From Chlorobium sp. (GTDB lineage Bacteria > Bacteroidota > Chlorobiia > Chlorobiales > Chlorobiaceae): a stretch of 64,000 nt of DNA. The position numbers and the translations under genes were made by a program. A model generated the notes under the pieces. It did not search any database, was not told where the DNA came from, and saw only the letters and a program-made list of their open reading frames with translations. Location of the stretch: positions 252,849 through 316,848 of the forward strand of contig SZXW01000002.1 in assembly GCA_005862285.1 (NCBI GenBank), written 5' to 3'. Positions 1 through 64,000 of this stretch are shown piece by piece; the stretch's first letter is position 1; each line of letters begins with the position of its first letter.

Positions 1-8
1 TTCTTATC

Positions 9-722
9 GTGATTCTTGCCGGTTTCCGGCTTGAACTGATACTCTTCAGCTTTATCATCGCTGCCGCTCTCGGCGGGATCGTTGTGGTGCTGCGGTTAAT
101 GGCCCATGAACGGCCTGAGGTCGATTCTGTTTCCATGCGGCGCGCCAGGGCGGTCCGGGAAGGAGGTCTACGGGAACGCCTTCAGCATTATGAGATTGAC
201 GAAGAGTTCCTTTCCGGAAATTCCGGAAGGTTCGACAAAGTAGGGGAAGCCGGAAGAGGTCAATCAGCAAAAATGCCAGGGGTAACCATGGAGGAGGCCA
301 TCAGGACGCATGCCGATATGTGCGGTGGGCTCAGCCAGCTTCTCGTGAAAATGGAGTCCATCGACGATGTTTCTTTTTCCCGCATGGTAAAGGAAGCCGG
401 TTTCGGGGCTGTTTCCAGAAATGATCTCATGAAACGCATCCAGGTGATGGTATCCGTCCAGGACCAGGAAACCTGCAGCACTATCAAACGCTCCCTCGAT
501 GAAGCCATCGAAGCATTTTCAAACGACAGGGAGAGCTTCGATGATTATATCCGGCGGAGCATGACCTCTTCGGAGAAGCATCCCCTGTCTGAGGATGAGG
601 GTTTTTCAGTCGAACTTGACAATACCGCCTTTTCGAATCTCAACGCTTCCATTCCCAAAGATTTTTCCCATGACCCGAAATCGGTTATCTCGAAGTTTAA
701 AAAAACCGGTAAATCATCATGA
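9..722 (+). CDS. Hypothetical membrane-anchored protein, possibly 5'-partial
   Basis: I do not recognise this 237-residue protein. One hydrophobic segment at about residues 8-28 looks like an N-terminal membrane anchor. The rest is charged and polar, with an Arg-rich stretch just after the anchor, so it probably has a single transmembrane helix and a soluble domain. The first codon in the window is GTG at 9, but the frame is open to the left edge, so the true start may lie outside. The stop overlaps the start of the next gene as ATGA (719-722), which suggests translational coupling with the methyltransferase. No catalytic motif is visible. Confidence 0.6.
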   Translation: MILAGFRLELILFSFIIAAALGGIVVVLRLMAHERPEVDSVSMRRARAVREGGLRERLQHYEIDEEFLSGNSGRFDKVGEAGRGQSAKMPGVTMEEAIRTHADMCGGLSQLLVKMESIDDVSFSRMVKEAGFGAVSRNDLMKRIQVMVSVQDQETCSTIKRSLDEAIEAFSNDRESFDDYIRRSMTSSEKHPLSEDEGFSVELDNTAFSNLNASIPKDFSHDPKSVISKFKKTGKSS

Positions 723-1528
723 CGGCGTCCGGTCCGGCTGCATTGAGCAAGTCGAGGTTCAGGCAGTATGCCAGGCTGCATCAGAAAAAATTCAGGGATG
801 AACAGGGACTGTTTCTTGCCGAGGGTTTCCGTACCGTCAGGGAGCTTTGCCTGAACATGCCTGATGACGGGATGCTGGTCGCATTTCTTGTCAGGGACGG
901 AGAGCACGAAGCGCTTGAGTTTGCCCGGCGGTGGAAAGAAAAACTTTTCACGGCAGGAGAGCGTGAGTGTTCACAGCTTTCAGGGACCGCAACCCCGCAG
1001 GGTGTATTCGGCGTTTTCCGGAAACGGAAACATGAGCCAGATATTGCGGAATCTGATGGGAAGCAGAAAAAAAAATCGTTCGTCCTTGCATTGGACGATG
1101 TCCAGGACCCCGGCAATGTCGGCACGATCATGCGTACGGCAGTCTGGTTCGGCGCGGATACCGTGATCTGCAGTTCGGGAACGGCCGATCCCTATAATCC
1201 GAAAACAATCCGTTCTTGTGCGGGCAGTATCTATGCGCTTCATCATTACAGTGTGAACAGCCTCGAAACGGAGCTCCTGCGCCTTTCCGGAAAAGGGTAT
1301 ACGATAGCGGCCTCGTCGCTTGATGGCCGGGATTTCCGGGAGTTCACTGCGTGGCCTGAAAAACTGGTGCTTGTAATCGGCAATGAAGCCAACGGAATCA
1401 GCCTGCCGGTTCAGGCACTTGCGCAGAGACTTGTGCGGATTCCCCATGCCGGAGAGAAGCCCCGGGTGGAATCGCTCAACGCGGCGGTTTCTGCAGGTAT
1501 ACTCATGGAACGGATGTTCATGAGGTAG
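719..1528 (+). CDS. TrmH/SpoU-family RNA 2'-O-methyltransferase
   Basis: Predicted SAM-dependent RNA ribose 2'-O-methyltransferase of the SPOUT (SpoU/TrmH) superfamily, acting on tRNA or rRNA in the cytoplasm. An N-terminal substrate-binding region (about residues 12-95, with the LAEGFRTV motif) precedes the knotted catalytic domain. The three SpoU motifs are present: NVGTIMRTA near residue 133, VIGNEANGIS near 220, and an IPHAG...ESLNAAVSAGIL block near 240-265. Length 269 is normal for the family. It overlaps the upstream gene by 4 bp. The family is clear; which RNA and which nucleotide are methylated cannot be told from sequence. Confidence 0.9.
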   Translation: MTASGPAALSKSRFRQYARLHQKKFRDEQGLFLAEGFRTVRELCLNMPDDGMLVAFLVRDGEHEALEFARRWKEKLFTAGERECSQLSGTATPQGVFGVFRKRKHEPDIAESDGKQKKKSFVLALDDVQDPGNVGTIMRTAVWFGADTVICSSGTADPYNPKTIRSCAGSIYALHHYSVNSLETELLRLSGKGYTIAASSLDGRDFREFTAWPEKLVLVIGNEANGISLPVQALAQRLVRIPHAGEKPRVESLNAAVSAGILMERMFMR

Positions 1529-1603
1529 GTCCGGGTTCCTTTGTTCCATCGATACATCTTTACAGCCATTGAAAGTTGCCTTTTCTCTCCTCGTAATGCC
1601 GGG

Positions 1604-2458
1604 CTACCTCCTGACAAGCAGAACCGGATAATCGATTTCACAGACAAGGGTATGTACGGTTTCTGCCGGAATGTTCATATGATCACTGAGCACGAGCAGG
1701 CCCGATCCGGCCATTCGGATATACCTGGCCAGAATCTTGCTGTCGGTTACATCCGGAGGGAGGAAATGGAATTCTACCCGAAGCAATTCTGACGGAACAA
1801 GCCCTGAAACTTCTGTTTCAAGTAATTTCTCATCACCTTCGGCTTGCGGCAGCAGGAGGATATGCAGCGTATTGCCTTTGCGCACAAGGTTTTCTGCAAT
1901 GCCAAGTGCGGTTTTTGAAGCCTCCGACCCGTCATACAGAACAAGTACCGATTCTTGTTCCGGCCGGAATCCGCTCTGCATGAAAAGGATGTGCTTTGCA
2001 CTTTCCGAAAGAGCCCATCTTGCGGTTGATCCAAGCCCCTTTCGGCAGGAAGGGGACCGTCCGCTGCGCCCGAGGACAAGAAGGTCCGCTTCAAGCGATG
2101 CAGAGGTAACTTCGGCCGGAACCATTCCACGGCAGACCCTGAAGGAGTGGCGTATCATGAACTGTCCGGCGATTCGTTCAAGGGCTTCTTCCGCTTCTCT
2201 TGCCTGCAGTTTCAGGGAACGTTCGAGACGCGAAAGGTCTATCTTTTCAGGTTCCGGCGTGTAGAGCCGTATTTCATGCGTGAAAGGCAGTTCCGCCATT
2301 CGCAGGAGGTTGATGTCTTCCACAAAGATACCGGTAAGATCGGCATCCATCAGCCGGGCGAGTTCGGCCGCAGCCGACAGTGATGCCATACTGTGCGGTG
2401 AGCAGTCGAGGGCTACCGCGATATGGCGGATAAGGATATTTTTAAACTGTTCCGGCAT
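1604..2458 (-). CDS. Universal stress protein, tandem UspA domains
   Basis: This 284-residue protein consists of two Usp (PF00582) folds in tandem. The N-terminal domain begins with the usual strand (HIAVALDCS) and ends in an ATP-binding signature G-2x-G-9x-G-S, at G130, G133, G143 and S144. The second domain (about 165-284) starts at SVLVLYDGS but its last motif (LLVLSDHMN) lacks the glycine pattern, so probably only the first domain binds nucleotide. Usp proteins are cytoplasmic and are induced by growth arrest or stress; the exact role here is unknown. It is followed on the same strand by nothing close, and the LonB-like protease lies just upstream, so the two may share transcription. Confidence 0.88.
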   Translation of the reverse strand: MPEQFKNILIRHIAVALDCSPHSMASLSAAAELARLMDADLTGIFVEDINLLRMAELPFTHEIRLYTPEPEKIDLSRLERSLKLQAREAEEALERIAGQFMIRHSFRVCRGMVPAEVTSASLEADLLVLGRSGRSPSCRKGLGSTARWALSESAKHILFMQSGFRPEQESVLVLYDGSEASKTALGIAENLVRKGNTLHILLLPQAEGDEKLLETEVSGLVPSELLRVEFHFLPPDVTDSKILARYIRMAGSGLLVLSDHMNIPAETVHTLVCEIDYPVLLVRR

Positions 2459-2495
2459 AGAGTTACTCCTTGTTATTTACAGCCGATGCCTGGAA

Positions 2496-4919
2496 TCATT
2501 CCTCTTCATCCTCAGAATCTGCATTGAATTTCCTGAGCTTTTCGGCCATTTCACTGAGCCTGGCCACAGCCATGCCGTTGATGGTATTTTCCGGGTATTG
2601 GCCCTTTTCATCAGGTTCTCCCGCCGGAATGCCGGTCAGGATTTCAATGCCCTCATCGACGTGTTTGATTGGATAAATGGAGAACTGATCGTTTTTTACC
2701 GCGTCAACGACATCATGCCGGAGCATGAGGTGATCGATGTTGGATGCCGGAATGAGAACTCCGTGTTTTCCGTTTAAACCCCTTGACTTGCAGAGGTCGA
2801 AGAACCCTTCGATCTTTTCGTTGACGCCTCCGATTGCCTGCACCTGGCCATGCTGGTTGACCGAACCGGTAACGGCGAAACATTGCTTGATCGGAGCGCC
2901 TGAAAGCGCCGACAACAGGACATACAATTCGGCGCTTGACGCGCTGTCGCCCTCGACACCGCTGTATGACTGTTCGAAGACAAGGGATGCGGAGAGTGAA
3001 AGAGGTTGATCGACTGCAAATCGTGCGCCGAGAAAACCGGAGAGGATCATGACGCCTTTGGAATGGATCGGCCCTCCCATTTCGACCTCCCGTTCGATAT
3101 CGATCACTTCTCCTTTCCCGAGCCGGACCCGGGCCGTTATTTTTTCAGGTTGTCCGAAACTCTGTTCTCCCATCGAGTAGACGGCAAGACCATTGATCTG
3201 TCCTGTTATTTCGGAATCGGTATCGATGAGAATGACGTTTTTCAGGGTTTCTTCCCTGATTTTTTCCCGGATCCTCGATGAACGGAACATTTTTGCATCG
3301 ATGGCGCGCTGGATGTCCTCAGCTTCGACGATATCACGTTTTGCGGATGCTGCATAGTATTCTGCTTCGTGGACCAGGTCATAAATGCTTTGCAGATGTG
3401 CGGTAAGCTTTGTCGCATCCTGGGCAAGGCGGCTTCCATGCTCGACAACCCTCGCGACCGCACTTTTCGAGAAATGACGCAGACCGTCCTTTCGAACCAT
3501 TGAAGCTATGATGCCTGCATAGGCAAACCTGCCTTCTTTGTCGGCCTGTATTTCATTCTCAAAATCCGCAGCAACTTTGAAGAGTTCTGCGAAATCAGGG
3601 TCATGGAAATTGAGCAGGTAGTAGAGAGAGCGTTCTCCAAGCAGGATCACTTTTATGTCGAGCGGTATCGGTTCCGGTTCGAGCGAGACTGTGCTGATGA
3701 GACTGTAAAGCTGGCCGAGCGATTCGATCCTGATCTGGCGCATGCGGAGGGCTTTCTTGAGCGCCTCGTAAGCGAAAGGTTCGAACAGGAGCCTTCTTGC
3801 ATCGATAAGCAGGTAACCGCCGTTTGCCCTGTGCAGTGACCCGGATTTGATGAGGGTAAAATCGGTGACAAGCGTACCCATCTGCGAAGTATGTTCGATA
3901 TCGCCGATCAGGTTCTGGCAAGCCGGTTTGTCTTCATAGATGACCGGTGCGCCTACGGTTTTGCTGTTGTCGACAACGACATTGACCCGGTACCTGTTGA
4001 AAGAGGGACTCTTAAGGCTTAAACGGCCCTGCGGCAGTCCAAGGAAATACTCTCTCGCATCGGGTTCTTTTTCAATGAACTGGTCAAAATTTTCTATCAG
4101 GTCGTTTTCAAGGGTTTTCAGGTATTCCACCACCTCTTCGAGTGACTGGTAATTACTTATGATTTCTGCTATCAGAGGTTTTAATGCATAGCTTGCAATA
4201 TTGCGGTTCAGCTCCTTGATCCTGTCCTGGGTTTCCCGCTGCCATTTCGGTATCTGGCCCATGATGGACTGCAGCGCTGTTTTCAGGTTCTCGATCTCCC
4301 TTTCGATGCTATCCTGTTCTTCTTTGCTGAGCAGCATGAATTCCTCAGACTTGAGGACCTCACCTTTTTTTACAGGAGCGAAAGCAAATCCGGCAGGTGT
4401 TCTGATGAGAGCAATATTTTTTTCGGCTGCTTTCTGTTCGAGATCACCGATGGCTTCCCCCTGCTGTTCCTGAAATTTTTCGCGGATATTTTTTTCCTGT
4501 GCCTGGTATTCTTCGCTGCTGAATGCTGCAGGAATAACTGTAAAAAGAGCCTCGACAAGATGTTCGACATCACGGGAAAACTGGAGCGCTTTTCCGGCAG
4601 GAAGTTTCAGTGCTTTCGGGTGCCGGGGTTTTTCAAAATTATTGACATAGCACCAGTCCGATGGCACACTCGAGCCGGGAGCGATCCCGTTAAGGAAACT
4701 GGTAACGGCGGTCTGTTTTCCTGTTCCGTTGGGACCGAGTGCGAACAGGTTGAAGCCGTCATGCCTGATACCCATACTGAATGTGATGGCATCGAGAGCT
4801 CTCTGCTGGCCGGTCGTTTTTACCGTTCCGTCAAATTCGGCGGTCGTTGTGAAGCCAAACTCTTCCGGGTTGCATATTCTGTAGAGCTTTTCAGGCGGCA
4901 GTTTTGCGGGAAGTAACAT
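2496..4919 (-). CDS. LonB-like ATP-dependent protease (Lon-related AAA+)
   Basis: An 807-residue Lon-related protease of the type with an inserted AAA domain (PF13654 class, like E. coli YcbZ/LonH), without the N-terminal LON substrate domain of LonA. Walker A GPNGTGK is at residues 62-68. A long helical insertion rich in Glu and Lys follows (about 120-290), then the AAA lid and a C-terminal Lon_C peptidase domain. The peptidase shows the Ser of GDSASSAEL and the Lys of GVNEKIEG as the expected Ser-Lys dyad. An AGGAG ribosome-binding site lies about 9 nt before the ATG at 4919. Expected role is cytoplasmic protein quality control. Family assignment is firm; substrates are unknown. Confidence 0.92.
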
Positions 4920-5148
4920 GAAAGATTGCTCCTTTTGGTTTTATTGTTCCTTCAGGCGGCAATGGTCTTTTATGCCTTTTATCTTTTCTCACGGGCGTTC
5001 GGCCGGACAATACCGCTTTCAGCTATAGCCTTGCTGAAAAAGGTTTTATGTTACAGGCTGCGACTTAAAAAAATAACGTTAAAAACCGGATACAAATTCC
5101 TTTACGAAAAAGGGCTTGCAATATTTTTTATCGGGGCTGAACTTGAAT

Positions 5149-5904
5149 TCATGCATTTTCGCCATCAACATTGATCGTCGGATGGAGACGCACAGGTTCA
5201 GATGATTTCCTTCGAATCCGGATGTTCAGCATCTCGACGCAAACCGAGAACGCCATGGCGAAATAGATATATCCTTTCGGGATTTCGAAGCCGGCGCCTT
5301 CAGCAATGAGCGTTACGCCGACAAGGATGAGGAAGCTCAGTGCGAGCATCTTGATGGTGGGGTGTCTCTCGACGAAATCGCCGATCGATTTTGAAGCGAA
5401 CATCATGATCGCGATCGATATCATGATGGCAAGGATCATGACAACGACATCTTTGGCAAGCCCTACTGCGGTAATGACCGAGTCGAGAGAAAATACGATG
5501 TCGATTATGGCTATCTGGATCATGGTGAAGGCAAATCCGCCTTTTGACGTACTTTTTTTCGATTCTTCGGCGCCTTCGAGACTTTGATGGATTTCTTGGG
5601 TGCTTTTTGCGAGCAGGAAAAGTCCGCCTCCTATGAGGATCAGGTCGCGTCCCGAGATGACTTCCTTGAAAACAGTGAAAAGTCCGGCAGTCAGTCCCAT
5701 CACCCAGGTTATCGAGAGCAGCAGCGCTATGCGTGTCAGCATCGCAAGGCTGAGGCCGATGATCCGTCCCTTTCCCCGCTGATTTTCAGGTAGCCTGCCC
5801 ACGATGATCGATATGAAAATGATATTGTCGATGCCGAGAACGATTTCAAGGGCTGTCAATGTTGCCAGAGCAAACCACGCTTCCGGTCTCAGAATCCATT
5901 CCAT
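5149..5904 (-). CDS. TerC-family integral membrane protein
   Basis: A 251-residue membrane protein of the TerC family (PF03741), with about seven predicted transmembrane helices. The family's acidic intramembrane motifs are visible: LEIVLGIDN near residue 20 and DIVFSLDSV near 135. TerC proteins are linked to tellurite resistance and, more generally, to metal ion (manganese or calcium) export across the cytoplasmic membrane. No ter operon genes are next to it, so metal homeostasis is a likelier role than tellurite resistance. It is a single transcription unit between lonB and the divergent aldehyde dehydrogenase. Confidence 0.88.
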   Translation of the reverse strand: MEWILRPEAWFALATLTALEIVLGIDNIIFISIIVGRLPENQRGKGRIIGLSLAMLTRIALLLSITWVMGLTAGLFTVFKEVISGRDLILIGGGLFLLAKSTQEIHQSLEGAEESKKSTSKGGFAFTMIQIAIIDIVFSLDSVITAVGLAKDVVVMILAIMISIAIMMFASKSIGDFVERHPTIKMLALSFLILVGVTLIAEGAGFEIPKGYIYFAMAFSVCVEMLNIRIRRKSSEPVRLHPTINVDGENA

Positions 5905-6002
5905 GTGAAGGTGTTTCTGTTGATAAATCAGCTAATTTTTATGCAATTTAGTGAACAGGAGGAGTTGTTTCAATTGCAGCGATCGAAAAGACTTCCAAGG
6001 AC

Positions 6003-7391
6003 ATGAAACTTGAGAATCTTCATGAAACCCTGAACCAGCTGCGGCAGACATTCGGGGAAGGTGTAACACGGGATATCGCCTGGCGCCGGACCCAGCTTGT
6101 TGCACTTCGAAAATTTCTCCATGAGGAGGAGCGGAGGATTGCCGATGCGGTTTTCAGGGATTTCGGCAAATCTTCTGCAGAGACGTTTCTGACGGAATCC
6201 GGATTTATCGACGGCGAAATCCGCTACTGTCTTGCTCGTCTTGAAAAATGGATGAAGCCGGAAAGGGTTCCGATACCATTGTATTACCAGTTCGGCAGGG
6301 CTGAAGTGCAGCGCCACCCTTTCGGGGTCGTCCTCATTATCGGTGCATGGAACTATCCCCTGAACATCTGTCTTGCTCCCCTGGTCTGTGCCATTGCTGC
6401 CGGGAATTGTGCCGTGGTGAAACCTTCGGAACATGCTCCGCATACTTCGGGCATTATTGCCGAGGAGCTGTCCCGCTGCCTTGACAGCAATGCTTTTGCG
6501 GTTTTTCAGGGCGGTGCGGAAGAGACACAGGCTTTGCTCAAGGAACGTTTCGACTGTATCTGTTATACCGGAAGCCGTCAGATCGGAAGAGAAATAATGC
6601 ATGCCGCATCGAGAACTCTAACTCCAGTGCTGCTTGAACTGGGAGGGAAAAGCCCCTGTATCGTCGATCGTGACGCAAACCTCAGAATTGCGGCAAGGCG
6701 CATTGTGTGGGCCAAATTTCTCAATGCCGGCCAAACCTGCATTGCTCCTGATTATGTGCTTGTTCACAGAGATGCGGAGAAGGAACTGTTCCGGCTCATG
6801 AAGGAAGAGCTTGCAAGGATGTATGGAAACGATCCGAAAGCAAGTTCCGACTATCCGCGCATTATCAATGAAAGGCATTTTGATCGTGTTGCTGAACTGA
6901 TCAGGGACGGCATTCCTGAAGCCGGAGGCGATATCGACAGGGAAAGGCGCTATATTGCGCCAACGATTCTCAGCGGAGTCTCAATCGATGCACCGGTCAT
7001 GCAGGACGAGATTTTCGGCCCTGTTCTTCCTGTACTGGTTTATGACGATCTCGATGAAGCCATAGCCGTCATACGGAAAAACCCGGATCCTCTTGCCGTG
7101 TATCTGTTTACAGCAAGTGCATCAACCCGGGAAAAGGTCCTGGCTGCGACCCGTTCAGGGGGCTTTTGCAGCAATGACCTGCTGTTTCAGTCCGCAATAC
7201 ACGGTCTGCCGTTCGGTGGAGTCGGAATGAGCGGTTTCGGCAGGTATCATGGAAAAGCCGGATATGAAGCGTTTTCATACGAGAGAAGTGTGCTTTACCG
7301 GTCGCTTTTACCTGATCCGGGCCTTCGTTATCCACCCTACGGCAGGAAGAAATTCAGTCTGCTCAGGCGGATAGTCACTTTTTTCGGCTGA
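6003..7391 (+). CDS. NAD(P)-dependent aldehyde dehydrogenase
   Basis: A 462-residue aldehyde dehydrogenase resembling class 3 or fatty aldehyde dehydrogenases (ALDH3-like, YwdH/AlkH type). The catalytic Cys246 lies in NAGQTC and the general-base Glu212 in LLELGGKSP. The cofactor motifs IIGAWNYP (about 113-120) and YTGS (about 188-191) are present. It oxidises aldehydes to acids; long-chain or plant-type alkyl aldehydes are typical of the family, but the substrate is not determined. The C-terminal residues after [10 protein letters not shown] are basic and hydrophobic, as in membrane-associated family members. The patatin-like lipase follows 47 bp downstream, so a lipid-related role is possible. 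Confidence 0.92.
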
Positions 7392-7438
7392 TCAGTACAC
7401 TATGTAAAAAAGGTATCAAGAGACATATTATAACCATC

Positions 7439-8200
7439 ATGAAAAAAACAGGACTTGGCCTCGGAGGAGGCGCGGTGCTCGGTGCGGCACATGTAGGAGT
7501 GCTCAGGGCCATTGATGAATTATCCGTACCTGTTTCCATGGTAAGCGGCACAAGCATAGGTTCATTCATCGCGGCTCTCTATGCATTCGGTAAAACCTGG
7601 CAGGAGATACGGGATATTACGTTCAACCTTGACTGGCTTGACATGTCCGGTCTCGTGCTTTCCCAGTACGGTCTTCTTTCGAACAGGAAATTCGGAGGTA
7701 TTGTCACCGAACTGCTTGGCAATAAAAAAATTGAAGAGGCGACGCTCCCGCTTTCCATAGTTGCAACCGATATCGGGACAGGCCGTAAAGTTGTATTCAG
7801 GAAAGGAGATGTATCCAATGCTGTCATGGCAAGCAGCTGTATCCCCGGTATTTTCAAGCCGGTGGAATATGCGGATGCACTGCTTGTCGACGGTGTCCTG
7901 GTAGAAAATGTGCCCGTTTCTCCCCTGTTGGAAGACGGGGCTGAATCGGTCATCTGTGTCGATCTTCTTGCGTGTCACTCTTTCAACAAACCTGAAAATA
8001 TTATCGGGATACTGCTGAATGCGTTTTACAGCGCAGTGACCAACACCACGGCTATCCAGACAGATCAGGCGGATTTACGGATATGCCCGGACCTCTCTTT
8101 TTTCAATCTTGTCGATACCCGCAGGGTTCCGGAGATAATGGAGGAAGGTTATCATTCGGCGTTTGCGGCGCTGAAGAACTGGATTGATATCGGAGAATGA
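7439..8200 (+). CDS. Patatin-like phospholipase (RssA-like)
   Basis: A 253-residue patatin-family serine hydrolase. The oxyanion-hole glycine motif [10 protein letters not shown] spans residues 9-18, the nucleophile elbow is GTSIGS with Ser39, and the catalytic Asp of the dyad is D151 in [12 protein letters not shown]. This matches the bacterial RssA/YlbK group, short proteins acting on membrane lipids. The start ATG at 7439 places the glycine loop at the expected distance. It follows the aldehyde dehydrogenase on the same strand. Phospholipase or lysophospholipase activity is inferred from the family only. Confidence 0.9.
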
Positions 8201-8420
8201 TCCGGTAAGTTTGGTTTTCTCTGCATGTTTTTTCGGAAGAACACGTCTAAAATGATGTAATACGGTACATTTTCCCAGGGCCATATTTCCTGAAGGACAA
8301 GATATTCCGGTTGTCCGAATACGAGATTCATTTATCATTACCTTTATACCAGTCTTTTCTCTTTTTTCCCTGGCCGAAAAGACCTATGTCAGGTCTGTAA
8401 ACCTTAAACGGAGTTTTGAC

Positions 8421-8888
8421 ATGCCAATCCGCAAGCTCAGAGAATTTCTTGACAGCCACGGAGTCAAATATTTTGTGGTCAGTCATTCACGCGCCTATAC
8501 AGCCCTGGAAATAGCCGCCGTTTCTCATGTTCCCGGAAAGGAACTTGCCAAAACGGTGATGGTGATCATTGACGGCAAAATGGCTATGGTTGTCCTGCCG
8601 GCATCCCGTCAGCTTGACTTTGACCTGTTGCGCCAGGCGACCGGTGCACGTGATGTTGGACTTGCAAGCGAGAGTGAATTTGCAGATCTCTTTTCTGATT
8701 GCGAGATAGGCGCAATGCCTCCTTTCGGAAATCTTTATGGCATGGATGTGTATGTTTCGGAAGAGCTGGAAGATGATGAAGAAATTTCTTTCAATGCCGG
8801 TGCTCTCACGGAGCTTATGCGCCTTCCCTATAACCAGTTCAAGAGGCTGGTGCATCCCAGAGTGGCAAAACTGTCCCGCAGGTTCTGA
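8421..8888 (+). CDS. YbaK/EbsC-type aminoacyl-tRNA deacylase
   Basis: A 155-residue protein covering the whole YbaK/ProRS-associated domain (PF04073). Members hydrolyse mischarged aminoacyl-tRNAs such as Cys-tRNA(Pro) or Ala-tRNA(Pro). The fold's core is visible: ELAKTVMVIIDGKMAMVVLPASR (about 46-68, including the conserved Lys-Thr) and GAMPPFGNLYGMDVYV (about 99-114), whose GxxPPFG loop is the substrate pocket. A GGAG ribosome-binding site precedes the ATG at 8421. The glycosyltransferase starts about 120 bp downstream. Editing function is likely; which tRNA is edited is not known. Confidence 0.85.
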   Translation: MPIRKLREFLDSHGVKYFVVSHSRAYTALEIAAVSHVPGKELAKTVMVIIDGKMAMVVLPASRQLDFDLLRQATGARDVGLASESEFADLFSDCEIGAMPPFGNLYGMDVYVSEELEDDEEISFNAGALTELMRLPYNQFKRLVHPRVAKLSRRF

Positions 8889-9008
8889 AATGATGGTCAC
8901 GGCACGATGGATTTGTCCATGGAAATGTTACCTTAGCTTCATCATTGCCCTTACTGCCGTTCGGCACTCATGGCAATGCTTGCATGATAACAGATTTGTC
9001 GGTCTTTT

Positions 9009-10181
9009 ATGAAGATTGCCTTGTACGCGGGTACTTATGTCAAAGACAAGGACGGCGCGGTAAAATCCATCTATCAGCTTGTTTCTTCATTCAGGAAAAA
9101 CAGCCATACCGTTGTTGTGTGGTCACCTGATATTTCGGCTCAGGATAACTACAACGGAATGACGGTAAACAAAATGCCATCTATTCCGCTTCCGGTTTAT
9201 CCTGATTACAAACTTGGTTTTTTCAGCAAGGAAACAAGAAAGCAGCTCGACGCTTTTGCTCCCGAAATCGTGCATATTTCGACACCCGATATCATAGGCA
9301 GGAGATTCCTGCTTTACGCGAAAGCAAAATCAATTCCTGTTGCATCCGCCTTTCATACCGATTTTCCTTCCTATCTGCATTACTATCGGCTCGGTTTTGC
9401 TGAAAAAGCGGTGTGGAAATATCTTGTGTGGTTCTATAACACCTGTGATATCGTTCTGGCACCCAATCATAGCGTATTATGCAAACTTGAGGCCAAAAAG
9501 ATCAGAAATGTGGAAATATGGTCGAGGGGAATTGACAGGGAGCTGTTCGATCCTCTGCGCCGGTCGGAGAAACTTCGAGATAAATGGAATGCTTCGGGCA
9601 GAACTGTTTTTGTCTATACAGGACGTTTTGTGCCTTACAAGGATATCGAGATTGTCATGCAGGTTTATGAACGGTTCATGCATGAAGGCAAAAGCGACCG
9701 TGTCAGGTTTGTTATGATCGGTTCGGGTCCCGGGGAGGAAAAAATGAGACGGAGAATGCCGGATGCCGTATTTACCGGTTATCTGACCGGAACCGATCTT
9801 CCTGTAGCTTATGCAAGCGGTGATGTTTTCTTTTTTCCATCTTCGACCGAAGCATTCTGCAATGTCGCACTTGAGGCACTTGCTTCAGGTCTGCCTTCAG
9901 TTGTCTCGGAGACCGGCGGCTGCAGGGAACTTGTCGATAAATCAGGAGCAGGTCTTGTTGCTCCTGCCGGCGATGTCGATTGTTTTTACCGGCAATGCCT
10001 GAGCTTTATCGAGGACCGGGAGAAATACCTGGACATGCGGCTGAAAGGCCTTGCTTTTGCAGAGAAGAAATCCTGGTCTGCGGTTAACGGCGCTTTGATA
10101 GCTCGATACCTTGAGCTGACCGCTAAAATTGAAGGAACCGCGGTCGCTCCGTTACAGGAGGATTTTCAGCACTCCCGCTGA
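9009..10181 (+). CDS. Glycosyltransferase family 4 (group 1)
   Basis: A 390-residue GT-B glycosyltransferase of CAZy family GT4. The N-terminal half begins with a Rossmann strand (MKIALYAGTYVKDKDGA) and the C-terminal half has the acceptor/donor E-x7-E motif at E281 and E289 within STEAFCNVALEALASG. The general layout resembles enzymes that add mannose or glucose to lipid acceptors (MgtA/SqdX-like). In green sulfur bacteria such enzymes can make glycolipids or cell-surface glycans, but donor and acceptor cannot be read from sequence. It stands alone, with SIMPL protein and deacylase genes as neighbours. Confidence 0.9.
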   Translation: MKIALYAGTYVKDKDGAVKSIYQLVSSFRKNSHTVVVWSPDISAQDNYNGMTVNKMPSIPLPVYPDYKLGFFSKETRKQLDAFAPEIVHISTPDIIGRRFLLYAKAKSIPVASAFHTDFPSYLHYYRLGFAEKAVWKYLVWFYNTCDIVLAPNHSVLCKLEAKKIRNVEIWSRGIDRELFDPLRRSEKLRDKWNASGRTVFVYTGRFVPYKDIEIVMQVYERFMHEGKSDRVRFVMIGSGPGEEKMRRRMPDAVFTGYLTGTDLPVAYASGDVFFFPSSTEAFCNVALEALASGLPSVVSETGGCRELVDKSGAGLVAPAGDVDCFYRQCLSFIEDREKYLDMRLKGLAFAEKKSWSAVNGALIARYLELTAKIEGTAVAPLQEDFQHSR

Positions 10182-10408
10182 CCTATTCATTATTTTCATA
10201 TTCTTTTCTCGGCATCGAACAGCCCGTTTTTTCCTTTTTCGCTTTTACCGCTGATGCTATGTAAGTTATCATCAGTTGTCCGGCTTCCGGCTGCAATGAA
10301 CGGATTGGCGCAAACATCCGGAAGGAATGAAGCGGTTGCTCCGGGAAGCTGTAATAGTTACTTTTCAATGACAGTATTTTGGTGGAGCAACACTTAACTT
10401 CGGCAGCC

Positions 10409-11128
10409 ATGAATACCAAACGTACCCAGGAAGCTTTCATTCTCGGATCTCTTCTCTGTCTCGGACTTGTTGTCATGGGCTTTCTCCTGTCCCAGTCAAT
10501 CACCAGGTTCAAGGCGCTTGAGAGGATAGTTTCGGTAAAAGGACTTTCAGAAAGGGATGTGCCGGCGGATGTCGCTATCTGGCCGATAAAATTCGAAGTG
10601 GCCGCCGATGATCTGCGGTCCGTAGTTTCATCGATAGAGCAGAAAAACGCTGTGGTTCTCGGTTTTCTCAACAAAAACGGTTTTGATTCCAAGGATATAT
10701 CGGTATCCGCTCCGGCAATCATAGACCGTCAGGCCCAGGGATACGGGGAAGGCAATCGTTTCAGCCTCCGGTATGCAGGAAGTTCGACTATCAGTGTCTA
10801 TACCAGAAATGTTGAGCTTGTTCGGCAGACCATCAAGAAGCTTGTCGAGCTCGGCAAGATGGGCGTGGCGATTTCAGGTGAAAATTACGATGCCAAGATG
10901 GAGTTTCTGTTTACCGGCCTGAACAGTCTGAAGCCGGTCATGATCGAGGAGGCCACCAACAATGCAAGGACGGTCGCCCAGAAATTCGCCACCGACTCGA
11001 AAAGCCGGCTCGGCAAGATAAAAAGCGCTACTCAGGGACAGTTCACGATCGAGAACAGGGACAGCAATACTCCCTATATCAAGAAAGTCCGGGTGGTATC
11101 TACACTGGAGTACTATCTCTCCGATTGA
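10409..11128 (+). CDS. SIMPL-domain (DUF541) membrane-anchored protein
   Basis: A 239-residue protein of the SIMPL/DUF541 family (PF04402). An N-terminal hydrophobic helix at about residues 8-30 (FILGSLLCLGLVVMGFLL) acts as signal anchor; the remaining part is the periplasmic SIMPL fold, with the typical opening VSVKGLSERDVPADVA and FEV repeats. I start it at the ATG at 10409; a TTG 30 nt upstream in frame is possible but less likely. Family function is poorly known: members are linked to oxidative stress and surface assembly (E. coli YggE, BP26). A second SIMPL gene lies at 19.1 kb. Confidence 0.85.
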   Translation: MNTKRTQEAFILGSLLCLGLVVMGFLLSQSITRFKALERIVSVKGLSERDVPADVAIWPIKFEVAADDLRSVVSSIEQKNAVVLGFLNKNGFDSKDISVSAPAIIDRQAQGYGEGNRFSLRYAGSSTISVYTRNVELVRQTIKKLVELGKMGVAISGENYDAKMEFLFTGLNSLKPVMIEEATNNARTVAQKFATDSKSRLGKIKSATQGQFTIENRDSNTPYIKKVRVVSTLEYYLSD

Positions 11129-11500
11129 TTTTTCTTTCCTTGTCCATTGTATCGCTACGGATTGTTCGCCATCACCGTAACGCATCGTAAAATCACCTTT
11201 GAAGGCTTTTGCCAAGACTTTCCCTGTTCCGTTTCGCCACATGAATTTCCGGAGTGGAAACGATGGGTTCAATGCCGTTGTCCGTAATACTCATGATCCG
11301 TTCCATCGGATGAAGCATTTTTCCCCGTTTTATAGGTAAATCGTACAAGATCAGGATGTCATCATTTTCATCAGCTCTTTTTTTTAAAAAACTTCGGCGG
11401 GCAGGCGGATATTCAGGAGCTTTTTTTTGTTAGAAGTTAATAGAAAACACAATCACTTGTGAGTCGGGGCCATTCATTAACGATCATGCAGGAAAGACAT
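11129..11500. other. Gene-poor stretch of 372 bp
   Basis: No complete gene is seen. The stretch upstream of gnd is T-rich near 11383-11430 and should hold the gnd promoter. On the minus strand, one reading frame from about 11430 down to about 11185 stays open for roughly 80 codons without a usable start, and has a protein-like composition. It may be a chance frame or a decayed gene. Confidence 0.5.
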
Positions 11501-12400
11501 ATGAAAGCAGGTTTTGTAGGTCTGGGAAAAATGGGGTTCAGTATCGTGCGGCATTTTCTCGAATGCGGTCATGAAGCAGTTGTTTTCGACGTTTCGCAGG
11601 ATGCAGTCACCGGCCTTGCGGAACACGGGGCCCAAGCTGCAGGTTCGCTTCGGGAACTTGTCGTGGAATTGGCATCTCCAAGGATCATCTGGATGATGGT
11701 ACCTGCCGGAAAACCGGTCGATTCCACCATCGGGCAGTTTATGGAGATTCTTGAGCCAGGTGATGTTGTTGTAGACGGAGGGAACTCACACTATACCGAT
11801 TCCATGCGGCGTGCTGTTGAACTCGCCGAATCCGGGATCCATTTTCTCGATGCTGGAACCAGCGGAGGTCTCGAAGGAGCCCGGCAAGGCGCATGTGTCA
11901 TGATTGGAGGGGAGAGAAGCGCATTTGAACTGGTCGAACCCATTCTGAAAGATATATGCGTCGATAACGGGTATGCCTATCTTGGGCCTTCTGGTTCGGG
12001 ACATTATGCGAAAATGGTGCACAACGGTATCGAATACGGCATGATGCAGGCTATGGGCGAAGGCTTCAATCTGCTTTCCTCGAGCGGTTTTGATTTCAAC
12101 CTCGAAGAGGTCGCAAAGGTCTGGTCGAACGGCTCCGTTATCCGGGGCTGGCTGATGGAGCTTGCAGTGCGTGCATTTAATAAAGATCCGAAACTCGACT
12201 ATCTCAGCGGAAGGATCGCCGATTCAGGCGAAGGCCGCTGGACTATTGAAGCCGCTCTCGATCAGGAGGTTTCAATTCCCGTTATTGCAGAATCCCTTTT
12301 CAGCCGTTATCGGTCCCGTTCGGAAAACAATCTGTCCGACCGGCTGGTCGCGGCGCTGCGCCATGAATTCGGTGGTCATGCTTTTTCAGGAAAACAGTAA
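11501..12400 (+). CDS. gnd: 6-phosphogluconate dehydrogenase, short NAD-type
   Basis: Decarboxylating 6-phosphogluconate dehydrogenase, converting 6-phosphogluconate to ribulose 5-phosphate. At 299 residues it is the short form (YqeC/GntZ type) rather than the 470-residue form. The Rossmann motif GLGKMG is at residues 7-12, and the second strand ends in Asp30 (VVFDVS), which favours NAD over NADP. The substrate motif DAGTSGG near 123-129 and the catalytic Lys of HYAKMVHNGIEYG are present. I use the ATG at 11501 because AGGAAAG lies just before it; upstream in-frame starts have no such site. The zwf start follows 12 bp after its stop, so the two are probably one operon. Confidence 0.92.
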   Translation: MKAGFVGLGKMGFSIVRHFLECGHEAVVFDVSQDAVTGLAEHGAQAAGSLRELVVELASPRIIWMMVPAGKPVDSTIGQFMEILEPGDVVVDGGNSHYTDSMRRAVELAESGIHFLDAGTSGGLEGARQGACVMIGGERSAFELVEPILKDICVDNGYAYLGPSGSGHYAKMVHNGIEYGMMQAMGEGFNLLSSSGFDFNLEEVAKVWSNGSVIRGWLMELAVRAFNKDPKLDYLSGRIADSGEGRWTIEAALDQEVSIPVIAESLFSRYRSRSENNLSDRLVAALRHEFGGHAFSGKQ

Positions 12401-12412
12401 CCAGGGGACCAT

Positions 12413-13849
12413 ATGCAGGTAAAACCTTCCAATTGCACGATCGTTATTTTCGGCGCCGGGAGCGATCTCGCTTCAAGGAAACTTTTTCCCGCTCTTTACG
12501 ATCTTGCTGCATGGGGGCATCTTCCACATGACTATCTGATTCTCGGGGTCGGGCGCGCGCCAGTTTCCGATGAAGCGTTCAGGTTGCAGGTCAAAAACAA
12601 GCTGGCGATGTTTTCACCTGAATCCCAGCAGCATGGTGATTTTTCTGCGGCATTCTTCGAAAGGCTTCGCTATGTAAATGCAGATTTCATGAAAGCAGAT
12701 GACTATATCCTCCTTCAGCAGAAACTCGGGGAGATTGCGCGAGAAAAATACGAAGCAGCCAATGTGCTATTTTATCTTTCAACTCCTCCCGGGCTTGCAC
12801 CAGTCATTGTCAGGAACCTTGAACACGCAGGCCTTGGGGGTATAGAGTCAGATGCCGGCGGATGGAGGAAAATTGTCATTGAAAAACCATACGGCACCGA
12901 TCTCGATACGGCCCGTGAACTGAACGTTGTAGTAGGAGATGTTTTCAGGGAAGAGCAGGTGTTTCGTATCGATCACTATCTCGGCAAGGAAACGGTGCAG
13001 AACATTCTGGTTTTCCGCTTCTCGAACGGGATTTTCGAACCGCTGTGGAACAGGCATTTCATTGCAAATGTTTCCATTACCATTTCAGAGGATTTCGGTA
13101 TCCGAGATCGGGGGGCTTTTTACGAGGAGACCGGATTGCTCAGGGACATATTTCAGAACCACGCACTGCAGCTTATTGCTGCGGTAGCCATGGAGCCTCC
13201 GGTCGATCTTTCAGCCAATGCCGTGCGTGATGAAAAAGCCAAGCTGCTCCGGTCCATCAGGCGGTTCGATCCTGAAAACACCTCGAAATCACTGGTTCTT
13301 GGCCAGTACGAGGGGTACCGTTCCGAAAAAAACGTTGCTCCTGATTCCATGGTTGAGACCTTTGCAGCCGTGAAAATGTATATCGACAACTGGAGATGGA
13401 AAGATGTGCCGTTTTTTATAAAAGCGGGGAAAAATCTCGCTGAAACAATGACCGAAATTGTGGTGACTTTCAATTGCCCGCCCCAGAATTATTTCGGTCC
13501 TGCCGAAAGCTGCAGTTATACCGCCAATCAGGTGATTTTCAGGATCCAGCCGGAAGAAACGATTTCCATCCGGTTCGGAGCAAAACGGCCCGGGGAAGCC
13601 CTGATTACCGATCCGGTCTACATGAAGTTCGATTACCGCTCTTCGTTTTCCGAAAAAGGGCTGACGGCTTATCATCGTCTGCTGCTCGACGCGATAGAGG
13701 GAGAACAGATGAATTTTATCCGGCAGGACAGCGTCGAGTATTCGTGGGCTATTGTGGATGCCCTCAGGGCAGCTGCCGGCGGTAAACCGCCTGAGCCCTA
13801 TCCGGTGCATTCCAGGGGCCCCGAATCCGCAGCAGATCTTTACGGCTGA
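12413..13849 (+). CDS. zwf: Glucose-6-phosphate 1-dehydrogenase
   Basis: Oxidises glucose 6-phosphate to 6-phosphogluconolactone, the entry step of the oxidative pentose phosphate pathway. Length 478 is normal. The nucleotide-binding motif [16 protein letters not shown] starts near residue 15 (family G-x-x-G-D-L-A), the EKPYGTD motif near 158, and the active-site signature RIDHYLGKE near 184-192. It lies 12 bp after gnd. Its end overlaps the end of the convergent pgl gene by 10 bp (13840-13849), so transcription of the two pairs must collide or terminate inside coding sequence. Confidence 0.95.
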
Positions 13850-14655
13850 GCGCAGAACCAGAAAAGATTTCCGCTGACAGGTTTTACGAAGCTTGCGGGA
13901 GCCTGTTTCTCTTTTCCCAGTACTATTTTTTCGGAAAGCACCGATTTTTTCAGCCCGGCGGTAAAAATCAGGATGTTCCGCGCATGATTGATGACCGGCA
14001 GGGTTATCGTCAGCCGTTTTACACGCGGTTCTATATCTGCCGGTGCATCGACGGCAAGCACCCATTTTCGGGATTCATGAAGCGCCGCTGTATTGTCCGG
14101 GAACAATGATGCTATATGACCATCCTCGCCCATACCGAGCAGGACAAGGTCGAATACCGGAAAACGTGCCGGGTTGTCCGAATTTTCAATATGAAAGAAA
14201 TTCCTGAGCGTCTGCTCGTAAGATGCTGCGGCTTCTGTGTAAGGTTTCCGGCCCGCGGGCATCCTGAACGTATGTTTTTTCGGCGGTTGTGAGTATTTCA
14301 TCAATGTTTCCGCCGCCATGCGGTAATTGCTGTGAATATGTCCGGGAGGCACGCAGCGTTCGTCCCCCCAGAAGATCCAGGTATTCTCCCAGGGCATGGT
14401 CACGAGATCGCTCTCCTCGATGTTTTTTCGCACTCCGGGAAGTGTCAATCCATAACGTTCCGGCAGTTCATTCGGTATTCCCTGCGATATCAGAAGGTAA
14501 AGCGGTCGTGGAGAACTGCCTCCGGAGAGGACCATGGAAAAGCTTCCACGGTCGTGTATTGACCGAAAGGCGATCGAGAAGACGAGTGCGGCGGCGTGTT
14601 CCGTGATTTCTTTTTCACTGCCGCAGTTACGGAATGTCCGGGTTGCTTCGTTCAT
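13840..14655 (-). CDS. pgl: 6-phosphogluconolactonase
   Basis: Hydrolyses 6-phosphoglucono-lactone to 6-phosphogluconate, between the zwf and gnd steps. The 271-residue protein has the sugar-phosphate isomerase-like fold of DevB/SOL lactonases: [12 protein letters not shown] near residue 41, WGDERCVPP near 101-109, and [15 protein letters not shown] near 173-187. I take the ATG at 14655, which overlaps the transketolase stop as ATGA, rather than an upstream start that would run through tkt. This overlap implies coupling with tkt. The 3' end overlaps zwf on the other strand. Confidence 0.93.
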
Positions 14656-16691
14656 CTGCCCGGTTCCTTTTCCCGGAACAGCACCTTTATTTCCGATACG
14701 AGATGTTCTGGCGTAAAACCGAACTCCCTGAGAACGGTATTGCCCGGAGCGGATGCGCCGAAATGGTCGAGGCCGACTATACGGCCTTTTTCGCCGGCAT
14801 ATTTGTGCCATCCGAAAGGCGATGCAGCTTCGACGACAACCCGGTTTTTAACCTTCGGAGGAAGTACTGCCGTTCTGTAGGATTCAGGCTGTTCATCAAA
14901 CAGTTCGATCGAAGGCATTGAAACAACTCTTGTAAAAATTCTTTCACTCTCGAGCATTTTCCTCGCTTCAAGGGCTATATGCACTTCTGCTCCTGAAGCG
15001 ATGATAATTGCTTTTTCATCATTTCCTGTGGATTCATCCTGCCAGTCACAGAGAATATACCCGCCTTTGCGCACTCCTTCCCTGACGGGGTAGCGTTCCG
15101 GGTCGAGAACAGGCAGGGTCTGGCGTGACAGAACAATCGCCGTAGGAGTTTTCCTTTGAAGGGCTTCCAGCCAGGCGCCGGCGGTTTCATATGCATCGGA
15201 AGGTCTGATGACGGTCAGGCCGGGTATGGCGCGCAGCATTGCGAGCTGTTCCACCGGCTGATGGGTCGGGCCGTCTTCGCCAAGAGCGATGCTGTCATGG
15301 GAGAAAAGGAAGATTGCCTGCAGCTTCATCAGTGCGGCAAGCCGCAGGGCAGGCTTCATGTAATCGGCGAACACCAGGAATGTTGCACCGTAAGGAATGA
15401 TGATTCGGGAAAGAGCCATTCCGTTGATGACAGCTCCCATTGCGTGCTCCCTGACTCCGAAGTGCAGGTTCGTTCCTGAACAGTTGTCTGGCGCGAAATC
15501 CGTCTCGGTTTTTATGATGGTACCGCAGGACGGACCAAGATCGGCAGACCCGCCTACAAGAAACGGAATACTTGTTTTAAGTAATGAAAGAATCTCTTTT
15601 GATGCCTGCCTCGTTGCTATGGATGCCTTCGGGTCAAAAGAGGGCATAATACCCTCCAGATTCCGCTCGTTGTGGTTGAGCAGTCTCTTCTCGACGGATT
15701 GAGCCTTTTCGGGAAATTTATTCCGGTATAGATCCCATAGTTCGTTCCACCTGCTTTCAAGTATCTGGCCTTTGACTTTTACTCTGAGAAACAGGGTCCG
15801 GACATTTTCGGGAATATGAAAAACGGACTCTTCGGGAAAGCCGAATGCTTTTTTCACCAGTCTCGTTTCTTCTTTTCCGAGCGGTTCTCCGTGTGCCGAC
15901 GAACTGTTCTGCTTGCCGGGACTGCCAAATCCGATAATGGTTTTTGCAATGATCATGGATGGCTGACCTATAACGGTTTTTGCATGGAGCACCGCTTTTT
16001 CGATCGCACCGGCATCATTGCCGTCCACATGATCGACATGCCATCCATAGGCAAGGTAGCGCTGTTCGACATTTTCGGTGAAGGTCAGTGCGGTCGATCC
16101 TTCGATGGAAATTCTGTTGCTGTCATACAGGCAGATCAGTTTCCCGAGCTTCAGGTGACCTGCCAGGGATGAAGCTTCACTGCTGATGCCTTCCATAAGG
16201 TCGCCGTCGCTGCAGATGACATAGGTGAAATAATCTATCGGGTTCAGCCCGTCCCGGTTCAGAATCGCTGCACAGTGGGTTTCCGCTATCGCCATGCCGA
16301 CCGCGGTTGCAATGCCCTGCCCAAGTGGTCCTGTTGTGGTTTCAACCCCTGGAGTGTGGCCGTATTCGGGATGACCGGGGGTTTTGCTGCCCCATTGCCT
16401 GAAAGATTTCAGCTCTTCAAGGCTCAGGTCGTACCCGGTCAGATGGAGCAGGGCGTAAAGAAGCGCCGAGCCGTGGCCTGCAGACAGGACGAAGCGGTCC
16501 CTGTTGATCCATTGCGGGTTGGCCGGGTTGTGGTTCATGATTTTCGTAAACAGCACACATGCCATTGGCGCGGCGCCGAGCGGCAAACCGGGATGGCCGG
16601 ACCTGGCCTTTTCGACCATGTCGACGGCAAGCAGCCTTACGGTGTTTATGGCTTCGGCATCCAGGGGAATATCCTGAAATGATTGTGTCAT
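14652..16691 (-). CDS. tkt: Transketolase
   Basis: Thiamine diphosphate-dependent transketolase, moving two-carbon units between sugar phosphates in the pentose phosphate and Calvin-type reactions. About 679 residues, full length. The N-terminal domain has the ThDP motif GDGDLMEG-like stretch (CSDGDLMEGISSEA, then about 30 residues to DSNRISIEG) and the substrate His residues (SGHPGLPLG, SAGHGSALLY, GQGIATAVG). The pyrimidine domain has FGVREHAMGAVINGMAL with the catalytic Glu. The ATG at 16691 is preceded by AAGAGAG about 9 nt upstream, so I prefer it over the in-frame ATG at 16712. It is coupled to pgl by a 4-bp overlap. Confidence 0.95.
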   Translation of the reverse strand: MTQSFQDIPLDAEAINTVRLLAVDMVEKARSGHPGLPLGAAPMACVLFTKIMNHNPANPQWINRDRFVLSAGHGSALLYALLHLTGYDLSLEELKSFRQWGSKTPGHPEYGHTPGVETTTGPLGQGIATAVGMAIAETHCAAILNRDGLNPIDYFTYVICSDGDLMEGISSEASSLAGHLKLGKLICLYDSNRISIEGSTALTFTENVEQRYLAYGWHVDHVDGNDAGAIEKAVLHAKTVIGQPSMIIAKTIIGFGSPGKQNSSSAHGEPLGKEETRLVKKAFGFPEESVFHIPENVRTLFLRVKVKGQILESRWNELWDLYRNKFPEKAQSVEKRLLNHNERNLEGIMPSFDPKASIATRQASKEILSLLKTSIPFLVGGSADLGPSCGTIIKTETDFAPDNCSGTNLHFGVREHAMGAVINGMALSRIIIPYGATFLVFADYMKPALRLAALMKLQAIFLFSHDSIALGEDGPTHQPVEQLAMLRAIPGLTVIRPSDAYETAGAWLEALQRKTPTAIVLSRQTLPVLDPERYPVREGVRKGGYILCDWQDESTGNDEKAIIIASGAEVHIALEARKMLESERIFTRVVSMPSIELFDEQPESYRTAVLPPKVKNRVVVEAASPFGWHKYAGEKGRIVGLDHFGASAPGNTVLREFGFTPEHLVSEIKVLFREKEPGR

Positions 16692-16930
16692 ATCTGAAAA
16701 CTCTCTTTTCATAGCTGAATGTAAGATGCAATTCAGTTCCGGGACACAGTTTCACGTAACCTCTGCGGTCTGAAGTTTACCTGACAGGATGTTGGCTGTC
16801 CGGCTTTCAAAATACAAACACGGTGATAGACGGGAAAGGTTCCGCACCAATATTGTTTTGTACGAGCGGAAGAGTTGCGTAACTTTCAGTAAAACTTTTC
16901 GATAACTGATTTCCGGCCGCATGGTTTGAT

Positions 16931-17590
16931 ATGCCTCTAAGGGACGGCTATGGTGTTCTCGTGGGAACCCTTCATAAATATTTCTGCGATCGTGCTGTAA
17001 GCGACCGGAATTACTACCATTGCAACATCAAGGTCAGGGCGGGTAAAACAGTTTACCTTTGTCCGGTGGATCTTGACAGCAAGAAAGATGCTGACGGAAT
17101 GCAGTGGAGGGTCGTAGAGCTGAAACCTGACGATCTTGAGCCTGTTTCGGATTTCCGGGAAGGGTGGCATGATCTCGATCCGGTACCCGGCTCAGGAGCT
17201 CTCGATTATTACCGGAGCGGAAAACTGCGCCCGACAGGAAGCTGCATTTCATTCAATGAGAGTCATGAGAAACAGAAGGGAAGTGATGAAAGGGAAGATT
17301 CCTGCAATGCATGGAAACACGGAACCGGTATCGAGGCTTTCATCGATCTTGAAGCCCTGCTCGGTCAGGCGGAAAAACTGTTCGTATTCGGAGAGGCTTT
17401 CCGTAACGGAAAAGGCGTTCATAATATTCATCAGAACCAGGGGGACCCACCGGGGAGCAGATGGCATCCCGAAAACGGCATATGGCAGGACGGTGCGGTT
17501 GTTGTTCTTCGCTCCGATAAAACCGTTGCGGCCTTTCTTTGCAAATTCAAAACCCAGCATTTTTTCCCTGAACCTTCCCCTTTCCTCTGA
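16931..17590 (+). CDS. DUF2278 (YukJ-like) family protein
   Basis: A 219-residue protein that matches my memory of the DUF2278/YukJ family: the N-terminus MPLRDGYGVLVGTL, a middle stretch NYYHCNIKVRAGKTVYLCPVDLDSK, a GSGALDYYRSG motif, and the C-terminal HNIHQNQGDP...NGIWQDGAVVV block typical of the family. The function is unknown in all members I know. The C-terminal part is reminiscent of a lamin-tail-like or nuclease-associated domain in other members, but nothing catalytic is clear. It stands alone between tkt and a membrane protein gene and is soluble, with no signal peptide. Confidence 0.7.
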   Translation: MPLRDGYGVLVGTLHKYFCDRAVSDRNYYHCNIKVRAGKTVYLCPVDLDSKKDADGMQWRVVELKPDDLEPVSDFREGWHDLDPVPGSGALDYYRSGKLRPTGSCISFNESHEKQKGSDEREDSCNAWKHGTGIEAFIDLEALLGQAEKLFVFGEAFRNGKGVHNIHQNQGDPPGSRWHPENGIWQDGAVVVLRSDKTVAAFLCKFKTQHFFPEPSPFL

Positions 17591-17757
17591 TTATTCGCTT
17601 CCTGCTTTCATCCTTTTATCGATATCTGTTGGCGGGATGATAGTTCTTGCATAAATTTAACATGAAGTTGCTTTACATTATGCATCTCAGGGAATAAGTT
17701 GTCCGTACCTGACTTTGACTTTTTAGTACACTGACAATCTGAAAAAGGAGAACTTCC

Positions 17758-18414
17758 ATGGCAGCTTTTGATTTTGGTACGAAAGCCGATCCCCAGCTTT
17801 TTGAAAAACATCTTGGCTCCCCGGTAGCAATCAATGTACAAGAATATATCGGACAGGCATGGAACATGTTCAAGGAGCATGTCGGTGAATTTGTAGGGTT
17901 CACGTTGATAATTTTCGTGGCTTCCGCACTCAGTTCCAGGATGAATTTTGCCGGTTCCATTGTCATTTCCGCAGCAGCATCATCTTTTTACGCTGGATAT
18001 GCTATTGCGGCTTTCAGGATTCTCACCGGCCAGCCTTTCGAGTTTGCCGATTTTTTCAAAGGGTTCAACTATTTTCTTCCCCTTTTCCTTGCTGGTCTCG
18101 CAATGGGATTCCTGGTGCTCACAGGGCTGGCTCTGCTTGTTATTCCAGGTATTTATCTTGCCGTTTGTTACATGTTTACCACTTTCCTTATAATCGATTA
18201 CCGTATGGAGTTCTGGCAGGCCATGGAAACGAGCCGAAAGATCATTACGAAACACTGGTTCGCTTTTTTCGGATTCACTTTTGTGCTGTTTCTTGTCAAT
18301 CTTCTCGGTGTTCTTGCTCTTGGCATCGGCATACTGGTCTCTATACCTGTAACCGCCTGTGCGTCAGCTATCGCTTACAAGGAGATCATGGGACTTCATT
18401 CGGCGGACTGGTGA
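17758..18414 (+). CDS. Hypothetical multi-pass membrane protein
   Basis: I do not recognise this protein with certainty. The 218 residues start with a soluble N-terminus (about 40 residues), then five or six hydrophobic helices. The region IPGIYLAVCYMFTTFLIID...AMETSRKIITKHW resembles the C-terminal part of DUF975/YciC-like and glycerophosphodiesterase membrane-domain proteins, which share a P-G-I-x-L-A-x-x-Y motif and a SxxxxxxxW amphipathic turn. An AAAGGAG ribosome-binding site lies 9 nt before the ATG. It is followed by another membrane protein gene. Likely an integral inner-membrane protein of unknown role. Confidence 0.75.
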   Translation: MAAFDFGTKADPQLFEKHLGSPVAINVQEYIGQAWNMFKEHVGEFVGFTLIIFVASALSSRMNFAGSIVISAAASSFYAGYAIAAFRILTGQPFEFADFFKGFNYFLPLFLAGLAMGFLVLTGLALLVIPGIYLAVCYMFTTFLIIDYRMEFWQAMETSRKIITKHWFAFFGFTFVLFLVNLLGVLALGIGILVSIPVTACASAIAYKEIMGLHSADW

Positions 18415-18477
18415 CGGTGTTTTGGCCATCCATGCTTTTTTCAGCTATTTTCAGTTAAACTCTAAAACTTCATTTTT

Positions 18478-18963
18478 ATGCCAGAGAACACATCCGATGC
18501 GAAAGGCCTTCTGTCACAGCTCGAGGCCTTGCTTGACGACTACATGGTGAACAAGGCGCCGTTTACTTTGCCGAAAGAGGTCAAAGAGTTTATCGCCAAT
18601 GTATCGCCTTACCTTGTCATTATTTTTGCGGTCCTTGCATTGCCGGTCATTTTCGCGGCTCTGGGGATTACAGCTTTCCTTTCTCCGTTTGCGGCCCTTG
18701 GAGGCTATGGGTTGTATGGATTCAGCTGGGGATATCATGCGATTGTCGGGCTTGCTGTAGCGTTAATCACGATGGTTCTGGAGATTATTGCCGTGCCCGG
18801 GATGTTCAAACGCACCAGAAAAGCATGGACGCTTCTTTTTTATGCATCCGTTATCAGCCTCATTGGCAGTGTTATTTCATTGAGCGGCATTATCAGTGGA
18901 ATAATCGGAGCCATAATCGGCTGGTACATCCTTTTCCAGGTGAAAGAACTCTATACCAATTAA
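18478..18963 (+). CDS. Hypothetical membrane protein, four helices
   Basis: This 161-residue protein has an acidic soluble N-terminal segment (about residues 1-45, SQLEALLDDY) and then about four hydrophobic helices, one containing the small repetitive stretch SLSGIISGIIGAIIGWYIL. No known domain is recognisable. It follows the previous membrane protein gene by 63 bp on the same strand, so they may be co-transcribed and act together. There is no signal peptide and no catalytic motif. Confidence 0.7.
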   Translation: MPENTSDAKGLLSQLEALLDDYMVNKAPFTLPKEVKEFIANVSPYLVIIFAVLALPVIFAALGITAFLSPFAALGGYGLYGFSWGYHAIVGLAVALITMVLEIIAVPGMFKRTRKAWTLLFYASVISLIGSVISLSGIISGIIGAIIGWYILFQVKELYTN

Positions 18964-19106
18964 CTGGCGGAGATAAGCCTTAAATACGAACAGGCACTTT
19001 TTTTATCAAATGATCTATCAGCAGAACCCCTCCTTTTAACAATGACACTCTGCAGGGAAGCCGTGATAACCCGTTGAAATCTTCATGTATACAATCGGAA
19101 ACCGTG

Positions 19107-19853
19107 ATGGAAATGAAAAAGATGTTATCAGTAAAAACAAAGCTAATCGCTCTCGCTCTCTTGATGCTTGCCGGTATGTGCTGTATTTTTTCTCATGTAG
19201 AGGCTGAAGAAAGCCGTGTACTGGTGAGCGCTGTCGGCAAGGTTTCGGTGAGGCCGGATATGGCAGAATTCGCGGTTGTCGTGAAATCGGATGCAAAAAC
19301 CTCTGAAAAAGCGGCTTCTGAAACTGCGGATAAATACCGCTCCGTCCAGCATGCACTAAGAACGGCAGGAGTAGCTTCTGAAGATGCAACATCAGCGACT
19401 TATACCGTATCTCCCCGCTGGGAGTGGGATCAGTCGCTTGGCAGAAGCGTATTGAAAGGCTATACGGCGCGTCATACCATCATGGTGAAAGTCCGCAATC
19501 TCGGTTTGATCGGAAAGGCAATCGATGCATCGGTGCAGGGTGGTGCCGATGAGGTTCAGAACATCAGCTTTTCATCGAGCCGGTATGAATCACTTCGCCA
19601 GCAGGCACTTGCCGCAGCCGTTGAGAATGCGCACCGCGATGCGGAAATCATGGCAAAAGCCGCAGGGGGGCATCTTGGCCAGCTACAGGAAGCGGTAATA
19701 AACGAGCAGCCTCAGAGAGTTCGCCCATACCAGGATGTCATGGCTATGAAAGCAGCTCCGGAAGCGGTTCCGACCGAGATCGCCCCATCGGAGCAGGAGA
19801 TAGCGGTTACGGTCAGTACCCGTTGGCGTTTTATCGGGGCCTCTTCCAGGTAG
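19107..19853 (+). CDS. SIMPL-domain (DUF541) periplasmic protein
   Basis: Second SIMPL-family protein of the window, about 248 residues. It has a cleavable signal peptide (hydrophobic core LIALALLMLAGMCCIF, likely cut after VEA). The mature part starts with the family's SRVLVSAVGKVSVRPDMAEFAVVV and contains DATSATYTVSPRWEWDQ, GYTARHTIMVKV and a C-terminal VTVSTRWRF strand. It is periplasmic, in contrast to the anchored paralogue at 10.4 kb. ATG codons at 19107 and 19113 are both possible starts; an upstream TTG at 19074 is unlikely. Role unknown beyond family links to stress and envelope integrity. Confidence 0.85.
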   Translation: MEMKKMLSVKTKLIALALLMLAGMCCIFSHVEAEESRVLVSAVGKVSVRPDMAEFAVVVKSDAKTSEKAASETADKYRSVQHALRTAGVASEDATSATYTVSPRWEWDQSLGRSVLKGYTARHTIMVKVRNLGLIGKAIDASVQGGADEVQNISFSSSRYESLRQQALAAAVENAHRDAEIMAKAAGGHLGQLQEAVINEQPQRVRPYQDVMAMKAAPEAVPTEIAPSEQEIAVTVSTRWRFIGASSR

Positions 19854-19886
19854 CATAACTGTTTCGCATGAAACCGGTAAATCTGA

Positions 19887-20513
19887 ATGAGTCCTGTAAA
19901 AAAAAGAATTCTCGAGCGGTATGAGAAAACGGCAGATGGCCGGATTATCATTGATGTTGCGGCAGGCAGGGTGGAAGACCTTTATGAAAATTTCGACCGG
20001 ACCGCTCCCTATCATAAAAAAGACCTCGAAGAAGACCTCGTTTATTATCTGACCGAATGTGTCCGTGAAATAGGAGAAGCGGATTTTGTGATAAGGTTCA
20101 CTTTTGAGCAGTTTCCTTCAGCGGAACTGATGCAGCGCGTGCGCACGAGTGTTCATAAATTTTTTATGTACCAGAAGGAACTCGAGAGCGCAGCCATGAA
20201 AAAAATGCTGAGAACATCAATCATGCTTTTCATTATCGGGCTTGCCATTCTTGGCGTGTCACTTTGGCTGAATCATTTTATACTTTCGTCCGGTCATGTG
20301 TCGTTCGTCAACACAGTTTTTGCAGAAGGTCTTACCATTGTTGCCTGGGTATCCATGTGGGAAGGGCTTGCAACCTTTCTCCTGAACTGGGTACCCCATC
20401 TTTATCATATCAGGCAATACAGGAAAATTTCCGATGCCGAAGTGCTTTTTTTTCAGCAGCAGCTTCCCGTACCGGATGTAGCGGCAAGTTTATATGATCA
20501 GCCAAGGGTTTGA
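19887..20513 (+). CDS. Hypothetical membrane protein with soluble N-terminal domain
   Basis: I do not recognise this 208-residue protein. It has a soluble N-terminal domain of about 105 residues (with PYHKKDLEEDLVYYLTEC and RFTFEQ motifs), then two hydrophobic helices (about 111-130 and 148-170), and a short polar tail. The N-terminal half looks like a small alpha/beta domain facing the cytoplasm. It begins 33 bp after the SIMPL gene on the same strand, so the two are probably co-transcribed. No function can be assigned. Confidence 0.65.
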   Translation: MSPVKKRILERYEKTADGRIIIDVAAGRVEDLYENFDRTAPYHKKDLEEDLVYYLTECVREIGEADFVIRFTFEQFPSAELMQRVRTSVHKFFMYQKELESAAMKKMLRTSIMLFIIGLAILGVSLWLNHFILSSGHVSFVNTVFAEGLTIVAWVSMWEGLATFLLNWVPHLYHIRQYRKISDAEVLFFQQQLPVPDVAASLYDQPRV

Positions 20514-20642
20514 AGGTTAAGGGAAAAAAATATATCTTTTCAGCCTGTTGTGTTTTCACAGCACATTGTCCCTGGAAAATATCCTTAAGGCCTCTTACAG
20601 CCTTTCATTCTTTTAAGGTAATGGCTGGCTGTTTTTGCCTGG

Positions 20643-20671
20643 TTGACAGATATGTTCCGGACGGTTACTGT
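20643..20671 (+). promoter_or_regulatory. Possible sigma70-type promoter before the L,D-transpeptidase pair
   Basis: TTGACA at 20643-20648 and TACTGT at 20666-20671 with a 17-bp spacer match a -35/-10 pair. It lies about 75 bp upstream of the L,D-transpeptidase gene in a 234-bp gap without coding sequence. Whether the host's main sigma factor uses this consensus is uncertain. Confidence 0.3.
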
Positions 20672-20747
20672 GATTTTTTATGAATGTACTTTGAATGACC
20701 TGTTTTTATGAACATGCCGGCAGATAATGCTGGTTTAAACTTTCCCG

Positions 20748-21491
20748 ATGATAATGATTATGAAACGATTGATTGTAATGCTCTCCTTCGTACTTGCCTT
20801 TGCACTGCCTTTACAGGGTAGCGCCATTTCTTTTGACAATAATTTTTCTTCTAATATCACAACCACTTCAATCCTTTCCCGTTTTTCAGAACTTCGAAAC
20901 AAAGTCAGCCCTTCGGCCCTGAATTTTGCCCTTTCAGGTTATTATGCGCTGAAATCCGAAGGGAAACTCGTTCGAGACGGCATCCTTACCATTATCGATT
21001 TCAACAAACCTTCATTCGATGACCGCCTCTTTGTGATCGATGTCAATGAAGGCCGTCTTCTCTATTCCGGGCTTGTCGCGCACGGCAGCGGGAGTGGAGA
21101 GATATTTGCCCGTTCCTTTTCCAATCATCCCGGTTCACACCAGAGCAGTCTCGGATTTTTCACGACGGGAGACACGTATGACGGTAAACACGGTTACTCT
21201 CTGAGGCTTCTCGGTATGGAGCCGGGTATCAATGACAAGGCTGAATCGAGAAGCATAGTGATTCATGGCGCAAATTACGTCTCTTACGACTATATCAGGA
21301 GGACCGGCCGTCTTGGAAGAAGCCAGGGTTGCCCTGCAGTCTCATTCGAGAATTTTCAGCATATCATCGATCTTATTAAAGGAGGCAGCTGCCTTTTCAT
21401 ATTTAAAAGTGATCGGGACTATGCCGATAAATCATCAATTATCCACTCCGATCTTGCCCGGCTTGTTTCCGTGCCCGATCCTTTTTCATAA
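20748..21491 (+). CDS. Murein L,D-transpeptidase catalytic-domain protein (YkuD_2 type)
   Basis: A 247-residue exported protein. It has a signal peptide (MKRLIVMLSFVLAFALPLQGSA) and then a catalytic domain of the short YkuD_2 group (PF13645). The catalytic motif is visible as the His of IVIHGANY (about residue 172) and the Cys of RSQGCPAVS (about residue 198). Such enzymes act in the periplasm on peptidoglycan stem peptides, making 3-3 cross-links or anchoring proteins; E. coli YafK-like members can also cleave links. In-frame ATGs at 20748, 20754 and 20760 compete as starts. It is 15 bp upstream of a larger L,D-transpeptidase gene. Confidence 0.85.
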   Translation: MIMIMKRLIVMLSFVLAFALPLQGSAISFDNNFSSNITTTSILSRFSELRNKVSPSALNFALSGYYALKSEGKLVRDGILTIIDFNKPSFDDRLFVIDVNEGRLLYSGLVAHGSGSGEIFARSFSNHPGSHQSSLGFFTTGDTYDGKHGYSLRLLGMEPGINDKAESRSIVIHGANYVSYDYIRRTGRLGRSQGCPAVSFENFQHIIDLIKGGSCLFIFKSDRDYADKSSIIHSDLARLVSVPDPFS

Positions 21492-21506
21492 AGTATCTTC
21501 TGCAAT

Positions 21507-23207
21507 ATGACCGGTATTCTGCTTTTTTTGCTTGCATTCAGTCCTGTACAACCGCTTCCGGGAAAACACGCTCCGGTCGATCAAGAGAAGGGAACGCGGC
21601 ATAGAGTGACATCTGTGCACCATGAAAGAGGTTCCCATAGCTACACGATAGTCGATGCTATTCAGAATTATCTCAACAGGGCTTCCAGACAGCAAATTCA
21701 GAAAGGCGGCGGGCAGTTCAAACTGAACTCACAGTTGTACCGGTTTTACGCTTCCAGACATTTCCAGACAGTCTGGACAAAACCGGCGATGGTTTCCGAG
21801 CTGCTTGCCGCAATTGAAGCGATACCGGAAGATGGACTCGATCCTGCGGATTACCATATCAGGGAGATAAAAGAACTTGTCAGTCGCTTTCCATTGTCAG
21901 TTGAACAGCAGGCCCAGTACGATCTTCTGCTCAGCGATGCCTTTCTGACGCTTGCCAGCCATCTTCATTTTGGAAAAGTTGATCCTGAGAAACTTGAACC
22001 AACATGGAATCTCGGCGATTCAGAATCACACGCTGCTCTTGAAACGAAGCTTCAGCATGCAATAGCTGCCGAGCATGTTTCAATGATCTTGCAGGAGCTT
22101 CGTCCGAAAAATAGTAAATATGGTGAGTTGAAACGAGGCCTTGCCAGATATCGTGAAATTGCCGCGTCAGGTGGCTGGCCGGCAGTACCTCAAGGCCCCA
22201 AATTGCAGGAAGGCGACAAGGACAGCCGTGTAAAGTTCCTGCGCAAACGTCTTGAAGTGACGGGAGAACTCGTCGTTTCGACTCCCGATAGTTCTAATGT
22301 ATACAAGGGTGAACTCGTCGAGGCTGTAAGGCAGTTTCAGAAACATAATGGCATCAATGCTGACGGAGTGGTCGGCAATGCCACCCTCAAGGCATTGAAT
22401 GTTCCGGTCGAACGGCGGATCGAGCAGATCGGCATCAATCTCGAACGGTACCGGTGGTTTCTCGGCGACATTGGCTCAACCTACATCATGGTCAATATTC
22501 CGGATTTTACCCTGCAGTATGTGGAGAACGGCCAGAACCGCTGGAAGACAAGGGTCATAGTCGGCAAGCCCTATCGTGAAACACCGATATTCAAAGCCGA
22601 TATGCAGTATATTATTTTCAATCCCCAGTGGGTTATTCCTCCGACGATACTCGACAAGGACGCTCTTCCTGAAATTCGTAAAAGCATGTCCTATCTTGAC
22701 AAGAAAAAGCTGAGGATCTTCGACAAGGATGGAAAGGCTGTCGATCCCGCATCGGTCAACTGGGCACAGTACTCCGGGAAAAATTTCCCTTACAGGCTTC
22801 AGCAGACAGCAGGTGACCATGGTTCTCTCGGAAGGATCAAGTTCATGCTTCCGAACAAGTACATCGTTTATCTGCATGATACCCCATCGAAAGAACTGTT
22901 CGATAAAAATGTCAGAACTTTCAGTTCAGGATGTATCAGGGTCGAACATCCTTTCGATCTCGCACAGATCGTTCTTCGTGACAGCGTGAAATGGAGTGCC
23001 TCGAGGATACAGGCAGCTATCAATACCGGCAAAACTTCGACGGTATTTCTCCCGAAAAGGATTCCTGTTTTTATCCTCTATATGACGGCAGTTCCTGAAG
23101 GAGATGAACTGTTTTTCCCTGAAGATGTCTACGGCAGGGACGATGCATTGCTGAAAGCGCTCAACCTGCATGTTCCTGAACTGAAACCGTCCGATCTTGC
23201 CCTTTAA
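21507..23207 (+). CDS. L,D-transpeptidase with peptidoglycan-binding domain (YcbB/LdtD-like)
   Basis: A 566-residue periplasmic L,D-transpeptidase of the YcbB/LdtD architecture. An N-terminal hydrophobic segment directs export. A scaffold domain (about 55-225) is followed by a PG_binding_1 domain (about 235-300: VKFLRKRLEVTG, AVRQFQKHNGINADGVVGNATLKALN), then the YkuD catalytic domain (about 325-525). The active site shows the His of YLHDTPSKELF and the Cys of FSSGCIRVEHP. It makes 3-3 (mDap-mDap) cross-links in peptidoglycan. It is 15 bp downstream of the smaller transpeptidase gene and ends at a strong hairpin terminator. Family is certain; physiological role is inferred. Confidence 0.92.
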   Translation: MTGILLFLLAFSPVQPLPGKHAPVDQEKGTRHRVTSVHHERGSHSYTIVDAIQNYLNRASRQQIQKGGGQFKLNSQLYRFYASRHFQTVWTKPAMVSELLAAIEAIPEDGLDPADYHIREIKELVSRFPLSVEQQAQYDLLLSDAFLTLASHLHFGKVDPEKLEPTWNLGDSESHAALETKLQHAIAAEHVSMILQELRPKNSKYGELKRGLARYREIAASGGWPAVPQGPKLQEGDKDSRVKFLRKRLEVTGELVVSTPDSSNVYKGELVEAVRQFQKHNGINADGVVGNATLKALNVPVERRIEQIGINLERYRWFLGDIGSTYIMVNIPDFTLQYVENGQNRWKTRVIVGKPYRETPIFKADMQYIIFNPQWVIPPTILDKDALPEIRKSMSYLDKKKLRIFDKDGKAVDPASVNWAQYSGKNFPYRLQQTAGDHGSLGRIKFMLPNKYIVYLHDTPSKELFDKNVRTFSSGCIRVEHPFDLAQIVLRDSVKWSASRIQAAINTGKTSTVFLPKRIPVFILYMTAVPEGDELFFPEDVYGRDDALLKALNLHVPELKPSDLAL

Positions 23208-23236
23208 GCCGGATTTCGAAGGATTCAAACAAGAAG

Positions 23237-23277
23237 AGGCTGCCTCAGAGATAAACTGAGACAGCCTGTATTTTTTT
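23237..23277 (+). terminator. Rho-independent terminator after the YcbB-like gene
   Basis: A 12-bp stem (AGGCTGCCTCAG against CTGAGACAGCCT, one G-T pair) with a 7-nt loop is followed by a run of T residues (23271-23277). It lies 30 bp after the stop codon and also covers the 3' end of the truncated minus-strand gene. Confidence 0.85.
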
Positions 23278-23448
23278 GCTTAAAACCGGTCCATTTAGAG
23301 CTTTATACCAGCCCCCCTCTTTTCCTGGCTGCCTGACATAATATGTTCCTCCTTCGTTACAGCTCCATCTTCCGGTAAGATCGGCAAAAGCAATCGACTT
23401 AAGCAGGAAAAGCCCTGTCAGCACCAGTGACACCAATAGTTTCGTCAT
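23245..23448 (-). pseudogene. Truncated small secreted protein remnant
   Basis: A 67-codon reading frame starts with a good signal peptide (MTKLLVSLVLTGLFLLKSIAFA) and continues with LTGRWSCNEGGTYYVRQPG, which resembles small exported lipocalin-like proteins with a GTW/NDGGTYYIRQ start. It then stops after about 45 mature residues, shorter than I would expect, and its last codons run into the hairpin of the transpeptidase terminator. I therefore read it as a gene cut off at its 3' end. A very small intact protein cannot be ruled out. Confidence 0.45.
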
Positions 23449-23745
23449 TCTGTCCTTAGATAATATTTTTAGAAAACCGGAATTGGTGGATAATGCTCTC
23501 GTGATTGCAGGTGAACGAGAACTGTAGGAAAGCTTTATTACATCAAAATAATTCTCGAATATCATTGAAACAATATTTTTCTGAATTTTGGGTTTTATTG
23601 CTTTCAATTCTCTTTATATGTATTGAATTATAAGTTAACGGTGTGAAAAGTGATGCTGTTTTTATAACTGTAAATATATGATTATAAAAGATTTGTGCAT
23701 ATGTTATGTAAAATAAGCGAAATAATATGAGGGGATTTTAGGTTA

Positions 23746-23757
23746 TAACAATTGTTA
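23746..23757. repeat. 12-bp perfect palindrome TAACAATTGTTA
   Basis: Self-complementary without a loop, so more likely a dimer-protein binding site than an RNA hairpin. It lies about 190 bp upstream of the barrel gene's ATG, inside the AT-rich leader. Confidence 0.4.
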
Positions 23758-23804
23758 AAATATTATAAGTAATAGGCTTAGGTTTTAGCTTTATAGAGAT
23801 TTTA

Positions 23805-23837
23805 TTTGCTTTAAAGCATTTTGCTTTTGTATATTTG
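23805..23837 (+). promoter_or_regulatory. Candidate Bacteroidetes-type promoter
   Basis: TTTG at 23805-23808 and TATATTTG at 23830-23837 are 21 bp apart, which fits the Bacteroidetes consensus TTTG-N19-21-TAnnTTTG. A start near 23845 would give a leader of about 100 nt for the barrel gene. Use of this consensus by the host is an inference; the palindrome at 23807-23818 overlaps it and could be an operator. Confidence 0.35.
23807..23818. repeat. 12-bp perfect palindrome TGCTTTAAAGCA
   Basis: Perfectly self-complementary. It overlaps the spacer of the candidate promoter, a position where a repressor or activator could act. Confidence 0.4.
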
Positions 23838-23854
23838 CGACATGTAGTAGGAAG

Positions 23855-23868
23855 CCGGTATATACCGG
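23855..23868. repeat. 14-bp perfect palindrome CCGGTATATACCGG
   Basis: Perfectly self-complementary with GC-rich ends in an AT-rich stretch, about 80 bp before the ATG and just downstream of the candidate promoter. It could be an operator or the base of a structure in the mRNA leader. Confidence 0.45.
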
Positions 23869-23946
23869 TAAATGTTTAATATAAAATGTATGCCGAAAGG
23901 CAACATTATAATTTGTTGTAGTAAGTTAAAAACGGAGAATCTTATT

Positions 23947-24495
23947 ATGAAAATGACAAAAGCATTAGTGGCAGCTGGTCTGGCAGTTATGCTCGGCGCA
24001 GGCACTGCATCCGCAGAGGATGGAAAAATCGGCCTTGGTTACCAGGGTGTCTTTGGTGGTGATCCATTGAATCTCAATGGCGTAAGTGCCCGTTACTGGT
24101 TCAATAAGAACGTGGGTGGAGAACTGAACGTATTTTATGGTGCAGTTGGTGCTTCACGCAATAGCGTTAATGTTGGCAATGCCGATCTGTTCCTCGGAAC
24201 AGCAAAAGTGCTCTATGCACCTGTTGTAAAACAGAACAGCAAGTTCTATGTCGGTCTTGAAGGCGGTTACGGTTCTGTATCCGGTGACTGGATTCCTTCC
24301 AGTGTGGATGTGACACTCTGGACCGTCACTCCTTTCATGGGTGCTGAATATTCTTTCGCAGGCCTTCCTGAGCTCGGACTGAACTTCGAAGTCGGCTACA
24401 GAATGCACCACGTTGACACAAGTTGGCCAGGTACTGACTTGAACATACACGTGAACGGCACATTCGTGTCTCTTGGTGCTCACTACTACCTTTAA
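23947..24495 (+). CDS. Small outer-membrane beta-barrel protein
   Basis: About 182 residues. The signal peptide (MKMTKALVAAGLAVMLGAGTASA) is cleaved before EDGK. The mature protein has alternating hydrophobic strands with glycine and aromatic residues (LGYQGVFGG, ARYWFNKNVGGELNVFYG, KFYVGLEGGYG, LGLNFEVGYRMHH) and ends in LGAHYYL, an aromatic C-terminal strand typical of outer-membrane barrels. It fits an eight-stranded OmpX/OmpW-like barrel. I take the ATG at 23947 because GGAGA lies 8 nt upstream. Its leader is AT-rich with palindromes, so it may be regulated. Specific function unknown. Confidence 0.8.
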   Translation: MKMTKALVAAGLAVMLGAGTASAEDGKIGLGYQGVFGGDPLNLNGVSARYWFNKNVGGELNVFYGAVGASRNSVNVGNADLFLGTAKVLYAPVVKQNSKFYVGLEGGYGSVSGDWIPSSVDVTLWTVTPFMGAEYSFAGLPELGLNFEVGYRMHHVDTSWPGTDLNIHVNGTFVSLGAHYYL

Positions 24496-24538
24496 TCCGA
24501 GAGGAAGACGAAGTATTGAGTCAGTTTCATAGGTTGCT

Positions 24539-24632
24539 GATCAGAAAAGCCCGGTTTTTGCCGGGCTTTTTTATTATGCAATCTGATGCCGATCGAAGGT
24601 GATGCAGGATTTCCAGTTCCGTTTCATTCATT
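24539..24632. repeat. 94-bp direct repeat, left copy (IS target duplication)
   Basis: This stretch recurs at 26307-26400 with one mismatch (C at 24613 against A at 26381). It contains the barrel gene's terminator. The two copies abut the ends of the insertion sequence, so they read as a target-site duplication of unusual length. IS1634 and IS1549 are known to make long, variable duplications. Confidence 0.88.
24545..24573 (+). terminator. Terminator of the barrel gene (left copy)
   Basis: Hairpin GCCCGG-TTTTTG-CCGGGC followed by six T residues, flanked by A on the 5' side so it can work in both directions. It is about 50 bp after the barrel gene stop. An identical copy lies at 26313-26341. 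Confidence 0.85.
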
Positions 24633-24633
24633 C

Positions 24634-24646
24634 CCGAGTTGTGCCA
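24634..24646. repeat. Left terminal inverted repeat of the IS
   Basis: CCGAGTTGTGCCA; 11 of 13 positions agree with the inverse of the right end at 26294-26306. One base (24633) lies between it and the flanking direct repeat as I drew it. Confidence 0.75.
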
Positions 24647-24660
24647 GTTAGTGCCGAAAC

Positions 24661-26193
24661 TCAGAACTCAAGAAGTTGCTGAACCTCGTTTGTAAATTCG
24701 CTTGTACCCATCTGTTTGACAAAAACCTCACCGGTTCGTTCATAACAAAGATGGATTTCATGAACACGCCACAGTTCGTCCCGGATCTTTCGTAGCGAGC
24801 GCTCCGTTTTGATCTCCAGGTATTTTCCCATCATCAAGGCCATAAAACAGACGAGCATATGAGCCCTGATGGCATCTTGGGTGCGATGAAAGATCGGTCT
24901 GGCCTGCAGGTCGGATTTGCTCATACGGAACGCCTGCTCCACGTTCCAGAGATCATGATAGTAGTCGATAACAGCACTACTCGACAGCTCCTTTTCAGGG
25001 ATGTTGGTGAGATAACCTTTGATGCCAAGAAGCTTCTCTGTCTTTGCCTGAAGATCGGTATCGAAGATAAAGGGCTTGTCGGTGTCGTTGGTTTTCTTGA
25101 CAAACTTTGCCCGCCGACCGGACTCGTTTTTTTCCAGCAGGGCAAGCGCCCGTTTGACCTGTTTATCGAACTCTCGCTTGTCCTTTTTGTACCGTGACTC
25201 CGAGAACTCACAGATCATGGTGGCATGCTTTACGGCAGACTTGTAGCTGAAGCGCCGTAGAGCCTTATCGCTACGCGGCAGTGTTTTGTGAACCTGATCA
25301 ATGAAGCTCGCAGCAGTACTCGCCAAGCGAGCCCCTACGATGTAGCGGTATCCTTCATTCTCCAGTTTCAGCATGTTGTCTTTCGAGAGCATGCCCGCAT
25401 CAGCCACAATAACCGGCTTGGTTTCGCCAACACGCTCCTGAAACCGTTGAATGATCTTGAGCATCGTTTTTCCCTCGAAGGTGTTGCCCTCGAACACCTC
25501 ATGCATGACCGGAAAACCTGAACGGGTGGTAATGAGGCCAATGACGATCTGTGGTTGCATCGGCTTGTTGTCCTTGGAGAAGCCCGGCTTCTGAAAATCG
25601 TACTCCTTGAAGGATTCGAAGTACAGGGTGGTGACTTCGTACAATACCAGGCTGAACTGCTCCTGCAACTCTCCTTGAGCGGTCTTGATGGCTGCGGCTT
25701 CTATCTCCTCCTGATGCTCCAAGAGCTCTGGAAACAGGCGATAGAGGGTTCGCTTCGCATAGGTGACCTTGAAATGCAACTCAAGAAGCTCCATCGAGCG
25801 CAACTTTGATGTCGGCTCGATGATGCGCATGAGTGCCAGATCAAGATACAGTTCCGGCAAAGAGCCCAGGCCGCATTTTCGGGCACAGGCAAGCAGCGCA
25901 TTGCGGGCAAACTGATGGGTGATGCCTTCGACGCTTGATTTGTCAAGAACCGCCTTGAACAGTGATGATGAAGATGGTGTATCAGTACCAGTATTAGCGA
26001 ACAGGTTTGGCTGTCGGCAATAGGCTTCGACGTATTGTTTGGCCTCATCCAGCAACATTTCAAGCTCGTGCTCGTCGTGAGCGCTGCCAATATGCTTGAG
26101 AAAAGAACGAGCCGTTCCTTTATTCTGGACTACCTGTACGGCAGTTGCTCCAGATGCAGTCCGCACCTTTCTGATTTTCAAGTCCCCACGCAT
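24661..26193 (-). CDS. IS1634-family transposase
   Basis: A 510-residue DDE transposase of the IS4 superfamily. A conserved Asp follows a hydrophobic strand in PVIVADAGMLSKDNM, and the C-terminal signature Y-2-x-3-E-6-K is complete: Tyr412, Glu419 and Lys426 in YHDLWNVEQAFRMSK. The protein is full length without internal stops or frameshifts. Cut-and-paste or copy-out activity on the element's 13-bp ends is expected. It begins about 110 bp inside the right end of the element and ends 28 bp from the left end. No clear ribosome-binding site precedes the ATG. Confidence 0.92.
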   Translation of the reverse strand: MRGDLKIRKVRTASGATAVQVVQNKGTARSFLKHIGSAHDEHELEMLLDEAKQYVEAYCRQPNLFANTGTDTPSSSSLFKAVLDKSSVEGITHQFARNALLACARKCGLGSLPELYLDLALMRIIEPTSKLRSMELLELHFKVTYAKRTLYRLFPELLEHQEEIEAAAIKTAQGELQEQFSLVLYEVTTLYFESFKEYDFQKPGFSKDNKPMQPQIVIGLITTRSGFPVMHEVFEGNTFEGKTMLKIIQRFQERVGETKPVIVADAGMLSKDNMLKLENEGYRYIVGARLASTAASFIDQVHKTLPRSDKALRRFSYKSAVKHATMICEFSESRYKKDKREFDKQVKRALALLEKNESGRRAKFVKKTNDTDKPFIFDTDLQAKTEKLLGIKGYLTNIPEKELSSSAVIDYYHDLWNVEQAFRMSKSDLQARPIFHRTQDAIRAHMLVCFMALMMGKYLEIKTERSLRKIRDELWRVHEIHLCYERTGEVFVKQMGTSEFTNEVQQLLEF

Positions 26194-26293
26194 GGGGAGA
26201 AGATAGCATTAGTGCCAATACTCAGGAACTCGAAAATCTTAACTACAATAATATCAAGAACTTAATTTTCTTGGTCAGCGCTTTTTTAAATTT

Positions 26294-26306
26294 TGGCACA
26301 AGTCAG
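26294..26306. repeat. Right terminal inverted repeat of the IS
   Basis: TGGCACAAGTCAG on the plus strand, the inverse of the left end with two mismatches. It directly abuts the right copy of the 94-bp repeat. Confidence 0.75.
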
Positions 26307-26400
26307 GATCAGAAAAGCCCGGTTTTTGCCGGGCTTTTTTATTATGCAATCTGATGCCGATCGAAGGTGATGCAGGATTTACAGTTCCGTTTCATTCATT
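26307..26400. repeat. 94-bp direct repeat, right copy (IS target duplication)
   Basis: Second copy of 24539-24632, with one mismatch. It starts immediately after the right end of the insertion sequence and includes a second copy of the barrel gene's terminator, now between the IS and the convergent metH gene. Confidence 0.88.
26313..26341. terminator. Terminator, duplicated right copy
   Basis: Same hairpin and T run as 24545-24573. In this position it would stop transcription leaving the IS on the plus strand; the A-run on its other side could let it terminate metH on the minus strand. Confidence 0.7.
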
Positions 26401-26507
26401 GCGTTAAGACGGTAGCCTGAAAGCAACAGAAACTTGCTATCCCTGTTTCTTTAATCCCCTTGCCGATTATGCAGCTGTAACTTCACTGCTGTTTTACCTT
26501 TTTCCAA

Positions 26508-29500
26508 TCAGGGTGTATAGTTCAGTACAGGAGCGAGCCATTTTTCTGCTTCCTTCACATCCATTCCTTTACGCCGGGCATAATCCTCGACCTGGTCTCT
26601 GCCTATTTTTCCGAGAATGAAATATTTCGATTCAGGATGTGCGAAGTAGAAGCCGCTCACCGAAGCGGCCGGGTTCATGGCGAAAGTTTCGGTAAGCGTC
26701 ACACCTGTTGCGGCTTCTGCATTGAGCAGGGTGAAAAGTTCGGCTTTTTCCGTATGGTCTGGACAGGCGGGGTAGCCTGGCGCAGGACGGATACCGCGGT
26801 ATGTTTCTGCTGTCAGTTCATTCGGTGTAAAGTGCTCATCCGGCGCGTAGCCCCAGAGCTCACGACGGACTTTTTCATGGAGCATCTCGGCGAAAGCTTC
26901 GGCAAGCCGGTCTGCAAGCGCCTGCGTCATGATGCGGCGGTAATCGTCATGCTCCTTTTTGAACCGCTCGAGTGTTTTTTCGATGCCGATACCGGCAGTT
27001 ACGACGAAGCACCCGATATGGTCCATGATGCCGCTATCCGTCGGTGCAATAAAATCGGCAAGAGCAAGGTTCGGTTCACCCTTTTCCTTTTTCTGCTGCT
27101 GCCGGAGGGTGTGCAGGGTAAGCTGTACTGAAGTTCGTTCCTCGTTTGTATAGACCTCGATATCGTCGCCAATGCTGTTTGCCGGGAAAATGCCTGCAAC
27201 GCCTTTTACACCGAGAAGCTGCTCTTTTTCGATCCTGTCAAGGAGGATGCCGGCGTCTTCGTAGAGTTTTTTTGCTTCCATGCCGAACTTTGCATCATCG
27301 AAAATGCCGGGAAACCTGCCGTGGAGTTCCCATGCAGCAAAAAACGGTGTCCAGTCGATATAGGGGCGAAGTTCCGCGACAGTGACATTTTCGAGAAGCG
27401 TAATGCCTGGTTTCAGCGGCTTTTGAACCGATGATGCATCGAAACCGGCAAGAAGGCGGTTGCTGCGTGCTTCATCAAGTCTGACGAACGATGCCGTAGC
27501 GTTGCGCGATGCATGGCTTTTCCTGAGCGCAGCCTGATCGGCTGCAAGATGGGCAAGGTATCCTTCCTTCAGCACCGGGTTGAGCAGGTTGCTCACGACC
27601 GGAACGCTTCGCGATGCATCGAGTACCTGCACGACCGGGCCGGAATAGACCGGAGCTATTTTCACGGCGGTATGGACTCTCGATGTGGTGGCTCCGCCGA
27701 TGAGAAGAGGGATTTTCATGCCGCGGCGTTCCATTTCGGATGCGACATGAACCATCTCGTCAAGCGAGGGAGTGATGAGGCCGCTCAGGCCTATAAGGTC
27801 GGCTTTTTCACGTTCCGCGGCATCGAGGATCTGTTCGCAGGGCATCATGACGCCGATATCGACAACGTTGTAGTTGTTGCAGGAAAGGACAACAGAGACA
27901 ATGTTTTTTCCGATGTCATGCACATCGCCCTTGACCGTTGCCAGAAGCACCTTGGCGGCAGGGCGGCTCTCTTTCTGTCCGGCTTTTTCCTCTTCGATGA
28001 AGGGGAGGAGCCAGGCGACCGAGCGTTTCATGACGCGGGCGCTTTTGACGACTTGAGGGAGAAACATTTTTCCATCGGCGAAAAGGTCGCCAATCTCGTT
28101 CATGCCGTCCATAAGCGGCCCTTCGATAACCTGGAGGGGGCTAGGGTAAAGTTGGCGGGCTTCTTCGGTATCTTCTTCGATATGATCGACAATACCCTTG
28201 ATGAGCGCATGGCGAAGCCGTTCAGCAACCGGAGCACTTCTCCATTCGGCGGCTTTCACCTCGGCTTTTTCACCGCCATCGCGGAAGGTTTCGGCGAATG
28301 AAACGAGCCGTTCAGTGGAATCTGCACGGCGGTTCAAAAGCACGTCCTCTACATGTACGAGAAGTTCGGGATCTATTTCCTTATAGATGGCAAGCTGGCC
28401 TGCATTGACGATGCCCATGTCGAGCCCGGCATGGATGGCGTGGTAGAGGAATGCGGCATGCATTGCCTCTCTGACCGGCTCATTGCCCCTGAAAGAGAAG
28501 GAGACATTGCTGATGCCGCCGGATATTTTCGCATAAGGCAGGTTTTCCTTTATCCAGCGTACCGAGCGAATGAAATCGATCGCGTAATTGTTATGCTCTT
28601 CGATACCTGTCGCGACGGTCAGCACATTCGGGTCGAAAATGATATCCTCGGGCGGGAAACCGACCTCGAGGGTGAGAATGTCGTAAGCTCTTTTGCATAT
28701 CTCGATACGGCGTTCGAAGGAGTCGGCCTGGCCCTGTTCGTCGAATGCCATGACGACGGCTGCTGCGCCGTACTGCAGGATCTTGCGGGCACGTTCCCTG
28801 AAGAGATCCTCACCTTCCTTGAGGCTGATGGAGTTCACGATGCTTTTGCCCTGTACGCACTGCAGGCCGCTTTCGATGACCAGCCATTTCGAACTGTCGA
28901 TCATGACAGGCACGCGTGAGATTTCCGGTTCGGAGGCCACGAGGTTCAGGAACTCCTTCATGACTTTTTCCGAATCGAGCATTCCTTCGTCAACATTCAC
29001 GTCGATCACCTGGGCACCGCTTTCGACCTGCTGGCGGGCGATGGAAAGGGCTTCGTCGTATTTCGATTCCTTGATGAGACGTGCGAATTTTTTCGATCCG
29101 GTCACGTTGGTGCGTTCGCCGACATTGATAAAGCCGGTGGTTGCGTTGACCCTGAGAGGTTCGAGACCTGAAAGCAACAGTTCATGGCTTTTCTCCGGTT
29201 TTCGGCGCGGTTTCAATGTTCTGACCGCTTCGGCGATCGCCATGATATGGTCAGGGGTCGTGCCGCAGCAGCCTCCGACGATGTTGACGAACCCGGACTG
29301 GGCAAATCCGGCGATCTGGGCCGCCATATATTCGGGTGAGTCGTCGTACTGGCCGAACTCGTTCGGCAGTCCGGCATTGGGGTAGACGCTGACATAGCTT
29401 TCAGCGATTCCGGCAAGGGATTCGATGAACGGACGCATCTGCTTCGAGCCGAGCGCACAGTTCAGGCCGACGCTCATGAGGTCGGGCATATGCGCGATCG

Positions 29501-30191
29501 AGATCCAGAAGGCTTCGGTGGTCTGGCCCGATAGCGTGCGTCCGCTGGCGTCCACAATGGTGCCTGAAACCATGACGGGAACCCGCCATCCGGTGGAGCT
29601 GAAAAACTCCTCTATGGCAAAAAGCGCGGCTTTGCAGTTCAGCGTATCGAACACCGTTTCAACAAGCAGCAGGTCTACGCCACCCTCCCTCAGCCCTTCG
29701 AGCTGCACGAGGTAGTTGTCGACAACTTCACGGAAGCTCACTGCGCGGTAGCCGGGGTTCGTTACGTCTGGTGAAAGCGAAAGGGTCTTGTTGGTCGGAC
29801 CTATGGAACCTGCCACGAAACGCGGTTTGGCGGGCGTACGGGCTGTATATTCGTCAGCAGCTTTCCTGGCCAGCCGGGCGGCTTCGGCATTCAGTTCCCG
29901 GACGATGCTTTCGGTATGGTAATCCGACTGGGAAATCGGGTTCGCGTTGAATGTGTTGGTCTCGATGATGTCCGAGCCGGCATCGAGAAATTCGCAGTGC
30001 AGCTCATGAATGACATCGGGACGGGTCAGGACGAGGATGTCGTTGTTGCCGAGGAGGGAGTGCGGGTGTGAAGCGAACCTTGCGCCCCGGTAATCTTCCT
30101 CCGTCAGTTTGCGGCGCTGGATCATGGTGCCCATGGCGCCGTCCAGCACGAGAATGCGTCGATCGAGCAGGTTGAAAAGTGTATCCTTCAT
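26508..30191 (-). CDS. metH: Cobalamin-dependent methionine synthase
   Basis: A full-length 1227-residue MetH that transfers a methyl group from 5-methyltetrahydrofolate to homocysteine through cobalamin. The modules are in the normal order. The homocysteine domain has its zinc cysteines in LNCALG and GGCCGTT (near 245 and 310). The pterin-binding domain begins near 355 ([19 protein letters not shown]). The cobalamin domain has [10 protein letters not shown] with the lower-ligand His, plus SGLITPS and GGATTS. The C-terminal domain is the SAM-dependent reactivation module. I see no cobalamin or SAM riboswitch in the 150 bp upstream. It is convergent with the IS and barrel gene. Confidence 0.96.
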
Positions 30192-30307
30192 TCAATGAGC
30201 GGTGACTGCGTTTTAAAAAAAGAGAATATACGGGATTCCCCGGCAAATACCTTGTTAAGGCATCGCAGGATTGAAGGTTTTGAGCGACAAACGAGCATGC
30301 GGGTATA

Positions 30308-30336
30308 ACAGCAGCCCCTGTCATGAGGGCTGCTGT
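30308..30336 (-). terminator. Hairpin after the esterase gene
   Basis: A perfect 10-bp stem (ACAGCAGCCC against GGGCTGCTGT) with a 9-nt loop lies 8 bp after the esterase stop. No T run follows, so it may slow or stabilise the transcript rather than act as a classical terminator. Confidence 0.5.
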
Positions 30337-30343
30337 GAGGAAA

Positions 30344-31009
30344 TCATGATTGGGGCACCTTTTCTTCGAGCCAGGAATGCATGAGGTTTATTCCTTCTTC
30401 CGAGATCTGATGCGCTATGGGGTATTCTCGATAGACAAGGTCACGGACATGGTGCTGCAGCCATTCTTTCGAACGCCGTCCTTTTTCGATCGGCAGAACG
30501 TCGTCATACAGGCCATGCATAATCAGGAAAGGGAGATCGATTATATCCTGCCTGAGAGGTTCTGAAGGCAGGGATTTTTCAGGAAGATGGCCGCTGAGGG
30601 CGATAACGGCGTGCAGCAGTTCGGGGGCATGGAAAGCGGCAAGATAGCTCATGACAGCACCCTGACTGAAACCCATGAGAAAGACTTTGCCGCCGGGAGG
30701 ATTGTATTCCGCTATGACTTCCCGGATGAAATCGATGAGCATTGTGCGTGCTTCAGCAGCGGCATCATAGTTCACGATGATACCGGTAGGGATGAATTCG
30801 ATCGGGAACCAGCCGTACATGCCGAAATCAAGGGTGAGCGGGGCCCTTGCGCTGATGTAACGCATGCCTTTATGAAGCATCGGTGCAAGCTGGATCAGAT
30901 CTTTTTCATTGCTTCCGTAACCGTGCAGCATGATCATGATCGGGGCGTTTTCGGGATTGGGCGGTGCCAGGTCAAGGCAGGTGAGAGAGAGGTTTCTGCG
31001 CTGAAGCAT
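30344..31009 (-). CDS. Phospholipase/carboxylesterase family alpha/beta hydrolase
   Basis: A 221-residue alpha/beta hydrolase of the Abhydrolase_2 (phospholipase/carboxylesterase, acyl-protein thioesterase-like) family. The oxyanion motif IMLHGYGSNE is near residues 26-35, the nucleophile elbow is GFSQGAV (Ser near 119), the acid Asp is in LYDDVLPIEKG, and the His is in IAHQISEEG near 200. It hydrolyses ester bonds of small acyl substrates or lysophospholipids; the true substrate is unknown. It is cytoplasmic with no signal peptide. It lies 12 bp downstream of mnmA, so it is probably the last gene of the ETF-QO/mnmA transcript. Confidence 0.88.
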   Translation of the reverse strand: MLQRRNLSLTCLDLAPPNPENAPIMIMLHGYGSNEKDLIQLAPMLHKGMRYISARAPLTLDFGMYGWFPIEFIPTGIIVNYDAAAEARTMLIDFIREVIAEYNPPGGKVFLMGFSQGAVMSYLAAFHAPELLHAVIALSGHLPEKSLPSEPLRQDIIDLPFLIMHGLYDDVLPIEKGRRSKEWLQHHVRDLVYREYPIAHQISEEGINLMHSWLEEKVPQS

Positions 31010-31021
31010 GAGCGTTTAATG

Positions 31022-32104
31022 TTATTGTTGTTCTTTTACTGTTCCGGTGATAAAACCGCCGCCGAGCACTTCGTCGTTTTGGTAAAAAACCGCGGCCTGC
31101 CCTTCAGCTATGGCGCTTTTCGATGATTCGAACGTTGCAGAGACCGTTTCATTCCTGAAAAGTTCGATCATGCAGGGTGTTTCCCGGTCACGGTAACGGA
31201 TTTTTCCCGAAGCATGCAACGGGCAATCGAGCTTTTCGATACCGATCCAGTTCATGCCGGATACAAGGATTTTTCTGCTTTCCAGTGATGATTTTCTTCC
31301 GACATGGATACGGTTATGTTCAGGATCGAGGGCATTGACATAGAGCGGTTCCTTTGCGGAAATACCAAGCCCGCGCCGCTGGCCTATCGTGTAAAAAGGG
31401 TATCCGCGGTGTCTGCCGATCACCCTGCCGTTTTCATCGACGATCTCACCATCAGAAACTCTTTCCTCGAGCCCCGGTATGGCATTGACGAGATACCTGC
31501 AGTAATCGTCATGTGGTACGAAACAGATCTCCTGGCTCTCCTTTTTTTCTGCTGCTCTGACACCGAAGGATCGGGCGAGGGCGCGAACTTCCGGCTTCGT
31601 GAGCTTGCCCAGAGGGAAGACGGTTTTCGACAGGTCCTGCTGAGTGAGCATCCAGAGGAAGTAGCTCTGGTCTTTTTCCGGATCGGCTCCCTTGTAGAGT
31701 CGGTACCGCCCGTCGCTGAACGAAGCGTCGGCAAAGTGGCCCGTCGCCACGAAATCGGCATCGAGCAGTTTTGCGCCTTCAAACAGACCGAACCATTTGA
31801 TTTTCTTGTTGCAAACCATGCAGGGGTTAGGTGTTCTTCCTGCAAGGTAGTCGTCATGGAAATAGCGGATGACCTCTTCCCTGAATTTGCTGCTGAGGTT
31901 CAGGGTGAAAACAGGGATCTGAAAATCCTCGTGGTCGCTGATGACGAGCTGCGAAGGCTGCAGCACAGGGTGTTCATCGGGGTTGTCGAGCACCCTGATG
32001 TTCAGGCCGGTAACCGAGTAGCCATCTCTCTTGAGCAGACATGCGGATACGGCTGAATCAACCCCGCCCGATATGCCGACAACTATTTTTTTCTTTTGGG
32101 TCAT
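31022..32104 (-). CDS. mnmA: tRNA-specific 2-thiouridylase MnmA
   Basis: Adds sulfur to U34 of tRNA(Lys), tRNA(Glu) and tRNA(Gln), using ATP and a persulfide relay. The ATP-pyrophosphatase P-loop SGGVDS is at residues 12-17. The two catalytic cysteines are visible: in TPNPCMVCNKKIKW (near 102-105) and in SQEICFVPHDD (near 195). The C-terminal beta-barrel (GQRRGLGIS, then FYQNDEVLGGGFI) is complete. Length 360 is normal. The start is 3 bp after the stop of the ETF-QO gene, so the two are translated from one transcript. Confidence 0.95.
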   Translation of the reverse strand: MTQKKKIVVGISGGVDSAVSACLLKRDGYSVTGLNIRVLDNPDEHPVLQPSQLVISDHEDFQIPVFTLNLSSKFREEVIRYFHDDYLAGRTPNPCMVCNKKIKWFGLFEGAKLLDADFVATGHFADASFSDGRYRLYKGADPEKDQSYFLWMLTQQDLSKTVFPLGKLTKPEVRALARSFGVRAAEKKESQEICFVPHDDYCRYLVNAIPGLEERVSDGEIVDENGRVIGRHRGYPFYTIGQRRGLGISAKEPLYVNALDPEHNRIHVGRKSSLESRKILVSGMNWIGIEKLDCPLHASGKIRYRDRETPCMIELFRNETVSATFESSKSAIAEGQAAVFYQNDEVLGGGFITGTVKEQQ

Positions 32105-32107
32105 ATT

Positions 32108-33757
32108 TTAACTGAGTTTATAGCCCGGACCGCCTCCACCTTCAGGAACGACCCACCTGATGATCCCATAAGGATCCGCAATTTCGCAAGTCTTGCAGTG
32201 CAGGCAGTTTGACGGATTCAGCCTTAATGAAGGTGCAGGTTCATACATAACTTCGTAAACCTGCGCAGGGCAGAAATGGTTGCATGGGTTTCCGAACTCG
32301 GTACGGCATTTGTCAAGGCAGATGTCCCTGACATGTTCAGGACCGATGACGAGATGGCAAGGCTGGTTCTCTTCATGCATGGTTCCCGAGCGGTAAACGC
32401 ACTGGTCTTTTCCGAAAGTCAGCGTTCCATCGGGTTTGAAACTCTCTTTGAGGGCCATAAATGACGAGAGCCTGCCGGAAACCTTTTCCTGCTGAATCAT
32501 GTCGCTTTCGCGACCGGTCAAAAAGCGGGGAAGCTTCAGTTGAAGACCGGCCTGGGCAAGTCCCGCATAAAGGCCTTTATCGAACGCTTTCCGGTAATTT
32601 CCTGCCGTATGAAGCTCCTCGAATGCCCAGGAATTCCTGAATCGGTCGGCGTAGCATGAAAGATATTCAAGCGAGAAATTGTCATGGACGGTACAGTCGA
32701 AAAGCGTTTCAGCCGCGAGTGTGCCTGATTTCATGGCAAGATGTATGCCTTTCTGCCGCTGCAGGTTCACCATTGCGGCGGATTCCCCGGTCACGAGGAA
32801 ACCCTGTCCGTAAAGGCCGGGCAGTTCATCACAGGTACCCGCACTTATGCTTCTTGCTCCTGACTCGATCATTTTTCCATCTTCGAGCAATCTGCGAAGG
32901 AAAGGGTGCTGCTTGAACAGCTGAAGGTTCAGGTGCGGATCGCAGATCGGGGATGAAGGCCCGATCGATGTGACGAACCCGATCGAGAGCAGGGTCGATG
33001 TCATTGCATAGACCCACCCTCCTCCGTACCGGTCTGATGGGAGCGGGTAGCCGAAAAGGTGATTGATCTCGCCTGCCGTGATGCGGCCTTCAGGAATTCG
33101 CCATGTCTCCTTCACTCCGGAGGAGTGATATTTCCGACGATCTGAGGCGCCGGAAGGAAGCACTTCGGGCAGTTGCCGCAGGAACGATCCCTGCGATCCT
33201 TCTCCAATCACGAAAGCTTTCGCTTTAAGGATGATTCCCGGTTCAAAACCGGTTTTTTTCCGGCCTTCCCTGTCAATGCCCCTGTCGTCCGTAACGATAC
33301 CGGTAAGCCTTCCATTTTCAATTACAGGTGTTGCCGCACCGGTAGAGTCAAAGAACTGTATCCCTTCCTGCTGAGCAATTTCGGCCAGCCAGGCGCCGAG
33401 CCGGCTGAGCGAAACAAGGAAACAACCCTTGCTGCTGAAAGGTTCAGGGACAATAGGGAAGGAAAATTTCTTTCCGGCAGTGAGAAACGAAACGTGCTCT
33501 CTGGTGACTTCCGATTCGACGGGACACCCTTTCTCAAGGAAATCAGGGAAAAATTCCATGAACGTCACCGGGTCGAGAACCGCTCCGGAAAGCAGATGGG
33601 CACCGGCATAACGGCCCTTGTCTACGATGGCAATTTCAGCGGCAGGCCCGCCGCTGCGCTTGAGGAGATGCTGCAGATGAATGGCTGATGCGAGATTTGC
33701 CGGTCCACCTCCTATGTAGAGGATATCGAACTCCAGTATGTCACGTTCAGTGTTCAA
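32108..33757 (-). CDS. Electron transfer flavoprotein:quinone oxidoreductase
   Basis: A 549-residue homologue of ETF:ubiquinone oxidoreductase (ETF-QO, FixC-FixX type), which passes electrons from reduced ETF to membrane quinone. The FAD-binding motif IGGGPANLASAIH is at residues 15-27. The C-terminal ferredoxin-like part has CPAQVYE and NCLHCKTCEIADP, giving the four cysteines of one 4Fe-4S cluster, and ends in the family hallmark PEGGGGPGY. In green sulfur bacteria the acceptor would be menaquinone. No etfA/etfB genes are in the window. Enzyme family is clear; physiological donor unknown. Confidence 0.9.
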   Translation of the reverse strand: MNTERDILEFDILYIGGGPANLASAIHLQHLLKRSGGPAAEIAIVDKGRYAGAHLLSGAVLDPVTFMEFFPDFLEKGCPVESEVTREHVSFLTAGKKFSFPIVPEPFSSKGCFLVSLSRLGAWLAEIAQQEGIQFFDSTGAATPVIENGRLTGIVTDDRGIDREGRKKTGFEPGIILKAKAFVIGEGSQGSFLRQLPEVLPSGASDRRKYHSSGVKETWRIPEGRITAGEINHLFGYPLPSDRYGGGWVYAMTSTLLSIGFVTSIGPSSPICDPHLNLQLFKQHPFLRRLLEDGKMIESGARSISAGTCDELPGLYGQGFLVTGESAAMVNLQRQKGIHLAMKSGTLAAETLFDCTVHDNFSLEYLSCYADRFRNSWAFEELHTAGNYRKAFDKGLYAGLAQAGLQLKLPRFLTGRESDMIQQEKVSGRLSSFMALKESFKPDGTLTFGKDQCVYRSGTMHEENQPCHLVIGPEHVRDICLDKCRTEFGNPCNHFCPAQVYEVMYEPAPSLRLNPSNCLHCKTCEIADPYGIIRWVVPEGGGGPGYKLS

Positions 33758-33860
33758 ATCGGAAAGCTGTCATTTTTTTGTGGTCGCTCCATTAAACGTA
33801 ATCGATCGCAACCATTTCCGTTACAATATATCGCGGCTTTTCTGAAACAAAAAAATGACT

Positions 33861-35567
33861 TCAAACCGACCCGGCCCTTTCAAGCAGCTCTCCTGCAAGG
33901 TCGAGTGACGCCGGTGTTATGTTGTTGCCGCTGACAAGTCCGGCAATAGCCAGAAGACGGCTTTCCCTGTCAAGTGCGGTTACTTTCGTTTCTGTCCTTT
34001 CATCCTTTACGGATTTCTGCACAGAGAGATGCAGGTCGGCCACTGCGGCAATCTGGGGCAGATGAGTGATCGCGATGATCTGGTGAAGCCTGGATAATTT
34101 CTTCAGGCTTTTTCCGACTGCTTCGGCAACCCGGCCGCTGATGCCGGTGTCGATTTCATCGAAAATGAGGATCGGCAGCCGGGCGGATTCCGCCAGTGCG
34201 CTTTTCATGGCAAGCATCACTCTCGATATTTCACCGCCGGATGCTACTTTGGCCAGCGGCTTGGGTTTTTCTCCAGGGTTGGCGGAAATCAGGAATTCAA
34301 TGCGGTCATACCCGGTTTCAAAAGCGGTGAAACAGTTGTCTTCGATCGAGATGTCCCCGTCAGGGTCCTTGTCGTTCGTTATGCTTACAACAAAAGAGGC
34401 TTTCGGTATTCCAAGCTCCGCAAGATGGTGCCTTACCACATTTTCAAGTCTCAGGGCCGCTTCGCGGCGTTTTTCGGAAATCGACAATGCAAACCTTGAG
34501 AGTTCTGCTTTCCTGATCGAGATTTCCTCCCTGATCCGTGCGTTATTTTCCTCGAGGTTTTCCTCGATACCAAGGCGCTCCTCGAGCACTTTTCTCAGCT
34601 CGACAAGGCCGGAAAAGTCCAGAGCGTATTTCCTGCATATCCTCTGCAGCTGGAGCTGCCGTTCCCGAAGTTCTTCAAGTCTTGCAGCATTGAAATCGAT
34701 AGAGGAAACATACCTTCCTGTGAAACGGTACAGTTCGTCTATACCGCTTCTGGCTCCCCGGATTTCCTCGATATACGGTTCAAAGCGTTTATCGATGGTT
34801 GCAAGTTTTTCAAGGGTATGCAGGGCCGAGGTTATTCCGGTGTACACCGATTGTTCGTTATCATAGAGCAGGTTTCCCAGTATGGTACAGAGACTGAACA
34901 GGTTCTCGGCATTTTCCAGCAGGGTGATTTCAGTGTCGAGGGATTCCTTTTCACCCTCTTTCGGGTCAAGAGCGGAGAGTTCGTTCAACTGAAATTCCAG
35001 CAGTTCCTTCTTTTCCTGTAGGGAGGCACTTTCCCTTTCCAGTGATTGCAGCCGCGTTTTCAGCTCGGATAAACAGAATCTGACTTTTCCATAGGCATTT
35101 ACATCGGAAGCGGTTCCCGCAAAATCATCGAGCATGGCTTCATGGGTGTCGGCATGTAGCAGCAGCTGGTGTTCGTGCTGTCCGTGAAGGTCGATCAGCA
35201 GTTCTCCGACCTGTTTCAGGAGAGCCACCGTACACGGGGTATCGTTGATAAAACACCGGGATTGCCCTGTAGCGGAAAGCTCACGGCGGATAATGAGCTC
35301 CGGAGTGGCTTCAATGTCGGCTTCTTTAAGGAGTGGCGCGATTTTTTCAGCGTGTATCTCTTTCAGGACAGCTTCTATGACAGCCTTGCCGGTGTCTGAA
35401 CGGACCATGTCGCTGCTGGCTCGTTCACCGAGTACAAGGCCAAGGGCTCCGACGAGAATTGATTTTCCTGCGCCTGTTTCTCCGGTAATGATGGTCAGGC
35501 CGGGCTGGAACTCAATGGAAAGTTCACGGATCAGCGCGAAATTTCTGATATAAAGGCTGTACAGCAT
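33861..35567 (-). CDS. recN: DNA repair protein RecN
   Basis: A 568-residue SMC-like ATPase that acts in double-strand break repair. The N-terminal head carries Walker A GETGAGKS (residues 29-36); a long coiled coil with heptad-like Leu/Glu repeats spans about 150-370; the C-terminal head has the ABC signature VASGGEISRVMLAMK near 430, Walker B LPILIFDEIDTGISG near 460 and the IAITHLPQIA switch. Length is typical. It is transcribed alone, with tatA about 140 bp upstream separated by a terminator. Confidence 0.95.
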   Translation of the reverse strand: MLYSLYIRNFALIRELSIEFQPGLTIITGETGAGKSILVGALGLVLGERASSDMVRSDTGKAVIEAVLKEIHAEKIAPLLKEADIEATPELIIRRELSATGQSRCFINDTPCTVALLKQVGELLIDLHGQHEHQLLLHADTHEAMLDDFAGTASDVNAYGKVRFCLSELKTRLQSLERESASLQEKKELLEFQLNELSALDPKEGEKESLDTEITLLENAENLFSLCTILGNLLYDNEQSVYTGITSALHTLEKLATIDKRFEPYIEEIRGARSGIDELYRFTGRYVSSIDFNAARLEELRERQLQLQRICRKYALDFSGLVELRKVLEERLGIEENLEENNARIREEISIRKAELSRFALSISEKRREAALRLENVVRHHLAELGIPKASFVVSITNDKDPDGDISIEDNCFTAFETGYDRIEFLISANPGEKPKPLAKVASGGEISRVMLAMKSALAESARLPILIFDEIDTGISGRVAEAVGKSLKKLSRLHQIIAITHLPQIAAVADLHLSVQKSVKDERTETKVTALDRESRLLAIAGLVSGNNITPASLDLAGELLERAGSV

Positions 35568-35649
35568 GGCTGTTTATCCCGGAGTGCGTTTTCAATGATG
35601 ACGGAGACTCTGGATACTGAAGGTCGTTGCATTTTGTTGATGCGGACAG

Positions 35650-35676
35650 GCAAAAAGCCCTGTCGAGGGCTTTTGC
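35650..35676 (-). terminator. Terminator of tatA
   Basis: On the minus strand, AAAAGCCCT-CGAC-AGGGCTTTT forms a hairpin with a T run. It lies about 30 bp after the tatA stop and before recN. Confidence 0.8.
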
Positions 35677-35706
35677 TGCATGGTTGTCATTCTGTCCGGC
35701 GGATGC

Positions 35707-35895
35707 CTATCTGTTCTGCTTCGAAGCACCGTCAGAACTTTTTTTATCATCAGTTTCAGGTTCGTTCTGGGCTTTCTTGAACTCTTTTATGCCTTTGCCC
35801 AAGCCCCTAGCAAGTTCCGGCAGCTTGTTCGCTCCGAAAAGCAGCACAATAGCCAGAAAAATAAGGAGAATTTCTCCGCCGCCTAAACCGAACAT
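35707..35895 (-). CDS. tatA: Sec-independent translocase subunit TatA/E
   Basis: A 62-residue twin-arginine translocation protein. The N-terminus [42 protein letters not shown] shows the short membrane helix, the FGxxKLPELxxxxG hinge and the amphipathic helix of TatA. I start at the ATG at 35895, which has GGGAG six or seven nt upstream; an upstream in-frame start would add 11 residues. TatA oligomers form the pore for folded proteins such as periplasmic metalloproteins. TatC is not in the window. Confidence 0.92.
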
Positions 35896-36009
35896 TTGTT
35901 TCTCCCCGGAAATTTGAATGATAAACAATCCCTTACTTTATCCTATATAAAAAATATGTGAAGCTAAACCAACTCTTTTTCAGAAGAAAGAGCGTAATTT
36001 CTTTTCCTG

Positions 36010-36648
36010 TCAGTACTTTGCCAGAACAGTTTCCCCGGCGCGCGTTTTAAGCCCCGGACGGACCAGTATCGTGACGGAAGAGGGAAGGATGACATCGACC
36101 CTCGACCCGAATTTGATCATTCCGAACCTTTTGCCAGCCCTGACGGTATCACCTTCCTGAAGCGTGCAGACGATTCTACGGGCAAGAAAACCCGATACCT
36201 GGGAGAAAAGAACCCGTACCGATCCGTTATCGATACCGATTTCCATTTTTTCATTGTTTTCCATACTCCGGTGATCGAATGCCATATGAAAAAGTCCTGG
36301 ACGATAACGGAGAAAGGTTACTTTGCCGTCGACAGGAATGCGGTTGACATGGACGTTGAACGGGGACATGAAGATGCTGATCAGGGTTGATGGTCCCCCG
36401 GTGAAACTCTCATGGTGTTCCTGGACGAGAATGATTTTACCGTCGGCAGGCGCAAGGATAATGCGATCATCATCCGGAATGTTCCTGTTCGGGTCACGGA
36501 AAAAATAAAAAGTGAACAGGAGAAAGCATGAACTTGCAAGCACTGCTGCTGTTGATGCCTGTGCGGGCAGAAGCAGTGCCGTTGCGTCAAGCAAAAGACA
36601 AAAAAGGAATACTTTGATGATGCTGCTGTTGCCGTAAGGAGTAACCAT
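36010..36648 (-). CDS. psd: Phosphatidylserine decarboxylase (short, Psd-B-like)
   Basis: Makes phosphatidylethanolamine from phosphatidylserine at the inner membrane. The 212-residue proenzyme has N-terminal hydrophobic helices (about 8-45) and a C-terminal catalytic region. The self-cleavage site that makes the pyruvoyl group is the Gly-Ser of KFGSRVDVILP (Ser182), an FGS variant of the usual LGST. The short length fits the archaeal/Bacteroidetes-type enzyme. Diverges from tilS across a 60-150 bp gap holding both promoters. Confidence 0.92.
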   Translation of the reverse strand: MVTPYGNSSIIKVFLFCLLLDATALLLPAQASTAAVLASSCFLLFTFYFFRDPNRNIPDDDRIILAPADGKIILVQEHHESFTGGPSTLISIFMSPFNVHVNRIPVDGKVTFLRYRPGLFHMAFDHRSMENNEKMEIGIDNGSVRVLFSQVSGFLARRIVCTLQEGDTVRAGKRFGMIKFGSRVDVILPSSVTILVRPGLKTRAGETVLAKY

Positions 36649-36798
36649 CGGTCGATAAGCGGTGTCGTTGATTTTTTATGATAAGTCTCACCATGATAAT
36701 TATTTATCTTGTACATGAAAAACAACGGAAATGTTTTTTTATCCGTTGATCCGGTTGATATTCCATGGAGAACCTTATTTCATTACAGGTCATGTGCG

Positions 36799-37776
36799 GT
36801 GAATCCGTTTGAAAAAAAATTTCTCGAACAGCTCAGAACAAGAAAGCTTGTACAGGAAAAGGACCGGATACTCTGCGCTGTTTCCGGAGGTCCCGATTCA
36901 ATGGCTATGCTTTCGCTGTTCATTGCGGTACGTCCTGTTCTTCACTGTGAGCTTGCCGCAGCGCACTGCAACTTTCAGCTGCGCGGTCCGGAAAGTGATG
37001 CGGATGAACGTTTTGTTGCTGATTTCTGCCGCACACAGGGGATTGCATGTTATGTTGAACATTACGATACTCGTTATGCTGCTGCAGGTATGAAGAAATC
37101 CATAGAAGAGACGGCGAGAGTACTGCGATACCGTTTTTTTGAAAGACTTGTCGATGAAAAAGCATTTACGAAGATTGCCACCGGCCATCATGTTAACGAC
37201 AATGCGGAAACGCTTCTTTTCAACCTGTTCAGGGGAGTTTCCCTGCCCGGCCTTACCGGTATCAGGGCTAAGAACGGACGGATCATCCGGCCCATGCTTC
37301 TTTTCCACAAGGCCGACATTCAGGCATACCTGAAGGAAAAAGGCATTGATAGCTGTGAGGACAGCAGTAATGTTCTTGAGGAGTATGACCGTAATTTCAT
37401 CAGGAATCGGGTAATTCCGCTTATCGAGGAACGCTTTCCCCATAAATTGCTCCCTTCGCTCCAGCGGCTTTCCGAACAGGCCGGCGAACTCGAGGAGTTC
37501 CTCGAACTTTATTTTGAGGATCTTGCCGCCCGGGAGCCGGGGCTTTCTTTTTGCAAGGGGGAACTTGACGCCGATGCCTTGCGCCGGCGAACGATTTTCG
37601 AGCAGAAAGAGATTTTCAAGCGGGCACTGCGGGATATTGACGCAACCGTTGACTCCCGGACACTTCAGAAACTGGCCGCGCTGCTGCAATCACAGCCGGG
37701 GAAAATGGTTATGGCCGGAAAAAATGTGCGTGTGCTCTGGAAGGGAAAAAAGCTCCTGTTTACAAAGCAAGCATGA
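36799..37776 (+). CDS. tilS: tRNA(Ile)-lysidine synthase
   Basis: Converts C34 of the AUA-reading tRNA(Ile) to lysidine, which is essential for decoding. The PP-loop motif SGGPDSMAM is near residue 28 of this start. The TilS motif GHHVNDNAETLLFNLFRG follows near 130, and the IRPMLLFHKADIQAYL and CEDSSN blocks are intact. At about 325 residues it is the short form with a reduced C-terminal domain. I choose the GTG at 36799 (VNPFEKKFLEQ) since the 30 preceding residues from an ATG at 36709 do not look like TilS; the longer start is possible. Confidence 0.9.
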   Translation: MNPFEKKFLEQLRTRKLVQEKDRILCAVSGGPDSMAMLSLFIAVRPVLHCELAAAHCNFQLRGPESDADERFVADFCRTQGIACYVEHYDTRYAAAGMKKSIEETARVLRYRFFERLVDEKAFTKIATGHHVNDNAETLLFNLFRGVSLPGLTGIRAKNGRIIRPMLLFHKADIQAYLKEKGIDSCEDSSNVLEEYDRNFIRNRVIPLIEERFPHKLLPSLQRLSEQAGELEEFLELYFEDLAAREPGLSFCKGELDADALRRRTIFEQKEIFKRALRDIDATVDSRTLQKLAALLQSQPGKMVMAGKNVRVLWKGKKLLFTKQA

Positions 37777-37851
37777 ACTTTTCAGTTCCTGTTTCTTGTT
37801 TTTATCAGACTTGGTCCAATCCCTGTTCCTTATTTTCCCCTTTTTGTAAGG

Positions 37852-38886
37852 TTACTGCTTTTGATCGGCATGCTTGAAAAACTCGATTGGAATATTGGCT
37901 GTGATGATAACCGATTCCAGATTTTGCTGGACCTGTATTCTGTCAAGAACCTGTTTTATCTGCTTTGTTGTTCTCGTGCCGGAAATTTCCGAAAGTTTGA
38001 TAGCACCCCAGAGGAAGGTCGAAGCAAAATAGGCGGCACGGCGTGTCGGATAAATCCATTCGCTTTCCCCTTCGATTCCGTCGTTGAATTTGACGGAAAG
38101 AGCAAGGTGCTGGATACTGTTGAGGTTTCCGACAGTTTTCATATCCTTGTTTCCGGAGGTCAGGCTCTGGAGTGCACCCGATGTCCATACAGCGGAAGGG
38201 AGTGCAAACCAGAGGTGCGATTTGTAGACAGTTTTCCCGATCATTGCGTTTGAAAGTGAATCTCTCTGGAAAAAACTGCCTGACGGTACAAGGAACCCTT
38301 CGAGCATGTTTCTGCTGTTTGCAATCGCTATGCGTCTCGGCCCGAGTGAGCAGAGCCAGAGTTTTGGTCCGAGCTCATAACACGGGTATCCTCCGATTTT
38401 CTCTGTAGAGGAACTGTTTTTTTTCAGGAATGTTTCCGGCAGTTTCTCAGAAAACGGGCCCCATGCTACACCGAGAAAGTTCTGTTCCCGGAAACCGGTC
38501 CTTTTGAAACTGATCAGGAGGGTGTCGAGGTCTTCTGAAGGATTGATGCCAGTTGCTTTCAGAAGGGTATCGAGACGGCCTTCCGTCTTGAACAGCGGGG
38601 ATTTTTTCAGGGAATCGGGAATGACCTCCTTCCAGAGGCGGCTTGTCCTGATATCCTTCAGGCCGACATAAATCAGTGCATCGGTTTTGCCTGGAATATG
38701 GTCGATGATAGTTCTCAGTTCAGGGCTCAGCGTCTCAGCCTGTTTTCTCGGTTTGTTCCAGTTGATCCAGAGTATAACAGACAGGAATGTGAGGAAGCCG
38801 ATAATGCTGATGGAGATAAGGAGTCCCGGCCCTTTTTTAAAGGATCGTTTTTCAGTGGTTACCTCTGGTGCCGCTTTGCTCTCCAT
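37852..38886 (-). CDS. Hypothetical single-pass membrane protein
   Basis: I do not recognise this 344-residue protein. A cytoplasmic basic N-terminus is followed by one transmembrane helix (about 23-43), then a large periplasmic domain of about 300 residues. That domain has the flavour of DUF3352-like proteins (opening with ELRTIIDHIPGKTDALIYVGL), but I would not assign the family firmly. No catalytic residues stand out. It lies 11 bp after the rnhA stop on the same strand, so it is probably co-transcribed with rnhA. Confidence 0.7.
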   Translation of the reverse strand: MESKAAPEVTTEKRSFKKGPGLLISISIIGFLTFLSVILWINWNKPRKQAETLSPELRTIIDHIPGKTDALIYVGLKDIRTSRLWKEVIPDSLKKSPLFKTEGRLDTLLKATGINPSEDLDTLLISFKRTGFREQNFLGVAWGPFSEKLPETFLKKNSSSTEKIGGYPCYELGPKLWLCSLGPRRIAIANSRNMLEGFLVPSGSFFQRDSLSNAMIGKTVYKSHLWFALPSAVWTSGALQSLTSGNKDMKTVGNLNSIQHLALSVKFNDGIEGESEWIYPTRRAAYFASTFLWGAIKLSEISGTRTTKQIKQVLDRIQVQQNLESVIITANIPIEFFKHADQKQ

Positions 38887-38897
38887 ACATCTTCAGA

Positions 38898-39341
38898 TTA
38901 TGAATTGTTCTTGATAGCATCCCGGGCCAGCTTATCGCACCGGTTATTGTAAGGATTGTCGCTGTGACCCTTTACCTTGTGGAAAGTTACATCATGGATT
39001 TTAATCAACTTCAGGATTTTTTGCCACAGATCGACATTTTCCACATTTTTTTTAGCAGCCGTTTTCCAGTTGTTCATTACCCAGCGTTTCAGCCATCCCT
39101 CGTTTATCGCGTTGACCAGATAGCTTGAGTCACTGTACAAATCCACCCTGCAGGATTCCTTCAGGGCTTCGAGAGCTTCAATGGCTGCGCCAAGCTCCAT
39201 GCGGTTGTTGGTAGTTGCCGGTGAGAACCCGGAAATTTCCCGAACGGAATCACCGTACATCAGGAGCGCTCCCCACCCTCCTTTTCCCGGATTGCCGCTG
39301 CAGGCGCCGTCGGTGTATACTGTGATTTTCTTTTTTTCCAT
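38898..39341 (-). CDS. rnhA: Ribonuclease HI
   Basis: Degrades the RNA strand of RNA-DNA hybrids. The catalytic acids line up with E. coli: Asp11 (VYTDGACSGNPG), Glu49 (TNNRMEL), Asp71 (YSDSSYLV) and the C-terminal Asp in NRCDKLAR; the substrate-handle KVKGHSDNPYNN is also present. I use the ATG at 39341 (MEKKKITVYTDG, 147 residues). A longer start at 39362 would begin inside the hairpin of the rpmB terminator. The terminator lies only about 12 nt upstream, an odd arrangement. Confidence 0.94.
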   Translation of the reverse strand: MEKKKITVYTDGACSGNPGKGGWGALLMYGDSVREISGFSPATTNNRMELGAAIEALEALKESCRVDLYSDSSYLVNAINEGWLKRWVMNNWKTAAKKNVENVDLWQKILKLIKIHDVTFHKVKGHSDNPYNNRCDKLARDAIKNNS

Positions 39342-39342
39342 T

Positions 39343-39374
39343 GAAAAAAAAAGCTCAACCATGTATGATTGAGC
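39343..39374 (-). terminator. Terminator of rpmB, just upstream of rnhA
   Basis: On the minus strand GGCTCAA-loop-TTGAGC is followed by ten T residues. It is about 50 bp after the rpmB stop and only a few nucleotides before the rnhA start, so rnhA depends on read-through or on a promoter overlapping this hairpin. Confidence 0.75.
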
Positions 39375-39422
39375 CTTTCTAAATAGATTTTCTCTCTTTT
39401 CCGGCTGAATGTCAAACCGGTT

Positions 39423-39641
39423 TTATTTTATCAGTTTGGCCAGATCTGCAGTACCGGTTTTAGAGAGGATCTTCATGGCTTTTGCTGTCAGCTTGACCTT
39501 GACAAACCGTTTTTCCTCCTCGATCCAGATTCTCTTGGTATGAAGGTTCGGCTCAAAACGGGTGCGTACATGGTTATTTGCATGAGATACCGTATTGCCG
39601 TACTTTGGCCGCTTACCGGTCAGTACACAAACTTTGGACAT
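39423..39641 (-). CDS. rpmB: 50S ribosomal protein L28
   Basis: A 72-residue L28. The signature [38 protein letters not shown]... is intact at the N-terminus, with the [13 protein letters not shown] block in the second half. This is the cysteine-poor type that does not bind zinc. It is a single gene ending at its own terminator, with bchG-trpD upstream on the same strand. Confidence 0.96.
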
Positions 39642-39713
39642 GGTGCATTAAATTGGTGTTAAAAAAACGAAACGGAATATAACAATAGTTTTGTAAACAG
39701 GAAAAGTATTGTT

Positions 39714-40709
39714 TCACGGACGAATGCCGACAGCACAGACCATCATGGAAAGCACGTAAAGAAGAGTGCCGAATGCGTTGTACCAGACCGCTTTTTCGCG
39801 TGGGTCGTCAATGAGAATTTTCTGCATGGGCAGTTGTGCGATAAGCAGGACAAGTGCCAGACCGATAGTCACGAAAGACGCTCCTTTCATGACCAGAATA
39901 AAAATGGCCGCTATCTGGGCGAGATCCATGATGACGGATGCGAGTATTGCGGCTTTTTCCTCTCCGAGCTGCACCGGTATGGATGCAACCTTCCGGATAT
40001 GGTCACCGACAACCGACTTGAAATCGTTGAGCGTCATGATCCCGTGTGCACCAAGGGAAAAAATGATCGCAAGGGCAATAGTTTCTCTCGATGGGACGCC
40101 CTGGGTGATCGAGAAACTTCCTGTCAGCCAGGCGACACCTTCATATGCGAGGCCGACAATGAGATTGCCGAACCAGCCGTTCCTTTTTGCCCTGATCGGA
40201 GGCCCTGAATATGCGTGGGACATGAGAACACCGACAAAGGCTATAGCAACGACATAAGGGTGGATGGAGAGTGCGACGAGAAATCCTGTAATAATTAGCC
40301 CGAATGTTATGAGCCAGCTTGCTGATTTGGAAATCTTGCCCGCAGGTATGGGTCGTTCAGGTTCGTTGATGGCATCGACCTCACGGTCGAAGTAGTCGTT
40401 CATTGTCTGCGACATGGCGCACATCAACGGTCCTGCAAGAATGACACCACGCAGAAGTATGGACCAGTTTTCAGCGATATTTTCGCCGGTCGAGACTACA
40501 CCGCAGGCGAAAGCCCACATCGGAGGAAACCATGTTACCGGTTTCATGAGTGGAATTATCGCGGACGGTTCAATCCTGAAGCCTGGCTTGTTTACATTCT
40601 CCAGTGCTTTATGGATAGCTTTCTGCCTTGCATCGCTCATTCCCGCCTGGCGGATCTTTTCACTGATGCTTTGCTGTAATTCAGGATTGAGCGTATTGCG
40701 TCCGTTCAT
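39714..40709 (-). CDS. bchG: (Bacterio)chlorophyll synthase (UbiA family)
   Basis: Attaches the isoprenoid alcohol tail to (bacterio)chlorophyllide in the membrane, the last step of chlorophyll synthesis. About 331 residues with roughly eight transmembrane helices. The prenyl-diphosphate Asp motif is NDYFDREVDAINEPERPIPAG, and the N-terminal WFPPMWAFACGVVS is specific to the BchG/ChlG/BchK branch. Green sulfur bacteria have several such synthases (bchG, bchK, chlG); adjacency to trpD suggests bchG, but chlG or bchK is possible. The ATG at 40709 has AGGAA about 10 nt upstream, favoured over the start at 40742. This gene is the main evidence that the organism is phototrophic. Confidence 0.85.
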   Translation of the reverse strand: MNGRNTLNPELQQSISEKIRQAGMSDARQKAIHKALENVNKPGFRIEPSAIIPLMKPVTWFPPMWAFACGVVSTGENIAENWSILLRGVILAGPLMCAMSQTMNDYFDREVDAINEPERPIPAGKISKSASWLITFGLIITGFLVALSIHPYVVAIAFVGVLMSHAYSGPPIRAKRNGWFGNLIVGLAYEGVAWLTGSFSITQGVPSRETIALAIIFSLGAHGIMTLNDFKSVVGDHIRKVASIPVQLGEEKAAILASVIMDLAQIAAIFILVMKGASFVTIGLALVLLIAQLPMQKILIDDPREKAVWYNAFGTLLYVLSMMVCAVGIRP

Positions 40710-40783
40710 GGGTGTAATGATTCCTGCATCGGCTAAAAACACGAGAAACAGTATACACGTTTTTGTATCTAAAAAACAAGAAA

Positions 40784-41839
40784 TTAGTTGGCTTCCGGCT
40801 TGTACTTTCCGGCAAGTTCGGCGTTAACTTTCAGGAGTTCGGTGAACTTTTTCTCAGCCACACCGCTTTCAAGAGCTTCCATGGACAAGGTGAATCCTTC
40901 ATCGACACATCCGGCTCTTCCCGAAACATAGCATGCCATTGCCGCGGTATAGAGAGCGGCGTCAATGTATGCCTGTGATGCGCTGCCGTCGAGGATTTTA
41001 CGGATAATTGCTGCGTTTTCATGCACAGTTCCTCCCTGGATTTCAGAAAGTGCATGATGGTCCAATGCGAAATTTTCAGGATAGACGGTATGCTGGAACA
41101 CTTTTCTGTTCTGTATTTCAGTGATGAACGTGGGACCGTTCAGGCTCGGTTCGTCAAGCGCTATGCCTTCCCTGGTCATCGAATGGACAATCATCGCATG
41201 CCGGGTTCCGGTCTGAAGGAGCACCTTGGTATAGAGTTCCATCAGCTGCTGGTCGAATACACCCACAAGCTGGCGTTTTGATCGTGCGGGGTTGATCAGC
41301 GGACCAAGGATATTGAAAATGGTTCTTATTCCAAGTTCCCTTCGCACTGGAGCGACCCGTTTCATCGATGGATGGTAGAGCGGCGCGAAGAGGAAAGCAA
41401 ATCCCGTCCTGGCGAACTGCTCTTTTGTTGCTTCAGGGGGAAGGTCAATGGTAAATCCGAGAGCTTCGAGGACATCTGCACTGCCGCAGCTGCTTGTTAC
41501 CGAACGGTTACCGTGTTTGGCGATCGGAACTCCGGCGCTGTTTGCGATAATCGAAGCGGTTGTGGAAATATTGAAGGTGCCGGCATGGTCACCTCCGGTT
41601 CCGCAGGTATCAACGACATTTTCGCCCAGGTCGATCACCGTTGCCCTTGCCATGAGGCTGCTGCATGCGCCTGCAGCTTCTTCCGGGCTGATGCCGTTTT
41701 TCTGCTGTAAAGCGAGAAGAGCGGCAATGACGGTATCGGAAAATATTCCGTCCATGATATTGTTCATACAGCGGGTCATTTCCTCCTGTGTAAAATGACT
41801 GCCGTCAAGCATTTTCTGTAGCAGATCCTTTTGCGTCAT
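40784..41839 (-). CDS. trpD: Anthranilate phosphoribosyltransferase
   Basis: Second step of tryptophan synthesis: joins anthranilate to PRPP. The phosphate-binding motif [21 protein letters not shown] near 80-100 and the anthranilate-site [21 protein letters not shown] near 108-128 are complete, as is the Mg-binding DE (ALDEPSLNG) near 225. I use the ATG at 41839 (about 351 residues), since the upstream extension looks non-homologous. It is a lone trp gene here, placed before bchG in the same direction, so tryptophan and pigment genes may share transcription. Confidence 0.95.
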
Positions 41840-41951
41840 AAAAAAACGGTTCGCAAATGAAACGGAATAATTGTAAATGTAAATTATAAGAAGAATTGAT
41901 CGTATTTCAAGTTTCCTCATTTTCCTGAGGCGGTTTTTTTAATTCCGGACT

Positions 41952-43052
41952 ATGCATATGGATGTTGACGAGCAGAAATCATTCAGGGAAGCTTCTCTGA
42001 AAATGGTTCTGGAAAAAATGAAGAGCATGTCGCTCGATGCCTGTATTGTAACTGATCTCGCGGTAATTCGATGGCTTACCGGATTCAGCGGTTCGAGCGC
42101 AAGGATGCTCATAACTCGCACGGAAAGCCGGGTTTTTACCGATTTCCGTTACCGGGAGCAGGCTGCGCATGAGGTTCAGATGGCTGAAACGGTTATTACC
42201 TCGGAAGGATTTATCAGTGAACTTGCATCGGGGCGCTACCCGCTTGGCGAAGTCGTGGCGCTGCAGGCCGAGAATATCACCTGGCAGGAGGCACAGAGGA
42301 TCATTGAAAAGCTCGAAGGGAAACAGCGGGTCATCCCTGTGCATTCTTTTTTTGATGAGTTCAGGATGATCAAGAACGGTATCGAATTCGAGAAGATGCG
42401 CCGTGCGGCCGACATCAGCGAGCGGGTTCTTGAACAGGTTATTCCGATGATTACACCCTCCGTTACCGAGCTCGATATTGCCGCTGAGATTTCCTACCTG
42501 CACAGGAAATACGGCGCCGAAAAAGATTCTTTCGATCCTATTGTAGCCGGCGGGCCTCGATCGGCAATGCCGCATGCACGTTCCTCCAACAGGCGGTTTG
42601 TGCCCGGTGAGCTTGTCATTATCGATATCGGATGTGTGTTTGAAGGATATGCATCCGACCAGACAAGGACCGTTGCCCTTGGCCGGGTTTCGGATGAAGC
42701 CCGCAGTGCGTATCGTATAGTCCGGGATGCACAGGCATTGGGCCTCGAATCGGCCCGGTGCGGGATGCCCGCAAAGGAGCTTGACGATCTCGTGCGCCGT
42801 TTCATAAGCGGACACGGTTATGCCGGGGAGTTCGGTCACGGGCTCGGGCACGGGGTCGGCCTCGAAGTGCACGAAAACCCGAGAATAAGTCCGAAAGGGG
42901 AACATGTGCTGCAGGAAAACATGGTTTTCACGATCGAACCGGGGATCTATCTGCCGGGAAAATTCGGTGTTCGCATTGAAGATACGGTAGTGATGGGGCC
43001 GCATGGAGCAACCCCTTTTCAACGGTTTACGAAAGAGTTACTGGAATTGTAG
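41952..43052 (+). CDS. Xaa-Pro aminopeptidase (M24 family)
   Basis: A 366-residue metallopeptidase of family M24B, releasing an N-terminal residue before proline. The N-terminal creatinase-like domain spans about 1-125. The C-terminal pita-bread domain has all dinuclear metal ligands: the two Asp of IDIGCVFEGYASDQTRTV, the His of GHGLGHGVGLEVHENP, and the Glu residues of FTIEPGIYLPGKFGVRIEDTVV. It is cytoplasmic and stands upstream of cutA, 20 bp apart, so they are probably one transcript. Aminopeptidase P is likely; prolidase cannot be excluded. Confidence 0.92.
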   Translation: MHMDVDEQKSFREASLKMVLEKMKSMSLDACIVTDLAVIRWLTGFSGSSARMLITRTESRVFTDFRYREQAAHEVQMAETVITSEGFISELASGRYPLGEVVALQAENITWQEAQRIIEKLEGKQRVIPVHSFFDEFRMIKNGIEFEKMRRAADISERVLEQVIPMITPSVTELDIAAEISYLHRKYGAEKDSFDPIVAGGPRSAMPHARSSNRRFVPGELVIIDIGCVFEGYASDQTRTVALGRVSDEARSAYRIVRDAQALGLESARCGMPAKELDDLVRRFISGHGYAGEFGHGLGHGVGLEVHENPRISPKGEHVLQENMVFTIEPGIYLPGKFGVRIEDTVVMGPHGATPFQRFTKELLEL

Positions 43053-43072
43053 GGTTTACAAACACGAGTGCT

Positions 43073-43405
43073 ATGGAAAGCAGTTATTGCCTGGTGATTA
43101 CAACGGTTCCCGACAGGGAGGAAGCCGAAAGCCTTGCCGAGGGAATCCTCGACAACCGTCTCGCAGCGTGTGTCCAGATGTCGGAAGTAAGGAGTTTTTT
43201 CCTCTGGGAAAGTTCTCTGCAGAAAGAGAATGAAATCGTGATGTACATAAAAACCACAGATGCCTGTTACGGCGAACTGGAATCCTATATCAGCCAGTAT
43301 CATCCCTACGATGTACCCGAAATAATCAAACTGCCCGTGACCGGAGGTCTCCCCGGTTATCTCGAATGGCTCCGATCGACCACAGCTGCGCGGGGGCCGG
43401 TTTGA
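43073..43405 (+). CDS. cutA: CutA divalent-ion tolerance protein
   Basis: A 110-residue CutA1 protein, a small trimeric cytoplasmic protein first linked to copper tolerance. The family landmarks ITTVPDREEAESLAEGILDNRLAACVQM at the N-terminus and SQYHPYDVPEIIKLPVTGG in the C-terminal part are intact. Only 20 bp separate it from the peptidase. Its role is still unclear in most bacteria. Confidence 0.94.
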   Translation: MESSYCLVITTVPDREEAESLAEGILDNRLAACVQMSEVRSFFLWESSLQKENEIVMYIKTTDACYGELESYISQYHPYDVPEIIKLPVTGGLPGYLEWLRSTTAARGPV

Positions 43406-43427
43406 GCATATGCAGATGACAGTTCAT

Positions 43428-44633
43428 CTACCGTGATACAGGTTTATAGATCAGCAGACCGGCTGTTGCGATTGACGCAAAAACAGCTCCTGCCATAAAA
43501 GTTGCCGGTGCTCCCGAGACATTCCACAGTGCTCCTGCAATGATGCTCGACAGCAGGAGAGCTCCTCCGCTTATAAGGTTGAAGATGCCGAACGCGGTGC
43601 CTCTCAGATCGGCTGGTGCAGCATCGGCTACCAGTTTTGAAAGCAGGCCCTGCGTCAGCGCCATGTGGATTCCCCAGAGTGCCGCTCCGCAGAAAGCGAT
43701 GACCGGAGTTGCCGCGATGGCAAGCACGATATCGGAGGCGATCAGGAGAAGAGTTCCGGGGACAAGCAGCATTTTAGGCTGAAATTTGTCCGCGGCCTTT
43801 CCTGCCGGGTATGAAAAGATGGAATAGGTAACGTTCATGACAATCATGATCATGGGTACCATGCCCGGCGAGAGCCCGAGCTGCTGGGCGCGCAGCACGA
43901 GAAATGCATCGCTGAAACGGGCCAGTGTTAATACCGAGCCGAGGGTGACGATAAGCCAGAACTGATAGGGAAGGCGGCCAGCGTCAGAGAACGTGAGGCG
44001 TTTTCCTGCTTCATAAGCTTTTTGTGACGGTTCCGGTACTCCCAGGATAAGCAGGAAGACTGAAAGGAACGCCGGTATGACAGCTATCCAGAGCACGGCT
44101 TTGATGTTTCCTGCGAAAAAGGCCATGAATGCCAGCGCGAGCAGCGGTCCTGCAAAAGCCCCAACCGAATCGAGGGACTGGCGCAGTCCGTAGGCTGTGC
44201 CGCGCATATCCTCCGGAACAAGATCCGCCACAAGCGCGTCCCTCGGTGCCTCCCTTATCCCTTTGCCGATCCGGTCGGTGAAACGTGCGGCAAACACCCA
44301 TCCTATTGTGTTAGCGAGAGGGAAAAAAGGCTTGGTAAAAGCACTGAGCCCGTAGCCGAGAACGGCAAGAAACTTGCGCTTGCCGATATAATCGCTGATC
44401 GCACCGGAAAACACCTTGGTTATGGACACTGTTGCTTCGGCGATCCCTTCGAGTATGCCGATTGTCAGCATGGAAGCACCGAGGACCGTCGTCAGAAAAA
44501 CAGGCAGCAGGCTGTGAACAAGTTCCGAAGAGATATCCATGAACATCGAAACGAACCCGAGTGCCCAGATGCTTTGAGGAAGTGTTCGCTTCCATGTTCC
44601 GGGGGAACTGGATGTTTCGTGTTGTTTCGACAT
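43428..44633 (-). CDS. Major facilitator superfamily transporter
   Basis: A 401-residue MFS protein with about 12 hydrophobic segments. The A-motif-like loop between helices 2 and 3 reads GAISDYIGKRKFLAVLGY and a second loop has GKAADKFQPKMLL. The sequence begins ALGFVSMFMDISSELVHSLLPVFL and contains DRIGKGIREAPRDALVAD, features I associate with the MFS group of unknown substrate often annotated 'MFS transporter' next to metal-related genes. Its start is 11 bp after the holB stop, so it is co-transcribed with holB. Substrate cannot be predicted. Confidence 0.88.
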   Translation of the reverse strand: MSKQHETSSSPGTWKRTLPQSIWALGFVSMFMDISSELVHSLLPVFLTTVLGASMLTIGILEGIAEATVSITKVFSGAISDYIGKRKFLAVLGYGLSAFTKPFFPLANTIGWVFAARFTDRIGKGIREAPRDALVADLVPEDMRGTAYGLRQSLDSVGAFAGPLLALAFMAFFAGNIKAVLWIAVIPAFLSVFLLILGVPEPSQKAYEAGKRLTFSDAGRLPYQFWLIVTLGSVLTLARFSDAFLVLRAQQLGLSPGMVPMIMIVMNVTYSIFSYPAGKAADKFQPKMLLVPGTLLLIASDIVLAIAATPVIAFCGAALWGIHMALTQGLLSKLVADAAPADLRGTAFGIFNLISGGALLLSSIIAGALWNVSGAPATFMAGAVFASIATAGLLIYKPVSR

Positions 44634-44644
44634 GATCTCTCTTT

Positions 44645-45808
44645 TCAGGCTCTTTGGAAAAGCGGCCTCAAATCAGAAGTCAAGGAGGTCAGGACAAGCA
44701 GGGGATTGGCGTTGCGTTCCAGAGCACGGATAGCATCTTCGGTGATGGTCGAGATGCATAAGAAATCGGGTTTAGAAAAATTTTTTGCGAACCGGTCGAT
44801 TGCATCGGTGATATCGGGATTGTTCAACCCGGGGAAATGCGGGTTGATGATGCGGTGATTGACATCCTGAAAGAAAAGAAGCAGCGATGCGAGGAAAAGG
44901 GTAAGTTCGCTTCGCGAAAGGTTTTTTGCATTCTGCTCGCAGGAAGTGACAGCCTCATGGAAGCGGCTTGGGGTGAGAACCATACGCAGGAAATCAAGAG
45001 CCTGATTACGGATTGCAATGGTTGGTGTTTCCTCGTGATTACCGGTCCGGCTGTTCATGAGTTCCCAGGCCAGACGAAGGTTGCCCCTTGAAAAATTTAC
45101 GATGAAACCCAGTTCCGGTTCAATGATATCGGGGTGGTTGTACTGCAGCCATGAACGAAGGTCAGCTGGAGCCACCCTGGAAAACCAGAGGGTCTGGCAG
45201 CGCGACCTGATGGTCGGAAGTACTGCTTCCGGTCTCGATGAGACAAGAATGAAAACGACATGGGCAGGTGACTCCTCGAGCAGTTTCAGCAGTTTGTTTG
45301 CTGCTGAAAGGTGCAGTCTCTCAGCCTGGGAAATAATGAAAACCTTTTTGTTCCCCTGTCCAGGCATGAAGGACGCTTTATGCTGGAGGTTCAGAACCTG
45401 TTCGGTCAGAATTCCCATGGAGCGTTCCATGGCAGGGGAGAAATAGGGGTTCTGCTTTTTCTGTTCAATCAGTGTGTCATACCGCTCCCTCGCTTCGGCA
45501 AATCGTTTGTTTTCCTTCGTCGAATCCGTGTAATCAAGCAAAGCCGATTCAACAGGAAAAATATATTCGACGTTTTGATGCATGAAATCCCGTACCCTGA
45601 GGCAGTCAGGGCATGTTCCGCATGAGCCCTCATGGTTCGGATCTGCCGAACGGCAGTTCAGAATGGAAGCTACTTCGAAAGCCGCGGATTCCTTTCCGGA
45701 GCCTTCAGGTCCGGCAAATAGATAGGCATGAGCGAAACGGCCGGTCTCAAGGGCTTTTTTCAGAATGCGAATCTGCTGTTTCTGGCCGATGATGTTGTTC
45801 CAGCTCAT
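44645..45808 (-). CDS. holB: DNA polymerase III delta' subunit
   Basis: Clamp-loader subunit of the replicative polymerase. Walker A GPEGSGKE is at residues 33-40, and four cysteines of the zinc module are in place (C52, C63, C66, C69 in NCRSADPNHEGSCGTCPDC). The sensor region RLHLSAANKLLKLLEESPAHVVFILVSSRPEAVLPTIRSRC is typical. The C-terminal domain is longer than in E. coli, 387 residues in all. It lies between ilvE and the MFS gene on one strand with short gaps, an apparent operon. Confidence 0.92.
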   Translation of the reverse strand: MSWNNIIGQKQQIRILKKALETGRFAHAYLFAGPEGSGKESAAFEVASILNCRSADPNHEGSCGTCPDCLRVRDFMHQNVEYIFPVESALLDYTDSTKENKRFAEARERYDTLIEQKKQNPYFSPAMERSMGILTEQVLNLQHKASFMPGQGNKKVFIISQAERLHLSAANKLLKLLEESPAHVVFILVSSRPEAVLPTIRSRCQTLWFSRVAPADLRSWLQYNHPDIIEPELGFIVNFSRGNLRLAWELMNSRTGNHEETPTIAIRNQALDFLRMVLTPSRFHEAVTSCEQNAKNLSRSELTLFLASLLLFFQDVNHRIINPHFPGLNNPDITDAIDRFAKNFSKPDFLCISTITEDAIRALERNANPLLVLTSLTSDLRPLFQRA

Positions 45809-45824
45809 ACCTGCATTGTATTGT

Positions 45825-46736
45825 TCAGATGAAGGTCAGCCAGTTATACGGATCGTCGCCGGTTTTGACAATTTTCAGATAATTATGCTGGAGCGCCTCG
45901 GTGATCGGACCGCGTTTTTCGTTGCCGACCGGGTACTTGTCGATGCTTCTGACCGGTGTTATCTCGGCAGCCGTTCCGGTAAGAAAGACTTCATCGGCAA
46001 CATAGAGGGCTTCCCTCGGAATCAGTGTTTCCTGGATCTGATACCCGAGCTCCCTTGCAATATGGATGACCGCATTGCGGGTTATGCCCGGAAGGATCGA
46101 CTGGGCCGTCATCGGCGTGTAGATGATTCCGTCGCGGATCACGAAAATATTCTCGCCGCTGCCTTCCGCAACATAACCGTTGATATCGAGCGCGATTCCT
46201 TCGGCATAGTCGTCCGCAAGTGCTTCCATCTTTATGAGCTGCGAATTCAGGTAATTTCCGCCGGCTTTCGCCCATGAAGGCATGGTGTTGGGAGCGGGTC
46301 TGTACCATGAAGAAACGCGGACATCGACGCCGGTTTCAAGAACATCCTCACCAAGGTAGGAGCCCCATTCCCATGTCGCTATGGCAACTTCTATGGATGC
46401 GCGGTGCGGATTTACACCGAACGCTCCGAGCCCCCGGTAGACGATCGGACGGACATAGCAGGATTTGTGGCTGTTTGCGTGTATGGTGCTGATAACAGCG
46501 TCTTTAAGTTCTTTTTCGGAGAAAGGAATTTCAATACGGTATATCTTTGACGAATCCCTGAGGCGTCTGATATGATCATCGAGAAAAAGAAGGGCCGAGC
46601 CTTTCATGGTTTCATAGCAGCGGATACCCTCAAAAGTGGTTGAACCATAGTGAACAGCATGTGAAAGGACGTGAATTTTCGCGTCATTCCAGTCAACGAG
46701 TTCACCGTTCATCCATATTTTAGCAGACTTGTTCAT
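45825..46736 (-). CDS. ilvE: Branched-chain amino acid aminotransferase
   Basis: Class IV PLP aminotransferase making valine, leucine and isoleucine from their keto acids. The 303-residue protein has the family pattern FEGIRCYET near 35-43, RPIVYRGLGAFGVNP near 96-110, the PLP lysine Lys157 in WAKAGGNYLNS, and GYVAEGSGENIFVI. It heads an apparent ilvE-holB-MFS transcript, with the gap to holB only 16 bp. Confidence 0.95.
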   Translation of the reverse strand: MNKSAKIWMNGELVDWNDAKIHVLSHAVHYGSTTFEGIRCYETMKGSALLFLDDHIRRLRDSSKIYRIEIPFSEKELKDAVISTIHANSHKSCYVRPIVYRGLGAFGVNPHRASIEVAIATWEWGSYLGEDVLETGVDVRVSSWYRPAPNTMPSWAKAGGNYLNSQLIKMEALADDYAEGIALDINGYVAEGSGENIFVIRDGIIYTPMTAQSILPGITRNAVIHIARELGYQIQETLIPREALYVADEVFLTGTAAEITPVRSIDKYPVGNEKRGPITEALQHNYLKIVKTGDDPYNWLTFI

Positions 46737-46911
46737 GATACGGACATTGGATAGTATTGCATTACGGATATAAACTTAAAAGATATATTGTTTTGAATTT
46801 TTTAAAAGGAAATGAAGGTGTTTTTCTGAACTTGCCTTTCTGACGTTCCTTTTTTACATCCCGGCAGAAAGAGATGATGCCTGAAGGAAGATTTTCGAAT
46901 GAATGTGCAGG

Positions 46912-46945
46912 TACTGTCCCGGCCTGTTTCAAGACCGGGAACAGT
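46912..46945. terminator. Hairpin downstream of the phosphofructokinase gene
   Basis: ACTGTCCCGG and CCGGGAACAGT pair with one bulge around a loop of about 11 nt, roughly 15 bp past the PFK stop. No T run follows, so terminator function is uncertain. Confidence 0.35.
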
Positions 46946-46958
46946 TGATTTCAGCAGG

Positions 46959-48164
46959 TCAGTAGATTCTTTCGTAAACGCCTTCAACTTCGCGGTAGAT
47001 CGGTTCGTAGGAACCGGAAACACGGCCGAAGCATATGCCCATCGATTCATAAATTGCAACCTGGTCGAGGTCTACATAGCGCTGGGTGATTGCCTTGCTC
47101 GATTCGATGTACTCGATCTTGCGCCCCTTGATCTTGGAGATCGTAACGCCGGTTTTACCTTCGAGAAGCAGCAGCACTGCCCCTCCGCCTGCCTCGAATC
47201 CGAAATTGATATCGTAGGCGGATGAGTTGCCTGCACGCACGAGGTGACCGGGATGAATTTCACGGACTTCCGGAATTTCATAGATCCCCTCGACGAACAT
47301 ACCGGTATCTTTCATGAACTGCGGTATTGACGGGTCCGCTTTCAGCCGTTTCTGGATCTGCTGGCAGGTGTATTTTCCCGCGCCTGCAAGTTTTTTGTGC
47401 CCGAAAGCGTCGATACCGGCGGATTCGTCGACGATATCGCTGCCGTCGGCATTTTTCAGCCCTTCGGCAACCACTACGGTATAGGTGCCGCTGTGAACAT
47501 CGCTTTCCCTGATCCGGCGGGTGAAGCGTTCCCTGAGGTGTTCGTAGACGATATCCCAGTTTGCCGGTATTTCAGGAATGAGGATGCAGTCGGCTTCCGC
47601 CGCAATACCGCTGCGGAAAGCGGTATGACCGGCATAACGGCCGAATACTTCGGTGACCAGGACCCTGTTGTGGGTTTTGCCCGTCGTTTTCAGGTCATGC
47701 ACGAACTGCGCGATCCGGTTTACGGTCGAGTCGCCGCCGACCGAGTAAGTCTGCAGGTCGAGGTCCATGGTTTTGGGGCAGTGAACGCACTGGATACCAT
47801 TCTGGTTGAGATCGACCATGACACTGCCGGAGTCGTCGCCGCCGCTGATGATTAAAGCGTCCAGCTCGAATTTTTTCATGCCGGCTTTGATGCGGCTGTA
47901 TTTTTCCGGATTGCTGATCGCCTTTATCTTGACCCTTGAATGTCCGGCTTCGGAGCCTGCAAAACTGGCGTCGAAACGGTCGAGGCGTGCCGGGTCGAGT
48001 TTTACCATATGTTCCTGGTCGAGCAGATTGTAAAGGCCGGCATAGCCGTTCGGGATGATATAGAGTTCCAGGCCTTTCGACAGGGCCATCAATGCAGCGC
48101 CTTTAAGGACGGCGTTCAGTCCGCCGCAGTCTCCGCCGCTGGTCAGAATGCCAATTTTTTTCAC
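46959..48164 (-). CDS. 6-phosphofructokinase, predicted PPi-dependent
   Basis: Family A phosphofructokinase, 401 residues, acting on fructose 6-phosphate in the cytoplasm. Conserved motifs: TSGGDCGGLNAV (8-19), GGDDS (108-112), PKTMDLD (130-136, catalytic Asp134) and VFGRYAGHTAF (near 172). Two residues decide the phosphoryl donor in this family: Asp111 and Lys131 occupy the places where ATP-dependent enzymes such as E. coli PfkA have Gly104 and Gly124. Both are the pyrophosphate-type residues. I therefore predict PPi use, which would make the step reversible. The ATP form cannot be excluded without assay. Monocistronic, about 180 bp downstream of the divergent permease gene. Confidence 0.85.
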   Translation of the reverse strand: MKKIGILTSGGDCGGLNAVLKGAALMALSKGLELYIIPNGYAGLYNLLDQEHMVKLDPARLDRFDASFAGSEAGHSRVKIKAISNPEKYSRIKAGMKKFELDALIISGGDDSGSVMVDLNQNGIQCVHCPKTMDLDLQTYSVGGDSTVNRIAQFVHDLKTTGKTHNRVLVTEVFGRYAGHTAFRSGIAAEADCILIPEIPANWDIVYEHLRERFTRRIRESDVHSGTYTVVVAEGLKNADGSDIVDESAGIDAFGHKKLAGAGKYTCQQIQKRLKADPSIPQFMKDTGMFVEGIYEIPEVREIHPGHLVRAGNSSAYDINFGFEAGGGAVLLLLEGKTGVTISKIKGRKIEYIESSKAITQRYVDLDQVAIYESMGICFGRVSGSYEPIYREVEGVYERIY

Positions 48165-48348
48165 GGTTCCGATCTCCTTCGATGCTCTGGTTAGTTTTTA
48201 ATTGCTGAATTTGTTTATTTGCAAGGAAATAAAAGTTTCCTGCCTGTTGGAACCAAGATAGATTTTTTGTGTGATTTTTCATCGGCAGGCAGCAAAAAAT
48301 CAAATAAAGACCGGAGCATCCAACAATTCCTGAACTTCTTTTTTATCA

Positions 48349-49623
48349 ATGAATTACTTGGATGAGGCGAAGATCGCCCTTGTTCATCTCCGTGAGAGAA
48401 AACGCCAGACCATACTTTCCGCGCTCGGGGTTGCCGTAGGCTCGGCCATGCTGATAACTACGATATCCGTTGCCCGGGGTTCCTCCTCGAATGTTATCTC
48501 GAAAGTGATCGATACCTCTCCCCATGTGCTCATCAAGTCAGAAAGGATTGTGCCCCTTGTGCCGGACAATCTCGTTGGCCGGCAGGAGTCCAGGATTGCC
48601 ATGGTGACGAAAAATGTCACGACGGACAAGAAGGAGGTTATTAAAAACTATACCGAAGTGCTCGAGAGTATTCGTCCGGTCACGCAATTGCAGACCATTT
48701 CACCGTTCGTGCTCAGCAAAGTCATAGCGCGCAACAAAACCCGTGTCACCCCATGCCTTGTCAGGGGTGTGGAACCTCGTCTCGAAGGTGAAATTGCGGG
48801 CCTGAAAAAAAATCTTCTTGAACGGAATGCTCTCGAGGAGCTTGCCTATACGACGAACGGTATTATTGTCGGCGATCTCCTTGCAAAAAAACTCAGGGTT
48901 GACTACCGTGACCGGATTGTGCTGGTGACGAAAAACAGCGAGGAGTTTCCCGTAACCCTGGTCGGAAGGTTCAGCAGCGGTTTCAATGCGAAAGACGAGC
49001 GGGAGGCCTATGTCAATCTCGCTCTTGCCCAGAGAATGGAAGGTATCGTATCGAATTCGGTGAGCGGCATAGGGCTGAGAACGGCCGATGTGGGGCTTGC
49101 GCGCCAGACAGCGGCAAAGGTGCAGGAACTGTGCGGCTATAAAAGCGAAAGCTGGGATGAGACCAACCGGAATGTCATCGAATTCTACAACCGCAATGCA
49201 GTGATAACGCTGGTGCTGGTTGGTTTTGTCTTTATCGTTGCCGGACTTGGAGTATCATCGGTGATGACAACCGTGGTGCTGCAGAAAGTCAAGGATATAG
49301 CGATCCTTCGTTCCATGGGCGTTCAGCGGGGAAGCATCACCCGTATTTTCATGTTTGAAGGGTTCCTGATCGGTGTGCTCGGCGTGCTTTTAGGAAGTCC
49401 GCTGGGTCATATGATCTGCCATTTTGTTTCTTCCATACGGTTCGAGGCCAGTACAGCCGGAGTACTGAAAAGCGACAGGATCACCCTTGTCGAAACGCTC
49501 GATGCCCATCTGATCGTGATCGTTTTCGGCATACTCATTTCGGTGTTTTCATCCCTCTTCCCGGCAAGAAAAGCTACACGTTTTACCCCGGTCAGTGTTC
49601 TCAGGGGGGAAGTCGGAGCTTAG
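48349..49623 (+). CDS. MacB/LolC-like ABC transporter permease
   Basis: A 424-residue ABC permease of the MacB-PCD/FtsX type. An N-terminal helix (about 20-43) is followed by a large periplasmic domain (about 45-280) and three C-terminal helices ([19 protein letters not shown] near 285, a middle helix with [20 protein letters not shown], and a last helix near 390) ending in the coupling motif [17 protein letters not shown]. Such permeases drive lipoprotein release or export of peptides without transporting through a channel. No ATPase gene is adjacent, so its partner must be encoded elsewhere. Its stop overlaps the ispF stop by 4 bp. Confidence 0.88.
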
Positions 49624-50093
49624 GCCTCGCTGATTATGCAGACTGCGTGAGCGGCGGCTCCTTCTTCCCGGCCGATGTAACCGAGTTTTTCATTGGTTGT
49701 TGCCTTTACCGAAACGGCGCCGAGTTCGAGGCCGAGACATCGCGCGATATTTTTACGCATGTCGGTTATGAATGGCGCAATTTTTGGAGCTTCGAGCAGA
49801 AGCATGGCATCGACGTTAACGGTCTTGTATCCATGCTTGTCAAGCAGTTTTCCAACCTGTTTGAGAAGGATCATGCTGTCGATATCCTTGAATGCAGCAC
49901 TGGTATTGGGAAAATGAAGGCCGATATCTCCCAGGGCTGCTGCGCCGAGCAGCGCATCGCTCACGGCATGAAGGAGAACGTCGGCATCGCTGTGGCCTTC
50001 AAGCCCTTTCAGGGCAGGGATCTGCACACCGCCGATTACGAGTTTGCGGCCTTCGGCAAAAGGGTGCACATCAATACCGATTCCAATACGCAT
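49620..50093 (-). CDS. ispF: 2-C-methyl-D-erythritol 2,4-cyclodiphosphate synthase
   Basis: Cyclisation step of the MEP pathway that provides isoprenoids (quinone, carotenoid and chlorophyll tails). The 157-residue protein has zinc ligands Asp8 and His10 (GIDVHPF), the [12 protein letters not shown] block near 41-52, and the family C-terminal [17 protein letters not shown] take the ATG at 50093. It is 25 bp downstream of pyrD on the same strand and overlaps the permease gene tail to tail. Confidence 0.95.
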
Positions 50094-50118
50094 ATGCAAA
50101 AAGGATTTAAAAATTGAG

Positions 50119-51060
50119 TCAACAGGTTACAAGGCTTCCGCAGTACTCCTTGAATGCCGGAGCTCCGGTGGCTGAAAAAAATTGTTCTATGGCAATCGCG
50201 ACTTTTTCACCGATATCCGGATAGACGAAATTCATGGTGCCGATCTGAACGGCTTTTGCGCCTACAAGCAGGAATTCCATGGCGTCTTCGAAGCAGGCGA
50301 TGCCTCCCATACCGACAATCGGGATTTTTACGCTGTTGAACACTTCCCAGACCTTGGCGAGGGCAACCGGTTTGATTGCGGGACCTGACAATCCTCCGGT
50401 GATGTTTTTCAGCAGCGGTTTTCGGGTTTTGTAATCGACAGCCATGCCGACTACCGTATTGATCAGGGAGACGGAATCGGCTCCGGCCTCTTCGGCTGCA
50501 ATGGCGATAGAGCTTATGGATGTGACATTGGGTGTCAGTTTTATCATCAGGTGACGTTTCGTGATCCTGCGGAGTTCCGTAACGATGGCTGAAGTCGCTT
50601 CCCTGCTGACCCCCATAATCATGCATTCCCCCTTTACATTGGGGCATGACAGGTTGATTTCATATGCATCGATCCCTTCGATGTCATCGAGTTTCCGGAT
50701 CACTTCACAGTACTCGTCGTTCGAGCGGCCGGCAATATTGACGATGACTGATGTGTCAAGCTGTTTCAGAAATGGCATTTTTTCGGTAATGAACCGTTCG
50801 AGCCCTACATTGGCAAGACCGATCGCATTGATCATACCGGAAGGAGTTTCAGCAATGCGCTGCGGTGGATTTCCGGCCCTTGGCTCGAGTGAGATCGCTT
50901 TGGTTACCAGGCCGCCGATTCTGGATGTGTCACAGAGTCTGCTGATTTCTTCACCGTAGGAAACGGTTCCGGAGGCAAGAAGAACCGGAGATTTCAATGA
51001 AAGCCCCCTGCCAAGAGAAACTGCAGCGAAAGAAGATAGAACTGTTCCGTGCCGGTTCAT
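50119..51060 (-). CDS. pyrD: Dihydroorotate dehydrogenase, class 1B catalytic subunit
   Basis: Oxidises dihydroorotate to orotate in pyrimidine synthesis. The 313-residue protein has the FMN-barrel motifs [10 protein letters not shown] near 27-36, [18 protein letters not shown] near 53-70, and the catalytic Cys in [10 protein letters not shown] near 135, a class 1B signature (class 2 has Ser). Class 1B enzymes work with PyrK, an iron-sulfur/FAD subunit; PyrK is not in the window. It is followed by ispF on the same strand. Confidence 0.94.
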
Positions 51061-51125
51061 TTGATCCGTTTTGTATTCTTATCCCTGACCGGTAGAGAGC
51101 GGCCAGGGATAAACAGGGTATTTGT

Positions 51126-53246
51126 TCAGTTTTCCTTTCTGTTCAGATAATATTTCATAACATAATCACGCAACATCCTGTGCGTATTGTACTCCGGCGC
51201 GATGGTCGCGATCGCATTCCTGATTTTTCTGATCCATTTGGTCGGGATGTTATATTCATTGCGATCGTAGAATGTCGGTATGATCTGATTTTCCAGGACG
51301 GTATAGAGATTTTCGGCATCGAAATGGTCCTGCTCCTCAAGGCTTTTAATGTTTTCTGCATGTTCGATAGCCCATCCGTTTTCACCGTTATAGGCCTCAG
51401 GCCACCATCCATCCAGAACACTGAAGTTCAGGCCTCCGTGCAGTACTGTTTTTTCCCCGGAGGTGCCGCTTGCTTCCATAGGTCTTACCGGGGTGTTAAG
51501 CCAGACGTCTACACCTGATACCATGCGTTTGGCGATGCCGAGGTTGTAGTTCTCGAGGAAAATGATTTTACCGTTGAACTGCGGCCTTCGCGAATATTCG
51601 ACAATCTGACGGATGTACTCTTTACCTGCATCGTCATGGGGATGGGCTTTGCCGGCGAAAACGATCTGCACGGGCATTTTCGGGTTGTTGATGATGCGGT
51701 TCAGGCGGTCGGGGTTACTGAAAATCAGCGGTGCGCGCTTGTAAGTAGCAAAACGCCTTGCAAAGCCGATAGTCAGGATATCGGGCGAAAGGGTGCTTTT
51801 TTCGGAACGCATCATGTCGTAATCATTGTACAGCGGATGGGGATGCTGGTGGAAAAGCTGGTTGGCGAGGTAGCGGTAGATAAAGTCTATGAGGTTGCGC
51901 TTAAGGCTGTAGCGAAGCGACCAGATTTCTTCGTCAGAGACCTTCGCGAGCACGGCTTCCGCAGCTTCCCGCGACGATGTCATTTCATCGATGCTGCAAG
52001 TGTAATTTCTCCAGAAAGTGTCGGTTAAGCCGCATGTCCAACTGCTGGCATGCACGCCGTTCGTGATATGGCCGATCGGGACTTCAGAAACCGGCAGGCC
52101 GGGATAGATGTGCTGCCACATCGACCGTGAAACTTCACCGTGCAGTTTCGAAACGCCGTTAGCCGCCCGCGAGAGCCTGAGGGCAAGCACGGTCATGGTG
52201 AAATAGCCGTTCAGGTTATAAGGGTCTTCAGTGCCAAGTTTCATGATATCGTCCATGCTTATGCCGTTCAGGGAGAGGTATCTGTCGAACGAATAGTTCA
52301 TCATGTCTCGCGAGAAACGGTCATGGCCCGCAGGAACAGGGGTATGCGTCGTGAACACGCAGCGTGAACGCACATTTTCGATCGCCTCTTTTTCGGGAAC
52401 TCCTTTCGACAACTCTGTAGTGAGTAGCTCAAGTGTGAGAAACGCCGAATGCCCTTCGTTCATATGGTAGACAGCCGGTTTGATATCGAGCTTCTCGAGC
52501 AGTTTAACCCCGCCGATGCCGAGGAGTATTTCCTGATTGATGCGCATGTTCTGGTCGCCGCCGTACACCCTGTAGCAGATGTTGCGGTAGTGCGATTCGT
52601 TTGCGGGTATGTTGGTGTCGAGAAGGAACAACGTTGCCCTGCCTATCTTCAGGCTCCATGCCTGGGCAAATACTTCGCTCTGTGCGATGTTCACCGAAAT
52701 GATCAGGTCCTTTCCGTCGGGACCGGCCACTTTTTCAATGGGGAGGCTTTCGGGGTACTGCAGCGGGTAATCTTCCATCTGCCATCCGTCGTGGTTGAGG
52801 TACTGTCGGAAATACCCTTCTTTGTAAAACAGGGTGATACCCACGAAATTGATGCCGAGATCGCTTGCCGATTTCAGGTGGTCGCCGGAAAGCACGCCAA
52901 GTCCTCCTGAATAAATCCTGATGCTTTCATGGATGCCGAACTCCGCACTGAAATAGGCAACAGGGTTTTTCACAAGTTCCGGTGCGTTTCTTGCCGCCCA
53001 GGTATCCTTTTCATTGATGTAAGCTTCGAAACGGTTATAGACACTGTCTATTTTACCTGTGTATTTGCAGTAGCATCGGGCAGCAAGCTCGTCATTCGAA
53101 ATATGACGCAGCAGCTCGACGGGGTTGTGGTTGTTTCTTTCCCATAGCAGGGGAGAAAGCTCCTTGAAAAGCTTTTTTGCTTCAGTATCCCAGGACCACC
53201 AAAGATTTTTTGTGAGTTCTTTAAGGGAAATTATTTTTTTTTGCAT
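51126..53246 (-). CDS. glgP: Alpha-glucan phosphorylase
   Basis: Releases glucose 1-phosphate from glycogen-type polyglucose. The 706-residue protein belongs to the bacterial alpha-glucan phosphorylase group that starts with a DUF3417 domain (LKELTKNLWWSWDTEAKKLF). FGIHESIRIYSGGLGVLSGDHLKSASDLG near 100-130 and HMNEGHSAFL near 265 are conserved. The PLP lysine is in EASGTSGEKTVLHGGLNFSVLDGWW near 605. It would supply hexose phosphate in the dark. Gene stands alone, divergent from a metallophosphoesterase gene. Confidence 0.94.
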   Translation of the reverse strand: MQKKIISLKELTKNLWWSWDTEAKKLFKELSPLLWERNNHNPVELLRHISNDELAARCYCKYTGKIDSVYNRFEAYINEKDTWAARNAPELVKNPVAYFSAEFGIHESIRIYSGGLGVLSGDHLKSASDLGINFVGITLFYKEGYFRQYLNHDGWQMEDYPLQYPESLPIEKVAGPDGKDLIISVNIAQSEVFAQAWSLKIGRATLFLLDTNIPANESHYRNICYRVYGGDQNMRINQEILLGIGGVKLLEKLDIKPAVYHMNEGHSAFLTLELLTTELSKGVPEKEAIENVRSRCVFTTHTPVPAGHDRFSRDMMNYSFDRYLSLNGISMDDIMKLGTEDPYNLNGYFTMTVLALRLSRAANGVSKLHGEVSRSMWQHIYPGLPVSEVPIGHITNGVHASSWTCGLTDTFWRNYTCSIDEMTSSREAAEAVLAKVSDEEIWSLRYSLKRNLIDFIYRYLANQLFHQHPHPLYNDYDMMRSEKSTLSPDILTIGFARRFATYKRAPLIFSNPDRLNRIINNPKMPVQIVFAGKAHPHDDAGKEYIRQIVEYSRRPQFNGKIIFLENYNLGIAKRMVSGVDVWLNTPVRPMEASGTSGEKTVLHGGLNFSVLDGWWPEAYNGENGWAIEHAENIKSLEEQDHFDAENLYTVLENQIIPTFYDRNEYNIPTKWIRKIRNAIATIAPEYNTHRMLRDYVMKYYLNRKEN

Positions 53247-53391
53247 AATTGGAAGAGCTGATGAATGTTTTGCAGCAAAAAGTTGAAGAATGGCAGTATT
53301 TTAAGGCTTTTGCGTCCTTTTTCGAAAAGCCTGGTAATTAAACATGGCTTAATTTACTGTTTTAGAAATGAAAACCACAAACCTTTAAGCA

Positions 53392-54258
53392 TTGAATTCA
53401 AAGACAGTAAAAATAGCGCACATTTCCGATCTTCATCTTTTCGGTAAACTGGACCGCCGCCAGCTCAATGATCTGGACCGGATGCTCGACCATTTCAATA
53501 ACGAAGGGTTCGATCATCTTGTGATTTCAGGGGATCTCAGCAGCAATGCGGACAAACAGGACTGGGTGACCGTCCGGGAGAAACTCGAAAAACACGGGCT
53601 TTTCCATTGGGAGAAGAGCACGGTCATTGCGGGCAATCACGATCTTATAAACCTTGAAGAGGAGATGCGCTTCTACAATGCGCTCAATCCGTTTTCCTGG
53701 ATGAAGGAACAGGCATTCAACCTGAAGCTTGCGGATTTCTGCATCTATTTTCAGGAGCTTGTCACCGGCAATGAAAAGAGCTCGGCCGCGTTTCCCTATA
53801 TCAAGATTTTACGGTACTCCTCTCTCAGTATTGCCATTGCAGTTCTGAACTCGGTTTATCCATGGCATCCGGCCGATAATCCGCTTGGCTCAAGAGGCCT
53901 GATCTCGGCCGGACAGCTCAGGGCTATGAGCCTGCCTGATACAGTAAATTCTGTGAAAGATTGCTTCGTGATCGGATTATGCCATCATGCCTACAAAGTG
54001 TATGGCACTGATGCCCTCATCGACCAGGCATTTGACTGGACCATGGAAATGAAAAATCGGGAAGAATTCCTGAAAGTGATGAAGCTTATGAACACTGATC
54101 TTGTACTCCATGGTCATTTTCACCGTTTTCAATCCTACAAGGTTAACGGGATCAGCTTTATAAACGGAGGCTGTTTCCGTTACGATGCAAAGCGGTACAG
54201 CAGGCTGGAAATAACAGGTAAAGGAAATTTTACACAGCGGTTCCTCTCTCTCGCATAA
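53392..54258 (+). CDS. Calcineurin-like metallophosphoesterase
   Basis: A 288-residue cytoplasmic metallophosphoesterase (PF00149). All five motifs are visible: HISDLHLFG near 9-17, VISGDLSSNA, VIAGNHD, LCHHAYK, and LHGHFHRF near 240. The metal-binding aspartates and histidines are intact. The start is a TTG at 53392; a stop in frame six bases upstream rules out anything longer, and later starts would cut into the first motif. Substrate is unknown; cyclic-nucleotide or phospholipid-type phosphodiesterases share this pattern. No neighbour suggests a pathway. Confidence 0.88.
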   Translation: MNSKTVKIAHISDLHLFGKLDRRQLNDLDRMLDHFNNEGFDHLVISGDLSSNADKQDWVTVREKLEKHGLFHWEKSTVIAGNHDLINLEEEMRFYNALNPFSWMKEQAFNLKLADFCIYFQELVTGNEKSSAAFPYIKILRYSSLSIAIAVLNSVYPWHPADNPLGSRGLISAGQLRAMSLPDTVNSVKDCFVIGLCHHAYKVYGTDALIDQAFDWTMEMKNREEFLKVMKLMNTDLVLHGHFHRFQSYKVNGISFINGGCFRYDAKRYSRLEITGKGNFTQRFLSLA

Positions 54259-54299
54259 AAAAAGCCGGAAGGCATTTCTTATATTTTTTGCCTTCCGAC
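54254..54299 (-). terminator. Terminator between the metallophosphoesterase and ferritin genes
   Basis: CGGAAGGCA and TGCCTTCCG pair around a 14-nt A/T loop. On the minus strand a run of seven T residues follows, so it best fits termination of the ferritin gene; it could act for both. Confidence 0.75.
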
Positions 54300-54325
54300 T
54301 GTGACTTCTGCAGTTTACCAGTCTT

Positions 54326-54820
54326 TCAGTTTTGACCTCGACGGGCAAGCTGGCGGTCCATCATGATCAGTGCCTGTCCTTTTTCTCCGGCCATTTTCAG
54401 CGTTTCAAGAATGCTTGAAGCTGCAGCCTCCTCCTCAACCTGTTCTTCGATGAACCAGTGCAGAAGTACCTGAGCGGCATAATCCTTTTCATCGAGCGCT
54501 GTTTCATACAGTTTGCTGATCAGTGCGGTAATTTTGCGCTCGTGTTTAAGAACTTCTTCGAAAAGTGCAATGGGAGAACTGAATTCGACAATAGGCTGTT
54601 CAATAGCCTGCAGTTCAACTTTTCCGCCGCGTTCATTGACGAACTTGTAAAGTTTCATGGCGTGACCCTGCTCCTCCTTTGTCTGGATTTTGAGCCAGTT
54701 TGCAAATCCCGGCAGGTTCTGTGATTCTGCATAAGCTGCCATCGACAGATAAAGATATGATGAAGAAAGCTCCTGTTTTATCTGGTCGTTGAACGCTTTC
54801 TGAAGTTTTTTTCCAAGCAT
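54326..54820 (-). CDS. ftnA: Bacterial ferritin (FtnA type)
   Basis: Iron storage protein, 164 residues, forming a 24-mer that oxidises Fe(II). The ferroxidase ligands fall at the same numbers as in E. coli FtnA: Glu17, Glu50, His53, Glu94 and Gln127. Non-heme type without the bacterioferritin methionine. I use the ATG at 54820; the upstream in-frame start adds 21 residues of no homology, and AGGAGAGGAA lies just before this ATG. A second ferritin-like gene follows upstream on the same strand. Confidence 0.95.
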
Positions 54821-54905
54821 TTCCTCTCTCCTTCTTTTATCGGCGTACTTTGTTGAACTGCAAATACTTACAAAGATAATCAACTCCGGAGCGATTCTAT
54901 TCGTT

Positions 54906-55379
54906 TCAAACTGTGATATTATTCTCTTTCATGTAGATACGTATCCTTTCAGCATGGTCCCGGTCTTCCTGGTTCAATTGCTTGAAAATATTCGCTGAAT
55001 AGGAGTTTGCCGGGCTTTCGAGAAATTCCTGGAAGTGGGATTCTCCTGCAGAAAGTTCAAGATCGAGGGCGGTTTTGAATGCAATATACCTTGTAGGAGG
55101 GGTTTCCGAAAAACGGGTGATCAGCTCCGATATTGTTGAGTTGGCATTGACAAGGGACTGGAGGTCCTGAGAAAGAAGGTTTTCAGGGAAGAACGCCAGC
55201 GGCTGAGGCTGCTTTTTTTCCTGCTGCAGCAGGGAGGCATGTCCTCGTTCCTCCATGGCGAGCTGCCACCAGAAATCCTCATCTTCCGAAAAACAGTCGT
55301 GAAGGACCGTATACAGTTTTGCAAGGTTCAGTTCAAGTTTTATGGATTCGTCGAGATGGTTCTGGAGAGTTTCGGTCAT
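54906..55379 (-). CDS. Ferritin-like (rubrerythrin-type) di-iron protein
   Basis: A 157-residue four-helix-bundle protein with the di-iron spacing of ferritin-like proteins: Glu16, then Glu44-x-x-His47 (MEERGH), a Glu at 108 or 113 ([10 protein letters not shown]), and Asp139-x-x-His142 (QEDRDH). The last ExxH is changed to DxxH. It lacks the rubredoxin C-terminal cysteines of full rubrerythrins. It probably handles iron or peroxide, and sits 85 bp upstream of ferritin on the same strand. Function is inferred from fold only. Confidence 0.75.
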
Positions 55380-55569
55380 AGTCGTTACATTTTTGTTGTC
55401 AATGGTTCATATTCCGGTTACGCGAGTTTACCGAAAACGGTATTGCCCTGTTTGAATTCCGTATGGAATATAACGATGATGTCATTCCCGGGGTTTCATT
55501 TATTTGTTCTTTTGTCATTATCCGATGCCTCAATGATATTCGATACCATGTCATCAACTATTTTTCTTC

Positions 55570-56046
55570 GTGTTTGTTTCTCTTGACAAAATCGTGTCCG
55601 GCGGACAGACCGGTGCAGACCGTGCAGCACTCGATGCTGCGATAGCCTTCGGGATCGCACATGGAGGATGGTGTCCGCGAGGGCGCAGAGCGGAGGACGG
55701 GCACATACCTGAGCGTTATCATCTGACGGAAACGCCCCGCAGAGAATACCGGCAGAGAACCGCCTGGAACGTGAGGGATTCGGATGGTACGTTGCTTCTT
55801 GTGCGAAAAAAAATAACGGGAGGAACTCGTTATACGCTTCAGTGTATCGAGGAGTCCGGACGCCCGTTTTTCGTTGTCAATCCGGATGACAGAGCCGCAA
55901 CGGCCGAAGTGCAGCATTGGCTGGTCATACACTTGATAAGAGTGCTCAACATAGCCGGACCGAGAGGCAGTTCCGACCCGGCTATGTATCATTCGTCGAG
56001 GATCTTTCTCGATGTCCTGTTTTCAGCTGTTGCCGGACAGAGATAA
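55570..56046 (+). CDS. YpsA/molybdenum-cofactor-carrier-like protein (Rossmann fold)
   Basis: A 158-residue protein starting SLDKIVSGGQTGADRAALDAAIAFGIAHGGWCPRGRRAEDG. This opening, with GGQTGAD, matches the putative Moco carrier family (PF12694), related to the SLOG/DprA-type Rossmann folds that bind nucleotides or small cofactors. A later stretch GTLLLV and RPFFVVNPD fits the second and third strands. The start is GTG at 55570. Whether it truly carries molybdenum cofactor is unproven for most members. It is divergent from the ferritin-like gene and convergent with carB. Confidence 0.7.
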   Translation: MFVSLDKIVSGGQTGADRAALDAAIAFGIAHGGWCPRGRRAEDGHIPERYHLTETPRREYRQRTAWNVRDSDGTLLLVRKKITGGTRYTLQCIEESGRPFFVVNPDDRAATAEVQHWLVIHLIRVLNIAGPRGSSDPAMYHSSRIFLDVLFSAVAGQR

Positions 56047-56070
56047 ACTTCTTCCGGAGGCCGCCGTATT

Positions 56071-57927
56071 TTATTTATTTCGGTAGGTGGCGTACTCCTG
56101 CAGACTTTTCACACCGAACTCCTGGTGGCGGATACAGTCGATTGCCTGGACCGATGCCTCCGCGGCCTCGATGGTGGTGACGAAAGGCACGTTGCTCAAC
56201 ACAGACGCTGCACCGATGGCTTCTTCGTCATGGAGAGCCTTTTCACCCCTCGGAGTATTGATCACGAAGTCGATCTTGCCGTGCTTGATGATATCGAAGA
56301 TGTTTGGTCTGCCCTCTTCGCCAACCTTGAAGACCTTTTTGCATTCGATCCCGTTTTCCGTCAGGAACTGGTGGGTGCCTGCCGTTGCGATCATGTCGAA
56401 ATCCATTCGGTAAAGTGCCCGGGCGATTTCGATGATGCGCTGGTTCTTGTCCTGGTCGTTAACACTGATGAAGACCGAGCCGGAAAGAGGCAACTGCATG
56501 TTTGCAGCCTGATATGCCTTGGCGAACGCTTCGGGAAACTCGTTGGCAAGGCTCATCGCTTCACCGGTGGAACGCATTTCCGGGCCGAGGTAAACCCCGG
56601 ATTTGATGAATTTCGAGAACGGGAAGACCGGTTCCTTGATGGCCATATGTTTCAGGCCGAGTTCGTCGCAGTCCTTAAGGTCGTATTCCCTGCGCAGATC
56701 GCTCAGCTTTTCACCGAGCATGACACGGGTTGCAATTTTCACGACAGGGATTGCGGTTGCCTTACCGACGAAAGGTACCGTCCGGCTTGCTCTCGGGTTT
56801 ACCTCGATGACGTAGACAGTTTCGTTCTGGACGGCATACTGGACGTTCATCAGGCCTACAACCTCGATGCTTGCGGCGAGCTGCCGGGTATATTCCTTCA
56901 TGGCGGCGATCGCCTTCGGGCTGATGTTGTGGTATGGCAGGATCGATGTCGAGTCGCCGCTGTGGATGCCGGCTGCCTCGACATGCTGCATGATGCCGCT
57001 GATGACGCAATCGGTGCTGTCCGCGATGGCGTCGATATCGAATTCGACCGCTGTTTCAAGGAACCGGTCTATAAGAAGCGGGTACTTTTCCGAGATGAAA
57101 AGCGCCTGGTCGACATACTCCCTCAGTGACTCGTCGTTGTAAATGATTTTCATGGCCCTTCCCCCGAGAACGTAACTTGGGCGGACGAGGGCGGGATAAC
57201 CGATATGGCGGGTGATTGCCTGTGCCTCTTCGAAGCTGATTGCAGTTCCGTAGTCAGGGTGCGGTATGGCGAGTTTTTCGAGGAGCGCTCCGAATTTTTT
57301 GCGGTCTTCGGCAAGGTCGATGCCTTTTGACGAAGTGCCGAGGATGGTGACGCCCGCTTCATGGAGTTTCGTGGAAAGTTTCAGCGGTGTCTGGCCGCCG
57401 AAACTCACGATGACCCCCAAGGGCTTTTCATGCTCGATGATGCGGAGGGTGTCTTCTATGGTGAGCGGTTCGAAATACAGTTTGTCTGCTATATCGTAAT
57501 CCGTCGAGACGGTTTCGGGGTTGCAGTTGACCATGATGGTTTCATAACCGGATTCTTTCAGCGCGAAGACCGCCTGGACGCAGCAGTAATCGAACTCTAT
57601 GCCCTGACCGATACGGTTGGGGCCACCTCCGAGGATAATGACTTTCTTCCGGTCGGATGAAACCGATTCGTTTTCATCTCCGTAAGTGGAGTAGTGGTAT
57701 GGCGTTCTGGCATCGAATTCAGCAGCGCAGGTGTCAACGGTCTTGAAAACGGATTCGATATCGTAATGTTTTCTCAGCGCCCGTATTGCCGGTTCAGAGG
57801 TTTTGAAAATATTTGCCAGCTGAAAGTCGGAAAAACCGTTTTGTTTTGCCTTCAGCAGCTTGTCTTTCGGGAATATCCGGGAAAGGTTGATAACCTCCTG
57901 TGACGGTTCGGAAGCTTGTATGGTCAT
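56071..57927 (-). CDS. carB: Carbamoyl-phosphate synthase large chain, C-terminal half
   Basis: This 618-residue protein covers only the second half of the usual 1070-residue CarB. It contains the oligomerisation domain (about 1-85, KDKLLKAKQNGFSDFQLAN), the second ATP-grasp unit that phosphorylates carbamate (about 90-480, GGGPNRIGQGIEFDYCCVQ, NPRASRTVPFVGKATAIPV), and the C-terminal MGS allosteric domain (about 485-618, ATAGTHQFLTENGIECKKV). It starts cleanly at an ATG (57927) after a gap of no homology. The N-terminal synthetase half must be encoded elsewhere, as in other split-CarB bacteria and archaea. It feeds arginine and pyrimidine synthesis. Confidence 0.9.
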   Translation of the reverse strand: MTIQASEPSQEVINLSRIFPKDKLLKAKQNGFSDFQLANIFKTSEPAIRALRKHYDIESVFKTVDTCAAEFDARTPYHYSTYGDENESVSSDRKKVIILGGGPNRIGQGIEFDYCCVQAVFALKESGYETIMVNCNPETVSTDYDIADKLYFEPLTIEDTLRIIEHEKPLGVIVSFGGQTPLKLSTKLHEAGVTILGTSSKGIDLAEDRKKFGALLEKLAIPHPDYGTAISFEEAQAITRHIGYPALVRPSYVLGGRAMKIIYNDESLREYVDQALFISEKYPLLIDRFLETAVEFDIDAIADSTDCVISGIMQHVEAAGIHSGDSTSILPYHNISPKAIAAMKEYTRQLAASIEVVGLMNVQYAVQNETVYVIEVNPRASRTVPFVGKATAIPVVKIATRVMLGEKLSDLRREYDLKDCDELGLKHMAIKEPVFPFSKFIKSGVYLGPEMRSTGEAMSLANEFPEAFAKAYQAANMQLPLSGSVFISVNDQDKNQRIIEIARALYRMDFDMIATAGTHQFLTENGIECKKVFKVGEEGRPNIFDIIKHGKIDFVINTPRGEKALHDEEAIGAASVLSNVPFVTTIEAAEASVQAIDCIRHQEFGVKSLQEYATYRNK

Positions 57928-58186
57928 GCAGTCTCGATTGTTTTGTAGCGTCAGGATACAGCGTAATGAAAAATTACGATTCACTTTTTCATATAAAAAC
58001 CGCTGCATAATACAAAAATGCCGGTGCTTCTCAAAGCTTCCGTATTTCCGATGCTGCAACGCATTCAGGAAGTCCGGGGAAATTTAACAGGCGGGCTCCC
58101 TGTTCGGGCATCGGAAAAGGATGGGGATTTTTATTACATTACATTCTTTCGTGTAATATCGCTTACGAAAAACAAGGTTACAAGGT

Positions 58187-59470
58187 ATGGACAAAATGAT
58201 TTTCGACAGTATCGAGTCTGCTCTTGAAGATATCAAGGCTGGAAAGCTGGTGATCGTCATTGACGACGAGGACCGTGAGGATGAAGGGGATTTCATCGCT
58301 GCAGCGGAAAAGGTGACTCCCGATATGGTGAATTTCATCACGAAGGAAGCCCGCGGGCTGCTTTGTGTGGCGGTTACCATGAACCGTGCGAAAGAGCTCC
58401 AGCTCGATCCGATGGTACAGAGAAATACTTCCCAGCATGAAACGAATTTCACGGTTTCGGTCGATGCCATCGCTGAAGGCGTGACGACAGGTATCTCCGT
58501 CTATGACCGGACCTTGACGATCAGAATGCTGGGTGACGGGAATTCAAACGCCGATGATTTTTCGAGACCAGGTCACATTTTTCCACTACGCGCAATGGAT
58601 GGCGGAGTGCTCAGGCGCGTCGGCCATACGGAAGCGGCCGTCGATCTTGCCCGGCTTGCCGGTTGCACTCCGGTCGGTCTTCTGTGCGAGATCCTGCATG
58701 ACGACGGGAGTATGGCAAGGCTTCCCGAACTGATCAAGCTCAAGGAAAAATTCGGACTGAAACTGATTACCATCAAATCCCTTGTCGCTTACCAGATGCA
58801 GCGGAACAAGCTCGTTCAACGCGCCGTCGAATCCAAGCTGCCGACTGTATATGGTGAATTCAGGCTGATCGCATATGAATCGTTTGTCGATCATCAAAAC
58901 CATATGGCGATTGTCAAAGGTGAAGTCGATACCGATGAACCCGTCCTTGTGAGAGTGCATTCCCAGTGCGCAACGGGTGATACCTTCGCCTCCCTGCGCT
59001 GTGATTGCGGCAACCAGCTCGCTTCCGCGCTTTCCATGATTGAAAAGGAAGGGAGAGGCGTACTCGTTTACCTCATGCAGGAGGGAAGAGGCATTGGCCT
59101 TATCAACAAACTGAAAGCCTACAATCTTCAGGATGAAGGGTTGGATACCGTTGAAGCCAACGAAAAACTCGGATTTAAAGCTGATCTGAGGGATTACGGT
59201 ATCGGTGCGCAGATACTCGAGGACCTTGGCGTCAGGAAAATGAAGCTCTTGACCAACAATCCGAAAAAAGTGGTCGGTCTTGAAGGTTATGGTCTCGAGA
59301 TCGTCGAAAGGATCGGACTCGAGATTGCTCCGAACCCGATCAATCAGGTATATCTCGAGACGAAGCGTGACAAGCTCGGCCATATCATAAGCCATGCATG
59401 CGGCAATGAAAGCAGTTATTTCGAGCAGCTTGCCCATGAACAGTTAAGGAACAAACACAACAAACCGTAA
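58187..59470 (+). CDS. ribBA: Bifunctional 3,4-DHBP synthase / GTP cyclohydrolase II
   Basis: Makes both precursors of riboflavin. The N-terminal domain (about 1-205) has the RibB site [11 protein letters not shown] near 25-35 and the catalytic [10 protein letters not shown] motif near 128. The C-terminal domain (about 206-427) is GTP cyclohydrolase II with zinc cysteines in [17 protein letters not shown] near 263-279 and the [16 protein letters not shown] motif near 290-305. At 427 residues both halves are full length. I find no FMN-riboswitch consensus in the 130 bp upstream. glyA follows 28 bp downstream on the same strand. Confidence 0.95.
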
Positions 59471-59498
59471 ACTTCCGAAAGGAAAAGGACAGAGTACA

Positions 59499-60815
59499 AT
59501 GGACACCGACATCCTCAAATTGAAGGATAAAGAGGTATTTGATTCGATTGCCAGTGAAGCGAAGAGGCAGAATGAAACGCTGGAGCTTATCGCTTCCGAG
59601 AATTTCACGAGCCTCGCGGTCATGCAGGCCGCAGGTTCCGTCATGACCAACAAATATGCCGAAGGGTATCCCGGCAAGCGCTATTATGGTGGCTGCGAAT
59701 ATGTCGATATTGCCGAGAACCTCGCCAGGGATCGCGCCAAAAAGCTTTTCAACTGCGAGTACGTAAATGTGCAGCCCCATTCCGGTTCGAGCGCCAACAT
59801 GGCGGTACTTTTCTCGGTGCTGAAACCGGGTGACCCCATCATGGGCCTCGATCTTTCCCACGGCGGTCATCTTACCCACGGCAGTCCGGTGAACTTTTCC
59901 GGCCAGCTTTTCAAGGCACACTCCTACGGTGTGGACCGGGAGACCGGATGCATCGACATGAACAAGGTCGAAGAGTTGGCAAATGCAGTGAAACCCAGGC
60001 TTATCATTACCGGGGCCAGCGCTTATTCCCAGGGTTTCGACCTGAAGGCGTTCAGGGCCATCGCTGACAAGGTCGGCGCCCTGCTCATGGCAGATATCGC
60101 ACATCCTGCCGGTCTCATTGCTGCAGGTCTCTTGGGAGATCCTATGCCGCACTGCCATTTCGTAACCACGACGACGCATAAAACCCTTCGCGGTCCGAGA
60201 GGCGGCATGATCATGATGGGACAGGATTTCGAGAACCCGCTTGGACTTACCATAAAAACCAAGACCGGCTCGCGCGTGAAAATGATGTCCGAAGTTATGG
60301 ACGCGGAAGTGATGCCCGGTATCCAGGGGGGACCGCTCATGCACATCATCGCGGCCAAGGCGGTTGCGTTCGGCGAGGCGCTCCGTCCGGAGTTCAGGGA
60401 GTATGCTCAGCAGATCAGGAAGAATGCTGCCAGGATGTGCGAAAAATTCCTCGAGCTCGGTTACAACATTGTGAGCGGCGGAACGAAAAACCATCTCATG
60501 CTGCTTGATCTCCGGAACAAGAACGTGACCGGCAAGACTGCCGAAAACCTGCTGCACGCCGCAGGCATCACCGTGAACAAGAACATGGTGCCTTTCGATG
60601 ACAAGTCTCCGTTCGTGACGAGCGGTATCCGTATCGGCACTCCTGCAATGACGACGAGGGGAATGAACGAGGACGACAGCACCCTTATCGCGGAACTGAT
60701 CGACAGGGTGATCGCTTCTGCAGAAAAACCGGAAATCGAAACGGTCTGCAGGAATGTCAGAGAGGAAATCAAATCGCTCTGTCTCCGTTATCCTATCGAA
60801 GGTTATTCGGTCTGA
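59499..60815 (+). CDS. glyA: Serine hydroxymethyltransferase
   Basis: PLP enzyme converting serine to glycine and supplying one-carbon units. The 438-residue sequence has [10 protein letters not shown] near 28-37, [18 protein letters not shown] near 53-70, the PLP lysine Lys228 in [13 protein letters not shown], and [18 protein letters not shown] near 368-385. It is downstream of ribBA, 28 bp apart, and ends at a strong terminator. Confidence 0.96.
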
Positions 60816-60857
60816 GGTTTTACAGAAAAGATTTCCGATTTCCAGTATTTATAAAAT

Positions 60858-60901
60858 AAAAAGCCTCCCGGCGGATCTGCTGCCGGGAGGCTTTTGTTTT
60901 C
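60858..60901 (+). terminator. Terminator of glyA
   Basis: GCCTCCCGGC and GCCGGGAGGC form a 10-bp GC-rich stem with a 9-nt loop, flanked by A and T runs. It lies about 45 bp after the glyA stop and can act on both strands, also closing the convergent dnaG transcript. Confidence 0.9.
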
Positions 60902-60941
60902 TTTTCTGATTGAGATGGCGGTCAGGACAATGGCAGACTTA

Positions 60942-62831
60942 TCAGCAGCCAGCAAGGATATGCCTGATCATCTGCTGCAGATCATATGTTGTCTTTATAA
61001 TCCTCTCGTCCAGGAGTTTCTTTTCCTTCATCAGTTCGATTTCCCGGTTAGAATCGCTTTCCAGACGGATATTTTCCATAAGAATGTTTTTTTCCCTGAC
61101 GAGTGGTTCAAGAATCAGATTTTTGAAGGCATCGAGGAACATCGTGAGGCATCGCTTTGCCTGTTCGATATCGATATTTGATTTTTCCAGCCACCGGTTG
61201 CTTACCGGCTGATCGATCAGCAGTCCTGATGCCAGGTTTCTTGCTTCAGAAGAACTGAAAAGAGCCAGTTCAGTGACGATGTCGATCCTTTCATCGGGCT
61301 TGTCGGCTATGCTGTTGTACCTGCTTATCATGTGGCTGAAAATTTCCTGAGCATCCCTGTTTTTCAATTCGAGCATTTCTTCGTGCGATGCAGCGAATTC
61401 GAGCACGGTGTTCCCGTAACGGGTGCTTTCAAGCAACGCTTTCAGGAATGTTTTTTCCAGAACCGAAAGTTCCTGTTTCGGCTTAACATGCTCTTCTTTC
61501 CGGGTTTCAGGCACTTTGTTTCTTTTGTTTTCCGGTACGCTTTCACGGCTGATAATTTCATGAAGCGCATGGATACTGATGCCGAGTTTTTCCGACAGTT
61601 CCTGCAGATAGAGCTCCCGCTCGATATGATCGGGAATCAGGGAGAGAGAGTGTGCGATCGATCTTATGGCCTTTGACTTTTCTTCCGTCCGGTCCAGGAA
61701 TCCTGCTTCGCGGAAAACGCGGATTTGATAATCGAGAAACGGGACACGGTTTTCCGTCGAATACCGGAGGAACCGTTCCCTGCCTTCACGGTGGAGAAAA
61801 CTGTCCGGGTCGTCTTCAGGTGGAAGCGTTACAACGTAAGGGATAATGCCTTCCGACAGCAGGATGTCGATGCCCGTCATCATGGATTTTTTCCCGGCAG
61901 GGTCTCCGTCATAGATGAACAGTACCGTGCCTGTATACCGTCTCAGGATCTTTGCCTGGTAACGGGTAAGCGAAGTGCCGCATGATGCGACCGCATTGGT
62001 GATGCCTGCCTGGTGCAGGGCGAGAACATCCATATACCCTTCGACGAGAATGGCCGCTTCCGCTTTGCGTATCTCATTTTTTGCAGCATGAAGGCCGTAC
62101 AGCAGTTTCGATTTTTCAAACATCCTGCTTTCCGGCGAGTTCAGGTATTTTGGTACCTGCGGGTCCTGAAGAATTGTCCTCCCGCCGAATCCCACAACCT
62201 GGCCGCCGACTGAAAAAATCGGAAAGATTATCCTGTTGCGGAATGTGTCGTACCAGGAATTTCGCTGTTTGTTATGGGTGACGAGCCCGAGTTCCTGAAT
62301 GTGCTGCTTTGGAATTCCGGATTTTTCTGCTGCACGAAGCAGCTTTTCCCACCCTTCCGGAGCATAGCCTAGTCCGAAACTTCGGATAGTTTTTTCAGAA
62401 AGCCCTCGTTTTTCAGCGAGATAGGCAGATCCTTTCTTTCCTTCCGCTCCCTGAAGCATTTCATGATAGAATTTCGCTGTCCAGCGGAGGGTATCAGTCC
62501 AGCTTTTTTCATGTGCAGACAACTTTTCTTTTTTTTCGGTAAACCGGCTGATGTCGATACCTGATCGTTTTGCAACCAGTTCAACCGCTTCGGGAAAAGA
62601 GACCTTTTCCATTTCCATGACAAAAGAAAAGACATTACCGCCTTTGCCGGTAGAGAAGCATTTGTATATCTGTTTTTCAGGCGAAACCACGAATGACGGA
62701 GTTTTTTCCTTCGTGAACGGCGATAGCGCCTTGTAATTGCGACCGGCAGGCTGAAGTGATATATAGTCGGAAATGATATCGACAATATCTGCTGCCTGGC
62801 GTATTTCTTCAATTGCTGAGGCCGGGATCAT
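60942..62831 (-). CDS. dnaG: DNA primase DnaG with degenerate zinc motif
   Basis: Synthesises RNA primers at the replication fork. At 629 residues it has the zinc-binding-like N-terminal domain (1-100), the TOPRIM core (about 255-340: EAAILVEGYMDVLALHQAGITNAVASCGTS, and FIYDGDPAGKKS) and a helicase-interacting C-terminal domain. The usual CHC2 zinc ligands are mostly gone: the LCPFH motif reads LSPFT (Ser37, Thr40) and CFGCG reads CFSTG (Cys58 kept, Thr61 in place of Cys). The rest of the domain fold looks conserved. It has a single promoter region of about 300 bp shared with exbB. Confidence 0.95.
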   Translation of the reverse strand: MIPASAIEEIRQAADIVDIISDYISLQPAGRNYKALSPFTKEKTPSFVVSPEKQIYKCFSTGKGGNVFSFVMEMEKVSFPEAVELVAKRSGIDISRFTEKKEKLSAHEKSWTDTLRWTAKFYHEMLQGAEGKKGSAYLAEKRGLSEKTIRSFGLGYAPEGWEKLLRAAEKSGIPKQHIQELGLVTHNKQRNSWYDTFRNRIIFPIFSVGGQVVGFGGRTILQDPQVPKYLNSPESRMFEKSKLLYGLHAAKNEIRKAEAAILVEGYMDVLALHQAGITNAVASCGTSLTRYQAKILRRYTGTVLFIYDGDPAGKKSMMTGIDILLSEGIIPYVVTLPPEDDPDSFLHREGRERFLRYSTENRVPFLDYQIRVFREAGFLDRTEEKSKAIRSIAHSLSLIPDHIERELYLQELSEKLGISIHALHEIISRESVPENKRNKVPETRKEEHVKPKQELSVLEKTFLKALLESTRYGNTVLEFAASHEEMLELKNRDAQEIFSHMISRYNSIADKPDERIDIVTELALFSSSEARNLASGLLIDQPVSNRWLEKSNIDIEQAKRCLTMFLDAFKNLILEPLVREKNILMENIRLESDSNREIELMKEKKLLDERIIKTTYDLQQMIRHILAGC

Positions 62832-63128
62832 GGCAAGGATTTTCTGATGCGATAATTGCGTTTAAATACGTCTATTTTATGTCCTGGATCGATTGCTGTT
62901 GAGAAATCAAAAGCTTATTTACTAAATTGGCACCTAATAGTTTCGTTGTTTTTTTTGTTGTTTTGCAATCAAGAGTTCTGTGAGGAATACACCGTTTGTC
63001 TTCAATTTTTTTACTGGAACTGGTGAAGTTTTTCTTTATTGTAAAAAATGGGTTTGAGTATAGCAATTTGCAATAAGAAAGATGAGGATAAAGGTGATCT
63101 TCCAGGCACTTAAAACAAATTACCATCT
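62832..63128. other. AT-rich intergenic region between dnaG and exbB
   Basis: Just under 300 bp without a convincing gene, between two divergent genes, so it should hold both promoters. An 84-codon minus-strand frame at 62872-63126 has no domain or ribosome-binding site and I do not call it. Confidence 0.5.
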
Positions 63129-63878
63129 ATGAAACAGGGCTTTTTTACCGGTCTTCTTATCATTGTAACCTATGCGATTTCCTTAGGTTTTTACATCTGG
63201 ATGGGGACTACCCCTCCCGAATCAATGTTTCATGCTGTCTGGAAAGGGGGCCCGGTTGTCTCTGTACTGATTGCACTTATCCTGATGGTGATCGCGTATA
63301 TCGTCGAACGCATCATAGCCCTCAACAAGGCTTCAGGAAAAGGAAACATCCCGGAATTCGTCCAGAACCTCAAACAGGATATCGATAACGGCTATATCGA
63401 TCAGGCGATCTCGAAATGCGACGATCATCAGAGCTCTCTTGCCGCTGTTCTCCGTTCAGTTCTCGAACGTTACAAGAAACTTTCCCATCTCAATGTGACC
63501 GACCGTGAGAAAAGGGTCATCGAAATGGAAAAAGCCGTTGAGGAGGCAACCATCATGGAAATGCCGCTTCTCGAGAAAAACCTTGTTGCCATTTCCACCA
63601 TCGCATCTATCTCTACCATGGTTGGTCTTCTCGGTACGACACTCGGCATGATCCGCGCATTTGCCGCCATGGCGACAAGCGGCGCTCCGGACGCGGTACA
63701 GCTTTCACTCGGTATTTCCGAAGCGCTGTTCAATACCGCGCTCGGTATCGTTGGCGGTATCATGGGTATTGTCACGTACAATATTTTCACCAGCAGGGTT
63801 GACCATTTCAGCTATATGATCGACGAAGCAGCGTTCTATATCATCCAGACTCTCGGAACCGGTAAAACCGATAACTGA
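63129..63878 (+). CDS. exbB: MotA/TolQ/ExbB-type proton channel protein
   Basis: A 249-residue inner-membrane protein of the ExbB/TolQ family. Three helices are visible: about 8-22, a second near 38-60 ([20 protein letters not shown]) and the C-terminal pair within 150-225. The conserved [12 protein letters not shown] near 178-190 and [15 protein letters not shown] near 218-232 line the proton path. With ExbD and TonB it would energise outer-membrane uptake. The exbD start overlaps its stop by one base (TGATG). TolQ is an alternative, but no tol genes are in view. Confidence 0.88.
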
Positions 63879-64000
63879 TGTCGAGAATCAAGGCTAAAAG
63901 GGTCGGCTTCAGAATTGACATGACGCCGATGGTTGATGTGGCTTTTCTGCTTCTGACGTTTTTCATGCTGACGACGAAGTTCCGTCCGCCTGAAATTGTC
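63878..64000 (+). CDS. exbD: ExbD/TolR-type protein, cut by the window edge
   Basis: The first 41 codons only. After a short basic N-terminus the sequence reads [21 protein letters not shown], the family's DxTPxVDVxFLLLxFFM motif with the protonatable Asp in the membrane helix. Its ATG overlaps the exbB stop, so the two are coupled. The gene continues beyond the window. Confidence 0.9.

Follow-up and report, generated by a model that had tools for sequence, protein, structure and literature searches.

The gap between two convergent genes in a Chlorobium genome, an outer-membrane beta-barrel-like gene and metH, is the site of an IS1634-family element bounded by direct repeats of more than 90 bp. 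Elements of this family are 1500 to 2000 bp long, have ends of the form C-----YT and typically make AT-rich target-site duplications (TSDs) of 5 to 6 bp, with IS1549 and IS1634 as exceptions (PMC2266710). We asked whether the repeat at this locus is a true TSD and, if so, how a duplication of that length could arise. The locus was analyzed within a stretch of 64,000 nucleotides, here called the window, and was compared with relatives of the element across the family.

An IS1634-family element between convergent genes

The beta-barrel-like gene (positions 23872 to 24495, plus strand; an ORF with a weak, sub-cutoff match to an OMP model) points its 3′ end toward the element, and metH, encoding the B12-dependent methionine synthase (26508 to 30191, minus strand, by domain annotation), converges on it from the other side. 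The element lies between them on the minus strand. A first-pass annotation of the window, made from the sequence alone, had given it a span of 24634 to 26306; with the ends of relatives as a guide, whose repeats stop at CC...GG, we corrected this to 24633 to 26307 (1675 bp). Its termini, CCCGAGTTGTGCCAG and CCTGACTTGTGCCAA, match at 12 of 15 positions, and both ends fit the C-----YT start of the family (CCCGAGTT and CCTGACTT). The size and the one ORF, for 510 amino acids, likewise fall within the 1500- to 2000-bp, single-ORF range. That ORF (24661 to 26193, minus strand) encodes a transposase with a DDE_Tnp_1 domain (Pfam) that matches the IS1634-family model NF033559 at 357 bits (cutoff, 100). 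The family score and the genus-mates, which are Chlorobiaceae or Chlorobium records, agree with the earlier suggestion of an IS1634-family element in a green sulfur bacterium. There is a single copy of the element in the genome of the window strain.

A 93-bp target-site duplication and its empty site

The direct repeats at 24539 to 24632 and 26307 to 26400 are identical at 93 of 94 positions, a match with a chance probability of about 1e-52 per pair of positions, and the repeat unit occurs twice genome-wide, both times flanking the element. The first-pass annotation had described a 94-bp duplication with one mismatch. The raw match is indeed there, but the true TSD is 93 bp long, because the repeats of relatives stop exactly at CC...GG and the 94th base, a G, is common to target and element. 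The left copy accordingly spans 24540 to 24632 (edges G|ATCAG ... CATT|CC) and the right copy 26308 to 26400. They differ only in C at 24613 versus A at 26381, and a sister species has C, as in the left copy.

A search with the right flank among genomes of the genus turned up an empty site. In genome G039 (locus L080), a single copy of the unit separates the barrel gene from metH in an uninterrupted stretch that lacks the element, as the first-pass annotation had expected of a strain without the insertion. When the element and one TSD copy were removed from the window sequence, 1267 of 1432 aligned bases were identical to L080 (88%), with 5 gap columns across the junction; between the two genomes, identity was 93% for the barrel gene and 87% for the end of metH. 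Since a sister green sulfur bacterium has a single, element-free unit, the repeat is a real target-site duplication. The duplicated unit is 72% identical to that of the sister species over the alignable 74 bp, whereas the two 93-bp copies differ by one base, and the insertion therefore took place long after divergence from the sister species, in agreement with the earlier view that it was fairly recent.

A substituted catalytic residue in the window copy

The transposase had been called intact. Although its reading frame is open, Glu takes the place of Asp at residue 186, the first catalytic position (D186E; codon GAA at 25636 to 25638, minus strand), which leaves the DDE triad incomplete, with D265 and E419 present. 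Asp occupies this column in all 31 other aligned IS1634-family proteins, from long-TSD and short-TSD elements alike, and three relatives of approximately 93 to 94% identity have GAT at codon 186. We read D186E as decay of the window copy, with its membership in the IS1634 family unaffected. DDE enzymes with such a replacement in the triad are usually inactive or severely impaired, and the window copy has therefore probably lost the ability to move by itself. The GAA codon may also be a sequencing error. A structure predicted from a 13-sequence alignment was unusable (mean pLDDT, 49.7), and a search of solved structures with the transposase sequence gave no match at an E value of ≤1.

Duplication lengths among relatives

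Relatives were collected by family-wide searches that took in Chlorobiaceae, other Bacteroidota, one Burkholderiaceae MAG and named plasmids, and a script located their ends and measured their TSDs. This gave 31 long TSDs of 27 to 680 bp (median, 93 bp) from Chlorobiaceae, other Bacteroidota, Actinomycetota, Aliarcobacter and Burkholderiaceae. They comprise 26 discovery cases (27 to 680 bp), in which the duplicated host DNA is unrelated from case to case, two held-out cases (73 bp in G704 and 118 bp in G750) and three from further plasmids (513, 56 and 93 bp). The first-pass annotation had made its reading depend on other copies of the element not having short, constant duplications. Beside the 93 bp of the window element, relatives from 94% identity outward have TSDs of 127 (G059), 629 (G037), 171 (G043), 45 (G030), 49 (G035) and 34 bp (G033), never short and constant; a different element in G033 has 72 bp. 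The 629-bp TSD (L070) is counted with caution, as its contig ends exactly at the end of the repeat, which is expected where an assembly breaks at a repeat edge.

Farther out, we measured 80 bp in the Burkholderiaceae MAG, 75 in G173, 150 in G176, 32 in G290 and 88 in G312, as well as 102, 47, 224, 93, 27 and 93 bp in Rhodococcus, 680 bp in Aliarcobacter, 608 bp on a Mycobacterium riyadhense plasmid and 56 bp in Actinomyces oris. A partial repeat in the held-out genome G489 (136 bp), in which all 81 bases that could be compared before the contig end matched, stands outside the 31. Also omitted from the tabulated TSDs were L151 (a gap of N and a shortened element) and L169 and L197 (partial changes in one copy). 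The G+C content of the TSDs showed no clear shift from that of their flanks.

Length varies even between copies of one element, as in Persicobacter (406 and 33 bp) and in the complete genome G166, where four copies have four lengths (325, 131, 281 and 156 bp); TSD length is thus no property of an element. Two of the G166 copies, L216 and L217 (G166:C1 near 2,056,000 and 2,013,000), lie 43 kb apart in opposite orientation with their right flanks exchanged, and the 281- and 156-bp repeats are split between them. The swapped flanks are the footprint of a later inversion by recombination between the copies, so the long repeats date from insertion.

The 513-bp TSD, identical at 513 of 513 positions, belongs to a composite transposon on Corynebacterium faecale plasmid pCFAEC45971a (L241:3319-8670, 5352 bp), in which two direct IS1634-family copies surround tetR and two SMR transporter genes. 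The repeat is found at the outer ends of the composite only, with no duplication at its inner ends, which ties the duplication to the act of transposition and not to a single IS. A small ORF inside the 513-bp duplication (WP_290280054.1) is annotated on both sides of this transposon. On Aliarcobacter cryaerophilus plasmid pCNAC48 (L206:1573-4625), the 680-bp TSD takes in most of a gene for a Crp/Fnr-family regulator, leaving one full-length copy and a shorter one beyond the element.

Four further elements that group with the long-TSD members (L072, L107, L153 and L154) have good ends and no direct repeat in several kilobases of flank; rearrangement, deletion or composite units could account for them. 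An A still adjoins most of their ends.

One branch of the family makes long duplications

Short TSDs (5 to 7 bp) were measured for nine elements, seven from other Bacteroidota and two from Alicyclobacillus and Sulfitobacter plasmids. They are in line with published 6-bp cases, ISPfe2 of Paracoccus (PMC3281130) and ISGka5 of Geobacillus (PMC8024623), which share family, size class and a DDE transposase with the window element but have constant TSDs of 5 to 6 bp. In a maximum-likelihood tree of 54 transposases, of which 23 rows had long and 9 had short TSDs, one branch separated all 23 long rows from all 9 short ones, so that the trait requires one change (0 of 500 shuffles scored as low). Support for the dividing branch is moderate (83/96; present in 84% of bootstrap trees), and the short side consists of only nine measured elements, some of them on long branches. 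The two sides can also be told apart by a motif downstream of the first catalytic Asp, TTLYFE, which was present in 22 of the 23 long-TSD rows and none of the 9 short-TSD rows. That long, variable duplication is an inherited trait of one large branch of IS1634-family transposases is thus well supported, and what had been an oddity of two elements becomes the property of a branch recognizable by sequence.

A half-site motif at the duplication edges

We read the two edges of every TSD inward, each along its own strand, as the 5′ end that is joined to a 3′ end of the transposon. Edges from nonactinobacterial hosts followed the pattern (G/C)|ARR, with G or C at −1 in 69%, A at +1 in 85% and a purine at +2 and +3 in 92% and 82%, respectively. 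ARR was present at 26 of 39 nonactinobacterial discovery half-sites, whereas 2000 background draws from these loci gave 3.2 on average and never more than 10. A held-out set of separately gathered elements, likewise from outside Actinomycetota and including some without a visible TSD, had A at +1 in 21 of 23 half-sites (mean, 6.4, and maximum, 14, in 5000 draws). An initial A combined with a final T was seen in 14 of 20 nonactinobacterial TSDs. The motif is weak in actinobacterial half-sites (ARR in 3 of 12). Since every edge has a distal copy that lies in host DNA, apart from the element, the motif is part of the target sequence.

Origin of the long duplications

In DDE transposition, the spacing of the two points of strand transfer sets the length of the TSD. 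The duplications, their lengths, the motif at both edges in nonactinobacterial members and the restriction to one clade are direct observations. From them we infer that the two ends are joined independently or sequentially and that a repair step follows. A similar half-site at both edges, at spacings of 27 to 680 bp, is best fitted by a separate half-site for each end on opposite strands: each transposon 3′ end would join its own 5′-(G/C)|ARR, the distance between the joins would be left unfixed, from about 27 to about 680 bp, and repair synthesis with strand displacement, starting at both 3′ ends of the target, would copy the intervening stretch, giving the duplication. For the window, we put at roughly three in four the joint reading of a single IS1634-family insertion with a 93-bp TSD, clade-inherited variability of length, one half-site per end, copying by repair and a copy that is now probably immobile. 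What counts against this reading is the weak motif in actinobacterial members, the moderate support for the long/short branch with its nine short-TSD elements, and the long-clade elements that lack a visible duplication. Whether the model extends to the whole branch, such that DDE transposases in at least four phyla have lost the fixed spacing of strand transfer, their ends independently picking (G/C)|ARR half-sites and composites moving likewise, we regard as evenly balanced. If it does, insertions would duplicate up to whole parts of genes and might leave the target gene working.

The main rival is that the strands were already apart where the element landed, at a replication fork, a transcription bubble or an R-loop, and that TSD length records the unwound stretch. 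Lengths of 27 to 680 bp are within the range of unwound or single-stranded stretches, and three TSDs, that of the window included, hold terminators, where polymerase stops. An unwound stretch alone would not dictate a common short motif at both edges, however, and terminators are absent from the other 23 of 26 TSDs; we consider this account unlikely, if still credible.

The terminator itself calls for comment. According to the first-pass annotation, the duplicated segment includes the Rho-independent terminator of the barrel gene, and by folding we found the hairpin in both copies, at 24545 to 24572 on the left and, on the metH side, at 26313 to 26340. Folding was used because a simple terminator scan missed the window hairpin. 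The predicted fold has an energy of −24.5 kcal/mol (z, −5.86) on the strand of the barrel gene and −16.4 kcal/mol (z, −4.28) on the minus, metH strand, and the stem is kept in the sister species through changed pairs. As the terminator is predicted to fold on both strands, each convergent gene would retain one at its 3′ end after the insertion, with the element in between. The earlier proposal that the terminators insulate the element from metH and the barrel gene is plausible on this predicted anatomy.

It is doubtful that the element targets terminators or palindromes and that copying of the terminator was selected for insulation. The ability of the window terminator to serve each neighbor would suit this idea, as would the number of TSDs with terminator-like structures (3 of 26, compared with 0.54 expected; P = 0.014). 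The large majority that lack one and an edge motif that is a purine start and not a hairpin tell against it, and A tracts beside terminators, combined with a preference for gaps between genes, could yield a small excess. A terminator as a constant target is ruled out by the same count, and its presence in the window TSD mostly reflects the place at which this copy inserted, not a general rule.

Less probable still is a repeat that formed secondarily, whether element copies recombined or an ordinary TSD of 5 to 6 bp expanded. Copies do recombine, as the exchanged flanks in G166 attest, but the repeats abut both ends exactly even in single-copy genomes such as that of the window strain, and the long-clade elements have no 5- to 6-bp TSD at their CC...GG ends, such TSDs being found on the other branch. 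Finally, insertion or recombination between the members of a preexisting tandem or dispersed pair can be rejected, given the single unit in the sister genome, its absence from elsewhere in the genome of the window strain and some 30 relatives whose long repeats differ from one to the next and adjoin the element ends exactly.

Relation to known elements

Long, variable TSDs were already known from two elements. According to the accounts given in PMC2266710 and PMC1798306, IS1634 of Mycoplasma mycoides subsp. mycoides SC produces long, variable direct repeats on insertion (Vilei et al. 1999), and PMC2266710 gives the same for long direct repeats upon insertion of IS1549 in Mycobacterium smegmatis (Plikaytis et al. 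1998). The TSDs of the two range from 8 to 514 bp, and the 2008 family review noted that a mechanistic model for them had yet to be proposed (PMC2266710). IS1634 shares an IS1634-family transposase and a long, variable TSD with the window element but is diverged and comes from another phylum; we liken the two by description. IS1549 is likewise compared by description of its long TSD. The M. riyadhense plasmid element with the 608-bp TSD groups with the long branch of the window element, and the actinobacterial members, from the group of hosts to which that of IS1549 belongs, are those with a weak ARR edge motif.

The window element, whose 93-bp TSD departs from the AT-rich 5 to 6 bp of typical members, is a new long-TSD element of the IS1634 type. 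None of the open papers that we found describes the clade rule, the pairing of half-site motifs or the 513-bp TSD of the composite. The edge motif offers a way into the 25-year-old puzzle of how long TSDs originate, and it yields a prediction that can be tested, namely (G/C)|ARR half-sites that occur in pairs on opposite strands and face inward. Our results also suggest that element finders that expect only short TSDs would misplace the ends of long-TSD elements and overlook composites like the 5352-bp unit. Long TSDs can spare the target gene, and homologous recombination between them could cleanly remove the element.

M. mycoides PG1 has about 60 copies of IS1634. Its genome also has two 13-kb direct repeats about 1.8 kb apart, a spacing near the length of one IS1634 (PMC1798306). 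Ordinary recombination between IS copies can explain them, an extreme duplication being a conceivable alternative.
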